A stretch of 64,000 nucleotides of DNA, taken from positions 8,680,001 through 8,744,000 of the forward strand of contig OY754464.1 of assembly GCA_963575645.1 (NCBI GenBank). The letters are read 5' to 3'. Shown here piece after piece: positions 1-64,000 of the stretch. The position numbers and the translations under genes were made by a program. Under the pieces are notes generated by a model. That model had not been told where the DNA came from and made no database searches. It saw nothing but the letters and a program-made list of their open reading frames with translations. Source of the DNA: Xanthostigma xanthostigma. Taxonomy: Eukaryota > Arthropoda > Insecta > Raphidioptera > Raphidiidae. Numbering within the stretch: the first letter of the stretch is position 1; each line of letters begins with the position of its first letter.

Positions 1-252
1 AAATAAAAAAAAATCAGCTGTTCTTTTGATTTGTAGATCTGTTAGAAATAAACTAGTTAAGCATACTTTGATGAATTTTTACATGTTATGTAGGTAACCA
101 TGACAACGAATAGCAAATATCATATTGAATACTAGCCATAACCCGCATCACCTCACGCGACATCAGAAATGTTATTTTCTTTATTATGCTATATCAAATG
201 TCAATATTCTTGAAGTTGGAATGGTCCCATCGCCCAATTGACCAGATTTTTT
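1..252 (+). repeat. Repeat family A, copy 1 (3' part, cut by window edge)
   Basis: This is the 3' third of an unclassified interspersed repeat of about 650 bp that recurs at 1638, 4264, 19440, 30389, 56982 and 57700. Shared blocks here are GTAGGTAACCATG, TACTAGCCAT, CACCTCACGCGA and the end GTTGGAATGGTCCC followed by TCGCCCAATTG. It carries no coding capacity. The 5' part lies outside the window. Confidence 0.8.
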
Positions 253-662
253 TTAATTTAGGGAATATTGTAAGCAATTTTACACGTTTCTATATGCATC
301 ACTATATCTGATGCAAGTTAAACAGGCCTGGCTTAACATATTGTTACAAACAACAAAAAATAACGACTTTCTTGTGACAAAAGCAAAACGACTATGAAAA
401 CCATCTGACTGTCAATAATAGTGTCTCTTACCCCATTAGGTACATCCTTTAGCAGCGGAGCATGTCAAGGGTTAGGCCAGAGACATAGGCGCCAACAAAC
501 GAACTAAAATGGATCATTTACCTCATTTGATTTTCAACCTCACTTCCTTGTCTTCTTTATACATTTATTTTACTTCTTTGTCTTCTTTTTTGCACAAAGT
601 TTAACGAAGCACATACTGCTTGGTCAAATTTTACTAGTACGACGATTATATATTCTTTTAAA
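253..662. other. No gene seen
   Basis: AT-rich sequence with no open frame, RNA gene or repeat match that I can support. Confidence 0.5.
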
Positions 663-1402
663 TCTATACTAATATATAAAGCTGCAGAGTTTGTTTGTTT
701 GTTTGGTTGAACGCGCTAATCTCACTGGTTCGAATTGAAAAAAAATTGTTGATTGGATAGCCCATTTATTGAGGAAGGCTATAGGCTATATAATATCACG
801 CTACGACCAATTGGAGCGGAGCATCAATGAAAAATGTTGCAAGATGTATTTCAAAATTTGTCCGTCCGACAAATATTATCAGGTGAAATGCCCTAACTAA
901 ATATTGCAATATTAACGCCTCACTTAAACAAGCCCGGATAGCTCAGTCGGTAGAGCATAAGACTCTTAATGCCAGGGTCGTGGATTCAAGCCCCACGTCG
1001 GCAAATATATATTTTTTTTTTATTTTCTACATTGCTTTCTAGTTTCTTCTAAGGCTTGCATTTCAATTTTTTAAAATTTTATTACGACTAATTAAAATTA
1101 AATAAATCTAATTAATAGCTCATTTGAAAACTGTTATAGGTACCTATATAAAAATAATAATTTTCCTACAGTGTTTTCAATTATATTTATTATATTTTAT
1201 TAATTACAGCAATTATTGTTTTAAAAGAAATTTATTACTTAGAAAAAGTATAAATACTGCTTTTTAACAACAAAAACTTTTGAACGGTAACTCCGATCAT
1301 CATGAAATTTGGACACAACATTCATCTCGGTAAACTAAGATGAATGAGCGTACTCATGTCCCTCCCTTCTCCATTCGTTCTTTGCACCCGGGTGAAACCT
1401 AG
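663..1402 (+). mobile_element. Non-autonomous Helitron H1 carrying a tRNA-Lys-like module
   Basis: The element starts with TC (TCTATACTAATATATAAAGC) after an A and ends with CTAG before a T, as Helitrons do. The 5' part has the GTTTGTTTGTTTG run and an AACGCGCTAATCTCA block shared with copies at 31500, 38248, 38999, 41380 and 43949. A tRNA-Lys-like segment begins about 270 bp from the 5' end. The 3' part contains GAACGGTAACTCCGATCATC and GCACCCGGGTG. Compared with the other copies, about a dozen bases (GGACGGGACCG) just before the final CTAG are missing. It has no Rep/helicase coding sequence. Confidence 0.8.
932..1003 (+). pseudogene. tRNA-Lys(CTT)-like segment inside Helitron H1
   Basis: The segment has an A box (TAGCTCAGTCGG), an anticodon loop CTCTTAA giving CTT, and a B box (GATTCAAGCCC) degraded from GGTTCGAGCCC. 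The acceptor stem does not pair well. It sits at the same internal position in the sister Helitrons, so it is a part of the mobile unit and not an independent gene. Confidence 0.7.
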
Positions 1403-1517
1403 TCGTAAGATATGTGAATTATAGACGCTCGACGGCAGAGATCAAAATCGTGTTTTAAAATTAAAACCATAATACATCATAAATTATAGCTACGTTCCAA
1501 TCTCTCTGCGAACGGTG

Positions 1518-2330
1518 TGGAATGATCCCGTCGCCCAATCGGCTGGAATTTTATTGCAATTTTGAGATATTATTGACCACAAATTTCGTTGCAAATATTG
1601 ACTTAGATTATGAACATTTTCATTTGAACTTTTACCATTTCAACCCACAAGTGGGGAAGGGTACTAGTTTAGGTCAAAAATCATTTTTCAAAAACTTTAC
1701 AATATCTTTCCGTTTTGAGGTCCACCGAATCCAAAACATATTTTTGGAAAAACTCTGTGCGTCTGTTAGTTGTTAGCCTGTGAACAAGATACAAGTCAAA
1801 CGGATGAGCGGATTGACCCCAAATTTTGGGACGATGTTTGATACGCAAATATGAAGAGCCCTATTGTTTTTGGAGAAAATCGGCGCATGCGCAGAAGAGA
1901 TATATGTTATAACGGTGTTTTTTTTATATAATAATGGTATACTTTTCATAACGGATTATTATTCTATTTATTTTTTTAAGAAAGTTTCGTTCAAAAATTT
2001 TTTTTTTCTAAACTTTATAGTTTCTGAAATATTTTGAAAATAAAAAAAAAATCAGGCGCTTTTTGTTTTATGGATCTGTCAGAAATGAACTACTTGGGCA
2101 TGTTTTGATTAATTTTTACATGACGTGGAACATATTATGTAGGTAACCATGGCAACGAATAGCAAATATCATATTGAATACTAGCCATTACCCGCGTCAC
2201 CTCACGCGAGATCAGATATTCTATTTTCTTTATTATAATAAAATGTCAACATTTTTTAAGTTGGAATGATCACATCGCCCAATTGGCTGGAATTTTTTTA
2301 TTCAATTGCAAATTTTGAATGTAAAACGCA
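1518..2330 (+). repeat. Repeat family A, copy 2, with an extra 3'-end block in front
   Basis: A full-length family A unit runs from about 1638 (CAACCCACAAGTGGGG) through GCGCATGCGCAGAAGAG to the 3' end block near 2265-2330. A second copy of the 3' end block (TCGCCCAATCGGCTGGAATT) lies upstream at 1518-1570. The unit is therefore flanked by direct repeats of its own tail. Open frames here are not conserved between copies. Confidence 0.75.
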
Positions 2331-3427
2331 ACATTTAGAGGGCAGTAGACGAATAACAAAATTTGAAATCCCAGCGACGCTTGTGTCATCTGATCATCTG
2401 ATGTATGTATTTATCGTTATGTATAACAAAAGAACCAAACATCTGATAAAAATGATACATCGACGAATGATGCTAGTTTAGGACACGTCCAATTGGACAG
2501 ATGGATATAACAAGGTGACGTGGGTTCGGTTCTCGATATTGAATAAGTCCAGTTCACAACCGATTATATTAAAAACGTAAGTATACACCAACCTTTTGTA
2601 TACAGTGCAGTACATAGCGAAAATGAATTTTTCTTCATACCTCGATCGAAAGTACATACTTTTGGCATCAATTGTAAGGCAGAAAGTCTAACATTTACGC
2701 ATTGGTGGGATTACACGCACTGATGCGGGAAGTACGTACGTTCGGGCGGCAGTAAAGAAAAATAACCTACCAACTGTTATTTAGATGTCGTTTCCATAGC
2801 AACCCTATTACATTTTGATTAATAGTCGCAAACAGCTGTCATTCGTGTTTTTACGCATAGCCTCAAAGCTGCTTGCTTCGAATTATTCTGTGCTTTTATG
2901 TAATTAATAAGTAATTAATTAATGTATTTAATAAGCGTACTTACGACCGAGTTATGAAGAAAAATAGTATACACCACACGGGCAGAAGATTTGAGAGCCT
3001 TGAACTGCGTCGAAGGCATCATGACGTGCAGTGCAAGAATCTCAAACTTTCTGCTATTGTGATGTAATATACTATTCTATTTTCTTAATTTTGTTAACCG
3101 TATCATGAACTCACCATTTTTTACATTTGTCATTTCGAAAGCACTGTGCTACACGGAAACATTTCGTTAACTTAACATTACAGTTTACGTTACAGACTTC
3201 TATGTGAATTATGAAGCGTGCTTTACTAGCTATCCTTATAACATTATGTAGATTTAACACTACAGCGTCATAGCTGTCAAAGTTTAACGAACACAAAAAA
3301 AGTATCAGAAAAATCAAGAAAAAATAAGCAACAAAGTCTCGGAAAGGTCCATCGATGTATATTTACATGTTGTTTAGTTTTTACATAATGTTTCATCAGT
3401 GACAATATAGATACAATTTTGAACATA
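2331..3427. other. No gene seen
   Basis: No coding exon, RNA gene or recognisable element found. Short open frames on the minus strand at 3111-3480 have no recognisable domain. Confidence 0.5.
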
Positions 3428-3966
3428 TAATAGTCAGAGTGCCCGTCGGCAAAAATTTTACCGACAAATACTCTCCCCAAACTTTGTATATGGCTTCATT
3501 AGGCCTAGTCTGACACCTATTTCCTCTATGACTTTTTTTGATTTTGGGGCGTTTTCCCTCTAAGTTTTCAGAAACATGTAAAAAATTTATAGATACTATA
3601 TTTGTTTTTTTTAATTGGATGGCTTAAAATAATGTTCTCTGACAAATAATATTTAATTTAATTAATTTTTTTATAGTCTTTTTTTTGGACATATTCGAGG
3701 TGTCAGACTTTTTAAATGGTTCATATTTTTTGTCAGGGAACATTATTTTAGTATTTTGGTTGAAGTTTTTAACCTATCCAATTAAAAAAACAAACAGTAT
3801 CTATAAACTTTTTACATGTTTCGGAAAACTTAGAGGGAAAACGCCCCAAAATCAAAAAAAGTCATAGAGAAAATAGCTGTCAGACTAGGCCTAATGAAGA
3901 CATATACAAAGTTTGGGGAGAGTATTTGTCAGTAAAATTTTTGCCGACGGGCACTCTTACTATTAC
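3428..3966. mobile_element. Foldback MITE with about 190-bp inverted arms
   Basis: The left arm (AGAGTGCCCGTCGGC at 3436 onward) is repeated inverted at the right end (GCCGACGGGCACTCT, to 3957). The arms run about 190 bp each and are nearly identical, including TTTGGGGCGTTTTCCCTC. Flanking TAATAGT sequences are also inverted, so a TA target duplication typical of Tc1/mariner-type elements is plausible. It has no coding capacity. Confidence 0.8.
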
Positions 3967-4263
3967 TCGTCGTTCCAATTTATTTTAAAAAAAGTAGCAG
4001 ATTTTTTATTTGTATTATTTCTGAGTACAGAAACAAAACAGCTCACATTGTGGCAATCATTTATATAAAGTAATATTCAAATGTCATTCCGTTGTTTCAG
4101 AGCTAAACGAAAATCTGTCAGAACTGACAGCTAAGAAGCTTCAATGAAATTACTATTGATGCTGTATCATAAAGCTTGCCACCCCTCTACGAACGAAACT
4201 GCGTATAACTAACGTTTGTTGCGACGGCAAACTCGTTCTACAAACTAGTATATTTGCTAAAAT
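3967..4263. other. No gene seen
   Basis: Spacer between the MITE and the inverted family A copy. Nothing recognised. Confidence 0.5.
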
Positions 4264-4917
4264 TCCAGCCAATTGGGCGACGAGACCATTCCAACTTCAA
4301 AAATGTTGACATTTGATTATAATAAAGAAATCAAAATTTCTGATATCGTGTGAGGTGACGCGGGTAATTGCTAGTATTCAATACGATATTTGATATTTTG
4401 TTGCCATGGTTACCTACATAATATGTTCCACGTCATGTAAACATTAATCAAAGCATGCCGAACTTGTTTATTTCTGACAGATCCATAAAACAAAAGAGCG
4501 GCTGATTTTTTTTTATTTTCAAAATATTTCCGAAATTATAAAGTTTAAAAAAAATTTTTTTTAACGAAACTTTCTTGAAAAAATAAATAAAATAATAAGC
4601 CGTTATGAAAAGTATACCATTATTATATAAAAAACACCGTTATAGCATATGCATATGCATGCGCCGATTTTCCCCAAAAACAATAGGGCTCTTCATATTA
4701 GCATACCAAACATCCTCCCAAAATTTAGTTTCGATCAGCTCATTCGTTTGACCTGTATCGTGTTCACAGACTAACAGACGGACAGAGTTTTTCCAAAAAT
4801 ATGTTTTTTGAATTCGGGGAACCTCAAAACGGAAAGATATTGTAAAATTTTTGAAAAGTGATTTTTGACCTAAACTAGTACCATTCCCCACTTGTGGGTT
4901 GGAATGGTAAAACACTT
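4264..4917 (-). repeat. Repeat family A, copy 3 (full length, inverted)
   Basis: Reverse-oriented full-length copy. It begins with CCAGCCAATTGGGCGACG and ends with CCCACTTGTGGGTTGGAATGG. An inverted pair (CCATTCCAAC near one end, GTTGGAATGG near the other) is the only terminal symmetry seen. The superfamily is unknown. Confidence 0.8.
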
Positions 4918-4942
4918 CAAGTGACTATTTTTAAAATACTAT

Positions 4943-5363
4943 TGGCCATATTCATAAAACACTATTAAAGAGAGATATTACTAATTTTGGAACAAATTTA
5001 TTCGTTACAATAAAATTTACTTTCAATTCACCAAGCAAATTATCAGGTAAAATAGAATAAATACACACTGCACTATTCTAATCGGTATTTTTGTTTAATG
5101 TTTTACAACTATACACTTCACAAAAGATTAATAAACAACACAAATAAATTTGCAAGAGCAACTGCAGATATAATACTCCAAGTTTATTTATGGGCGGCCA
5201 TTATTATTTTCTCAGGCGAATAAATATTGATACCTGAGAATTTGCACAGAATAGATTTAATCTGCAGTAAACATAATTATGCTTGATAAATTATCGCTAT
5301 TTATTCGGAGTAATGAAACAAATGAACCGAATAAATAACTACTTACGTTCGGGAATATGGCCA
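4943..5363. repeat. Possible short-TIR element
   Basis: An 11-bp inverted pair, TGGCCATATTC at 4943 and GAATATGGCCA ending at 5363, encloses AT-rich sequence. The pair is short and could be chance. Confidence 0.3.
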
Positions 5364-6270
5364 TAACAAATTAAAATTTTTAATGCGCCTCTTAAAATGA
5401 TCTAGCTTTTCTCAATTAATAATTAATTAATAGTGTTTTTTTTTTAACAGAAACAAACTAAAAAAAGTGTCCGTAGCCTTTATGCGCCGTTGAAATACTA
5501 TTGGCTTCCATTAGAGTGGGGATAACTTAATCGATCGCAGCGTTCGTTGTGGACTAAATGAGCAATAAATCATGCAACGGTTCTGGAGTATGATTTCATG
5601 TAGCCGCAACAGATGTCGTTTTCGTCCGCTCCCTGCCATATCGTTTATTATGAAGCTTCGCGGCTCGAAACAATAATAGGCAGTTCAATCCCGCTCCATT
5701 GCCCGCTAGCGGCGCTAGTAGTCTTCGTGTTTAGCAATTCGATCTATCGAAAGCTCAATACTACTGACAATCTGTTGTGATTTATGAACATAAGAATTAT
5801 ACATTATTTTATTATCGGATTATAGGCACAAAAAAAATAATATTTTTCTCTAGTCAAATAGTGTAGCTTTAAAAAAAATATTTAAAGATAACAAAAGCAG
5901 AATACAAACATTATTAAAGCTTGTGGCAAACTTACGATGTACATTTTGTTTTGTTTGTTTAAGAAACAATAAAATAAAAACGAATGTATACTTGTTTGTA
6001 ACAAAAGTTAAAAGACTGGAAAATTAGGTTCGATATATGCAAGCTTCGGGTTTTTTTTTCTTCTTTTCAAATGTATTTTTCTGTTTTGAATTTGTTTTGC
6101 TTGTGGTATGCTGCATGCTATAAAACTGAACGAAATTTTAGTGTGTTGTATTTTCAGTACCTTATTTATACCCGACAAAAATGTAAAGACAAAAAATATA
6201 AAATTCTACGAACATCTGTCACTCGAGCAGAACTTCTTTTTAGGTCACCTGTATTTGCAGTAGATATATT
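5364..6270. other. No gene seen
   Basis: No gene recognised. A short GC-rich block at about 5701-5730 (CTAGCGGCGCTAGTAGTC) recurs inverted near 26846-26870, which suggests a small old repeat. Confidence 0.45.
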
Positions 6271-6995
6271 GTTACGGTCTATACCCGAATTCGGTCAATG
6301 ACCGAAATAAATGCACAAAACTAGTTTTGACTAACGAATATTGCCCAAACCCGAAATCTTACATTTAAACGGGTATTGAGTGCTATAAAATGAGCAATAC
6401 TAGTTTTGCGCATTTTCAGTTGGACAAAACTAGTTCTGTCTATTTCTGAACGGACAATACTAGTATGGCATCGGAATCTTCTTTGCGTTTTTTAATTAAC
6501 TTTTCCACATCAACGATACTTATATCAAAGTGATTTATTCTTCTGTATTGTTTAGCAGACTGCAGAGGTTTTAATTCAGCTTTCAATAAATTTGTTTCTT
6601 AACCTCACTTAGTGTAGTAAGGTAATTATGTTGCGTCATAAAATTATGTTTCAGAAGCCTCCAATAGCCGAACTAGTTAAGACTCGAATACACCTTGCAT
6701 TTTTACTTAATTATTACACTGAATATCCCACCATTATATTAATTATAACATTCAGGAGAACAATTCAATAGGTAAACAAGAACATAACCCTACTTTTATT
6801 CGGGTTCGGACGTTGATTGAATGAAACAAGGAGAACTAGTATTGTCTGTTCAGAAATAGACAGAACTAGTTTTGTCCCTCATTTTATAACACTCAATACC
6901 CGTTTAAATGTAAGATTTCGGGCAATATTCGTTGGTCAAAACTAGTTTTGCGCATTTATTTGGGTCATTGACCGAATTCGGGTATAGACCGTAAC
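6271..6995. mobile_element. Foldback MITE with about 220-bp inverted arms
   Basis: Ends are GTTACGGTCTATACCCGAAT and its inverse. The arms contain several ACTAGTTTTG/CAAAACTAGT blocks and remain alignable for about 220 bp. The centre, about 6480-6770, is unrelated AT-rich DNA. No transposase is seen. The target duplication is not clear. Confidence 0.8.
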
Positions 6996-7431
6996 ATATG
7001 CATTTATAAGACAACCGTGTAGTACAGCGATCACTGCTACAGCCGCAATATACGTGCGTCTTAGGGCTTCAAAAAAGAAATCGAAAACTAAATATTTTTA
7101 CCTGTGTTCACTTTTCTCGTTCGATGAACCGTTCGGAAAGCAGGCGTGAAAACACAGAGATGAGTTCTCTTTGGAGATGGCTTGTTGTAAAAAAGGGACT
7201 CTAGGAGTATTAACATTTTTTTCCCAAACTATATACAACATTCGCACAAAGAGATAAATTATTTATGTCTGTGCTTTAGTAAAATTTCGTTAACAAAATT
7301 CAAAATCGAGGTCTAAAAATCGGTGACGCCAAGTATTTTAATATCTTGGTCTTTGAAGTCAGTATGGGTCACTCGACAAAAAATCAACATAACATATTTT
7401 TTTGAGGTGAAAATCTTAGAAGCAGTCGAGG
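6996..7431. other. No gene seen
   Basis: No coding or RNA gene recognised. Confidence 0.5.
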
Positions 7432-7530
7432 AATAATTGCGTATTGAAATGTTTTGGAGTCGGTGTAGTTCTCGGAACAGATTTCATTTTGGCTGACACC
7501 GACTCCAAAACATTTCAATACGCAATTATT
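7432..7530. repeat. Perfect 35-bp-arm hairpin
   Basis: The arm 7432-7466 (contains TTTTGGAGTCGGTGT) is the exact inverse of 7496-7530, with a 29-nt spacer. It could be part of the SINE-like repeat that follows. Confidence 0.8.
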
Positions 7531-7589
7531 TTTTACTTTTTAGTGTGAAGTCGGTTCAATTTTTTTGTTAAAAATATTTTATTTTTCTC

Positions 7590-7860
7590 TTTTTAGTGTT
7601 AATCTAACACTAAAAAATCGGTGAACATACATAAAAAACATGATGCGTGTCTTTGAAATTTGAGAGTTTCCCTCGATTTCTCCGGAATCCACCATCAGAT
7701 CCTGATTTGGTTCCGATGGGACCACCTCTGAGGTGCACTCTTTCGAATAAAAAAAATTTAAAATCGGTCCATAATTGGCGGAAAAATCAGTGAACATACA
7801 TAAAAAAAAAATATACAGACGAACATAGAACCTCCTCCTTTTTGTTGAAGTCGGTTAAAA
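7590..7860 (+). repeat. Lepidopteran SINE-like repeat
   Basis: The block TCAGATCCTGATTTGG then TTCCGATGGGACCACC, and the tail with CCTCCTCCTTTTTG followed by GAAGTCGGTTAAAA, are sequences I know as widespread in moth and butterfly genomes. No reliable tRNA head was found. Related tails appear near 24391 and, inverted, near 56900. Confidence 0.55.
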
Positions 7861-8280
7861 AAGATCAAGTATTCATGGGTCCAGTACTGTTTTCTTATTA
7901 GTTCTTGCTCAGAACCAGCAGAGAATCGAGTTCGAAAAATAGGCCTGGTTCTAATTTTGAAATCCAGCTTGTAAACATGCAGCGGTGTCGACAGCCAGCA
8001 GCAAAAAAATCATCGTGTGCAGCTGCCTTACGTAACTGCAACGTCGACTCAGTTCTTCCTTGATACCATATTTGACTGGACATAGTCACCTACTTTGTTC
8101 ATCAGCTTTCACATGTAAGGGCTCGTGTCGTCGCAGGGTTTAAGGGCGCCCGGACACTGTTATGAGACTCGTGGCTAATTGAATCAATACAGGACGCTTC
8201 GGTATTTGGGCGGTGGACAGCGGAATGGATAGAGATTCCACAAAGGATGGACTATCACCATTCCCGTACGATCGTACTCT
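7861..8280. other. No gene seen
   Basis: Open frame at 7898-8089 (minus) has no recognisable domain. Nothing else supported. Confidence 0.45.
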
Positions 8281-8610
8281 AACAAGACTGGCAAAACTAG
8301 TCTTTGTTGTGGTGAAAATATTTATTTACAACGATAAAATGTTAACAAAACAAATAAACTAATAAAATAACAAAACAAAGAACTTCCAAGCTAATAATAA
8401 TAATAATACAAAATCACTATGTACACAGAACACAACTATTTACAAGGTATATTTATGCGGACGATCTGTATTTATGTTTGAAGCCAATGGTAATTATTTA
8501 TGTCGTATTTATTCCGTACTGCTAACACTATGCCTTGACTGGTTCGTACTGCCTTATAAAGTTCTGGAACGATCGATAAACTAGGCTGGAGAGAACTTGT
8601 AACAGTACGG
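8281..8610 (-). repeat. Diverged LTR-like fragment
   Basis: The first 80 bp resemble the inverted 3' end of the LTR family at 34146, 35244 and 61071: a GGTG-AAAATATTTATTTACAA segment, then GTTAACAAAACAAATAAAC. At 8561-8575 the TTATAAAGTTCTGGAAC stretch resembles the TATA/GAA-TTC region of those LTRs. Ends are not defined. Confidence 0.4.
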
Positions 8611-9470
8611 CTTTCCCGCCGATATTTAAAATGTATATGTTGTATGAGTATATGATTGAAGTAGAGTTTATTCCTTTATCCATTACCAAAAAAAGCGAAC
8701 AAGAAGAAGAAAAAGAGAGGGGAGAATGACGCGGCGCTATAGAGGAAACCGCGCAATTCTTAAGTAGTGAAAAAATAGCACTCAAACTGTAAGCATCGTG
8801 CTAAGTTAAGAGGCAAAGGGGGGATCTGCAGGTGTAACAGGTCATAACTGGTGACAAGGTTGAAAGCTAATATTGTAATATACGCCAAAGATAAAAGCGT
8901 GTATAAGATAATAATATTGAAAGGTATAAAAGTAATAGAAGTATTATAAAGTGATAGAAAGTGCGACAAAGTAATCGCGGAGTAAGTAATAGTAAAGAAG
9001 ATAAAAGTGCGGCAAAGTGATCGCGGAGTTAAAGGTGGAAAAGGGTCAGAAAAGTGCCCATAATAATAAATAAGTGAAGTTTATGGTGAAGTACCGTGGT
9101 GATACGCAGAGAAATTGCGCTCACGGAAAAGTTGTTAATATACGCAAGAAAGAAGGAAGTATTTGCAGCATACGCCAACACTGAAGCACTTCGTAAGTCC
9201 TTTTATATCCTGTTTTCCCCACCCAAAGTCTCGAGACATCTTAGCATTAAGTAATATTAACTAGTTTTCGTCATTCGGGAACTATTCAAATTGTATTTCA
9301 TTGTTACAGCATTTCATAATCAATAATAAACGTCTATTATAGACAATTACTTCGTATAAAAATATTTTTTATTGTTGAATTTTTCCATTGTTCATAACTT
9401 TTCCAATTTTAGTAAAAATTGGTGGCGATCCTAAAGAAAATATATTAAAGTAAAATTTACAGGAAATCAT
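8611..9470 (+). other. Possible LTR retroelement leader with tRNA-Arg-type primer site
   Basis: TGGCGATCCT at 9423-9432 matches the complement of the 3' end of an arthropod tRNA-Arg (AGGATCG plus CCA), as used by some LTR elements. An AATAAA-type signal lies upstream near 9324. The region 8957-9031 has a diverged direct repeat (AAGTGCGACAAAGTAATCGC and AAGTGCGGCAAAGTGATCGC). No gag or pol frame follows, so this is at best a relic. Confidence 0.3.
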
Positions 9471-9622
9471 TACATGTTCAGCGGCGTTTTCCCACGAGTC
9501 AGCGAACAGCGGCTTGCGCATGTCTGTGAAAAGTTAGATAACCGTTGCGTAAATCAGAGCCATAATTATCATAAAATTATTACATTTGTAACCTTATTTG
9601 CGTGTCGGTACGGCCGCGTTAC

Positions 9623-9690
9623 AAACTCCAGTCTAGTTTTTCGATCCTTCCAGAACTTTCAACCGATTCCAGTGGCGGACGTGGTGGCGC
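9623..9690 (+). repeat. LTR-U3-like block with heat-shock-type triplets
   Basis: The block has TTCCAGAACTTTC at 9648-9660, a TTC-nn-GAA-nn-TTC array. Its inverse recurs at 35145-35212 and, in part, at 8559-8600. It is probably part of an LTR promoter region, but no element ends were found. Confidence 0.4.
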
Positions 9691-9721
9691 GTAACAATAC
9701 AATAATAGATTGTGTGGTTGT

Positions 9722-10540
9722 GTGCCCTTCTCACACGAAGCTACTCAAATGAAACTAAACTGATTACTAACTAAAATCACTAACTAGTTAGTAACCAAAC
9801 TTTGCACACGATGCTACTCAAATCATTGTTTAATCCCTTGTTTAATTTGAGCTGTCATAATGTTTTCTGAATCTGAATCAAGTGATGAGGATATTATTTT
9901 ATATTATTATAATCAAAAAAGGCAACGACGAATGAAAAAACGCCAATATTGGATTCATCCTTATATAGAAAAAAATTTAAATTGTAGGTAGGGCATTTGT
10001 TGCTGCCAAAGAGCTACAGGAAAATGATGCGAAATTTTTGGCATTCTATAGAATTTAGTGGAAATACTGTCTCCTTTTATTCACAAAAAGAATACTACAA
10101 TGCGTGAATGTGTCAGCGCTGAGGAGAGAATTTTAATAACACTCAGGCAAGTTTTTACAATGTTTGAATATTTCAGAATCAAATAAATACAAAATAAAAA
10201 TTACTCTTGAACATTGTACGTATAAAAATTACTTATCTTTTCGAGAATAATCACTTAACGTGTAATTATATAGGCAAGGATGCCTTTCCACAGCCTCTAC
10301 CAGTTTTAAATTTTGGATTGGATCAGCCATTTTTGTTGTTTTATTGGTAACTGGTTAGTAACTAGTAGCGTGGCGACCAGCACGCCGCGTCGCTTGAAAC
10401 TGATCACTAACTGGTCACAAACTGATTACTAACCGACAGCGCCGTGTGCGAACCTCCATTGAAATAATAGTGCTAGAGACTGATTTGTAACTCGAGTTAG
10501 TAATTGGTTTCGTTTGAGTAGCTCCGTGTGAGAAGGGCAC
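9722..10540 (+). mobile_element. Internally deleted PIF/Harbinger element
   Basis: Terminal inverted repeats are GTGCCCTTCTCACACG with a CTACTCAAA block at both ends. The element is flanked by the 3-bp direct repeat TGT (9719-9721 and 10541-10543), the length usual for PIF/Harbinger. Many sub-terminal copies of AACTAGTTAGTAA-like sequence lie just inside the ends. The interior encodes a broken N-terminal piece of the transposase and lacks the DDE nuclease core. Confidence 0.85.
9860..10186 (+). pseudogene. PIF/Harbinger transposase, N-terminal remnant
   Basis: A 43-codon frame starts at 9860 with an acidic-serine stretch (SESESSDED) and a basic block (RQRRMKKRQYWIHP). The WxHP motif after basic residues is typical of Harbinger transposase N-termini. 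After a frameshift near 9990 the similarity continues (AFVAAKELQENDAKFLAFYR), then a stop. A last frame from 10100 gives RECVSAEERILITLR, resembling the family's EERL-ITLR helix, and ends at 10186. The catalytic core is deleted. At least one frameshift and two in-frame stops make it non-functional. Assignment rests on motif recognition without a database search. Confidence 0.7.
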
Positions 10541-10543
10541 TGT

Positions 10544-10907
10544 GACTGTTTAAAATAAGCACCAGCGAATTACAACAGTCGCATATTTCTCCTGCCCCCC
10601 AACACTACTCGTTACTTACCGCGCCTAAAGAAGTTTCATTTCAACAAGTGTCTGAAGACTGCCTTCTCTCGCTGAAAGAATATTGTGCAACAGTTTTACT
10701 GTGTTATCATTTGGGAGTTGAATTTACACGGCGATATCATAGAAGAGACTAGAATAAAGTACGTACAAAGACTTTTCAACACAATAGAATCAATTTCACT
10801 AACCAGCTGCATTCTTACTACACACTTTTTCTCTCATCCATATGTCGGAGTACATGTCGGTATACACGTGGATCATATATGTTCTAGTAAAAGTTACGAA
10901 TTAAAAA
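10544..10907. other. No gene recognised
   Basis: An open frame of 115 codons starts at 10685 and runs into repeat family C. It has no domain I recognise, and its second half is repeat sequence, so it is not called as a gene. Confidence 0.4.
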
Positions 10908-11475
10908 TAAACGAGTGTGCTTTAGACCACACGACTGAAGTAAAACTTCTTTTTGCCATAATTTGTTATTATTCACCCAAAAATTCACAAAATATGAACT
11001 TTAAAATAATTTTACAATTTTATTCACTTTAAACGTAGAATATTAATTAATGTATTGAACAAAATATTAATTTATAAAATTGTTCAAGAACGAAATGAAC
11101 AGTCTAATGTAAGAAGAAAGAAATATAAACATAAAGATAATGAAAACAAAAGTAATACATTGCAATTACTTAGCTCTCGTTGGATTTTAAGCGTAAATCT
11201 TTATGAAATATTATTTAAAGTAGGTTTACAAAACTTTTTTCTGTTACCCGATAGCGCCACTGGCAAGTAAAGTATGTGTCATTCTATTGTTAGTTCTGAT
11301 ATATTTTCGGCCACCTGATGGCGCCACTAGCCAGTGAAGTATTTGCCATCCTCTTTCTATCTTCACTAACTTATATCTCCCTCTCGCCTGATCACACTTC
11401 CGTAAATCTCTCGTCAGGCATTCACCAGCTTACTCCCCAAATCAAGCGTGCGTAAAGCAGTTTTACTTCAAAAGT
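10908..11475 (+). repeat. Repeat family C, copy 1
   Basis: It begins with GAGTGTGCTTTAGACCACAC and CTGAAGTAAAACTTCTT, and ends with GTTTTACTTCAAAA after AATCAAGCGTGCG. The sequence TGAAGTAAAACT is inverted at the far end, so this may be a short-TIR element. Sister copies lie at 28572 and 63488. The superfamily is unknown. Confidence 0.65.
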
Positions 11476-11761
11476 AGCGCCTATAAAATGGAAAAAATAT
11501 GTGTCAATATATATAAAAAGAAATCGTGACTGACTGACTGATCAATCAACGCACACGGAGTGGGCTGAAATTTGGCACACATATAGTTATTGTGACGGGG
11601 GCATCCGCTAAGAACAGATTTTTTGAAAATTCAACCCTTAAAAGGGTGCAAAGGGGGTTCAAAATTTACATGGAGAAACCATATAAAATTGAATTCGTAA
11701 ACGCACAGGATTACACCTGTCAACCCCTTCAGAGGGTGAAAAGAGGCAAATAGTCTAAAAA
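11476..11761. other. Repeat-like spacer
   Basis: Contains a TGACTGACTGACTGATCAA stretch and a block ending GGAGTGGGCTGAAATTTGG that look like old dispersed repeat. No gene. Confidence 0.4.
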
Positions 11762-11925
11762 AATCTAGGATTGTAACGGAGTTCTTTTGCAAGTTATGTA
11801 AATCACAAAATAATATATGCGTGGCATAGATACTCCTGTACTCCTGGTATCTACGCCACTGGGGTGGTTCACATATATTTTATGATTTACATAACTTGCA
11901 AAAGTACTCCGTTACAATCCTAGAT
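11762..11925. mobile_element. Hairpin MITE with about 55-bp arms
   Basis: The left arm AATCTAGGATTGTAACGGAG and onward is inverted at the right end with only a few mismatches. The loop is about 50 nt and contains a smaller inverted pair around GGCATAGATAC/GTATCTACGCC. Confidence 0.75.
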
Positions 11926-12643
11926 TGGTCTTTTATCTTGCTTACAGAGATAAAATTTTTGAAAAATGTTCACTAATAAGCTTATGATCAGTTGGCAGCC
12001 GAAGTTTGACTTTTTCCGAATATATATCGGTCCCATTGCGACAGTTTGCGAAATTGACAACATAATACAAAAAAAATACATCGTCAGTTATTCCTGTAAC
12101 ATATATACTTCGGCTCCATCGTGAGCTTCTATATATACGTATGCATGTGGACAATCAGAAGCTGTCATGTGAATGGCCAAAAGAGATGGGGCAATGGCGG
12201 CATGCTTAGGAGCCGCCGGACTGCCAATAGCCAACTGTCTACCCTATACCACCAGACAAATATTGGGACGAGACACGAAATATATATATATATTGAGCAT
12301 TTATTCGAACGAAATCATTGAACTACATTCTTTCTTAGAAATATCTCAATATCAATTTTTATGTCAAGCTGTTAGATTACATACAATTCGATGTAATCTC
12401 AGAATGTTCGGAAGGAATTATTACAACCGATTTATGCGTCAAATCTACTTCAAAAAGTGCTTCTACGGCGTAAAGAATATTTTAAAATTGTGTTTGATTA
12501 TTATGTATGATTAATTATTGTTAATTCAAGTAGGTACTCTTTGAATCTTTCAAATCCTACAAGTTCAAAATCTGTCTGTAAAGAAATTATTTTATACTTT
12601 TTAGTTCGCTTTAAAAGCGTGGTACTTATATTAACATTTTTTT
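11926..12643. other. No gene recognised
   Basis: A 113-codon open frame (12173-12514, plus) has no recognisable domain and no splice or initiation context that supports it. The segment 12570-12643 resembles 28498-28565 (AATCCTACAAGTT, then AAAAGCGTGGTA). Confidence 0.4.
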
Positions 12644-13618
12644 GACGTGATAACGTCTTATAAATTGATGAATCACCAATCTTATAAATTGATAAAACAC
12701 CGACTGCATGCATGAAAAAGTGTAACGTAACGTTCCTAACGTTCCTAACGCGTAACGTTCCGCCTGACCCTGTGCGTGCTTTTTGCTAATTTCTCGCTCA
12801 ATTTAAATCAGATCGGTTTGAAACCAGTCTTAAACGAAAGAGGAGAACATTTTACATAGATTTCGTATAACAGAATTTGCCTAAACAGTTTTTTTATACA
12901 AATTTATATAGAAAAATAGCTGTATAAATGCAATGTTGTATAATGCATGACGCGACGCGGTCGGTCGTCTTTGTTTGCCGTACATGGAAATTAGAAAATA
13001 ACGTATGTCTTGTCTTAACATGAAAACGGCTGCATTTCTAATGTTTAATTCAATTTTTTGACATTAATATTTTGTGAAATGCAACGCCTTCTAAGTTAAG
13101 TATTGGAATAACTAATTATTATTAGAACATAATACTTTGACAGTTGCAAACGTCACTTTTGACATTTCTTATCATTCCGACACCAAAGATAAGCGGATTG
13201 AAACCAAATTTTGGGAGGATGTTTGATATGCAAATATGAAGTGGCCTATTGTTTTTGGGGAACATCGGCGCATGCGTAAAAGAATATATCTCTTATAATG
13301 ATGTTTTATATAATAATAATATAGTTTTTAAAACGGTTTTTACTCTATCTATTTTTACTAGAAATTTTTGTAAATTTTTTGAGGAAAATCGGCGCATGCG
13401 CAAAAGAGATACATGCCATAGTTGTTTTTTATATAATAATAGTGTACTTTTTATAGTGTTTTATTATTCTACTTAATAAAATTTACCTAAATTTGAAGCG
13501 AAAGATGCAATATCATAGATTCGAATTATTATAATTATTATATAAATTTAGGTTATGTATTACGGAATACGTTATCACGTAAAACTATCGTCCGTAAACC
13601 GACTTTACAGACAACCAA
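12644..13618 (+). mobile_element. Element E, copy 1 (unclassified, inserted in a T-tract)
   Basis: The element starts GACGTGATAACGTCTTATAA and ends CCGACTTTACAGACAACCAA, with T runs on both sides. It shares its whole length with copy E3 (50529-51499). The ends are asymmetric: ACGTGATAACG is terminal on the left, but its inverse lies about 50 bp inside the right end. It contains a diverged family A insertion (13185-13470). No transposase frame is seen. The superfamily is unknown. Confidence 0.75.
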
Positions 13619-13621
13619 TTT

Positions 13622-13776
13622 TTTTTAAATTTATTTTATTATTTTTAAACTTTTTAGTAAAAAAAAAAACAAAAAACATCGTAAAAAAATAAAAACATTA
13701 TACGTCCCATGGGGGACCGAACTCGTGATCTACACGTTATTAGCACGACGCTCTAACCAACTGAGCCATAGACCAG
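13622..13776 (-). repeat. tRNA-Ile-derived SINE, copy 1
   Basis: The head at 13704-13774 (minus) reads as a tRNA-Ile: A box TGGCTCAGTTGG, anticodon loop CTAATAA (anticodon AAT), B box-like GAGTTCGGTCCC. The AT-rich tail (13622-13703) matches the tail behind the head at 28161. Acceptor-stem mismatches and the shared tail argue for a SINE, not a tRNA gene. Confidence 0.65.
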
Positions 13777-13871
13777 TGAATGCTATATGCCTTACAACAA
13801 GTAAGAATGAATATTATGTATCTGTCCACTCGGATAGAGACACACAAGAAAGCGAATTAAATAAAACGTGG

Positions 13872-14182
13872 TATAATACGCGCCATGGATCTAAAAGGTT
13901 AAGAAGTTAGTCACAAACAGCGTCGCAAAGGCACATTTTAAAATCGTTGAGGCTCCCACCACCTCTCAGCTACCTGCACGGAACGTGTGCTCGTCGGTGA
14001 TTGGCCGTGATCGCTCGTTGCCTTTGTCACTTGTCGCTTTCCTCCTTTAAAGTACAGTCGAGTACGCTATTGTCAAGTTGTTCGTTGAGTTGCGAGTTTG
14101 TAGTTTTTCAACAAACTGTACAAACGCAAGCCCGCATTCGCATCTAACTTCCGAGCCTTTTAGATTCGTGGCGCGTATTATA
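13872..14182. mobile_element. Short MITE with about 39-bp TIRs
   Basis: TATAATACGCGCCA-(TG)-GATCTAAAAGG at the left is inverted at 14144-14182. The enclosed 230 bp has no coding features. Confidence 0.65.
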
Positions 14183-14570
14183 AAATAGGATGCCAGCGAG
14201 ATAAATGAAAGTGAACAGTTAATTTAAGATCACCGCTATAACATGGCAAATATATAGATGGAGTTATCATGTGATCAATTAATGAACGTCAAAGGAACGT
14301 CGAAGTTTAATTCACAAAATGGATAGTCCATATAAAATAAAACGTCGGTAAATCCAATTTGTCAGAGATATCGCGAAGAGCGGCAAAGCAGGCCAAAGCA
14401 AGGCATGGACAGACAGTAATGTGTGGGTAAGGAATTAGAGGACAGCGACAGGTCAAGCCTACAAGCGACCGTCCTGTCCTAACCGTGTCTATATTTATAC
14501 AGAGTGTGAACAAAATTCCATAACAAATTTATCGGGTATGCCGGCCAAATTCTCGCAAAGAACTGTGCTA
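14183..14570. other. No gene seen
   Basis: Nothing recognised. Confidence 0.45.
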
Positions 14571-15137
14571 TAGTGATGTGTCGCTCCTGAGCGAGTCGTT
14601 CATAATGAACGACTCCTTTCTCGGAGTGGAGCGAGTCGCTATTTTTTTTTGTGAATGACACTCCAAGCGCTATTGCTCTGTGCTGAGTTGTTCTGTACTG
14701 TTGCATTCGCACATTTACAGAGCGCACACAGCACAGGCCACTAGTGAATTTTGCACGTACGGAATTATCTTTGCTGAGTCATTTAATGTTGAATTACACA
14801 CTATAAGTGCAATAGTAGTAAGCTACAGTGACTTAAACCATTCACATTGACGGCGTTGACAAAGATATAATATTGTAACAATAAACATTATTTTTGTTAA
14901 GCTTTTATTATACTTTATAGTTTATCCGAAATGCGAATAATATAAGATCAGAATCATATTAAAATGAGCTCGAGCTGAGTGTGTGTATTGTGCTGTGCAT
15001 TGTGCAATGCTACATGACTCCTGAGCATGTATAATGACAGTTCACACCTCTGCAGTCTGCACTCTTGTGTAGTGCGTACTGTCTAGTGTCGCTCCTTTGA
15101 ACGACTCGCTCTGAGCGACTCTTTTTACTGAGCGGAG
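14571..15137 (+). mobile_element. hAT MITE, copy 1 (3'-truncated)
   Basis: It starts TAGTGATGTGTCGCTCC and matches the complete inverted copy at 23621-24235 for about 565 bp, including the GAGCGACTC-rich segments and CATTCACATTGACGGCG. The last roughly 45 bp and the right TIR are missing. Confidence 0.8.
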
Positions 15138-15545
15138 TTTACTGCAGGTATAAATCTATTCTGTCTTACTTCCAGGGTATACATATTTATTCATCTGATA
15201 AAATAATAATGGCCGCGACATAGATCATTATACCTAACCTATAAACGTGGAGTATTATATCTACAGTTGTTCTTGTGAATTTATTTAAGTGCTGTTTATT
15301 AAACTTTTGTGAAGTGTATAGTTGTAAAACATTAAAGTTAGTGGAAGTTTTGTGTGCAACTGGGTTAGGATAAAACATTATTATGTTGTGAAACTTTTCT
15401 TTATGACGTTTTACACTAACGCCATCGGTCGGATTTTTGGGTGAACGTCAAAATATTCAACAAAAAGAGCAAGAAGTATAGTTCTACCTGATATTTTGCT
15501 TGGTGAATTGAAAGTAAATTCGATTCTAACGAATCTTCCAAGATT
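15138..15545. other. No gene seen
   Basis: An open frame of 63 codons (15187-15378, minus) has no recognisable domain. Confidence 0.45.
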
Positions 15546-15623
15546 ACATAACATACATACATACATAATTTATTTTGCCCAAAAATCAAATACATGATAT
15601 AAGCTCGTCACAATTAAAGAACA

Positions 15624-16148
15624 TTAAGATACAAAGTCACTAATTGAATAAAAACATTTCTGTAATAAAAAATTGCGTAGTTTATTCTTAAAAGATCTCG
15701 AGTCACCAATGCATTTAATATAAGCCGGTAAAACATTATACAAAGTGGCACAGAAACAAAACGGTCCTTTAGAATATAATGATAGGCGGTAACGAGGGAC
15801 ATAGATATCAGCAGATGAACGTGTGTTATAGCTATGAATATCATTAATTAATGAAAATTCAGATAAGTGTTGCTTAGCAAACTTACAAGCTTCGAAGATA
15901 ACTATAGAAGGAAACGTCAGTATGTTTTTGTTGATGAAAATAGGTCGACACGAATCATTAAACTTTAGCTTAAAGATTAGTCTCAATATACGTTTCTGTA
16001 AAATGAAGACACGTTTCCATGAGGAACTGTGCCCCCATACAAAAACATTATAACTCATGGTTGAATGAGCAAAAGCATAATAAATATTTAACAGAGATTT
16101 AGTGTCCAAAGTTGAATTTAAATTTCTAATTGAATATGCAGTAATAAT
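15624..16148 (-). pseudogene. LINE ORF2, C-terminal segment downstream of the hAT insertion
   Basis: About 173 open codons continue the LINE protein after the hAT. They include YSIRNLNSTLDTKSLL, ILQKRILRLIF, HSYNTR and a C-terminal RYRLSLYSKGP region. This pattern is the usual C-terminal domain after the RT in Jockey/CR1-group LINEs. It stops at TAG-type end sequence near 15624. The first codons of the longer open frame (up to 16202) are hAT sequence, not LINE. Confidence 0.75.
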
Positions 16149-17505
16149 CAGGGCCGTAACTAGGCAGGGGCAATAGGGGCACTTGCCCAGGGCCCAGGGC
16201 ACAGGGGGGCCCCGGAGGGGCCCAAGAAGACCCCGATAAAAATTATCTCAAATATTTTCATTCGTATTTTAATGAATATTACAAATCACATATATAAGTA
16301 ACACCACTGGTGGCTCAGATAGACGGGGCCCAAAAAAGCCAGAATATGCTATTAGAATTTTTATTTAAAAAAAAACATATTTATTTAATTCTCAATACTT
16401 AGGCCCGGTATTATAAAACAAGATTAAAACTTAATCTTGGATTAAACTAACTTAACTGTCATCGATGTCATCTGCTTCATCGGTAGGTATACATGATTTC
16501 GAATTAGTCGAATCGTACCAAAACATCGTTGTTGCTTTAAGAATATTTCTAACCCTACCAGTCACCACCGCTTCTTGCGAGAGAAGTTTTAGTAAACTGA
16601 AGTTAATTAAAAACTATTTAAGATCGTCGCTCTCACAACAGCGTTTGTCGAACCTGTCTATTATATCAATTGAATCTAACATAGTGCAAGAAATAGATTT
16701 TAAAAATATAATAGGTCATATTATGCATAAAACTCCAAATTGGTTAAAATTTTTATTTCGAAATATATTTTAGTTCTTGATCATAACGTAATGGTTATTT
16801 TATTAATCTAATCACTGAAAAAAATACAAATAATAAAAAAGAAATGTAGAAAATAAGCGCTATTTTCGAATTTTCAAAACGCATCGTGACGTCAGAGTAT
16901 ATATCAACAACAGTTTTCATGACGACTGTGTCGTCTCACAGTAAGATTATGTCAGTATTTAGAGAAAACAACAAATATACTTTATTTAGAACATTGACAA
17001 TTTGACATCAAGGTTGGCATGCATCGTATATCATGACGTCACATAAGCCCGCGAACATGGCCGATTGTTTAAACTGTCTATTTTTGAATGTGGAATTTAA
17101 TATTTTTTTTCTTATGATAATATTACATTTTTAAATGATTATCAATTTTTTTCCGTATTATGGTTGACTAAATAATCTATTAAAAATATAAAAAAAAATC
17201 ATGCATATGACCTATTGATGAGTTTGCGGAGAAAAAAGCAAGAAGAATGCAATTTAAATAAATTTTTAATTCGTTTTTCTTCATAAATATAAAATAAAAA
17301 AAAATTTACAAAAAATATGGACAGGACCAATTTAAAAATTCCTTATTTTGTGTTTATTTATTAAGTGATATACCTACTAAACTTTAAAAATGTGAAAGAA
17401 CAGGAACTATAACCATGGGAAGTTTTTTCTCAATTTTTTTTTTATTGAGGGGGGCCCAATTTGAAGGTCTTGCCCAGGGCCCAGAAAATCCACGTTACGG
17501 CCCTG
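16149..17505 (+). mobile_element. hAT element inserted in the LINE
   Basis: Terminal inverted repeats are CAGGGCCGTAACTAGG and, at the right, CCACGTTACGGCCCTG. Runs of GGGCCC and TTGCCCAGGGCCC lie just inside both ends. TGCAGTA follows the right end (17506-17512) and is found 5 bp left of the left end (16137-16143), an imperfect 8-bp-type duplication. The interior keeps only the C-terminal part of the transposase. Confidence 0.85.
16465..16773 (+). pseudogene. hAT transposase C-terminal dimerisation domain
   Basis: This 102-codon frame has LPVTTASCERSFSKLKLIK, LRSSLSQQRL and LSIISIES, the hallmark of the hAT C-terminal dimerisation (hATC) domain. The DDE catalytic domain and zinc finger are missing, so the copy is a deletion derivative. 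The annotated start is only the first ATG in frame, and the true protein would have started far upstream. Confidence 0.85.
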
Positions 17506-18897
17506 TGCAGTATAGCTCAATTTCTTACAAACCTCGTCAACATGATTCTGCATAGATAACTGACTGTCAAATGTTACACCTAAAAATCTCACAGAATTGA
17601 TAAATCTGTACTTACAGTTGGACAACGTTAAAGTGGAATTTTTGGTACTAAATAGGACAAAGGAAGTTTTATCGCTATTCAGGACTAGTTTATTATTAGA
17701 GCACCAGTGCTGAAAAGTATTGACTGTCTGATCAAGTTTGGCAATTAATTCCATCTCATTATTAGCTGAAATGCCAACGGAAACATCATCTGCGAAAAGA
17801 GTAATGTAGTCATGAGAAACAAAGAGTGGTAAGTCATTTATAAAAATCAGGAACAACAGAGGGCCAAGCACCGATCCTTGGGGGACACCGAGTTCAGAAG
17901 ATTTATGAGATGAATCTGTATGTAAGTAATGAACATAAAGCTTGCGCTCGGACAAAAAAGATTGAATCCAGGCTGCGATATTACCTTTTATACCGAGCGA
18001 ATGTAGTTTGTGAATCAGAAATTCAATGTTTACACAATCAAACGCTTTCGACATGTCGAAAAATATAGCTGCCGCTATTTTTCCCGAGTCGACGGTTTTG
18101 GTTATAAATTCAATAAAATTGAAGATCGCAGTACCTGTGGACTTGCCTGATTGAAAACCGTGCTGATGTTTAGATAAGAGGTTAAATTTAGTAAGATAAG
18201 CAGTGAGTCTGCTATGTAACAAGCGTTCTAAGATTTTAGAAAAGACAGATATGAGGTGTATCTGTCTGTAATTATTAATTAGTTTTTTATTACCTTTCTT
18301 ATGTAGCGGAACAATTTTAGAAACTTTTAGAAAAGAAGGAAAACAACCACTAGATAAGGATAAGTTGGCTAGGTGTGCAAGAACTTGAGCAATAACAGGA
18401 GGGCAATGTTTGAGTATTTTATTTGATATATTGTCGAAGCCTGTAGATGCTGATGAATCTAGATTCTGAATAATGTTGCTGATTTCTAAAGGCGAAACTG
18501 GAAATAGGAAAAAGCTGCTGTTGACAGTAGGAGAAGAAGTACAAGTAATCGTTCCAGAAGTAAGATTAAAATTTTGTGCTACTAGATTACTTGCAGCAGA
18601 AGTGAAAAACGAGCAAAATGCATTCGCAACCTCAGTTGGATCACTAACTTCACCGGTATCAAGTTCTAGGACAATTTCATTATTAGTAACTTTATGTCGC
18701 CCCAATAAGTGATTAATATTTGTCCAAAGTTGTTTTGAATTATTCGACGTTGAAGTGAATCTATTGTAGTAGGTATATTTTGCTTCTCGAATTAGTTTAC
18801 GATAATTATTTTTCCGTGATTTGAAGATTTGATCGATGATATCAGATTTTATATTAAGCTTAAAGTTCAATAAGTTTTTAATCTGTTCGCTTTCCAT
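17506..18897 (-). pseudogene. LINE ORF2, reverse transcriptase segment
   Basis: The frame is open for about 464 codons before the hAT junction. It begins in the linker between endonuclease and RT (AKYTYYNRF, LWTNINHLLGR). RT motifs follow in order: KVSKIVPLHKKG, NNYRQIHLISVFSKILE, HGFQSGKST, FFDMSKAFDCVN, GVPQGSVLGPLLFLIFINDLP-type block, and the catalytic FADD. The family consensus in the second motif is NYRPIS, so RQIH is a small deviation. The frame ends by running into the hAT TIR. No endonuclease remains. The clade (Jockey/CR1 group) is inferred from the C-terminal pattern. Confidence 0.85.
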
Positions 18898-19439
18898 TAT
18901 TATTTCTTTAACTTCGTTCTTTAATAGTGTTCGGTGAATATGGGCATATTTCTAAGATAAGAATGTTCAAAAATCACGATTTTGGGCATTTACTGATCTA
19001 TAGCTCATCATAAAGTGGGGTCACTTTTTGATTGCTGCAGAAGTGGGATACTCGAAACTGTTTTCCCATACATCTTGATGGTTTATAAACATCTTGTCTG
19101 TCAGTTTATCTTAGCTACATCCTGTATATAGGGATGTGAACATACGCACAGCCAGGAGATCAGGATCTATCAGCTGTAATACGTCCCGGCGACCGATACC
19201 GACGGTCGGACCAATCTGATCGGTAAATCCCCCTGCGCTCTATATCGCTACAACTGAACGTCTCACGAAAATACAGTGCAGGGGAATATATCTTCAGCCA
19301 CAAGATAGTTCAGCCATAACTTTTCGAGGGGTTAACCGATTTAAAGAAATCTCGACGCCATTTTGAATGTTTACGGAATATATTTTTACTATTCCAAAAT
19401 CACAATGAAACAAATTCGATTTTTAAAAGTTTTCAATTT
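18898..19439. other. No gene seen
   Basis: Nothing coding. The block TTCAAAAATCACGATTTTGG near 18968 recurs near 23287, so a small repeat may be present. Confidence 0.45.
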
Positions 19440-19745
19440 TTTTTCGTTTTGAAGCCTCCCAAATCCAAAAACATTTTTGGAAAAAGTCTGTGCGTCTGCT
19501 GTGAACACGATAAGGGTCAAACGGCTGAGCGGTTTGAAACAAAATTTTGGGAGGGTGTTTGATACGCTAATATGAAGAGTCCTGTTGTTTTTGGGGGCAA
19601 ATCGGCGTATGCGCAGACGAGATATATGCTATAATGTTTTTTATATAATAATGGTATACTTTTGATAAAAGTTTATATATTTCCACAAGAGTCTTTTGTA
19701 GAAAAAGTTTTTTTCAAACTTTATAGTTTCGGAAATATTTTGTAA
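19440..19745 (+). repeat. Repeat family A, diverged 5' part
   Basis: Matches the 5' half of family A (CTGTGCGTCTG, AATTTTGGGAGG, AATATGAAGAG, CGCAGACGAGATATATGC) with more mismatches than the other copies. It is probably older. Confidence 0.7.
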
Positions 19746-20060
19746 CATCCCAGATGTTACAATTTTAACTTTTCAGTGACTTTTATGAAGGTCACGATTC
19801 TGCAGAGGCAGAAATACATTTTTTGTTCAGAAATTATTAACTGATCAGCCGTTTTGAAATTAAGAGCCTAATAATTATTATTATATACATTTTTTTGTGA
19901 TTAATTATTATTGATTATAAAAGATATTATTTTTGCATTTTTTTTGTACACGGTAATTTTTTTTATAATTTAAATTTCAATATTATTATTTCTTTTACCA
20001 AACAAAACCACATTTTTATTTATTTAGTTAATAAGTTCAATAACGTTAAAGAGCCAAGCG
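19746..20060. other. No gene seen
   Basis: AT-rich. Nothing recognised. Confidence 0.45.
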
Positions 20061-20267
20061 TTACAATTTTTTATATTTTTTATACTCCATAGGTAAGAGA
20101 TTAAATAGCTTGGAAGCAAGGAATGTAATGTATTCCTGGCCAAAAAAGTCTTCAACATTTTTGGAACTTGGAGGAGATTTAGGGATTGGGCTCGGGTTTG
20201 ATGGGACTAGCTGACTGGACGTCAACGAATATTTTTGGCATACAACTGGTGCATATTCACTTGACAA
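20061..20267 (-). pseudogene. Possible BESS-motif-like C-terminal fragment
   Basis: The 68-codon frame ends with a serine/proline-rich stretch followed by NVEDFFGQEYITFLASKLFN and LLPMEYKKYKK. This loosely resembles the BESS motif found at the C-terminus of MADF-domain proteins that accompany PIF/Harbinger elements. The match is weak and based on the aromatic/leucine spacing only. It could equally be a chance frame. Confidence 0.25.
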
Positions 20268-21538
20268 AATGTATTCAAAATTATGTTCAAATTATGTTAA
20301 TCGCGTTCCTGAGAAGGAAGAAATATGAATCGTTTTGATTGGTTATTTCTGTTGTTCTAGTGTAGATAGAGGACCTACATTTGCCAGCGTTGTAGAGACA
20401 ACTGTATTCGTGCGAGCTAAGCATCACCCAGCGGCGCGCGAATGGCGGAAGCGCCAGATGAGCTTTTAGCAGCTTACAGGTGTGTGTGTGTGTATATCCA
20501 CCAGTTCTCGCCATGTACACATTAAACTCATTGGAGATACGCTTCCAACTATGATATAAACAAACGTATCATAGCACACGGAGTACGCTGACCAAATTCT
20601 CGTTAACTCCTTCGGTTCTTGAGATCATTTCAATGGACATACTATTCTAACGCGTATAATTTAAGTCTTTAAAGTATTTTACATATTATTTGCAGTAAAT
20701 AATTTAAAAAAGAAATTAGAAATAATAAAAATTAAAATTAAATCATTAAAAAGCTGAAAATTCAGTTAAAATTGTCAAGAATAAAAGTCCATAATCGAAA
20801 AGTGCTGAAGTTTAATAATTTTTTTTATTGATTAAAAGTCTCCTAATTAAATTGGAAAAAATATTAAAATATGCGTAAGACATCGATGCTTTACATAGTT
20901 AGTTTTCGGAACTGCTGACATTATTTGGTTATTCGCAAAAAATTAAAATGTACCGTTTGCATGCTAAGGTTGACAAATTTTCCATAAGACTATATTATGT
21001 AAAAGTTTTTTTTAATTTTTAACTTTATAAATCTCCTAATGAGTTTGGATTTTTTACAGAAAATTTTGTTAAAAGAAATCTATTAAAAAAACTTTCAGAT
21101 TTTTTTCATTATCTTCGTACAACGGCTCAACCTCCTTAAAAACACCAAATATAAACATTTCATTGTGTTTGGGGCTTATCTGAGATGTAGGCATGCCAAA
21201 CAAAACAAAGAAATACTATGTGGGTCGGTAAAATATCGAGTCAAGTGTTGACCGCAGTCATGGATTCACGCAAAGCTGGTAAAAGTATACATTCTGATTA
21301 TGTATAGTATACCTAACTTACGCATTTTTATGATGTTATCTATTTTTCTTGCGCGGATATGTAGATATTTTAATTTTATGATGTCAACTTTTCTAATTAT
21401 ATTATAAAAGTCACTAAACATATTATGGTAGTGATTACCGTAAAAAATAATATTTTAGTAACCTGTTATCTCCATTGCAATAGACCGGATTTTACAAAAT
21501 TCTGTAAATGTTAAATATAGTTTTTCACTGAACAGGTA
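20268..21538. other. No gene seen
   Basis: AT-rich sequence with a short GT microsatellite near 20480-20494. No coding exon recognised. Confidence 0.5.
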
Positions 21539-21540
21539 TA

Positions 21541-22759
21541 GGGTAGATGTACCGTTTGTGGCCACTTTAAGCAATTTCGTGTCTTTGATGATGAATTAAA
21601 TCAATTTAAATAAAATATTTAATAAGAAGGAGTCAATTAATCAAATCTTTGATGTATTAGTATTCGACTTATTATAAGCAAAAACCTTTTAAACTTCATT
21701 TATTATTAAAAAAAATAAAATTGTTTTATAATACCTGTTTCACCAGTTGTGGCCACAGTGCACTATTTTTGGCCATTGGTTGTACCACTTTTGGTCATAT
21801 TAAGTAACTGTTTCTTTCTGGAGGGAGTATTATAGATATTTACTTAATTAATAATTGATATATTCGTTTATTTTTAATACACTTGAACAAAATATAATAA
21901 CTATTTAAAATATATGTTATATTATATTAAACTTTTACTTTTTTAGTTGACGGAGCAAAATTTAGTTACAGGGCGAAATTTAGTTACTAGAATATTGCTA
22001 AAATGTATGTTTCACATTAATTGTCACGCGTTTCACGACGACTACTATTTTTTTTTTGTTTACTAATTGTGGAGTTTGTTGACTTAGGAATTTTTTCAAT
22101 AGTCTTCTTTTTTACTCTCGATGACATTTTGACGTTAACCTATAAATAATAAAGTAATGAAAAAAATTAGTTTATATGTACTAACTAGTGTACTCCAATT
22201 AATTTTAAAATGCTTTCTTAATTACTTAAACATTAATAATAGAATAAACGCGTGAACAATGCAATATATTAAATAAATAAATATGATGACCAAAACTGTA
22301 TAACGTATGCACTACTTGTGGCCATGGTGTGGCCAAAAATAGTGCTTGTATATTTTTGATGTGCCAGTAGTAGCCATGGGCCAATTTATACATATTTTAG
22401 GTGATTATTGGTAAATTAATTATTAAATTGTCTAAACAATGTATATATAAATTAAACATTTCAGAAATATTAAGATTTCTAATAAATATCGATGATTACT
22501 TACCAGAGTCTTTCTTAAGATTCTTACTAAGAGTAATTAAAAATTGCTGAGATACACTGCGGGTCCAGATGTTTTTTCAATAATTATTGAAACTATACAT
22601 TTGACAAGTATAGGATAGTATTCACAGTGCTGCCAACATATCTAAAAACTCTAGAAACATACTATATAATGCTATAGTACGAATGAAATGCTTAATATAT
22701 CAATATAAATCTCAAAGTGGCCATAAATGGTACAGTGGCCACAAACGGTACATCTACCC
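21541..22759. mobile_element. TIR element with TA target duplication (pogo/mariner-like)
   Basis: The left end GGGTAGATGTACCGTTTGTG-GCCAC is inverted at the right end, and both ends are flanked by TA (21539-21540 and 22760-22761). Several internal TTTTGGCCA and GTGGCCAC blocks echo the ends. GGCGAAATTTAGTTAC at about 21974 is also found several times at 42.25-42.58 kb. No transposase frame remains. The pogo/mariner assignment rests on the TA duplication and TIR style. Confidence 0.7.
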
Positions 22760-22854
22760 TACCTTAATTAAACCCTAAAGAAGCCCAACACCCTAAAAAA
22801 TATTTTGGTTTTCAAAAATATAAAATTCATGTTCGAAGGGGTTAAGTGAACCAT

Positions 22855-23142
22855 TTCGAGTCCTTTTCGCCCCCACTTTGTAGTTTATCCGAAATGCGAA
22901 TAATATAAGATCAGAATCATATTAAAATGAGCTCAGAGCTGAGTGTGTGTATTGTGCTGTGCATTGTGCAATGCTACATGACTCCTGATGATGACAGTTT
23001 ACACCTGTGAAGTCTGCACTCTTGTTGTAGTGTGTACTGTCTAGTGTCGCTTCTTTGAACGACTCGCTCTGAGCGACTCTTTTTAGTGAGCGGAGCGCAC
23101 GGAGCCAGCTCCTAATAAACAGACATGTGGACCACATCACTA
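22855..23142 (+). mobile_element. hAT MITE, copy 2 (5'-truncated)
   Basis: Carries the 3' half of the family at 14571 and 23621, from GTTTATCCGAAATGCG to the intact right TIR CCACATCACTA. The 5' half is absent. Confidence 0.8.
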
Positions 23143-23620
23143 CTGTGCCACATTTACCATTTGTAGTCAGTTTCGAGTCTCCTATGTCTTCGTGGCTAGT
23201 TACGTTACAAAACTGATTTTTTTCAGAGAAGTTAAGGTTATAAAAGAAGCAGTATACCAAATCTCCTATACGTCTAAGTTGAATAGTTCAAAAATCACGA
23301 TTTTGGACACTCACTGACTGTTGACTCGAGAGGTCGTTTGCTAGCAAGGTCGCCTGTGACGTCACTGATGGAGATAAACATGGAATTTCAGGCTTGAAAA
23401 TTTTGTTTGGAATTGAAGTTTGCAGACCGGTCAATATAAAATACTTCATATTTTACAAGCGTCTAGCCGGGGCTGGAAGGAGCATCAACCAGTCGTCTGA
23501 AGACTACTCGAGTCTAGTCGGTACTGGGATATATATGGCGTGTAATATACCTAATGAATATATAACTATGGTATTATGAAGTATGGTATAAGTATTATAA
23601 CTAATATTATGTGTCTAGAT
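23143..23620. other. No gene seen
   Basis: Short open frames have no recognisable domain. Nothing supported. Confidence 0.45.
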
Positions 23621-24235
23621 TAGTGATGGGTTCACATGACTCTTTATTGGGAGCTGGCTTCATGCGCTCCGCTCACTAAAAAGAGTCGCTCAGAGCGAGT
23701 CGTTCAAAGGAGCGACACTAGACAGTACGCACTACACAAGAGTGCAGACTGCAGAGGTGTGAACTGTCATCATACATGCTCAGGAGTTACGTAGCATTGC
23801 ACAGCACAATACACACACTCAGCTCTGAGCTCATTTTAATATGATTCTGATCTTATATTATTTGCATTTCGGATAAACTATAAAGTATAATAAAAGCTTA
23901 ACAATAATAATGTTTATTGTTACAATATTATATCTTTGTCAACGCCGTCAATGTGAATGGTTTAAGTCACTGTAAGCTTAGTACTATTACACTTACAGTA
24001 CGTCATTCAACATTAAATGTCTCAGCAAAGATAACTCCGTACGCGCAAAATTCACTAGTGCCTCTGTGGCCTGTGCTGTGTGCGCTCTGTAAATGTGCGA
24101 ATGCAACAGTACAGAATAGCTCAGCACAGAGAAATGGCGCTTGGAGTGAGTCATTCACAAAAAAGAGCGACTCGCTCCGCTCCGAGAATGAAGTCGTTCA
24201 TTATGAACGACTCGCTCAGGAACGACACATCACTA
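23621..24235 (-). mobile_element. hAT MITE, copy 3 (complete)
   Basis: Both TIRs (TAGTGATGGGT and its partner ACACATCACTA) are present, and the 615-bp element is flanked by the exact 8-bp duplication GTCTAGAT (23613-23620 and 24236-24243). This fixes the family as hAT. No coding capacity is conserved. Open frames inside are also partly present in the truncated copies but carry no domain. Confidence 0.9.
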
Positions 24236-24248
24236 GTCTAGATACTAT

Positions 24249-24330
24249 TTAAGTGGTTTTGATAAAAAGTTACAGTTTAAAATATTTGTTCGTCTATTTG
24301 ATCTCTATACGCTGTTAAAAAAGAAGAATT
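24249..24330 (-). repeat. Fragment of the TACAGGGTG foldback family
   Basis: TTGATAAAAAGTTAC, ATATTTGTTCGTCTATTTGA and the CGCTGTT block match one arm of the foldback at 60605-61069. Confidence 0.55.
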
Positions 24331-24763
24331 AAGGTAAAAATCACGCTGTATAGTACTTCCTATACGTGTCGAATTGATAACCTCTTTTTTGGTGTCGGTT
24401 AAAAAACTATACGCAGTTTGTTTTCGAGGGCAATGCAAACATCGGCTGTCAATTCCACACGTAAACAAAAGTAGTATACAGCGGCAATAACGGATTGTTC
24501 TAAACCAAGGTCACGCACATTCATCTTGTTCATTCACCGCTGCCGATTGACCCGTATAACCGTTTATTTACGGTCCCAGACGTCCCGTCCTGTCCGTTCC
24601 CTGTGGTTTACGTATAGACCGGCGGGACTCTGTAAATATTCGGTTGCAATTTTGCGAATACGAAGCTGTGAATTTACACACTACCAGATTACACATAGTG
24701 ACATAACATAAGCTACTATCTTTAAAAATACTGCACTGCTTAATCCATATTGTAACATTTATT
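24331..24763. other. No gene seen
   Basis: Contains a GGTGTCGGTTAAAAAA tail at about 24391 that resembles the SINE-like tail near 7850. No gene. Confidence 0.45.
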
Positions 24764-25480
24764 ATTATTTTATTCAACATATTTGTTAATGTAAGTTTTG
24801 TAAAATGAATCATACTTATATTAATACGCTAAGGTTAAAGATGTTTGCCTCCCTTTTTAGAAAAAACCTCATAATATCATTTTACAGATAATTGCTTGCT
24901 CTACCGACATCGACAACTAAAAAATTTATTAATGCTTTTGTTTTTGTAAATTAATCAAAATACAGCAACGCTGAACAACGTCTGCCATCTGACGGCTTTA
25001 ATTTAGAAACAACGTCAACACTTCGATCTGTCATCTGAGCTTCATATTGTAATACAACAGACACAATACTGCATACTGCCATCTGACGGCTTTAATTTTG
25101 AAACAGCGAGCAACGCTGAACAACGTCACAGCAATGCTGCATGATGCCATCTGACGGCTTAGTTCAACGCTTTTGCTACTTGCGCCTCTATATGACAATT
25201 TTAGTAAAATATTTCTTCGATCTGTCATCTGAGCTTCATATTGTAATACAACAAAAAGAAGAACGTTATAAGCAGTGTGCAAAATTAGAAACGAATTGAA
25301 TACCTGCAATCATATTTAAAAAATAATTTTGTAAAGTGATAATTATTATACTTATTTAGTGCGAATAATTCGCACAGGTCACACTAGTATTATTTAATTC
25401 AACATATTTATTAACGTAAGTTTGTAACATGAATATTATTTAATTCAACACATTTATTAATTTAAGTTTTTTAACATGAA
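24764..25480 (+). repeat. Three-unit 46-bp tandem repeat split by a Helitron
   Basis: Units at 24764-24809, 25388-25433 and 25434-25480 share TTCAACATATTTATTAA and TAAGTTT, ending near AACATGAA. The Helitron (24810-25387) lies exactly between unit 1 and unit 2 at an A/T junction. Confidence 0.75.
24810..25387 (+). mobile_element. Non-autonomous Helitron, family 2, copy 1
   Basis: Starts TCATACTTATATTAATACGC after A and ends with the hairpin GTGCGAATAATTCGCAC (25359-25375), eight spacer bases and CTAG before T. These are standard Helitron termini. The body contains several direct copies of CCATCTGACGGC. A minus-strand open frame of 92 codons (25031-25309) is shared with the second copy and is treated here as repeat sequence. 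Confidence 0.9.
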
Positions 25481-25623
25481 CATTACTTCCTAGTTCATAC
25501 GCTCCGCTGCCATCTTGCCTCTGTTTCTCCACATGAGGGTACAGCAGTGGCGGCGTAGCTTTTTAAGACGTGGTGTTACAATATTAAATATTTTGTACAA
25601 AATTACGCTGTTTTCTCAAAAAA
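25481..25623. other. No gene seen
   Basis: Nothing recognised. Confidence 0.4.
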
Positions 25624-25932
25624 CTACATTTATTTTTGAATTTTGATCCCAGGGGTGAGCATATTGAAAATAAATACAAAATAAGTTTAAAAAAAATAAA
25701 TAAAATTGTCGACAATTTTATTTATTTGAAGTTCTATTCAGACGTTAATCAAAGATTTCAAAAAAAATAAAATAAAATAAATAAAAATAAATAAAAACTA
25801 ACACCCGACTACTGAAAAGTATGAAACAAGAAAATATTCTCAAAATCCTCAAAAATTATATTTTTATAACTTATTTTGTATTTGTTTTCAATTTGCTCAC
25901 CCCTGGGACCAAAATTCAAAAATAAATGTAGC
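25624..25932. repeat. Foldback repeat with about 68-bp arms
   Basis: CTACATTTATTTTTGAATTT and GGGGTGAGCA at the left are inverted at 25865-25932. The centre is A-rich and contains a perfect inner palindrome around GTCGAC. Confidence 0.7.
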
Positions 25933-26672
25933 CTTTTCATATTTTTCAGTAGTCGAATTTTAGTTTTTGAACTTATTTTTTATTAGCTGGCTGCAGTTGG
26001 AAAGGTTTCTGTCAAAACCAATCTTTACTGTGCAAAGCTGTTGTTACGGCTAGTTTATATATGTCACCGGGATATGCGTATTATCATATACTAAGTACAT
26101 TATAGACTGCCAATCGAGCAGTTTATTGACTGGTTAGAAGTTCTGCAGCTATAATAAAGGAAGCGTATAGACATGCAAAGTCCAATTTTAAAATGCCAAT
26201 ACGTTGCCTTAAAAATACTCCACAGATTATAATAGCCTGTTTTCGTAATTTTTCCCTTTTGAACCCTACGTCAAATAGCTGATGCCCCATTAAAAATTTG
26301 GACCCTATCTGAAATAGGGTATTTTACACAATGAAAAATTGTACAACAATAATATAAATACGATGGCCTGTACATTGGGAAACTCAAGCGTAGAAGATTT
26401 ATTTTATTATTCAAAATGATTTTTTAATCTGTATGTCACATGAAGTCAAACGCTAGCCGCCATGATAATCTCGTGTGTGACGTCATTACTACAGTAAACA
26501 CAGCAAGGATGTCTGCCTGCGTTTGTTTACTATATAGTGACGTCGCGCGGAATTCCAAAACTGAAATAAAAAATGGCGCTTTAAATTATTTAGCGATTAG
26601 AAAATAAAAATTCAGGTGAATTGTTTCTATTGCATCAATTTAAGTTACTTTCTGAAAAACAGTAAAATATAT
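25933..26672. other. No gene seen
   Basis: Contains two GTGACGTC-type octamers (about 26478 and 26538) but no gene that I can support. Confidence 0.45.
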
Positions 26673-26785
26673 TCCAAATCTCCATGGTTCCGGGCTTGTA
26701 GGCCGTGATCCATTGGAATTCCTACCGAGAAATAGAAATACCAATGGACCACGCCCTACAAGCCCGGAAACCAAAGAAATTTGGA
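26673..26785. repeat. Hairpin with about 44-bp arms
   Basis: TCCGGGCTTGTAGG and CCATTGG on the left are inverted at 26741-26785 with few mismatches. The spacer is 24 nt. Confidence 0.75.
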
Positions 26786-28160
26786 ACAAAACCGACCATC
26801 AACTTATACACTTGAGTAAAATACGTGTGAATAGGCTGTGTGCACGAAGCCTACTAGCGCCGCTAGTGGGTAATAGAGAATTATTGAACTCACTTTTTAT
26901 CGAAATCGCGACATGTTTCTATGGTGATAAAACTTTAGTTGGCCATGATGTGTCAAAAAAAAATGTAATAAGGAAAACTTTTTATATACCATAAAATTCA
27001 GATTTGTAAACCATTTTATAAATAGCATAACATAAAAGGTACGCGAGAATTATTTATTTATCAGTTATGACGTACAATATATAAATAATTAATTTGTTTA
27101 CGCTGACAGCGAAACGTCAAATTATGGCGTCAATGGTCTTAATTTTACTTAAATCGCCATCAGCGCAACAGCCTGGAACACAGCAAGCATTTCCAGATCG
27201 CTTAATTTTGCCCACGTTGTCTTTGTAATTAAAAAACTTCGTAAAATTATAACTATTTTTACTTTTAATAAACATTGCTCACTGACATACGGAAAATTGG
27301 AGGTTGAAGTTTCCCCTAGTGCTCACCACAAACGCTCGCATCGAAAAATTTGCACATAGCCCATACAATTATAGTATCTAACTGAGCGCGATACATTTTA
27401 CTTCTTTGATGTTCTCGTCTCATTTGTTTGTCTTTTTAAACAACAGGCAGTAGAAGAATCACAGGTATTCCGACCACGTCCGTCCAACTCAAGACGCCGC
27501 GGCGTCACGGCGCTCCCGTTCTCTCCGGTTATTTATAAAAATATACACTGTATTTAGGTATCGGTGGGTCGGGGATATTCAGTCGGGAAACGGGCCCAGC
27601 GGGGCTGTTGTTTACTCTCAAATGGGGAGAACGTTTTAGATAGGGAGGCACATTATATCTACACGCACGCCGTTAGAAGAACGACTCGTCGAAAAAAATA
27701 CATTTCGACATTTTCTTACAATCGGCATTTCTAACTGGGATTGTTGGAAAGAAAATACTTTTAGATTTACAGGATCCTTCGGACGATTTTTTTATTTGGA
27801 AAAAAACTATTATTTAATTTAAATTTGTTGTCAGAATTGGCGCTGGAAAAACCGCTCTATTTTATTTACCAATTGGATCGACCAATGATATTTCAAATTC
27901 GCGAAAGATATGCAGTAATTGTAATTCAAGATGTAGTGAAGATTTTACCACGTTTTTCGTGTTTGACGGGCGAAATTTTGTAATTGATTTTAAACAAACT
28001 TCCTGATGAGATAGAGACTTGAAATTTTTAACATACCTCAGAATTACATGACAATACGTGACAAAAATAAAGAAAAAAATAATAAAAGTTTTAAAGTATT
28101 TAATCGATACATATAATTCATTCTGACTTGTTTACCGTTGTAAGGCACCTAGCAAGCGTC

Positions 28161-28330
28161 GGTCATAGCTCAGTTAGTTAAAGTGTCGTGCTAATAACGC
28201 GAAGGTCACGGCTTCGATCCCCCCGCATGGGTCAAATTATATTTTTGTTTTTTTACGAAGTATTTTTGTTGTTACCGCGTTTTTATTAACTTAAAAGAAG
28301 AAAATAATAAAATAAATAAAAAATAATTGT
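28161..28330 (+). repeat. tRNA-Ile-derived SINE, copy 2
   Basis: The head at 28161-28234 has A box TAGCTCAGTTAG, anticodon loop CTAATAA (AAT), and a B box variant GGCTTCGATCC. The tail (28235-28330) matches the tail of copy 1 on the minus strand at 13622-13703. Confidence 0.65.
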
Positions 28331-28370
28331 AAACGAACTAAAAAGTATAAATTCATTTTTTTAAATTTAT

Positions 28371-28503
28371 GATTTAAAACGAAAAACGTAGGGCGCATTA
28401 TTCGTTTTATCTCATAAATAGATTTTTTTCACTGATAGCTACTCTCTACACTTCTTAGGTACATATAACTGTCGCATGCGCCCCACGTTTTTTTGTTTCA
28501 AAT
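28371..28503. repeat. Small foldback with about 28-bp arms
   Basis: GATTTAAAACGAAAAACGTA-GGGCGCA is inverted at 28474-28503 (TGCGCCCCACG). It has no coding content. Confidence 0.55.
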
Positions 28504-28571
28504 CCTACAAGTTAAAAAAAAGTATTTTATACGTTTAAGCTCGTCTTAAAAACGTGGTATGTTAAAAAAAA

Positions 28572-29127
28572 GCGAGTGTGCTTTAGACCACACGACTGAA
28601 GTAAAACTTCTTCCTGCCATAATTATTTTTAATATATTAAGAATAATGCGTAAATACCTCAAATTTGCTCATGTTAAATTCATAAACGAACAATGATATG
28701 CAGTCGGTTCGTCTCAAAGTTTATCGAACACAATATAACCTCACTCTGTAGTACATATCTACAAAATATAATTTTTGATTAATTAATAGGCAAAATATGT
28801 ATATATATTTATTAGCATAATTTATAACACATTTAAAAGCATTTATTAACTAACCTACATTATTTCCCGTTACAAAATGCAGCAAAATTCGATGAAATGT
28901 ATTTTTATACAAAAAAAACAGTTGTTTTCATTTTAAACGTCAAATAGTTGTATTAATGCTCCGTCTTTGTCTCACTCACTAACTTATATCTCCCTCTCAA
29001 CTCCGATGGTGCACTTCCGTAAACGATTTCGTCAGGCATCGCGATATGATGCACTTCCGTAAACGATTTCGTCAGGCATTTACCAGCTTACTCCCCAAGT
29101 CAAGCGTGCCTAAAGAAGTTTTACTTC
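28572..29127 (+). repeat. Repeat family C, copy 2
   Basis: Full copy from GTGTGCTTTAGACCACAC to GAAGTTTTACTTCAAAA. Near the end a block of about 39 bp (GCACTTCCGTAAACGATTTC) is duplicated in tandem. Confidence 0.7.
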
Positions 29128-29882
29128 AAAAATTATTTATTTTATTATTTTTAGTCAGTTAAGAAAATAATCTGCCATTGAAGATTTCGGTCGACAAAAT
29201 AAAGGCCCGCCACCACTGGAGAATATAGGCGAACAGCTTGCAATGAGACAGGCAGTGCGGGAAAGGTTTAACAAATGGTGCACACGAGGTGTGCATAGCC
29301 TACTACATAGTGATGCCACCTAAAAGTCTTTGTGTATAGAGAATTTCCTCCACAGTTCTCTATACAATATGTGACTGTCAAACAGTCACTTTCACTTACA
29401 GTTGACCTATACAAGCTATACTTGGGTAGTTCCGGACATGGATAGCTCCAGGAACCACGTCCTCTGTCAGAGATGTTTTCTATGGGCTATGTGCAAGGAG
29501 GCGGAGTTACAAATTTTTCGATGCGAGCGTTTGTGGTGAGCACTAGAGGAAACTTCAACCTCAAATTTTCCGTATGTCAGTGAGCAATGTTTATTAAAAG
29601 TGAAAACAGTTATAATTTAATGAAGTTTTTTAATTACAAAGAAAACATGGGCAAAACTAAGTGATCTGGAAATGCTTGATGTGTTCCGGGATGCTGCGCT
29701 AATGGCGAATTAAGTAAAATAAAGACCATTGGCGCCATAATTTGACGTTCCGCTGTCAGTGTAAACAAATTAATTATTTATATATTTTACGTCGATTATT
29801 GATAAATAAATAATTCTCACATACCTTTTATGTTATGCTATTTATATAATGATTTACAACCTGAATTTTATGGTACCTATAT

Positions 29883-30388
29883 AAAATTAACATCAGTTTC
29901 TCGAATATTTTCTTATGTAACCGAATTGGATCGGGAGAAATGCAGATCCAATGTAGGTTCAGCTCTGACGATCCGAACTCACATAAAAAGCTTACACTTC
30001 AATTAAATAAAAAAAAAACATTTTAAAGACCGCTGACGCATAGGACACAATAAACTCAACAGAAAATGTCTTGGAGTTCGCCTTTTTAAAATTCCTTCTA
30101 CAGAGATTCAACGAGTAAAATGTATTTTTTACGGTACATTGCGTAGCAAGGCTTAAATTTTAAGCGCTTATTTTTTTCTCATGAAAATACGCACAGAAAA
30201 AATTATATGCTTAAATGCTCACGAACTTTTTTACGCAAACTACAGGATTATTACGTTTTTCTTCAAATTCGATATAACAATTTGCCGCGTAGAAACAGTT
30301 TCCTTGAAATATTTCCTTACGTCAACCTACATTAAATATAAGGGCAAAAGTTAAAATCACTTAGGTTGATTTTTTGTTAACATTTATT
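29883..30388. other. No gene seen
   Basis: Nothing recognised. Confidence 0.45.
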
Positions 30389-30760
30389 TTACCATTCCAA
30401 TTTCCAGCCCACCAGTGGAGAATGGTACTAGTTTAGGTCAAAAATCACTTTTCAAAAATTTTACAATATCTTTCCGTTTTGAGCTCTCCCGAATCCAAAA
30501 AACATATTTTTGAAAAAACTCTGTGCGTCTGTTTGTCTGTGAACACGATAGAGGTCAAACGGATGAGCGGATTGAAAGCAAATTTTGGGAGGATGTTTGG
30601 CATACAAATATGAAGAGCCCTATTGTTTTTGGGGAAAATCGGCGCATGCGCAGAAGAGATATATGCTAAAACGGTATTTTTTATATAATAATGGTATACT
30701 TTTCATATCGGCTTATTATTCTATTTATTTTTTCGAGAAAACCTACTTCGGTTTTCTTTT
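30389..30760 (+). repeat. Repeat family A, 5' part
   Basis: Runs from TACCATTCCAATTTCC to CTTATTATTCTATTTATTTT, then joins unrelated DNA. The 3' half is missing. Confidence 0.75.
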
Positions 30761-31499
30761 TACAAAAATACGAACTTTGGTAATTAAAAAAATATATTCT
30801 CACTATTTGGCCCGAATTTTTCCATGATCTGATAGCTTATTAATTGGCCAACCTTCCTAAAGCTAAAAACCGCGAAATTTACTGCTATATTTTATGTTGA
30901 GTGTTAATACTTACAATAAATTAAAAAAAATTGAATTAAAATCTTCAGAGAAGTGTCATTATCATAAAAAAATGACGCATTTCCGACCCCCAAGTGATAA
31001 GGTTAAATCATTCCAAATTAGTCATAGTTTCTTCTCCCGAGATGAGTAAGAGCAATTACCGGTCACCGAATTGGTATTCCACACCGATTTCTTGTAAGGA
31101 CGAAACCAAGTTTTGACCTCTCCCAATTTACTGTCATATTATGTTAGTTTAGTAAGCACCTACGGTAATAACTTGATTCTACGAGCATAACGCGGACTGA
31201 CAACTATATACACACGAACCACAATCCTGCACTATAAATCACAGCTGAATATGTACCCCATCCCCCGAATGCACGCACGCCACTGCGGTAACAACAAACA
31301 GCGTATACATATTACTCGACCAGCTAAAGAAAGTCTACTACCAAAAGAACGCGCATAGGGTCCCTTATTTAGGAAAAGCGGTACAAAAACAACGAACAAA
31401 ACGCTTCTGTGACATTCCAGCGATCCAGACATATAGTAAACTAAGGCATTTATTGTACAATATTCAGCTGTGTCGACGTAGGGTGTTAATCTATACTAA
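30761..31499. other. No gene seen
   Basis: The block TTCTTCTCCCGAGATGAGTA and GAGCAATTACCGGTCACC at 31029-31066 recurs with changes at 62204-62240, so a small repeat fragment is present. No gene. Confidence 0.45.
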
Positions 31500-31812
31500 T
31501 ATATAAAGCTGAAGAGTTTGTTTGTTTGTTTGGTTGAACGCGCTAATCTCAAGAACTATACTGGTTAGAATTGAAAAATGTTTTTTTTTTGTTGGATAGC
31601 CTATTTATCGAGGAAGGCTAGAGGCTATATAATATAAACGCTACGACCAATAGGAGCGGAGGATAAATGAAAAATGTTGCAAAATGTAACTGAAAATTTG
31701 TCCGTCCGACAAAAGCTTTTGAACGGTAACTCCGATCATCATGAAATTTGGACACAACATTCATCTCGGTAAACTAAGATGAATGTGCATACTCATGTAC
31801 CTCCCCCCCCCC
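31500..31812 (+). mobile_element. Helitron H2 (internally deleted, 3' end lost)
   Basis: 5' end TCTATACTAATATATAAAGC after A. The tRNA-Lys module is absent, and the copy jumps from the TTGTCCGTCCGACA block to CTTTTGAACGGTAACTCC. It ends in a C run before unrelated LTR sequence. Confidence 0.75.
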
Positions 31813-32150
31813 CATCGTTTCACTCAATGGTTTACACAGCTCATTTATCTTCTCTCTTAGCAGCTACTTCGGTCTTGCTGTATCGACACTGAACAATTTA
31901 TTTCACAGTTGTCTGTAATCTACTAACCAACTGACTGACTGACTCGACCACTTTGCTCGCATTTTATAGCTTCGTCCCCCACCTGTAGAATGTTCTAGAA
32001 GCGCCGAGAACCTCTCTTTACCTGCATTGGCTTCTCCAGGAAATTCTATGAAGGTCGGGTTTTCTTGGCTACCTGTAGTCCATTGTTGTTGTTGCTAGAA
32101 GATTCTACAGAACCCATAGTCGTCCCAACAGGGAGCACGCAACAATACTT
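31813..32150 (-). mobile_element. Partial LTR of the TGTTGCG family
   Basis: Reverse-oriented U3 and leader. U3 begins TGTTGCGTGCTCCC at 32147. A TATAAAA box (minus strand, 31962-31968) lies about 20 bp from GAATGTTCTAGAA (31988-32000), a GAA-nn-TTC-nn-GAA array that fits the heat-shock element consensus. The 3' half is missing. Confidence 0.7.
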
Positions 32151-32957
32151 TTTCTATTACAACGTTTACATTCGTCTTGGGTTTTTTCAAAATATTTAAT
32201 TTTGAATTCTTTTTTCATTTTTGATAATCGCATTATCTGCTTCTCGCTTGTTCTTGCAGATTCACTCCCCTTCTGGCGTTCTTTGGTTGGGCACACAGTA
32301 CTACAGAGTACAGGCTACAGATGTATGCAGTCATTCATTACCCCAGACTCAAGAAAACAAGCAAAACGAACGATAAATCATTAGTATCCCGGCAGCACGC
32401 GCGCCACTGACCGCAAATATACTCTATATCATTATTATTGTATTGTGTTTGCTTACGTAATTACTTGTTTTCAAATATAAATTATTATACTACTTATTAT
32501 GTTGGTTTTGTGAAATTACGCACGTTGCAAGAAAGTGGAAACAAACAAAAAATATCTATATATACCAGATCATTGCGTCTTGCAATATGTAATAAATAAA
32601 AAAAATATGGTCATAAATTTAAAATGTTTAATTCTTCTTCGCAATCTAACGGAAATAGGACTTATAAATTGAGATTTATTTGGTCATGTAGTCAACGGAA
32701 CATAATACAACCAATGTTGCCAAATCAGATATTTTGTTTGTCCCCCATTCAAATTAAAACTTCCCTAGATTTCCCTTGTCACTTTACCATATTAAAGTAG
32801 TTATACTTAATAGTTTTTTGATTCCACAATAAGAAGAATAATAGCTCTGTCCCAATCTGTCTGAAAACGGTAACAGAACCGTCATAGTCTTACCGCTTGC
32901 GTAATAGCTCAAAAACCGATACAAACAGTTTCGTTTTAGCTACTGCGCAAGACACCA
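32151..32957. other. No gene seen
   Basis: Nothing recognised. AT-rich. Confidence 0.45.
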
Positions 32958-32959
32958 TA

Positions 32960-33533
32960 CAGTATGTAAACGCGTAAGGTGCACATAGGGAAATTAGCAT
33001 TGGGAACAAATACCTGGATCAGAGTTAGTCATGACTGCATTAATTGTTATTTCTATTGAATTATCGTGGTAATCTTGAGGATTTCTATTTTATTTTGATT
33101 TATTTTTATTTTACTTGGCTTTTTTAATAATAAAAAGCTCTTATAAATCATTATTTTAATTTTTTTTGTACAAAAATAAAACAAAAAAACAACTCCATCT
33201 GTTTGGAAACATTTCATTCAAAAATTGTCTGACTGGTATGACGTATGCGCGTTGGTAAATCAGTGACCCAATGTCTTTAGGTTCAACACGAATAGGCGGA
33301 GATATTTGATCTCGCACCATATTTAAGTATTTTTGGGAATTTAATGTTCCATTAATAAAAAAAGTCCGATTATGTTGTAATCATTTGAATATTTTCTTCG
33401 GTAGTATACACATTCATTTTGCAAAAGAATATTATTTGTCAAATTGAAAAACAAGATTTCAAGGCTCACTCTGATCCAGTCATTTTTTCCCAATGTTAAT
33501 TTCCCTATGTGCACCTTACGTGTTTACATACTG
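32960..33533 (-). mobile_element. Mariner-type foldback with transposase remnant
   Basis: Inverted ends CAGTATGTAAAC and GTTTACATACTG, flanked by TA (32958-32959 and 33534-33535). The arms, about 70 bp, share AAGGTGCACATAGGGAAATT. The interior encodes pieces of a mariner/IS630-type transposase on the minus strand. Confidence 0.8.
33195..33417 (-). pseudogene. Mariner/IS630-type transposase remnant
   Basis: The N-terminus MNVYTTEENIQMI followed by a stop resembles the helix-turn-helix start of insect transposases of this type. After deletions and frame changes the minus strand reads LNSQKYLNMVRDQISPPIR and then VRQFLNEMFPNRW, which matches the region around the catalytic DDE domain (vR-fLne-Fp-RW). 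The middle and the C-terminus, including the SPDL motif region, are missing. Confidence 0.7.
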
Positions 33534-33535
33534 TA

Positions 33536-34145
33536 TATAAAATTAAGAGGCCTGTGTATATCTATGTTTTCTCCGCACCGCGTACCCCGCAAAGGTGTCT
33601 ACCCAACCTCCTTAAAAGACGAACACATTTTTAAGTAAATTACCGTTACTGTCTAAAATAAGCTTTAGAATTTTAATCAAAACTGCATGCAACCTTGAGA
33701 ACTCAACACCGAAAATCTAATTCCCCTATTAACTATATTTAGTAGTAAATAACGTACCTTCTATCTTACACTACACGAATTAACCAAGGATGCAGCGGAT
33801 ACTTTACATGTCAGTAAATATGTAATATATGAATGAATAAAGGGTCTTACAAGCCAATAAACGAACCTCACTCCATGTAAATTACCAAATAATCCCGTTT
33901 ATGGGCGAACTATGATTATAAGTTGTATATATGTACAGCCATTTCGTACTTCCTCCGCTATTTTACTGACCAAATCACCCATTTAATATTTCTAAAATTC
34001 GATTTTCTTAAGTGAAAATGACGTAACGTCGGCGTGACATGATGTAGTCAGTTAAAATGAACGTGAAGTGACGCCAACTAGATTTTCCCTCCACGGAAAA
34101 GTCGAATTGCCGTAACGACACTAATAGGTAACTACAGTTTGCTAT
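33536..34145. other. No gene seen
   Basis: Short open frames have no domain. Nothing supported. Confidence 0.45.
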
Positions 34146-34867
34146 TGTTGCGCGACCCTATTGGGACGACTATGGGTTCCATAGAATCAGTTTGCTATTG
34201 TTGCGCGTCCCTATTGGTACGACTATGGGTTCTATAGAATGTTCCAGACCACGACAACAACAATGGAAAGCAGGTAAAAACTCAACCTTCTTAGAATTGC
34301 CTGGAGAATGCAATGCATGTAAATAAAGGTTGAGACGCTTCTAGAACATTCTATAGGCGGGGGACGAAGCTATAAAATGCGAGCGGAGTGGTTGGCAAGT
34401 CAGTCAGTTGGTTAGTTGCAGCGCGTACGTACAGTGGATAACAGACAACTGTGAAGTAAATGGTTCAGCCGGTACAGCAAGACCGAGACAACTGCTAAGA
34501 TAGAAGATAAATGAGCTGTGTATACCATTGAGTGCAATTATATAAATCTGGTTCTACATAAATAGCTTCTGTGTTGTAAATAATCGTGTGAATATAGTTA
34601 ATAGACAAGTGCGAATAAGTGTATTAGACAAACTTCGGTGTGTATGTGTGTTGTAAATATTTTGTGTACCTACATAATTAAGACTTTATATTCTCCTGTT
34701 GCTTAGTTTTCTATTTTATTATTTAGAACTATCAGTTTTTTTTCTGTTAACGTTATTATTACTGTTTGTTAAAGAAGTACGCTTTCGTTGTGTGTTTAAC
34801 TGTTTTGTTAAACATTTATTATTGTAAATAAAGAATTTTCACCACGGACTAGAACAGTTTCGTTACA
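34146..34867 (+). mobile_element. Solo LTR of the TGTTGCG family
   Basis: Starts TGTTGCGCGACC and ends GTTTCGTTACA, flanked by CTAT on both sides (4-bp duplication). The first 50 bp are duplicated in tandem (second TGTTGCGCG at 34199). TTCTAGAACATTC at 34339-34351 is a perfect three-unit heat-shock-type array, 20 bp before TATAAAA (34371-34377). AATAAA lies at 34827-34832. No internal retroelement sequence follows. Confidence 0.85.
34339..34351 (+). promoter_or_regulatory. Heat-shock-element-like array in LTR U3
   Basis: TTC-TA-GAA-CA-TTC, three alternating nGAAn units, located 20 bp upstream of the LTR TATA box. The equivalent position is conserved in the LTR copies at 31813 and 61071, and nearly so at 35244. 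Confidence 0.6.
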
Positions 34868-35243
34868 CTATTATATATCTAATATTAATCTAAGATCGGG
34901 TATTAGAAATGTATACCCTCATCTGTTATTTGATGATGACAAAGATTAGATGTTAGATTATATATTATACCTAGATAAATCGCACATGGGTTGCCTATAG
35001 TTAAATCGCGTACCGATGCTGTTAAATTAAATGAATTCTAATTAACTTTTTTGGATCACATTCCCCGATTTGTTAATCATAAAAATCGAGTCTAAGATAA
35101 GAGAATGACACAAGGAATTGTAAAAATACAGGTTTCCTACTTTCCCCGCAGCCCACGAACGCAACTGGAATCAGCCGAAAGTTCTGGAAGTATCGAGAAA
35201 CGAGGCTGGGGAAATAAGGCAACGCGAACAGTGCAGACAGTAT
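34868..35243. other. Spacer with an LTR-U3-like block
   Basis: Holds an inverted block at 35145-35212 related to 9623-9690. It contains GAAAGTTCTGGAA (35177-35189), another GAA-nn-TTC-nn-GAA array. No gene. Confidence 0.45.
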
Positions 35244-35925
35244 TGTAACGAAACTGCTGTAGTCCGTGGCGGAAATTACTTATTTGTAATAATAAATGTT
35301 TAACAAAACAGTAAAACACACAAACGAAAGCGTACTTCTTTACCTTAACAAAAATAATAACGTTAACAGAAACAACACTAATAGTTCTAAATTATAAAAT
35401 AAAAGACTAAGTAACAGAGAATATAGAGTCACTAAATTATGTACACAAAATATTCACAACACACAGGAACACAACACAAAGTTTATTAGCACACTTGTCT
35501 ATTAACTATAAGTCATTTATTTAAAACCGAATTAATAATTGCACTCACTAGAGTTAATTTATTTTTGCAATATAACTGAATTTATGTCGTAATGCCAGAG
35601 CACTGTATCACGAACAGCTACAATAACTGACCGTCCCACTAACCCATTCTGCTCGCCTTATATAGTTTCGGCCCACGCTTCTATCGAATGTTCTGGACGA
35701 ATCGAGATTTCTTTCCTTTACATCTATTGTTCTCTCCAAGCGATTCTAAGAAATCGGGTCTAACTTCGCTACCTGCTTTCCGCACCAAGATCCCTTCCTT
35801 TACATGTATTTGTGTCTCTCTCCAAGCGATTGTCTGCAGGTCGGATGTTTTTACCTGTTTCAATTGTTGTTGTTTCTAGTAGTTTCTACCGATACCAGAG
35901 TCGTCCCATCAAGGGGCACGCAACA
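35244..35925 (-). mobile_element. Solo LTR of the TGTTGCG family, inverted
   Basis: Reverse orientation. The terminal pair is TGTAACGAAAC at the left and GGGCACGCAACA at the right, flanked by GTAT on both sides (35240-35243 and 35926-35929). A GAATGTTCTGGAC region at 35686-35698 is a slightly degraded heat-shock-type array near the TATA box (TATATA, 35658-35664). Confidence 0.85.
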
Positions 35926-36756
35926 GTATATACAGCGTTTTTCATATGCTTTTCATAGGGGGGAATATGTACATTTAAAATCTAAGGTCATTGTCAAATC
36001 AGATTTTTTGAAAACCTTTTCAGCCACCCAGCATTAATAATATGAGTATTATCTATCTCATTCAAGCGCGACCAGTGTACAGGAAAAATAGGCGGCTTGA
36101 TGATATAGGAGTATAAAATATTTGATTTCAGCGAACTTCCGTATACTTGTGCTTACGCAATACAGCTATACATAAGCATAGTGACGTCAAGTCCATACCT
36201 ATTCGATATTATGTTTCTGAACGATTTAGTAGATACCTAGAGGGTTTATTTATTGACTTGTAGTTTCCACGTATAAGCAATATGTCAGCATTAATTTATA
36301 TTCCCAAACACTGCCGATGGCCAGTTTAATACAAACCAAATGACTAACTACTCAAATAAATAATATACAGGGGTTTCCAGCAACTTACGCAACCCACAGG
36401 CAATCGTTAAATGTTGAAAAATGACCACCGACTTGTTTGATAACGTAACTGGTTGCACCTACATTGGATCCGAATTTCTTCCGATCCGATAGAGGTCCAA
36501 TAGGCATGATGACAGTAAAAAAGAATAAAAGAATAAACGGTTTTAAAGAAAAATATATGTTGAAACTTGAAAGTATTCCAAAAAATGATCCAGTGTTAAT
36601 AGATATAGACATTGAGATTAATAAGATTTTTAATAAAATAAAAGTAAAAAATACTGCAATCGGCCATGTTGACTGAAACACCGAATGACGTCACGCCTAT
36701 GTAAATTAAAGAGAATATAATCACTTGAAGTAAATAATCACCGTGTTGTTACCGTT
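35926..36756. other. No gene recognised
   Basis: Two overlapping open frames on opposite strands (36385-36681 minus, 36464-36676 plus) have no domain I recognise. Only one can be real, and both may be chance. Confidence 0.4.
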
Positions 36757-37170
36757 ACAGAGAAAAATACGCTGAATTCAATGAGCGTAATCAAAATTCA
36801 GTATCTCTTTTAGTTTGGAAACTACGGCCATTCGGAGATTTTGTATGATTTTCTTAAAACTGTAAACGCAAATAACTTCTAAACCAAAAGACATACAGAC
36901 GTTTGTTTGTGCTCATTGGATTTAGGCCTTGAAAAAATTGCAAAAATCGAATTCTTTAATATACTTTTTAAATTGATAATGCTTACAGAGAAAAATACGC
37001 TGAATTCAATGAGTATAAGCGACAATCTGTATTTCTTTTAGTTTGGAAACTATACGGCCATTCGAAGGTTTTATATGATTTTTTGAAAACTATAAACGCA
37101 AATAACTTCTAAACCAAAAGACATACAGACGTTTCTTTGCTCATTGGATTCAGCGTGTTTTTTTCTATAA
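36757..37170. repeat. Tandem repeat of about 226 bp with inverted ends
   Basis: ACAGAGAAAAATACGCTGAA occurs at about 36759 and 36985, 226 bp apart, and the following TTTAGTTTGGAAACTA and AAACCAAAAGACATACAGAC blocks repeat in step. The second unit closes with the inverse of its own start (TTCAGCGTGTTTTTTTCTAT). Confidence 0.75.
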
Positions 37171-37260
37171 GCATGATGATTTTGCCAAAGTTCCGAAAGA
37201 TTTCGCTTTTCGTCAAAAATCGCATTTTTTTAAAGGTGCTTACAGAAAAACAGTAACAGC

Positions 37261-37348
37261 TCTCTTAGTAACGCAGTGGTAAGCAGGAAGTCTTTAACAA
37301 TGCTCGTCTGCCACGCAGGCGCCCTGTGATCGATTAATGGCCGATGCA
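37261..37348 (+). pseudogene. Degenerate tRNA-Gly(GCC)-like sequence
   Basis: AATGCTCGTCTGCCACGCAG closely matches the anticodon arm of arthropod tRNA-Gly(GCC), and GGCCGATGCA matches its 3' acceptor end. The 5' side (GCAGTGGTAAG) has an insertion of about 15-20 nt, and the B box is degraded (TGATCGATTAA). It is a pseudogene or SINE head. Confidence 0.5.
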
Positions 37349-38247
37349 ATTATCTTTTTTGCTTTTAAAATTGCAAATAACTCAATTTAGTATATTTTTT
37401 ATTTTTAGAATTGCAAATCACTTGATTATTTTTTTTTATATTGACACATCAAAACTTTTAATGTTCCCGTTAACGTAGAATATTATTTAGCGAGAAATCC
37501 GAAAATCATAAATTTCTGATTTTATATACCTATAGAATTATTACATAACAAATTTAATTTTTATTATTATTATTTTACGGAATACTCAGGGCGCGAGTTC
37601 TACTCGCACTTGTCCGTCGTTTTTTTAGTATTTATGTTCTCTATTTTATGATACAAAAAATGAGTTTATAGAAATAAACATGTGGGTCATTTAAAAAAGC
37701 TGCGTGGATCAGTTTCTGACCCGCGGGTCATAGGTTTGTCATCACTGAATTAAACTATAGTGACCTTGGTAGCATTGAATCTTTTTCTCGGTTGATAAAT
37801 GTTTATTTATGCAATTTATTCCATTTATCTTTCTTAATGACAATGAAATGTTTCAATTACAATAAAACACTTATAATTATTACGTAACAAGATTTAGATG
37901 TCAGAATGAATGCTTCTAATCGCTGTTACATAATATAAAACATACATGATCTTAATTATTCACACACAGACACACACACACACACACACAGAAGTTAGTT
38001 GTTATATAATTTTCAGAGGGCGTAGGAAGGAGCGCGCGCGCTCCGAGGTAAATAATCCCAATGTTCCTTAAATTGTGACGCAGTGGGATTATGGCAGAAG
38101 TGAAACTGACTTGTTAGAGCATGTGTAGAATTAACCGAAGCACACGTTACTTTAATTAATCGAGATTAAATCCCAAGCAACTTGGAATTTATTAGTGTGA
38201 CGGAATTATTTCTATACTTATTTTTGTCTTATCTATACTAATACTAA
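37349..38247. other. No gene seen
   Basis: AT-rich. Contains a CA microsatellite near 37965-37992 and a GCGAGTTCTACTCGCAC block near 37593 that looks repeat-derived. Confidence 0.5.
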
Positions 38248-38997
38248 TCTATACTAATATAGAAAGCAGAAGAGTTTGTTTGTTTGTTTGAACGCGCTAA
38301 TCTCAGGAACTAATGGTTCGAATTGAAAAATTTTTTTTTGTTGGATAGCCCATTTATCGAGGAAGGCTATAGGCTATATAATATCGTGTTGCGACTAATA
38401 GGAGCGGAAAATCAATGAAAAATGTTGCAGAATGTCAGTCAACATTTTTCACCATATACTTATATTCAGGTGAAATGCCCTAACAGAATATACCAATATT
38501 AGCGGCGCACTTAGCGAGTCTCGGTTAGCTAAGTCGGTAGCGCGCTCGACTCTTAATCTCAGGGTCGTGGGTTCGAGCCCCACCTTGGACGAATATGTTT
38601 TTAATGTTTTTTTTTTTTTTTATTTTCTACATTGCTTTTTTCTAAGGCTATCATTTAAATTTATTTTAGTTTTATTTACAACTAATTATTTGAAAACTAT
38701 TACAGTACCGATATATAAAAATAATTTTCCTACAGTGTTTTCAATTAAATATTTATTATATTTTATTAATTATACAGTAATTATTGATTTAAAAGAAATA
38801 ATTATTACTTAAAAAAAATATTTTCATCAAAAATGGAGGTTTGAGTTTAAAATAAGTAATAAAGCAGGGAACTGCCGAAAACTGCAAAACATTTGGACCC
38901 AACATTAAACATTAAACTAAGATGAATTTACGTACTCATGTCCCTTCCTTCCCCATTCGTTCTTTTGCACCCGGGTGAAACCGGACGGGACCGCTAG
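38248..38997 (+). mobile_element. Helitron H3 with tRNA-Lys-like module
   Basis: 5' TCTATACTAATATAGAAAGC after A (a second partial start lies at 38232). 3' end CGGGACCGCTAG before T. It carries the best-preserved tRNA-Lys module of the family and lies head to tail with H4. Confidence 0.85.
38518..38591 (+). pseudogene. tRNA-Lys(CTT)-like segment in Helitron H3
   Basis: A nearly complete cloverleaf is possible: acceptor GTCTCGG against CTTGGAC with one mismatch and wobble pairs, A box TAGCTAAGTCGG, anticodon loop CTCTTAA, and an intact B box GGTTCGAGCCC. No CCA is encoded, as expected for eukaryotic DNA. Because every Helitron sister has it at the same offset, it is called as element-borne. 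Confidence 0.7.
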
Positions 38998-38998
38998 T

Positions 38999-39685
38999 AT
39001 ATTATAAAGCTGAAGAGTTCGTTTGTTTGTTTGGTTGGTTGAACGCGCTAATCTCAGAAACTACTGGTTCGAATTGAAAAAAAATGTTTTTGTTGGATAG
39101 CCCATTTATCGAGGAAGGCTATAAATATCACGTTACGACCAATTGGAGCGGAACATCAATGAAAAATGTGTCAATATGTATCTCAAAATTAGTCCATCCG
39201 ACAAATATTATCAGGTGAATTGCCTTAACTAAATATTGTAATAGTAGCGCGTTACTTTTACAACCCCGGATAGCTCAGTTGGTAGAGCGTAAGACTCTTA
39301 ATGCCAGGGTCTTGGGTTCGAGCCCCACGTCGGCGAATATATTTTTATTTTTTTTATTTTCTACATTGCTTTCTTCTATGGCTTACATTTCAATTTTTTT
39401 TTAATTTTATTACGACTAGTTAAACAACTATAGGTACCTATATAAAACATTTTCCTACAGTGTTTTCAATTAAATATTTATTATATTAAAAGAAATTTAT
39501 TACTTAAAAGAAGTATAAATACTGCTTTTTAACGATAAAAACTTTTGAACGGTAACTCCGATCATTATGAAGTTTGGACACTACGCAACATTCACCTCGG
39601 TAAACTAAGATAAATGTGCGTACTCATGTCCCTTCCTTCCCTATTCGTTCTTTTGCACCCGGGGGAAACCGGACGGGACCGCTAG
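38999..39685 (+). mobile_element. Helitron H4 with tRNA-Lys-like module
   Basis: Directly follows H3. Its first bases are trimmed (ATATTATAAAGCTGAAGAG). The 3' end is CGGGACCGCTAG before T. The tRNA-Lys module is at 39263-39335 (A box TAGCTCAGTTGG, loop CTCTTAA, B box GGTTCGAGCCC). Confidence 0.8.
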
Positions 39686-39837
39686 TTTTTAATAAAAACA
39701 AAACTATGTACAGAATGATTAAGTAATAATAATAATAAATTTTATTTCTTTTGTTTTCAATACAATATAAATCAGTACAATATAAATCTTGAAATATTTT
39801 CCCCCTCACTAGGTAATCATATTACCTGTCTCTGATT

Positions 39838-40065
39838 CTTTTTTTTAACAGCGTGTAGAAATCAAATAGACGAACAAATATTTCAAGTAACTTTTTATCA
39901 AAACTCAAAAATGAAAGAGGAACTGGCTTTTAAAGTTTTATAAAATTTTATTTAACTTTGAGATCGGTCCTGGCGTTATTTTATGCCACTATGGAAATAT
40001 GTTATGTCATTATCAAGTATCTTGATGCTTATTTGAAACTGACGTGTTTATTATTCGAACGACAT
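39838..40065 (+). repeat. Fragment of the TACAGGGTG foldback family
   Basis: One arm and part of the centre of the foldback at 60605 (ACAGCGTGTAGAAATCAAAT, CGGTCCTGGCGTTA, CTATGGAAATA). The ends are missing. Confidence 0.6.
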
Positions 40066-40080
40066 TTTTTTCGTTTTTTT

Positions 40081-40305
40081 ATCTACTTTTATGTGACAAG
40101 TAAAAAAAAAAAATTCTCCTAAGCCCAACTGCTAGTAGTCGAAGTAAGGTATTGTTACATTAACTCTCTCTCTTTCTTATGTAAGTTTGACAATATTACA
40201 TAAAATAGAGAGAGAGAAAGTTAATGGAACAATACTTTATTTCGCCCACCAGCAGTTGCCTTTGGGTGAAAAACTTTTTTTTTCACTTATCACATAAATG
40301 TAGAT
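40081..40305. mobile_element. Foldback MITE with about 100-bp arms
   Basis: Arms run inward from ATCTACTTTTATGTGA and its inverse near 40305. They contain GTTACATTAACTCTCTC and GAGAGAAAGTTAATGGAAC and meet near a TTATGTAA/TTACATAA pair. Confidence 0.7.
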
Positions 40306-41379
40306 AAATAAACGTAAAGTTATGGGAGATTTAAAAAAAGGCGTTTTCCTCCTTCCCTGTCGGTTCTAATTGACCCACCGCGCCCAGCCTCCGGTGCAAA
40401 AAAGATATATTTAGTACATTTGCAATAGCTTCTAGCTGCAATGGTTTTTTAAGAAATGTCATTTACTTTTTCAAAATTTTGCGCACTAAAATGGCGATAT
40501 CTCGAGAACGGGTTGTCTGATCCGACCCGGTCTGGAACTAGCTTACGTGGATTATTTTTATTTTATTGGAACTTTTTTTCTCCGATAATAATAACCGAGT
40601 TATGGGGGGAAAAAAACTGGTTTTCCGGAGCTTTAAAGCGGCATATCCCCCGCCGTCCCCACGGACAGTTAGTCACAAACTATACCAAAATGTCGGGAGA
40701 GCTCTACTCTACAGTTTTTGTAGGAAACGTTTTTCGATTCGAGACATACCGGATTCAAGGCTTTTTTTCTGAATCCACTCCGCACTATTAATAGAAAGTT
40801 GTTGGTTGTGTGTGACCATAAGTATGGTATACAAAAAGTCAATAATAAAAATAATAAAATACACAAAGACAGGTTAAAATTGTACAATTTGGTCATTCAA
40901 GAAATCGTAATTATTATAATAACATTTAGAAATTAAGAATTCTTTAATTTTTTTTAAATTTAGAAAGTGGCAATTAAATATACATAATTTAGTTTCTCGG
41001 GTCACCGCAAGCCACCCTTTAAGCTAGTTTAAATTAAAATAAGAATGCATTTGGCAAGCGTATCAACAGTTCAATTTCAATTACAGTTACAATATATAGC
41101 AACAATTTAGAGAAAAGCACAATACAGATGGATTATTTTAATTAAGTGCCTTGTCTTTAATTCACAAACAACCAATTAGGCAAACATGCAAATGGATATT
41201 AATTCCATCTGTACAATACGGAGTACAGTTATCATTGCAGCAGACTCTTGCCAAAACGATGTTCGTTTATACCTAACCTACCCTGTGTTGTGTTCTTGTG
41301 TCGTTTCTGTGCTTTAACCGTGCAGGACAGGATTAAAGAATTTTTTTTAAAAGATACCAAAAGTATATGTCCACATCTA
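40306..41379. other. No gene recognised
   Basis: A 111-codon open frame at 40456-40791 has no recognisable domain. The remainder is AT-rich. Confidence 0.4.
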
Positions 41380-42001
41380 TCTATACTAATATATAAAGCT
41401 GAAGAGTTTGTTTGTTTGTTTGTTTGGTTGAACGCGCTAATCTCAGGAACTACTGGTTCAAATTGAAAAAAAAAATTGTTGGATATATTATAGTCTATTT
41501 ATCGAGGAGGCTATAGGCTATATAATATTACGCTACGACCAATTGGAGCGGAGCAATAATGAAAAATGTTGCAAAATGTATCTCAAAAATAAAAATAAGC
41601 TTCTATTCATGTGAAATGCACTAACTAGATATACTCATATTAGCGTTGTGAGAACACAACCTCAGGTGGCTCAATCGGTGGAGCATGCGATCGTGGGTTC
41701 GAGCCGCACGTTGGGCGAATATAGGTATTGTTATTTATGTTTTTTTTATTTTCTACATTGCTTTCTTCCAAGGCTTACATTTTTTATTTTAATTTTAATT
41801 AATTAATTTAAAAAAAAATATTAGTTAAAAAAAGTTTAAATACTGCTTTTTATCGACAAAAACTTTTGAACGGTAACTCCGATCATCATTAAATTTGCAC
41901 ATAACATTCATCTCGGTAAACTAAGATGAATGTGTGTACTCATGTTCCTCCCTTCCCCATTCGTTCTTTTACACCCGGGTGAAACCGGACGGGATTGCTA
42001 G
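41380..42001 (+). mobile_element. Helitron H5 with truncated tRNA-like module
   Basis: 5' TCTATACTAATATATAAAGC and 3' CGGGATTGCTAG before G rather than T. The tRNA-like module at 41658-41717 has lost the anticodon arm but keeps GGTTCGAGCC. Confidence 0.8.
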
Positions 42002-42998
42002 TAAATAATAAATATAGAGAGCGCGTAATATACATTTGAGAATATCGCTAGGACCTCGTTTTAACATAAGTCATGCTCGAATAATACGTTCGTTTACGAA
42101 CGAGATACATACATTAATGTTTTAAGACTTTTATTGATGTGCAACATTTAATGGCGCGTTTGATTGGGAGTAAAACCGTGCAACTGACGCAACACTTATA
42201 TAGAAGGACGTTACGTTTGTGTGCGTTGGATTAAACATGGCTTTAGTTGAAGGCGACATCTAGATAACAGGGCGAAATTTAGTTACTAGTATTTCGTTAT
42301 ATGACGGCGCTGTAAGTTATAAATTAAGTTCTTGCTTTAAAAAAAATAAACACTTTAAAATTGAATTATTAATAATTCGCTATAATTTTTTTTCTCTGGA
42401 TGTAATCGTAAGATTTATTTTTTCAGATTTAATAACAACCTTCGATTCCTGCGTGACGCGTTTTTGTGTATGCGTTCGATTATAAGTAGGCTTTTGTTAA
42501 AGTTGACAACTAGACGACATGGTAAAATTTAGTTACAGGGTGAAATTTAGTTACTTACAGGGCGAAATTTAGAATTACTAGAATTTCGCTTCAATTTATG
42601 TTTCCATCTGCCAGGCATCTCAAAACGGCTCACATTTTTTTTTTTTTTTAATAATATTTATATTTTGTTTTGAGGCTTTTTTCGATGAACAATATATTTT
42701 GTTAAAATTAAATACCTCAGGCTATGAAAACAATTCACATTAAAATTGAAAAAGAATGTTGAACAATAAATTACTTCGGTAATTAGTTTTCAAAATTATT
42801 ATTTTTGGCTATGTGTAACTTTTAATTATTACTGTAAGCACCAAACTTGATACATACTTTAAACAAACTTATTTCAAACCCTTTAAATAAAACTTGTTCT
42901 AGACGTTTAACATTTTTTTTAATAAATGTTTTTAAAAAAATATAAAAAATATAAACTGTGCAGTAATATATTACCGTACAGTTTCGGCTCATTTTTCG
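42002..42998. other. No gene seen
   Basis: GGGCGAAATTTAGTTAC occurs at about 42255 with variants near 42525, 42540 and 42560, also present near 21970. The repeat status is unclear. No coding exon. Confidence 0.45.
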
Positions 42999-43590
42999 CA
43001 CTCTACGCGTCAACATGAAGTAATTTATTATTTCTCCCGAATTTAGCAGGGCCCCGAAATTATATATTACTCACGCGTGTTGAATAATAGTATATTGTGC
43101 GACTAGTGAGAGAAGGAGAAGATTCCATGAGCGTGAAATTTTCCGCACGAGCGTAGCGAGTGCGGTAAAACGCACGCGAGTGGAATATTCTCGATCAATG
43201 GTCGCACATAATACTTTATTCAACTAGCAGGAGTAATATGTAATCGGGGCCCTGATAAAAGAGGGAAAAATAATAAATCACTTCATTGATTGACGTACCC
43301 AGCGCCCTCGATGCACACAAGATAGCCATGACTTTCGCTGAATTGCGATGCTGTTTTCATATATACAATACCGCCTACCACGTTCCTATTGGTCCAGAAG
43401 CTGCGTGCAGTTTTTTTTCATTATTTCACGCTTGGGCTTGCTACTGAGTTTCTATTGGTCCAGAAAATTCATTATCACACTGTACGGCTTATTATTAGCA
43501 CTCTACGCGTCAACATGAAGTAATTTATTATTTCTCCCGAATTTAGCAGGGCCCCGAAATTATATATTACTCACGCGTGTTGAATAAATA
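42999..43590. repeat. Compound foldback with a direct third copy of one arm
   Basis: The arm 42999-43103 (CTCTACGCGTCAACATGAAG, CAGGGCCCCGAAATTATATA) is inverted at about 43200-43305 with mismatches and copied in direct orientation at 43502-43590 with near identity. The central loop (43104-43199) can itself fold around GAGTGCGG and CCGCACGAG. Confidence 0.7.
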
Positions 43591-43752
43591 TACCTATTTA
43601 TTTCGAAAAAATCAAACGATAATGACAATACCTACTTGCTTATTAGCTTTTTCATGCGCGAAGCTACTATACTCTCGCTTGAAAATCAGACATTCATCTT
43701 TTATCCTGTTTAGATAAATTTAAATATCCTATAACAATACAATGTAAGTACA
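43591..43752. other. No gene seen
   Basis: Short spacer. Nothing recognised. Confidence 0.4.
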
Positions 43753-43899
43753 TTGCTTCAAGAGAGATTAACCGGTTTGTCGCTGATGTCCATAGAATGT
43801 GATAAGCTCAAAAACATAGATTTTGAAGAAGTGATAAGCGATTTTGACTTTGCCCATCTCAAATCTAGAAGGGTACCCTCCTCAATCATAGATTTTTAA
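43753..43899 (+). pseudogene. hAT transposase C-terminal fragment
   Basis: 48 open codons read LQERLTGLSLMSIECDK and IDFEEVISDFDFAHLKSRR. The Q-RL-GL-LMSIE pattern is the last helix pair of the hAT dimerisation domain. No TIR is seen nearby, and the upstream part is missing. Confidence 0.65.
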
Positions 43900-43948
43900 G
43901 AATTAACCTGTGAATGCTAAAAGAGTTACTTTTGTGGATTATATTATA

Positions 43949-44566
43949 CTAGCGGTCCCGCCCGGTTTCACCCAGGTGCAAAAGAATGAATGGGGAAGGA
44001 AGGGACATGAGTACACACATTCATCTTAGTTTACCGAGATGAATGTTGTGTCCAAATTTCATGATGATCGGAGTTACCGTTCAAAAGTTTTTGTCGATAA
44101 AGAGTAGTATTTAAACTTTTTTTAACTAATAATTTTTTTAAATGAATTAAATAAAATTACTTAAAATAAATTTAAATGTAAGCCTTAGAAGAAAGCAATG
44201 TAAAAAATAAAAAAAAAAATTAAATTAAATTCACCCAACGTGGGGCTCGAACCCACGACCCTGATATTGACAGTCGCATGCGCTACCGATTGATCTACCT
44301 GACGTTGTGTTCTTTCATCACTAATATGAGTATATCTAGTTAGTGCATTTCACATGAATAGAAGCTTATTTTTGAGATACTTTTTGCAACATTTTTCATT
44401 AAAGCTCCGCTCCTAATGGTCGTAGCGTAATATTATATAGCCTATAGCCTTCCTCGGTAAATGGGCTATCCAACAAAAAAAAATTATTCAATTTGAACCA
44501 GTAGTTCCTGAGATTAGCGCGTTCAAACAAACAAACAAACTCTTCAGCTTTATATATTAGTATAGA
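43949..44566 (-). mobile_element. Helitron H6, inverted, with tRNA-like module
   Basis: The CTAG end is at 43949 (CTAGCGGTCCCGCCCGG) and the TC start at 44566. The tRNA-like module at 44232-44305 (minus) has a good B box (GGTTCGAGCCC) and A box (TAGATCAATCGG), but the anticodon loop is CTGTCAA instead of CTCTTAA. Confidence 0.85.
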
Positions 44567-44876
44567 TTATCTATGGTCATAAATAATTCATTTTGCAATA
44601 TTTTTGAACGCAATTTTCGCATTATAAAAACTAAACAATTTCAGTTCAGTGTATATATGATTAGCACGAATGCTGCATCATAAAAGATTGCATAAAACAA
44701 CCAACAAAAATAATGTCCATGTATAACGAAACACCTGACATAGAATTTAATCCATTTCTTATAAAGTTTCTACAAAAAGCCCATTAGCTTAATCACAAAG
44801 CCATCGTTTATTGGCTCATCTCGGAACAATGCTATATCCCAATTAAATTACAGCACCGTGCTTCTTTATACAAATA
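44567..44876. other. No gene seen
   Basis: Nothing recognised. Confidence 0.45.
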
Positions 44877-45281
44877 TGTTACACATGGCTTATTAGATAG
44901 TGATTGTAATTCATAGTTTTAGATCTTATCCAGAAGGAGCGCATTCGCCGCGATTCGTTACGCGCGAATTTATACGCGCGTTGGCGAGGTATTAGGCGCC
45001 AATACATCGCGCGAATTGAAAATACGATTGTAAATCGCGTATAACAGTGGCTAGACATAAGCCATTGAGTTCGAATATAAATTTCTAGAGCGCGTAGATA
45101 AATATTTCTTGTATATATTTCGGTGTTCCTAGTGACTAGTATTATTTTTGTTACATTATTTCTATTTCATTTCCATTATATAAGAGAAAGTACCTAGTTT
45201 TAGTTTGTTTGTTTTGTTAACATTTTATTGTTGTAAATAAATACTTATACCACTACCACATCGAAGAACAGTTTTGTTACA
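44877..45281 (+). mobile_element. Diverged solo LTR
   Basis: Begins TGTTACACATGG and ends GAACAGTTTTGTTACA. The last 80 bp (GTTTTGTTAACATTTTATTG, GTAAATAAATACTT) match the 3' end of the LTR at 61071. The U3 is different and shows CGCGCGAATT-type repeats. The target duplication is unclear. Confidence 0.6.
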
Positions 45282-46393
45282 ATACAAAGGAGGGCAACGG
45301 GACAAAATTTTCACATGACGATAAATCTACTTTATAAGTCAATCATCAAATGATTTTATGAGCATACGAAAGTAGTTAAAAAATTTGTTCTCGTGCTGTT
45401 TTAAATTTGAATATAAAGTTACAAACATGTGTAATTCTATCGTTAAGAATTGAATGTATTAAGTACATTCTATTTTTCCTTCGTTTTCATATCTTCTAGC
45501 GACGGTAAACCAGTCACAAACCGAACGCTTCGACCAGTGGCAAATGCTCGCACGTTGCACGCTCCTTTGGACGCGAAAGATTCGCGGCAAATTCGCCCCT
45601 TCTGGATACAGCCTTAGACCAACGTTCAAAATTGCTTCAATACTAATGTATATCTACGTAAAATCTGTGGCGTGGAAGAGAGAAAGAAAATGTGCGCGCG
45701 CACTGCTCTCTCTCTTGCTCCTACAGTGTGATACAGACAATAGGCCTGCGCACTGTGTCTTAAATATACGAAACGTAACTGGCTATGATCACACTTTTCG
45801 TAACGCTCTCGTCACGCATTCACCAGGACCTATGCCTTGAGTGAAAATGGGTTTAAAGAATGTGTACTGATTTCATTTGAAAACGTTTGGACCGATTTTA
45901 ACTACATAAAGCTATGTAACCCAAACTTAAAATATAAGGCAGTTATTTCCCCTTTACGCTAGGTTCTTATCAAAAAGCCAAGTAACGTAAACGCCGGATT
46001 ATAGAGTAGTTAAACGTTTCGCACGTTGAAGAAAAACGCGAGACTATTCATAATGCTGGAACTACTGACAATCGGATAAACGAGAGTTTACTCTATTCGC
46101 AAGTTAATAATGAAATAACGTTATATTTTTTAGACAAAGTTTAGTTCTGTGGCACACTGCACAAACACTGACTGCCATCTTCTGACAAAGAAACAAAAAA
46201 TGTGTGTGTTTTTTTTTAATAGCACAGCCATCAAATATTCAACTTTAACGTCAGCTCTACACACAAATGTATTTATTTTAATGAGATATTTAATAATGAA
46301 TTTTCGGTTCAACAATTTTGGGTAATGAACTTCAATTATATACCGACTGTCACATAACAATTGAGAAATTTCTCTTGAACTAACAAGAATGGA
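45282..46393. other. No gene recognised
   Basis: A 98-codon open frame (45544-45840) has no domain. Its end (TGATCACACTTTTCG, GTCACGCATTCACCAG) resembles the 3' part of repeat family C, so it is repeat-derived. Confidence 0.4.
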
Positions 46394-46793
46394 GTTTAAA
46401 GATCACTAAAAAAAAGTGTTCATGGGCGCATATAGTCTAAAAACCAATAAATTTTTAGCTACAGATGTGTTTAGCGAGATTTTAGATATAGGGATATCCA
46501 TTGAATTCACAATCTTAAAAAATCCTAAGCTCTAGAAATAAGTTTTCGAGTGCGCTGAATCCGAATATGACATTATTATTTTATACAAGGTAACACCTAC
46601 CAACATTACATAGTTTTCGAGTATTTTGCTATTTCTAAAAAAAGCACAAAAGTTGAACATAGAACATGTTTGTGAATTCAATGGATATATCCCAATATCT
46701 AAAATCTAGATTAAACATATCTGTAGCTAAAAATCTATTGATTTTTAGTCTATGCCCCCATGGACACTTTTTCTTAGTGACCTTTAAACTACA
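46394..46793. mobile_element. Foldback MITE with about 120-bp arms
   Basis: Left arm 46394-46516 (AATTTTTAGCTACAGATGTG, ATCCATTGAATTCACAA) is inverted at 46668-46793 with modest divergence. The spacer is about 150 bp. No coding content. Confidence 0.75.
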
Positions 46794-46942
46794 AAATAAA
46801 ACCTTTTTCGATCAATTTTACCTAGAACCAAATTCCATAAGGTTTGTACGGGGTTCTTTCACACCTTGCTACTATCTTCTCTAAACGAAACTACTCTACC
46901 ACCACAACTGAAATAAACTAGCAATTTTTTCTGCTCTTTTCG

Positions 46943-47727
46943 CTAGGCCGTAGGCAAGGGAGGGGTGGGGTTTAGCCAATCCACCGTTTTACACACAGTA
47001 TCTACTAAAATATATTCGACTCCTTTTTTGGATCTGTAGATTCTACGTTCGGCATCCATCTGAAATGTAACAATGAAGGATGAGTCACAGAAATGCTCCT
47101 TCTCTCTCACTCATCTTTCATTGTTACATTTCATATCATATGCCGCTTTGGCGTTGATCGCAAGTCAGTACAGGGTTAAATAAGTTTTTTAGTAACTAAC
47201 AATTACATTTACAAATAATACGGATTCATGAAAGTGTTTGGTAAACTTGTCAAATCAAACAAGTTTTGAAGAGGAGTGGCGAACGAAGTGGTCAACAATA
47301 GTTGCTGCGGAATGGCCCACTACACCCCTAGAAGCGCTGGACAGCTGTAACGCAGTAATGTTTCCCATGATTCACAAGCTACTGTCAATACTCGTGACGC
47401 TACCTGTGTCGACGGCGACACCATAGCGCACTTTTTCCTCGTTGATGAGGCTAAAAACATTTTTGAGAAACAGCATGGGGCAGTCACGACTGACTGGATT
47501 AGCCTTGATGAGCGTTCATCGTAATGTCGAGATCAGTCCAGAGTTCGTGTCACGCGCTTTATTTCTGGTGACAATCCGCGTCGGTTGCCTTTTAATTAAA
47601 TTTCTTATATATGTTAAATTATACTATAATAACTATATACTATAATTTTACATAAATAAAGTTGTTACTTATTGTCTGGTCCAGAGCTCGACCCCCCCCC
47701 CCAAATGAATTCCTGACTACGGCCTTG
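46943..47727 (+). mobile_element. Old hAT element
   Basis: Left end CTAGGCCGTAGGCAAGGG and right end TGACTACGGCCTTG are degraded CAGGGCCGTA-type TIRs. The flanking octamers TCTTTTCG and TCTTCCCG agree at six of eight positions. The interior holds the transposase C-terminus. Confidence 0.7.
47238..47570 (+). pseudogene. hAT transposase C-terminal domain with premature stop
   Basis: The frame reads FPMIHKLLSILVTLPVSTAT, then TAG where the family has the glutamate of ERSFS. It continues in the same frame with RTFSSLMRLKTFLRNSMGQ and LTGLALMSVHRNVEISPE. This is the hAT dimerisation domain with a single disrupting stop. The catalytic domain is missing. It lies 300 bp from the beat exon. Confidence 0.85.
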
Positions 47728-47896
47728 TCTTCCCGTACAACATTCCTTCTCGCCGACACATTATAACTTCAAATAATTATAATTAGTGTAATGTGAAGTT
47801 TTCTTTCGCTCGAATAAAAAAAAAAACTTTTTAAAAATGTTTAAAACTGTTGATCAGAGTAATAAATAAACATTTAACATAATAGGATGTACTTAC

Positions 47897-48108
47897 ATCG
47901 ACATGTATGCCAGGCAAGTCGAATACTCTGGTGGGCGGCTCCTCTTTGGGAACATAACGATAGAACTCCTCGTTATCGTGGTACCACTTGATCGAGTACA
48001 GTGGCGTATCCTCGAGGTCATAATTGCAAGCCATTGTCACCGAATGGCCGGCCCGAACAGCTCGCGGAACGCTCACTTGTACGCCGCGTAGTGCTTCGCC
48101 GTACACCA
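47897..48108 (-). CDS. Internal exon of a Beaten-path (beat) family immunoglobulin-domain gene
   Basis: This is the only host coding exon I can support. The frame reads VYGEALRGVQVSVPRAVRAG, then SVTMACNYDLEDTPLYSIKW, YHDNEEFYRYVPKEEP and PGIHVD. The CNYDLE cysteine, the LYS-KWY tryptophan strand and EFYRY-VP are the signature of the first Ig (V-type) domain of insect beat proteins, which are secreted or membrane-attached cell-surface ligands in motor axon guidance that bind Side-family receptors. A pyrimidine-rich acceptor ending CAG lies at 48109-48111, and a consensus GTAAGT donor at 47891-47896 on the minus strand. The 212-nt exon enters in phase 1 and leaves at a codon boundary. The second Ig cysteine must lie in the next exon, which was not found to the left. 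Which beat paralogue this is cannot be decided here. Confidence 0.85.
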
Positions 48109-48483
48109 CTGAAATACAAAAAAAAACAACTTACAATTCATCATCATTACTGTCAAGGGCCTAGTTATTAAAATTTACAAAATTGACAGAAATGAAAGAT
48201 AGAACAATGATGTCGTTCCTCGCTTTAACAATATTTAATAAGAGCATAATATATAGATTGACTTGATGATGTTACATAATTTGTGTTCAACAATGCCCTA
48301 CTTAAATATTCATTTGTCTTTACTTTTCACATTACTTTGTTACTTTCCTTTTTCTCTGAGCCGATATTTGATAATGTCGCAAATTTGTCAATCTGTAGCA
48401 GCCAAATTACCATAGCATCACATGATTATTATTTATTTTAGTATATTATTTCGAAAGTGGCATTTTTTGCGATTTTGGTGTTA
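48109..48483. other. Intron sequence upstream of the beat exon
   Basis: Holds the acceptor tract (T-rich, then CAG). Nothing else recognised. Confidence 0.5.
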
Positions 48484-49430
48484 CTAAGATATATTCAAAA
48501 TATCAATACTATTTTCATCAACTAAATTGCACATAACATAATATAATTGTGAATTTGCCATTCTTAATGCCTTAGCATTGTCTAAATAAAAAGTTGAGGT
48601 AGTTCGTGTCCTACTAGCACGCGAATCAAACGGTATCTGGCTTTGAAATGTGGAATCATCGATTATATTATGTAGAACTTTATATAAATATAAAATAGAA
48701 TTATAATTTCGTCGGTTAGCTAGAGATCTGTAATTAAATTCTCCTAATAACATACTATGGTCTTAGTCTTGATAGGGATACAACACATGCTTTCTAAAAT
48801 ACAAATATTTTAAAAACTTTCTTTGAACATTTAAATTGTAGATATGAACATTATAAACAGGACGCCAGATTATTGAGGCATATTTTAAAAGTGGCAAAAG
48901 TAGAGTTTTAAATAATAAGGAAATAGTTTTGATATTTTGAAAATATTTTGTGTTTCTTATAATAAAACCAAGTACTTCATGTGCTTTGACAATTATATTT
49001 TTTATATGCTCATTAAAGTCCAGTCTTTTGTCTAATCTCTAGTTTCATTTCTAAAATTCAGATAAGAGCAATTCATTTTATAATTAGAATTGACATTAAT
49101 CATTCCACGTGAAAAACATGACATTACAATCTTTTATACTAAAATGTAATTTATTTTGCAGACTCCATTTATATATGCTGTCAATGTCAATTTGTAATTG
49201 TTTACAATCTGCTAAATTAGACACTCGCTTAAACAAATTTAAATCATCTGCATATAATAGCATTTCTGAATTTTGTATCACATCTACTATGTCATTTATA
49301 AATATAAGAAAAAAGAGCGGTCCAAGATTTGATCCTTGCGGCACACCAGACGTTGCACTATAGGTTTTAGACAACGCACCATTACATTTCACGACCAAGT
49401 GCCTATTTTGTAAAATATGATTTAAGCAGC
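48484..49430 (-). pseudogene. Jockey-type LINE reverse transcriptase relic
   Basis: Minus-strand RT piece (about 49096-49398): TSGVPQGSNLGPLFFLIFIN, the catalytic LLYADDLNLF, and DSIYKWSLQNKLHF. After frameshifts the similarity goes on (AHEVLGFIIRNTK, then LLLPLLKYAS) to an open C-terminal piece at 48484-48753 (RRNYNSILYLYKVLHN). GVPQGSNLGP and YADD fit the Jockey clade. 5' end, endonuclease and 3' tail are missing. It is older than the LINE at 15.5-18.9 kb. Confidence 0.75.
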
Positions 49431-50017
49431 ACTAACAGATTTTTAGATACACCAGAATTTGAGATCTAGAGAATTTTCATATTATAGACGAGCTTTCCCT
49501 TAAAATGCATTACTATTACTTAGGTAAAGAAACAGCACTCGGTAAGTCTGTCCTCTTGTGATCACCCACGACCTCCATTTAGAAGATGAGATTGTCAACA
49601 CACGTTTTATACAACGAGGTTAAAAGTATATAATGTATTTACAACCTGCTTGGTTTTATTTGCTTGTGATTTTAAATTCTTGTGTGCTCCTGGAAAGACA
49701 GACGTTGAGACGAACAAAAAGCTTAAGCGCATAACTTCTAAGAAATACTTCTAAGGACGCTGCCTCGTTGCCTGTCATTGTACAAAGCATAGCTTATTTT
49801 TTATGGCCATATACATACGTGTATAATTAAAACACAAATAACAGGATATTTACATAAAAAGTTTTATTGAGTTTGTCCACGGTTTACTCAATGATTCCAG
49901 ATAAATTTGTAGATAGTTTGTGACATGGACGTCTGATCAGTTATTCAAGCCTCCCAAGTTTCACTTTTCTAACTCAAAAGGTAAAGAAAGTACGTAGATG
50001 TACATGTACATGTACAT
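49431..50017. other. No gene seen
   Basis: Nothing recognised. A short GTACAT repeat lies at about 49998-50016. Confidence 0.45.
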
Positions 50018-50161
50018 ATTTTCTGGTATTTATCATGATACATTTTTTGGTTATTTTTCAGGAGTCAAATGGCATTTCTTAAGGATCAATTGAGAATCAA
50101 GAAATGCCATTTGACTCCTGAAAAATAACCAGAAAATGTATCATGATAAATACCAGAAAAT
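50018..50161. repeat. Near-perfect hairpin, 63-bp arms
   Basis: The arm 50018-50080 (ATTTTCTGGTATTTATCATG and on to GGCATTTCTT) is the inverse of 50099-50161 with one mismatch. The loop is 18 nt. It lies at the edge of the larger foldback. Confidence 0.85.
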
Positions 50162-50297
50162 CGCCTTCAGTCCTCTTTCACCGAAAATTATGATCATGGT
50201 GTCATTCGATTCGGAATGACATCTAGAAACTTTTTGAAAAAATTGAAGAAGGGTACGAAAAATTGCAAAAGTTATAAACATTTTAGTAAAAGAAAAA

Positions 50298-50508
50298 TTG
50301 GTTGTCTGTAAAGTCGGTTTACGGACGATAGTTTTACGTGATAACGTATTCCGTAATACATAACCTAAATTTTAGTAGCTGTCAAACTTGGGCCGAAGCA
50401 TACTGCGCTCTCGCTTGCACGCACAAGGTCAGGCGAAACGTTAGGAACGTTACACTTTTTTCGTGCGTGCAACTGGTGTTTCATCAATTTATAAGACGTT
50501 ATCACGTC
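50298..50508 (-). mobile_element. Element E, copy 2 (internally deleted, inverted)
   Basis: Starts TTGGTTGTCTGTAAAGTCGG and ends GACGTTATCACGTC. It keeps both ends of element E but only 211 bp, a MITE-like derivative. Flanked by A runs. Confidence 0.75.
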
Positions 50509-50528
50509 AAAAAGAGAGGTTTGTTTTT

Positions 50529-51499
50529 GACGTGATAACGTCTTATAAATTGATGAATCACCAATCTTATAAATTGATAAAACACCGGCTGCATGCACGA
50601 AAAAGTGTAACGTTCCTAACGCGTAACGTTCCGCCTGACCCTGTGCGTGCTTTTTGCTAATTTCTCGCTCAATTTAAATCAGATCGGTTTGAAACCAGTC
50701 TTAAACGAAAGAGGAGAACATTTTACATAGATTTCGTATAACAGAATTTGCCTAAACAGTTTTTGTATACAAATTTATATAGAAAAATAGCTGTATAAAT
50801 GCAATGTTGTCTAATGCATGGCGCGACGCGGTCGGTCGTCTTTGTTTGCCGTACATGGAAATTAGAAGATAACGTATGTCTTGTCTTAACATGAAAACGG
50901 CTGCATTTCTAATGTTTAATTCAATTTTTTGACATTAGTATTTTGTGAAATGCAACGCCTTCTAAGTTAAGTATTGGAATAACTAATTATTATTAGAGCA
51001 TAATACTTTGACAGTTGCAAACGTCACTTTTGACATTTCTTATCATTCCGACACCAAGGATAAGCGGATTGAAACCAAATTTTGGGAGGATGTTTGATAT
51101 GCAAATATGAAGTGGCCTATTGTTTTTGGGGAACATCGGCGCATGCGTAAAAGAATATATCTCTTATAATGATGTTTTATATAATAATAATATAGTTTTT
51201 AAAACGGTTTTTACTCTATCTATTTTTACTAGAAATTTTTGTAAATTTTTTGGGGAAAATCGGCGCATGCGCAAAAGAGATACATGCCATAGTTGTTTTT
51301 TATTGTTTTTTATATAATAATAGTATACTTTTTATAGTGTTTTATTATTCTACTTAATAAAATTTACCTAAATTTGAAGCGAAAGATGCAATATCATAGA
51401 TTCGAATTATTATAATTATTATATAAATTTAGGTTATGTATTACGGAATACGTTATCACGTAAAACTATCGTCCGTAAACCGACTTTACAGACAACCAA
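50529..51499 (+). mobile_element. Element E, copy 3 (full length)
   Basis: Same ends and nearly the same sequence as E1 (12644-13618), including the nested family A segment (51060-51345). It lies 20 bp from E2, in opposite orientation, with T runs at both sides. Confidence 0.8.
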
Positions 51500-52004
51500 T
51501 TTTTTGCGAATATTTTAAAAACTATTGCAGATATCTGAAATCACAAAAAAGATTCTGAAAGAGCAGGAAATTTCCTATAAAAAAGTCCCATCTCCCGGAA
51601 CTCTACCACCAATATTACTAATTTTAATTTAAAGATGAAAATAAGGCTAAACAAATTTTTTTCTATTGTCAATATTTTTATGTCTTTTACATTGTCGTAT
51701 AAAAAATAGAAAAAAAATATTCACCTCTAAATTAAAATTAGAAATATTGGTGGTAGAGTTCCGATTGATGGGACTTTTTTGTAGGGAATTTTCTGCTCTT
51801 TCCGAATCTTTTTTGTGATTTCAGATATCTGCAATAGTTTTTGAAATATTCGCAAAAAAACAAACCTCTCTTTTTTCTTGTACTTAAATGTTTATAACTT
51901 TTGCAACTTTTTCGTACCCTACTACAATTTTTTTTCGAAAAGTTTCTAGATATCATTCCGAATCGAATGACACCAAGATTATAATTTTCAGTGAAGGAGG
52001 ACTG

Positions 52005-52826
52005 GGATTCACCAAAAAGGGACATAAGCTAACAATGAAAACCACTTTAGACGGACGGACGGACACCGTTTTGCACGGAACACTAAAAACACAAAAAAAA
52101 AAGAATCCTTCTCTTTATTTGTTTTCATGTTTTTTATACATGTATTTACAAATAATAAAATTAAGTATCTAATGAAAAGTTTCACTTCTACCGAGTGTAA
52201 GGAATTTTTTCATATTTATCGAGAGATGAAAATAAGAGATCTCGTCGAAACTACGAAATATTCTTCAAGAAAAAACCAATAATAAAACCGTATTTCAAGC
52301 GGCACAGTGAAGTCTTTAAATGAAAATAAATAAAAAAAGTGTTTCGAAGATACGCAGAGATAACGAGCAATAATTAATTTAATGAACATAAAAGTAAAAA
52401 ATCGGATATACGAAACACGTATAATAAAGCTTAGAGTTGACGAGGAAAGCGGCTTCTTATGAGCGCCTGGAGAGAGGGACGGAGAGAGAGAGAGAGACAA
52501 TGAGAGAGAAAGCTTTTGTGTATCTTTCGACCGTGGTAGCCTCCAGTGGCCGTTTTACATACTAATTGTACTTTAACTGTATATATTATGATAATGCTAT
52601 GCGTGGGGGCTTGCGGTGGACCCAGATAGCGACCCTTTGCTTCTACACCCACAGCCAGGATACTTTTATTATTCACTATATTGACTTTAAAACAGTGTTT
52701 CCATAATCGACTAGTCACGGTGCGGTCAAGTCTGGGAACAGTTAAACGGGAATGAAAGGATCGATAAAGAGGAATGCTGACTTAATAAATTAAAACTGAA
52801 TTGCCGTAGAAATTTGTTATCTCTAA
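52005..52826. other. No gene seen
   Basis: Contains a GA-rich microsatellite (about 52470-52512). Nothing coding recognised. Confidence 0.5.
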
Positions 52827-52856
52827 TCTATACTAATATATAAAGCTGAATAGTTC
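52827..52856 (+). repeat. Helitron 5'-end fragment (H7)
   Basis: Only the first 30 bp of family 1 (TCTATACTAATATATAAAGC) remain after an A. Confidence 0.6.
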
Positions 52857-52970
52857 ATTTAAAATATATTTTACATATAATATGGTATGATCGTCCGGTG
52901 TCTGTATATATAGTAACGGATTACAAAATCCACATACTGTGAGAGTTGTTTTTTTAATGAATTATACAGA

Positions 52971-53685
52971 TAGTCCGGAGGTGGTGTCAAAATTTATCAG
53001 TGATTTATCTCCGACTCAAATGTAATTGATTGAAGAGTTTAACCATTACTCTGTTCGAAATCGAAAGTCAGTCAGCGCTCCCGCGGTGGGTGTGGGCGTG
53101 GGAGGCTGTGAAACTCGTCGGAAAAACTATGAAAAAAAGTGATAAATCTGCTGATGAAAATTTGTTAGATTGTAAATAATTGATGATTAAACGTGAAAAT
53201 ACTCGTCAGTCACTTTCCCGACGGGGGAAACATCGTCAGTCATGAATGATTTCCTTTAAAAGAATATCAATTGCTCAGTGTTTGAATTTAAAATCGATAT
53301 TTTCAGAACGAATAGTAGGAACTGAAATATTCTATTCCTACTATTCGTTCTGAAAATATCGATTTTAAATTCAAACACTGAGCAATTGATATTCTTTTAA
53401 AGGAAATCATTCATGACTGACGATGTTTCCCCCGTCGGGAAAGTGACTGACGAGTATTTTCACGTTTAATCATCAATTATTTACAATCTAACAAATTTTC
53501 ATCAGCAGATTTATCACTTTTTTTCATAGTTTTTCCGACGAGTTTCACAGCCTCCCACGCCCACACCCACCGCGGGAGCGCTGACTGACTTTCGATTTCG
53601 AACAGAGTAATGGTTAAACTCTTCAATCAATTACATTTGAGTCGGAGATAAATCACTGATAAATTTTGACACCACCTCCGGACTA
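52971..53685. repeat. Perfect 715-bp palindrome, two 351-bp arms
   Basis: I compared 52971-53321 with the inverse of 53335-53685 line by line and found no mismatch and no gap. The 13-nt centre is CTGAAATATTCTA. The outer ends read TAGTCCGG and CCGGACTA, so the unit may be bounded by TA. The sequence of the arms does not match any other repeat in the window. The left arm read forward has a frame interrupted by a stop (KFISDLSPTQM, then LIEEFNHYSVRNRKS) with no domain I know. Confidence 0.95.
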
Positions 53686-53819
53686 AGACGTTAGCTCAAT
53701 TAATTAAAATAAATAAAGTCGTAACTTAGTCTGTAATTGAACAGTTTTAAAGATTCCTAGAGCAAATTTTCAGTTTTCATCACTTTTTTATGTTTATATT
53801 TTTTTGTACCTTTCTTCTA

Positions 53820-53857
53820 TCTATACCAATATATAAAGCTGAAGAGTTTGTTTGTTT
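53820..53857 (+). repeat. Helitron 5'-end fragment (H8)
   Basis: TCTATACCAATATATAAAGC and a short GTTTGTTTG stretch, then unrelated DNA. Confidence 0.6.
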
Positions 53858-54333
53858 CACACATAAAAGCAGTGAGTGTACAGTACACGCGCGCGCACAC
53901 ACAAGACAATTGAGAGCAGTGGCATAGAGGGGGCATAACAGAGCGTGATGCCGTTTCCGTCACGGCATGATTTAACTGCAGTCAAGGCGCGCCAACAGAT
54001 GTTTAACGTCAATAATTAGGGAAGCAGGAAATTACGAAAGTATGTTTTTACATGTTATATGATCGACAGCCGCAGTGACTATCCTGCTTGAGTTCAAACA
54101 TACAAAGACCATATATTTGACGCCACTGGAATATGCAATAAGGCTCGATTCACACTATAGTGCCGGTCACGGTTCGCTGTCGTCCAGTCTCGGTTCGGTA
54201 AAATCTTACTGTATTCACACTATCATTCTGGGTTCGATCACGGATTAATCTCGATTTGCAAGAAGTCTGATGTATTTTCTTTGCAATACATTTTACTTTA
54301 TTTCATAAGTACAATTTTTCTAGTTGTCTGACA

Positions 54334-54528
54334 ATGTCGTTCGATTTTTGAATTGAAGAATTAGCTGTTATAGCTATTCTTCTTGATGAAGATACGGCAA
54401 ATAAGAAAAGAGTGAAACGAAAGACAACGAAGATAAGAATGTGGGTGCATCCAAGCTTATTAGCGAGGAAAACGGAAGGCGAATACTACACCCTGTACCG
54501 TCATTTAATAGACGAATACTGCATTTGA
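54334..54528 (+). pseudogene. PIF/Harbinger transposase, N-terminal remnant
   Basis: The frame reads IEELAVIAILLDEDTANKK, then a basic region, RMWVHPSLLARKTEGEYYTL and YRHLIDEYC before a stop. The WVHP motif after basic residues and the GEYYTLYRHL helix are typical of the N-terminus of Harbinger transposases. A TGA interrupts codon 6 after the first ATG. The nuclease core is deleted. It is a different subfamily from the remnant at 9860. Confidence 0.7.
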
Positions 54529-54708
54529 AACAAAAACCTATTCATAAGTCAGGCAAAGTCCAATCACGCTCCAGCAAAATATTCTTCTAAACGGATCGGT
54601 GCCGGAGCGTGATTGGATCTGAACTTGAGCGGTGCTGATAGTATGAATACGCTCATTGTTTCTTGTGTAAGAATCATTTACCGAATTGAGACTGGACCGA
54701 GAGCGAAC

Positions 54709-56523
54709 TAGAGGTTGGTACAAACTGTTATTTTTTAATAACAGTTCCGTTCCGTTCCTGATCCGCTTACGGAACAGTTCCAAAAACCTGTTACTTTTTA
54801 ACAGTTCCAACGTTGGAACCTTGACATTCTCGGAATAGCTTGTAACATGCAACGTATAAAAATTTCAAATTATGAAATGTGTATTATTTGTATTTTTTTC
54901 GTGAATTAATTATATTATTCAAGTTGAATAATTTAAGGTACCTACCTAATTATTAAAAAAAAAAACAAATAAATTTGTCGACAGTATATTAAAAATATAC
55001 TTTTACAGAATGTAAGTAACAGTTGTTCTGCAGAATGCATATACTATGACAAAATCAAATAATATTATTTCACCACAGTTCAATATTATTTTGTTAATCT
55101 GGCGTATATGTAATATAAAATGAATAAGCCGTCCAGTTTTGTCTGGAACTTTGCGACGCATGTTAATGTGATGGTGTGATACTAAAATCGAATTTACGTA
55201 CCTACAATGTACGCTAGGCGTAGGTGACGAGCATAACTGTTGCAGTTTGCAACGTAGGTACAATAATTGACAACGGGAACGGAGAATGTTTATTTTATGC
55301 AGAAGAACGCCCGTTATGTTATTCGGAACAGTCGAAGCATTGGATCAGCCCGGAACAGGTATTTTATTATACTGACAACTGTTCCAATCTGTTCCTCGTT
55401 CGAAACTGTTCCAAAAATATAATAATAATAATAATGTCTTTATTGATGAAAAAAACAGAGTTTTATCAAAAGGCGTGAATTCAGCTTAAAGCTGGTTTTC
55501 AATCCAAACCATAACAAAAAGAATACAAATATGTGAGAAATAAAAATAATATAGTAATAATAATAACAATAACTTATTGTGATAATTGAAAAAAATATTC
55601 TAGCACATAATTTAGATTATATAATTTTATTTATAGAGGTTTTGCACATACCGCTAAACTAGCGGTATGTGCTTTATTATTATCGCTTTGTGCGTCAGAG
55701 CTGACTTTCGTTCATATAAGAAGTTATATCTAAGTTAATTTCACACAAAATCCATTCAAATTGAAGCTTTTTGAAAAAAGGAGATTCTAATCTATAAAAC
55801 AGAACCATTTTTAAATCAATTCGAGTTCATAAATACTATTAAAATTGTAATTGAAAATCACAAACAGCAGTTGTCGGTTGGTCTGTACGTATGTACGTAC
55901 GTCACGACTCTACAGATCGCAATTTTGGTCGGATTGCCTTGGGTTATATTTTATTCACTTTGTTTACTATCAGACCAGAACCCTATTTAAATTCACTAAA
56001 ATGTGTTCAGTAGTTTAATTTTTATAAACAGTTTTATTTTATTATTTTTGACAGCTAATAGTTTAAAAAAACAATATAATAATTGCAGTGTAAATATAGT
56101 GTAATCCATAAAACAAGTGCTACACTTCTATACCGTGATAACACCACTACGCGTAGTAGGCTTCGTGGCGTAATGGTTATGCCGTTGGATCCCCAAGGGC
56201 AAGGTCCTGGGTTCGATTCCTTACAAAATAATTGATATTTTTCTTTTTATTTTGTTTTATTTTATTCCACTTGATATTAATTATATATTATATTATGTAT
56301 AGTTCTTAATTTTTTTTATTTTTGCAAACTTAAAAAAATATTTTTTCAATTTTTAATTATTTATTTCTTTAAATTTTTAAATCTTTTTAAATTTATTAAA
56401 AATATTTTTGAATTGTTATTTTTTTTTTATCATACAGTGGAAAACTTGCGGGATGTGCACTTCTGGTTTTGCCAACTATTTTACTTTTACTTTAACTGTT
56501 CCTAGTATTTTGTATCATCTCTA
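54709..56523. mobile_element. hAT-type element inside the Harbinger right TIR
   Basis: TAGAGGTTGGTACAAACTG at the left and the inverse of TAGAGATGATACAAAATAC at the right, flanked by the exact octamer GAGCGAAC (54701-54708 and 56524-56531). The 8-bp duplication fits hAT. The interior has GGAACAGTTCC-type blocks near the left end and around 55253-55420, and a tRNA-like sequence at 56159. No transposase frame recognised. Confidence 0.75.
56159..56225 (+). pseudogene. Degenerate tRNA-like sequence (SINE head)
   Basis: A box-like TGGCGTAATGGTTATG and a good B box GGGTTCGATTCC at normal spacing. The anticodon arm does not fold properly, and the acceptor stem is lost. AT-rich sequence follows. The parent tRNA is not identified. 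Confidence 0.5.
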
Positions 56524-56564
56524 GAGCGAACCGTGACCGGCACTATAGTGTGAATCGGGCCTAA

Positions 56565-56981
56565 GTATATGCGTGCGTCCCGAGGTAGTCAGTGTTGATG
56601 ACAAAATCTCACTTTAATATTTAAAATGGTCCCGATAACACGTGTTGACTAAACGCAAGGCGATGTTAAATTATTTTACCATTATAATACTTAACTGTTA
56701 TTGCCCTACATTAGACTTTTGGTGCCTATATATTTATTCACTGTGCTCGTACAATGTTATCTGTTCTACATACATAGGGTAAATCTGGATGCACTACTAG
56801 TCAAATATAATTCAAATTAGCTTTGTGGCCCGGCTTTGCGCGGATAGATTTTTAATTCGCAACGAAATAATCAAGAGAAAAAACAGTTTTACCGACTTCA
56901 AAAAAAAAGAGTAGGTTATATGTTCGATAGGATTTTTTTCGATATCTTCGCCGGCTGAATCGATTTCGATGTTTCTTTTAC
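56565..56981. other. No gene seen
   Basis: GTGGCCCGGCTTTGCGCGG near 56825 and an ACCGACTTC run near 56892 look like old repeat ends. No gene. Confidence 0.45.
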
Positions 56982-57640
56982 CATCTCAACCCACAAGTGG
57001 AGAATAGTACTAGTTTAGGTAAAAAATCACTTTTCAAAAATTTTATAATATCTTTCCGTTTTAAGGTCCCCCGAATCCAAAAAACATATTTTTGAATAAA
57101 CTCTGTGCGTCATGTTAGCCTGTTTGTCTGTGAACACGATACAAGTCGGATTGAAACCAAATTTTGGGAGGATGTTTAGTATGCAAATATGAAGAGCCCT
57201 ATTGTTTTTGGGGAAAATCGGCGCATGCGAAGAAGAGATATATGCTAAAACGGTATTTTTTATATAATAATGGTATACTTTTCATAATGGCTTTATTATT
57301 CTATTTATTTTTTCAAGAAAGTTTTGTTAAATTTTTTTTTCTAAACTTTATAGTTTTGGTAATATTTTGAAAATAAAAAAAATCATCCGCTCTTTTGTTT
57401 TAATGTTTTATGGATCTGTCAGAAATAAACTAGTTAGGAATGCTTTGATTAATTTTTCCATGACGTGGAACATACTATGTAGGTAACCATAGCAACGAAT
57501 AGTTAATATCATATTGAATACTAGCCATTACCCGCCTCACCTCACGCGATATCAGAAATTTTATTTTCTTTATTATAATCAAATGTCAACATTTTTGAAG
57601 TTGGAATGATCCCGTCGCCCAATTGGCTGGAATTTTTTCC
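56982..57640 (+). repeat. Repeat family A, full copy
   Basis: From CTCAACCCACAAGTGGAG to CCCAATTGGCTGGAATTTT. Adjacent to the inverted partial copy at 57700. Confidence 0.8.
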
Positions 57641-57699
57641 TTGAACCGAGCTGGAAAGCTGTATACTCGTACATACTGTAATTCTTTATCAATTTCAAC

Positions 57700-58015
57700 G
57701 GATTTTGAAAAGTGTACCATCATTATATAAGAAAGCAACGTTATAGCATATATCTTTTCTGCGCAAGCGCCGATTTTCTTAACAACAATAGGTTTCTTCA
57801 TATTTGCATATCAAACATCTTCCCAAAATTTGGTTTCAATCCGCTCATCCGTTTGACCTGTATCGTATTCACAGACAAACAGACGCACAGACTGTTTTCA
57901 AAAATATGTTTTTAGAATTCGGGATACCTCAAAAGGAAACAATATTGTAAAATTTTGAAAAGTGAATTTTGACCTAAATATAGCATTTCTCACTTGTGGT
58001 GTTGCAATGATAATA
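57700..58015 (-). repeat. Repeat family A, inverted 5' part
   Basis: Carries the inverse of the family A 5' half (CGCGCAAGCGCCG-like block, CCAAAATTTGGTTTCAATCC). It forms a large inverted pair with the copy at 56982. Confidence 0.75.
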
Positions 58016-58020
58016 AATAT

Positions 58021-58226
58021 ATAGTTAAAAAAAACTAAAAAACACGCTTTATATCGAACTGAAAAGTAAAAAATATTTTTTTTAAAATAAGCTTAAAAAG
58101 CGTGGGGCGCTCGATGTACGAAAATGTGGAACAAAGCGTCCCACGCTTTTTAAGCTTATTTAAAAAAAAATATTTTTTACTTTTTAGTTCGATATAAAGC
58201 GTGTTTTTCAGTTTTTTTTAAACTAT
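58021..58226. repeat. Hairpin with about 85-bp arms
   Basis: ATAGTTAAAAAAAACT and AACACGCTTTATATCGAACT on the left are inverted on the right. The arms contain AAGCTTAAAAAGCGTGGG. The loop is about 30 nt. A related single arm may occur near 12600. Confidence 0.8.
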
Positions 58227-58294
58227 ATTTATTTTCCACTTTTTAGTTCGATTTATTGTCAAAAATTTGCCTAAAAAAAAACTAATTTTTTTTC

Positions 58295-58380
58295 GGCGTG
58301 GACGGGATTAGAACCACGACTCGTGATGCCGAGAGTTGACGTCAGCGAAAACCCGTGCCTTACACCGCACGGCTGCCAGT
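58295..58380 (-). pseudogene. tRNA-Leu/Ser-like degenerate sequence
   Basis: On the minus strand, GGCAGCCGTGCGGTGTAAGG resembles the A-box side of a class II tRNA, and GTGGTTCTAATCCC resembles a B box about 50 nt downstream. The long variable region would fit tRNA-Ser or tRNA-Leu. Pairing is poor, so it is a relic at best. Confidence 0.35.
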
Positions 58381-58969
58381 GTACTTACTGGGTTGGCATA
58401 TTATACTGCTATATAAACGACTTGGTGTAGTCCAAATGAAAGTTACAGACATACATACATACATACAAACTTACAAGTGAAGTTAATATAAAGCGTATAA
58501 TAAAAATGTATTTAGTTTGTTAAAAAAAAACTTCTGTCTCGTAGTGTACTCCATGTGTACATATTAACTGGGGGGTGTACACTCACTTAACTCTTTAAGA
58601 TAACCTGTTTTACATAATTTTCCTAAAAGATTTTCCAGTTTCATGTACACAGTTTATTTTGTAATCTGTCAGTAATTATGATTACCTTCTGTAAAATTAT
58701 TATAAAATTAAAGATAAATGAAGATTTAACTTTATGTAACGTGTTTCAAACCCCACAAAGTTATGTCATTAAAGTAAACTGCAAATAATAAAGATGAAAC
58801 TTAAGTCAAACATCGGCATTATCGTTGTTTAAAACACGATAAAAACATATTAGAATAATTTCCTGATTTCGGGTGAGCTTTTCCACTCGAGAGAAAATCT
58901 AACTTCATTCGAATATCTCAGATACCGTTTCTCAGCGAGAAGCAGTATAAAAAACCCTGAGCCGTTGTG
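58381..58969. other. No gene seen
   Basis: Short CATA microsatellite at 58449-58467. Nothing else recognised. Confidence 0.5.
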
Positions 58970-60560
58970 TAATCCATGGAATTGGTACATTTTGAGTTGC
59001 ATCAAATGGGGCAGTTCTGATTTTTTTATATGTTGTATATAATGAGGTGGTAATGACAAATATAATTTTTCCACCTCGAAAGCCTTCCGGAACATTGTAA
59101 AATTCATGAAAAGCCATTAAATTTTTGATCATTTTTCAGTTTTTGCCATTTTTTACCACCAAGGACCTGTTTTACGGTAGAAGTCACTATGAATTCTTTT
59201 AAAGTAGACTAAATTTGCAACAAAATGAGAATAGTTGGGTCTCGATAAGCTGAATAGTTTCAAAGATACAGCTGTTCAAATGTTTGCAAAATTTCAAAAA
59301 AAAATTTTTTTTCGAGTTTTTACTCGTTCTCGTCAATGTGGTCAATTATTGATCTATTTCACGGCATAAATTCATATACGTTTTTAAAGAAGACAATTTT
59401 TTTAACAAAACGAGACCAATTTGATATATTAAGATCTGATAGTTCCCTAGCTACAGCTGTTCAAAGTTGCTGAGGTGAGTAAACAAAATGAAATACGACT
59501 TATGAAATAAGCATTATAATTTTAAAAAGAAATAATTACAGCATAAAAATTTAAAGACTGTGTTATACATATTATCTTTGCATGTGGCGGTTGAAGTTGA
59601 GGTCGTCACAGGAGTTGTATTATTAGTTTTTCTTGTATATCTTTGATGGACCAGGCTGAACCTCTAAATCGACGGTACATCTTTTGGGAGCTTGCTTCGG
59701 TAGCATTTCGTCAACGACCAGCTCAGGCAGGTCGAAATCGTCATCTGATGGTGGGTCATCGATGGTAGGTTCATCAATGTCATCACACATCAGGTCTGGT
59801 TTGTTATCACAAGATTGGCCGCTGCAGTGGTTGCAAACAGCCGAGCATTTGAGTCCTGCTTTTCTGCAACCACAGCTGCTGGTACAACCTTTTTTGCAGT
59901 TGCAGGAAATCATGTTTAGCAGGGGTTGAGGAGCTGGTGGTTTCGTCAGACCAAGCTCCCATTTCAGGATTTCTAACCTCACTCGATAACAACAGGGATG
60001 CATAATGTAGTGAAAAATATTGTTTGGGAACATCGATTTATGATTGGCTGCCACAGCGTAACTTGGAAGAACTATTTTTAACTACGGCAAAGTATTATGG
60101 TTTGGTTTTTTTTTATTATAAATAATTATATACCCTATACTATATATAAAAATAATAAAAAGCACACCTTTAGTAGAAAAATATTTTTGACAGACACCCT
60201 AAACTCTAAATTGTATTATTTAAGAAATTTTGCAAACATTTGAACAGCTGTATCTTTGAAACTATTCAGCTTATCGAGACCCAACTATTCTCATTTTCTT
60301 GCAAATTTAGTCTTCTTTAAAAGAATTCATATGACTACTACCGTAAAACAGGTCCTTGGTGGTAAAAAATGGCAAAAACTGAAAAATGATCCAAAATTTA
60401 ATGGTTTTTCATGAATTTTACAATGTTTCGGAGGGATTTCGAGGTGGAAAAATTATATTTGTCATTACCACCTCATTACATACAACATATAAAAAAAATC
60501 AGAACTGCCCGATTTGATGCAAGTGAAGACCCCTTTTATGGTACGATTTCCATGGATTAT
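58970..60560 (-). mobile_element. Inverted-repeat element enclosing a CXC-protein frame
   Basis: Left arm 58970-59295 and right arm 60224-60560 are inverted copies of about 330 bp. They share AATCCATGGAA, GGGCAGTTCTGATTTTTT, ACCAAGGACCTGTTTTACGG and GTCTCGATAAGCTGAATAG. Between them at 59310-59470 lies a diverged relative of the arm (CTACAGCTGTTCAAA). The enclosed DNA carries the cysteine-rich frame below. The superfamily is unknown and no target duplication could be fixed. Confidence 0.7.
59623..60054 (-). CDS. Cysteine-rich CXC-domain protein fragment (element-borne)
   Basis: The 143-codon frame has FHYIMHPCCYRVRLEILKWE, then APQPLLNMISCNCKKGCTSS, CGCRKAGLKCSAVCNHCSGQ and SCDN, followed by an acidic tail (DDIDEPTIDDPPSDDDFDLP). 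The nine-cysteine array fits the tesmin/TSO1-type CXC fold, which binds zinc and often DNA. The same APxxLLxxIxCxCKxxC ending, preceded by an HYxR-YxQVxxW helix, is common in uncharacterised arthropod proteins, apparently multicopy. The frame stays open a few codons upstream of the shown start, but the rest of such a protein is missing. The shown start (GTG at 60052-60054) is arbitrary. It is probably the C-terminal piece of a transposon-encoded protein, not a host gene, and whether it is expressed is unknown. Confidence 0.55.
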   Translation of the reverse strand: MAANHKSMFPNNIFHYIMHPCCYRVRLEILKWELGLTKPPAPQPLLNMISCNCKKGCTSSCGCRKAGLKCSAVCNHCSGQSCDNKPDLMCDDIDEPTIDDPPSDDDFDLPELVVDEMLPKQAPKRCTVDLEVQPGPSKIYKKN

Positions 60561-60604
60561 GTGGGGCACCTGGCAGATGTGAAACAACTAAATTAATTTA
60601 GGTA

Positions 60605-61069
60605 TATACAGGGTGAGTTTTAAGTTGATGCTTTTTTTTACAGCGTGTAAAAATCAAATAGACGAGCAAATATTTCAAATAGTTTTTTTATCAAAACTCA
60701 AAAATAAGAGAAAAACAGCCTTTCGAAGTTTAAATAAATTTTCTTTAATTTTGAGGTCGGTCCTGGGGTTACATTATGGCACTATGGAAATAAGTTGTTA
60801 TTATCTCTCGAAAACAGAACAATACACATGCCAGTTTCAAATAAGCACCAACATACTTGATAATAACAACTTATTTCCATAGTGACATAATATAACCCCA
60901 GGACCGACCTCAAAATTAAAGAAAATTTAATAAAATTTATTTAAACTTCGAAAGGCTGTTTCTCTCTTATTTTTGAGTTTTGATAAAAAAACTATTTGAA
61001 ATATTTGCTCGTCTATTTGATTTTTACACGCTGTAAAAAAAAGCATCAACTTAAAACTCACCCTGTATA
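60605..61069. mobile_element. Foldback MITE, TACAGGGTG family
   Basis: Ends TATACAGGGTGAGTTTTAAG and its inverse with about 210-bp arms, nearly identical (CGGTCCTGGGGTTA, AATCAAATAGACGAGCAAAT). TA-type target suggested. Fragments occur at 24249 and 39838. An LTR begins 2 bp after its right end. Confidence 0.8.
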
Positions 61070-61070
61070 A

Positions 61071-61602
61071 TGTTACACGCTCCCCCCAGTTGAGACGATA
61101 ATGCTTTCTGTCGAGTGTTCTCGCAAACAACAATGACTGCGGGTAGCATGTTTTTGTAGCCAAATCCCGACCTTCATAGAATTGTCTGAAGAAGGCAATG
61201 CAAGTGTAGGAAGGTTCTCGGCCCAGCTAGATGTTTCTGGAACATTCGACCACGCGGGGGTCGAAGCTATAAATACGGCGCAAGCCAGTCAGTCAGGATA
61301 GTCAGATTTCGTGTATGAGTGAGTTCACAGTCATACGCGTGTGTATGATTAATAGACCATTGATTTCAATTATATAAATCTGATTTAACATAAATAATCT
61401 CTTATATATAGTCATATAGTACTTTGTGTACATAAATAGTGACTTTGTATTCTTCATTACTTACTCTTTTATTTTATTAGTTAGAATTTGTTGTTTTGTT
61501 TCTGTTACGTTATAGAGGAGTACTTTTAGTTTATTTGTTTTGTTAACGTTTCACTATTGTAAATAAATATTTTCCACCACGAACAAGAACAGTTTTGTTA
61601 CA
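61071..61602 (+). mobile_element. Solo LTR of the TGTTGCG-related family
   Basis: Starts TGTTACACGCTCCCC and ends CAGTTTTGTTACA. TTCTGGAACATTC at 61235-61247 is a perfect three-unit heat-shock-type array, 20 bp before TATAAAT (61268-61274). AATAAA lies near 61562. Flanking tetramers ATAA and ATAT differ at one base. No internal retroelement sequence. Confidence 0.8.
61235..61247 (+). promoter_or_regulatory. Heat-shock-element-like array in LTR U3
   Basis: TTC-TG-GAA-CA-TTC, at the same distance from the TATA box as in the LTR at 34146, although the surrounding U3 sequence has diverged. Confidence 0.6.
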
Positions 61603-61691
61603 ATATTTAGAACATTTGTTTAGATAAAACTAAATTTATTCATATAATTATATGATTCATAAATTTCAAATTAGTATGAATTACAAACATA

Positions 61692-62182
61692 CAGATTGTA
61701 TCAAATCAAAACGGTCCATAGAACATTCTGTGTGTAAGACAGAGACGATATTATATAAAGCACTAAAGCAGTAAGTAAGAATGAGATAAATGATCGCTAA
61801 TAGCTAATTACTGTGGTTATACAATCTGATAGTATCGTCTTTGTTTTCTACAGTAAAAATCACAATTTTATCAAATGTCAGTATTCACTAGTGAAATTAT
61901 TGATAAAATGGCTATTTATACTGTTCGGGAAAAAATCCAAATAATTAAATGGTTTTATGGTGGTAATTCAACCGCCAACATAATTTTATTTGTAGTTGTT
62001 TTAATTATTGATAAATTGGTAAAAAGATTTACAGTGTACGTAATTATTTATTTACGTAACTACAGTAACTATATTAGCGATCATTTATCTCATTCTTACT
62101 TACTGCTTTAGATCTTTATATAATATCGTCTCTGTCTTACACACAGAATGTCCTATGGACCGTTTTGATTTGATACAATCTG
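61692..62182 (+). mobile_element. Mariner-type foldback with about 125-bp arms
   Basis: Ends CAGATTGTATCAAATCAAAA and its inverse, flanked by TA (61690-61691, 62183-62184). Arms share GACAGAGACGATATTATATA and GATAAATGATCGCTAATA. The centre keeps the start of a transposase gene. Confidence 0.8.
61875..62111 (+). pseudogene. Mariner/IS630-type transposase N-terminal remnant
   Basis: MAIYTVREKIQIIKWFYGGN (from the second ATG) matches the helix-turn-helix start of insect transposases of this type (compare the VYTTEENIQMI remnant at 33417). After about 25 codons the frame runs into AT-rich arm sequence. All catalytic parts are deleted. Confidence 0.55.
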
Positions 62183-62365
62183 TATAACAAATTATTATAA
62201 TTTCTTCTTCCGAGAGGAATACGAGCAATTACCAGTCACCCTGTAAAGGTATATTAAGTGTACAAAATTTCAAACCGACAGATATGTGGAAATCGTTCCA
62301 AATTGGTTTGCAACATTGGACCAAAACATGCGAAGTGAAATAAAAGCTTGTAAAATATATATATA

Positions 62366-62975
62366 CTAGTTTGACCTGTGCGAATTATTCGCACTAAATA
62401 AGTATAATAATTATCACTTTCCAAATTTTTTTTTTAATTTTTTAAATATGATTGCAGGTATTCAATTCGTTTCTAATTTTGCACACTGCTAATAACGTTC
62501 TTCTTTTTGTTGTATTACAATATGAAGCTCAGATGACAGATCGAAGAAATATTTTACTAAAATTGTCATATAGAGGCGCAAGTAGCAAAAGCGTTGAGCT
62601 AAGCCGTCAGATGGCATCATGCAGCATTGCTGTGACGTTGTTTAGCGTTGCTCGCTGTTTCAAAATTAAAGCCGTCAGATGGCAGTATGCAGTATTGTGT
62701 CTGTTGTATTACAATATGAAGGTCAGGTGACAGATCGTTGTGTTGACGTAGTTTCAAAATTAAAGCCGTCAGATGGCAGACGTTGTTCAGCGTTGCTGTA
62801 GTTTAATTTATTTACAAAAACAAAAGCAATAATAAATTTTTTAGTTATCGATGTCAGTAGAGCAAGCAATTATCTGTAAAATGATAGTATATAATTTATG
62901 TGGAGAAATTGTGAGGTTTTTTCTAAAAAGGGAGGCAAACATCTTTAACCTTAGCGTATTAATATATGTATATGA
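62366..62975 (-). mobile_element. Non-autonomous Helitron, family 2, copy 2
   Basis: CTAG end at 62366-62369 followed by the hairpin GTGCGAATTATTCGCAC (62378-62394). The TC start is at 62975 with a T/A junction. It is the inverted sister of 24810-25387, slightly longer. A 92-codon frame antisense to the element (62452-62730) differs from that of copy 1 at two residues. Confidence 0.9.
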
Positions 62976-63487
62976 TATATCTTCCAAATTTTTTCTTTAC
63001 CTAGGATGGAGCTTGGGGTCCATGGGAGTACTCTGTCAATAGAACTGATATACTGTCAAATAATTAAAGGCAAACGCAAATTGCTCGCTCAAGAAGTGAG
63101 CTGAACGTTCTGATTTATTGTAACGCATCACTAGAGTAAAGTGTAAAGTTTAGCCATCATTGAAACGGTCCACACATTACTAATATCATCTCGGTAGAGC
63201 AGTTAGAAATTACATGATAACTTCGACAACGACTTGGTTTTGTAAACATGATAGTTAACAAGCACTCGCGTCAGTTAGTTTTCAATCAAGAATCGACACT
63301 GTAACAGTTCGCGTACGAGGCGACACGAAAGCAATTCAAAAGCGACCCGACATTCATTTCCTGTCACTATCTAGGTAAAGGAGTAGAGATTCACCAATGG
63401 AGCAATATGAAGCAATCTATCGGCAATATCGCATCTTTAGAATTACAATGACGTAAGTACAAATACAAAAAAAAAATTCGAGAAAAA
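62976..63487. other. No gene seen
   Basis: Nothing recognised. Confidence 0.45.
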
Positions 63488-64000
63488 GGCCACACGACTG
63501 AAGTAAAACTTCTTCCTGGCATAATTATTTTAAATATATTAATAAGAATGCGTAAATACCTCAAATTTGCTCATTTTAAATTCATAAACGAACAATAATA
63601 TGCAGTCGGTTCGTCTCAAAGTTTATCGAACACAATATAACCTCACTCTGTAGCACATATCTACAAACTATAATTTCTGATTAATTAATAGGCAAAATAT
63701 GTATATATATTTATAAGCATCATTTATAATACATTTAAAAGGATTTATTAACTAACCTGCATTATTTCCCGTTACAAAATGTAGCAACATTCGATAAAAT
63801 GTATTTTTGATTCAAAAAAACAGTTGTTTTCATTTTAAACGTCAAATAGTTGTATTAATGCTCTGTCTTTGTCGCACTCACTATCTTATATCTCCCTCTC
63901 AACTTAATGCTCCGTCTTTGTCGCACTCACTAACTTATATCTCCCTCTCAACTCCGATGATGCACTTCCGTAAACGATTTCGTCAGGCATTTACCAGCTT
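63488..64000 (+). repeat. Repeat family C, copy 3 (cut by window end)
   Basis: Begins GGCCACACGACTGAAGTAAA and follows copy 2 closely. A block of about 55 bp (TCTGTCTTTGTCGCACTCAC) is duplicated in tandem at 63860-63950. Confidence 0.7.

What the first reader, a model, noticed from the sequence alone, without database searches (positions are those of the whole stretch)
52971..53685. Mismatch-free palindrome with 351-bp arms and a 13-nt centre
Seen directly: every base of the left arm pairs with the right arm, with identical arm lengths. All other foldbacks in the window show divergence, so this one is very recent, kept identical by gene conversion, or an assembly or library artefact. If transcribed it would give a 351-bp perfect double-stranded RNA, an ideal Dicer-2 substrate. 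The arms match nothing else in the window, and the ends are bounded by TA, which would fit a TA-targeting foldback or a captured host fragment.
Basis: partly seen in the sequence, partly recalled or inferred. Interest (0 to 1): 0.72.

Follow-up and report, generated by a model that had tools for sequence, protein, structure and literature searches.

The report
Young foldback transposon in snakefly genome
The perfect 715-base mirror-image sequence is a freshly inserted copy of a small parasitic DNA element (a foldback MITE) that exists in over a hundred copies in this snakefly's genome; it is an ordinary kind of element, though its copies record how such palindromes stay symmetrical and where they break.

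Summary
The palindrome is real: two 351-nt arms, 351 of 351 bases paired, around a 13-nt centre. It is not single-copy. The host assembly (623 Mb, 28 scaffolds; 13 chromosome lengths match the snakefly Xanthostigma xanthostigma) holds at least 114 loci of the family (hand count). Of 80 copies fetched, 59 have both ends recognised and 57 of 59 are flanked by identical 3-bp repeats, mostly TTA/TAA; here AGA. The exact empty site, with one AGA, exists in 4 of 4 fetched copies of the host repeat it entered. So it is a non-autonomous foldback MITE, and this copy is recent: each arm differs from the family consensus by one missing G. Artefact and captured host fragment are very unlikely. Two family patterns go further: sister arms share private substitutions far above chance (16 of 46; 0.6 expected), and broken second arms break mostly 26-84 nt from the centre (16 of 21 and 10 of 12 in two samples, but 2 of 7 in a biased third). 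No transposase partner was found; the superfamily (PIF/Harbinger-like by target site) is unproven.

The parts
52968..52970 (.). left copy of the 3-bp target-site duplication (AGA)
   Evidence: a single AGA in 4 of 4 empty sites fetched
52971..53685 (.). complete foldback MITE, 715 bp, TAGTCC...GGACTA
52971..53321 (+). left arm, 351 nt
   Evidence: one G fewer than the 352-nt family consensus
53322..53334 (+). 13-nt centre CTGAAATATTCTA (commonest family form CTGAAACATTCTA, seen in either orientation between the arms)
53335..53685 (-). right arm, exact reverse complement of the left, lacking the same G
53686..53688 (.). right copy of the target-site duplication (AGA)
52826..53782 (+). stretch of an abundant host repeat interrupted by the insertion; 52826-52970 plus 53689-53782 rejoin to the empty site

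Best explanation
A young, non-autonomous foldback MITE inserted by cut-and-paste transposition. SHOWN: a 715-bp palindrome, member of a family of at least 114 dispersed loci, with termini TAGTCCGGG...CCCGGACTA, a 3-bp target duplication preferring TTA/TAA, no ORF over 49 aa, and an exact empty site. INFERRED: a transposase encoded elsewhere binds the two identical arm tips, excises the unit and joins it to a staggered cut, and 3-nt gap filling makes the duplication. The arms are identical here because the source copy was itself a perfect palindrome and too little time has passed for mutation. The family stays symmetrical because changes are copied from arm to arm (supported statistically, route not shown), and copies decay largely by deletions that begin 26-84 nt to one side of the dyad.
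For: Palindrome 351 of 351. The arm query scored 40 loci of 239 first-look candidates, each with at least one arm piece at 98-100%; further loci by centre, outer end, subfamily arm and pattern: at least 114 distinct, counted by hand. Of 80 fetched copies 59 have both ends and 57 of 59 carry a perfect 3-bp repeat; among 54 with exact 5-nt tips 53 of 54 do, TTA 17, TAA 16. Joined flanks with one AGA match all 40 scored loci across the junction (at least query 4-234 of 239) at 93-95%; 4 of 4 fetched have the single AGA. Arm identical to consensus in 351 of 352 columns; least diverged of 38. ORFs 49, 40 and 49 aa.
Against: No autonomous partner found: TAGTCYGGGAGGTGG followed by a non-family base occurs 0 times (reversed control 1), the 12-nt tip followed by a non-family base 15 times against 11 for the control (these 15 places were not read), and none of 30 PF13359 loci nor L127 carries the tip. 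Two of 59 two-ended copies lack a perfect 3-bp repeat (L021 2 of 3, L038 1 of 3). 21 of 80 copies show one end only by the 19-nt test, though at least L046 keeps a shorter second end.
Confidence: 0.93

Rival explanations
1. The arms of this copy are old and kept identical by gene conversion between arms, rather than being young.
For: Across 38 two-armed copies, 16 of 46 substitutions present in exactly two arms lie in the two arms of one element, 0.61 expected. Both window arms lack the same G.
Against: The window arm has no substitution against the consensus, so conversion has nothing to have spread but the missing G, which recurs elsewhere: other loci match the outer 70 nt at 100%. An old converted copy should drift symmetrically; this one has not drifted.
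Confidence: 0.12
2. Assembly, library or chimeric-read artefact.
For: Long perfect palindromes are a known artefact form (recalled). No reads could be mapped here.
Against: A 3-bp target duplication and exact empty sites, and at least 114 related loci; the published assembly is built from HiFi reads, QV 66.1.
Confidence: 0.02
3. A captured host fragment or a hairpin-RNA (hpRNA/miRNA) gene used for silencing.
For: A transcript would be a 351-bp duplex. Rfam miRNA models match the hairpin centre, best MIR7996 at 82 bits, E 1.7e-14.
Against: 0 of 19 listed Rfam matches reach the gathering score (82 against 119 for the best); all span the centre, several on both strands, as any perfect hairpin may. 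The unit is dispersed with target duplications.
Confidence: 0.04
4. The deletion pattern and one-ended copies are ordinary post-insertion palindrome instability (slippage or cruciform cleavage) and say nothing about transposition.
For: 21 of 80 copies show one end only by the 19-nt test, and the broken side mostly lacks the expected duplication. Palindrome-induced breaks and deletions are well known (PMC7999016, passages).
Against: Classical models tend to remove the centre (recalled); here the centre plus 26-84 nt of stem is retained in 26 of 33 broken second arms of the arm and outer samples, and 23 of 59 two-ended copies are shorter than 690 bp yet keep both tips and a perfect duplication.
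Confidence: 0.5

Closest known systems
Foldback elements such as Tetris of Drosophila virilis (PMC4079207; passages seen)
   Same: Apparently non-autonomous, foldback structure, target duplications, no transposase-coding copy found, rearranged copies, possible homogenisation within elements.
   Different: Tetris has about 220-bp tandem repeats inside its arms; this family has uninterrupted 352-nt arms and only a 13-nt centre.
PIF/Harbinger MITEs (Tourist-like; defining rules recalled)
   Same: 3-bp target duplication with TTA/TAA preferred (33 of 54); Harbinger-type transposase domains are present in this genome.
   Different: The tip TAGTCCGGG was found on 0 of 30 PF13359 loci; 21 of 54 duplications are not a perfect TTA/TAA pair, this one being AGA.
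Galileo (P superfamily, Drosophila; PMC4168063, passages seen)
   Same: Long inverted repeats; structural variety there attributed to aborted gap repair, slippage, template switching and ectopic exchange.
   Different: 7-8-bp duplications and transposase-coding relatives.
Palindromes with arm-to-arm gene conversion, human Y (PMC7999016, passages seen)
   Same: Arms of one palindrome share changes.
   Different: There single large genic palindromes; here a 715-bp mobile unit in many copies.

Membership tests
Foldback MITE (non-autonomous TIR DNA transposon) | dispersed copies with defined termini | tested here: met
   at least 114 loci (hand count); both termini recognised in 59 of 80 fetched
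Foldback MITE (non-autonomous TIR DNA transposon) | fixed-length target-site duplication | tested here: met
   57 of 59 two-ended copies have a perfect 3-bp repeat
Foldback MITE (non-autonomous TIR DNA transposon) | precise empty site | tested here: met
   4 of 4 fetched paralogous sites have a single AGA
Foldback MITE (non-autonomous TIR DNA transposon) | inverted repeats make up nearly the whole element; no coding capacity | tested here: met
   702 of 715 nt are arms; ORFs of 49, 40 and 49 aa only
PIF/Harbinger superfamily | 3-bp TSD of the form TWA (recalled) | tested here: inconclusive
   length met; TTA or TAA in 33 of 54, other trinucleotides in the rest
PIF/Harbinger superfamily | termini shared with an autonomous element encoding a DDE_Tnp_4 transposase | tested here: inconclusive
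   0 of 30 PF13359 loci with 1.5-kb flanks and not in L127; about 120 of 151 matches were not examined
Mutator/foldback superfamily | 9-11-bp TSD (recalled) | tested here: not met
   3-bp duplication
Tc1/mariner TA-targeting MITE | TA duplication | tested here: not met
   duplication is 3 bp and here AGA
hairpin RNA / miRNA gene | match to a curated RNA family at its gathering score | tested here: not met
   0 of 19 listed matches reach gathering
hairpin RNA / miRNA gene | small RNAs from the locus | not testable with these tools
   no RNA data

The most novel reading that the evidence does not exclude
The palindrome is maintained by its own repair cycle. After excision the gap is refilled from the sister copy; once the new strand has copied 26-84 nt beyond the dyad it folds back on itself. 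If the folded end primes synthesis on its own first arm, a perfect palindrome is rebuilt from one arm, which would explain the shared private mutations and the perfect consensus. If instead it is end-joined, a copy with one full arm, the centre and a 26-84-nt stub results, which would explain the breakpoint peak and the short microhomologies. Foldback MITEs would then be self-templating elements that need only one intact arm.
Probability: 0.2. Interest if true: 0.65.

Novelty: new member of a known kind. Interest (0 to 1): 0.33.

Why it matters
As an object it is a new family of a known kind in an insect order for which the one search made (5 papers listed, titles and abstract openings seen) showed no MITE description. 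It is useful because it is young, numerous and almost purely palindromic, so its copies are a natural experiment on how long palindromes stay symmetrical and where they break in an animal germ line. If the breakpoint peak and the arm sharing have one cause, the question of how foldback elements keep near-identical arms becomes testable.

Tried and rejected
Autonomous partner by terminal pattern: one search gave 4 places, all 4 family members when fetched; one search gave none; one search gave 15 places against 11 for the control and these were not read. Partner by transposase: 30 PF13359 loci and one more copy, L127, lack the tip. A query with the arm of L069 led to a second subfamily, not to a coding element. 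Rfam gave only sub-threshold hairpin matches. The exact 24-nt tip has no match in prokaryote contigs, as expected for an insect element. Flanks beyond the break of 21 one-ended copies gave a few pairwise matches (for example L044 with L037, 238 bp; L059 with L078, 126 bp at 71%) and no common partner sequence; these were not pursued.

An error of mine and its correction: extracted element L069 in the wrong orientation, which gave a false signal of 24 substitutions shared by its arms (37 of 96 doubletons). One search repeats the test with orientation chosen by k-mer match; only its numbers are used. In one search the centres of L034, L037, L042 and L063 were read with an offset, so their 5'/3' labels are uncertain; the sister test does not depend on the labels. 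An earlier count gave arm types AA 23, BB 7, AB 8 by eye; the report uses the strict count.

Limits of the breakpoint result: the 26-84-nt interval was chosen after seeing the first sample (16 of 21), so its p value is no test; the outer-end sample (10 of 12) is the replication, and 2 of 2 broken arms among the four pattern loci also fall in it. The centre-query sample, which demands an intact centre, gives 2 of 7 and does not support it; two of those 7 are not large breaks (L054 lacks about 23 nt, L065 has a tandem duplication), which leaves 2 of 5. Microhomology at junctions was read from BLAST piece ends, while the random expectation was computed by exact extension, so the comparison is rough.

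Papers: searches listed 20 of 22, 15 of 68 and 8 of 68 papers; the rest of those lists was not seen.

Full report
OBSERVATION. The window holds a palindrome at 52971-53685: arms of 351 nt, 351 of 351 positions complementary, centre CTGAAATATTCTA (one search gives the same arms extended into the centre). Pairing outside falls to scattered matches. It folds at -447.8 kcal/mol as single-stranded DNA against a mean of -71.8 for 20 shuffles. The arm matches nothing else in the window.

WHERE IT IS. The window is C1:8,680,001-8,744,000 of an assembly of 623,323,696 bases in 28 contigs. The lengths of contigs C1 to C13 given agree with Table 3 of the genome note for the snakefly Xanthostigma xanthostigma, irXanXant1.1 (PMC11871431; found, passages, section 5 read); C13 is then the X chromosome. 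The tool does not name the genome, so this is an identification by lengths.

NOT ALONE. The arm as query gave 40 scored loci out of 239 first-look candidates, each with at least one arm piece at 98-100% identity. Queries with the centre, the outer 70 nt, the arm of a second subfamily and a terminal pattern add loci; I count at least 114 distinct places by hand (40 + 23 + 24 + 23 + 4). These are lower bounds, since only the best 40 candidates are scored per call.

IT IS A TRANSPOSON INSERTION. I fetched 80 copies: 40 by arm, 20 of the 23 new ones by centre, 20 of the 24 new ones by outer end. In 59 of 80 both termini were found with up to 4 differences over 19 nt; 57 of these 59 have identical 3-bp repeats outside the termini. 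Restricting to exact TAGTC / GACTA tips gives 54 copies, 53 with a perfect repeat: TTA 17, TAA 16, ATA 5, TCA 4, TAC 3, AGA 2, GTA 2, TAT 2, TGA 1, AAT 1, and one mismatch. The window copy has AGA on both sides. Its flanks rejoined with a single AGA match 40 scored loci across the junction at 93-95% (41 matches; 1665 first-look candidates). Four were fetched and aligned, and all four read TATACAGACGTT with one AGA exactly where the element sits. So the element entered a copy of an abundant host repeat at a staggered 3-bp cut.

AGE. The window arm is identical to the family consensus in 351 of 352 alignment columns; the one difference is a G missing from GGG near the tip, the same in both arms. 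By substitutions it is the least diverged of the 38 two-armed copies aligned. The centre differs from the usual CTGAAACATTCTA by one base. Perfect arms therefore need no special explanation: the source was most likely a perfect palindrome and this copy is young.

ARM HOMOGENISATION IN THE FAMILY. If arms of one element mutated independently after insertion, a substitution found in exactly two arms of the sample should rarely lie in two sister arms. In 38 two-armed elements, 16 of 46 such substitutions do, 0.61 expected; in a first pass on 17 elements, 14 of 40, indels included, at an expected 3% (the samples overlap). A two-type block at arm positions about 272-283 points the same way: of 31 elements with both arms typed, 17 are AA, 7 BB and 7 AB, where shuffling arms gives 14.1 AB on average (P 0.007 in 20,000 shuffles); 7 of 38 could not be typed by the strict rule. 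Mixed AB elements show that arms can also be exchanged or replaced singly. Against this: most substitutions are not shared (182 are in one arm only), and for each shared one inheritance from an unsampled parent is possible, though a change on both arms of that parent still requires copying between arms. This supports arm-to-arm conversion in the lineage; the molecular route is not shown. Searches contained an orientation error for L069 and are not used.

WHERE COPIES BREAK. In the arm sample, of 40 second arms 17 are intact, 21 broken with the centre retained, 1 lost the centre and 1 is absent; in the outer sample 4, 12, 3 and 1 of 20. Inner breakpoints lie 26-84 nt from the centre in 16 of 21 and 10 of 12 (about 17% expected if uniform). 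The interval was set on the first sample; the second is the replication. The centre sample, biased by its query, gives 2 of 7 (two of the 7 are not large breaks), and the four pattern loci 2 of 2. Either arm, relative to the centre's orientation, can be the broken one. Of 21 internal deletion junctions, 13 show 1-4 nt of overlap, 10 at least 2 nt and 6 at least 3 nt (random cuts: 19% and 8%, computed slightly differently), and 6 carry insertions of 1-22 nt, as end joining would give. One-ended copies mostly lack a recognisable duplication at the broken side (L015 has TAT there), so a simple one-sided repair with intact flanks does not explain them without resection. Local sequence as the cause of the peak was not tested.

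MECHANISM. Best supported: cut-and-paste movement by a transposase supplied in trans (established for MITEs in general; inferred here). The coupling of arm copying and the breakpoint peak through a fold-back of the newly made strand is my conjecture; the evidence is compatible and does not prove it, and ordinary palindrome instability after insertion is at least as likely for the deletions.

CLASSIFICATION. Length and preference of the duplication point to PIF/Harbinger, whose transposase domain PF13359 is abundant here (151 matches); three of 30 examined loci (L091-L093) show TTA/TAA duplications with inverted ends of another sequence. None of the 30, nor L127, carries the foldback's tip; about 120 matches were not examined. 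I therefore file it as a foldback MITE and leave the superfamily open.

LITERATURE. Searches for foldback/palindrome/MITE/gene conversion, MITE/palindrome/gap repair, snakefly transposons, Harbinger palindromic MITEs, foldback homogenisation and palindrome arm conversion in MITEs listed, by title and abstract opening, no description of this family or of the breakpoint pattern; the lists were capped. Passages only were seen of PMC4168063, PMC7999016 and PMC4079207. Tetris shows possible homogenisation within elements and no autonomous partner, and defective Galileo copies are attributed to aborted gap repair and template switching, so the ingredients are known.

VERDICT. Observation confirmed; the artefact and host-fragment readings fall; it is a young copy of an ordinary foldback MITE family, not found in print by the searches named, with two family-level patterns worth a proper census.

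Noticed in passing
G000 C10, about 8.6-16.4 Mb: PF13359 (Harbinger-type transposase domain) matches pile up on one stretch of chromosome 10: by eye about 90 of about 150 rows listed lie on C10, which is 6.6% of the genome; many have open frames without stops.
   Followed up: no
G000 C7:38983541, C3:45376878, C10:9025069 and others; L127: Several copies of a PF13359-bearing open frame of 723 aa with equal or nearly equal scores on different chromosomes, possibly a recently active Harbinger family; in L127 an inverted repeat surrounds it (about 1166 and 4053).
   Followed up: partly
window 52826-53853: The host repeat interrupted by the MITE starts again at 53819 (D5), about 275 bp per unit without the insertion, so it may be a tandem pair; the first look found 1665 candidates genome-wide, and C3:7453323-7453730 also shows two adjoining units.
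   Followed up: partly
window, whole: The window is rich in foldbacks: 31 inverted pairs of at least 60 nt within 3 kb, e.g. 27069-27352 / 29510-29793 (93%), 3428-3609 / 3784-3965 (94%), 60605-60752 / 60922-61069 (98%).
   Followed up: no
window 50018-52004: Dense cluster of nested inverted repeats (I2, I3, I5, I6, I11, I12, I14, I18, I21, I24), including an 80-nt pair with 100% complementarity.
   Followed up: no
window 51058-51343 and 57014-57978: A related repeat occurs in direct and inverted copies about 6 kb apart (D1-D3, I4, I7-I10).
   Followed up: no
L025 (C1:82324573) and L052 (C8:12113412): Two family members on different chromosomes share the same immediate flanks (tatgctca / tcagtata), suggesting insertion at the same position of another repeat or a duplicated segment.
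   Followed up: no
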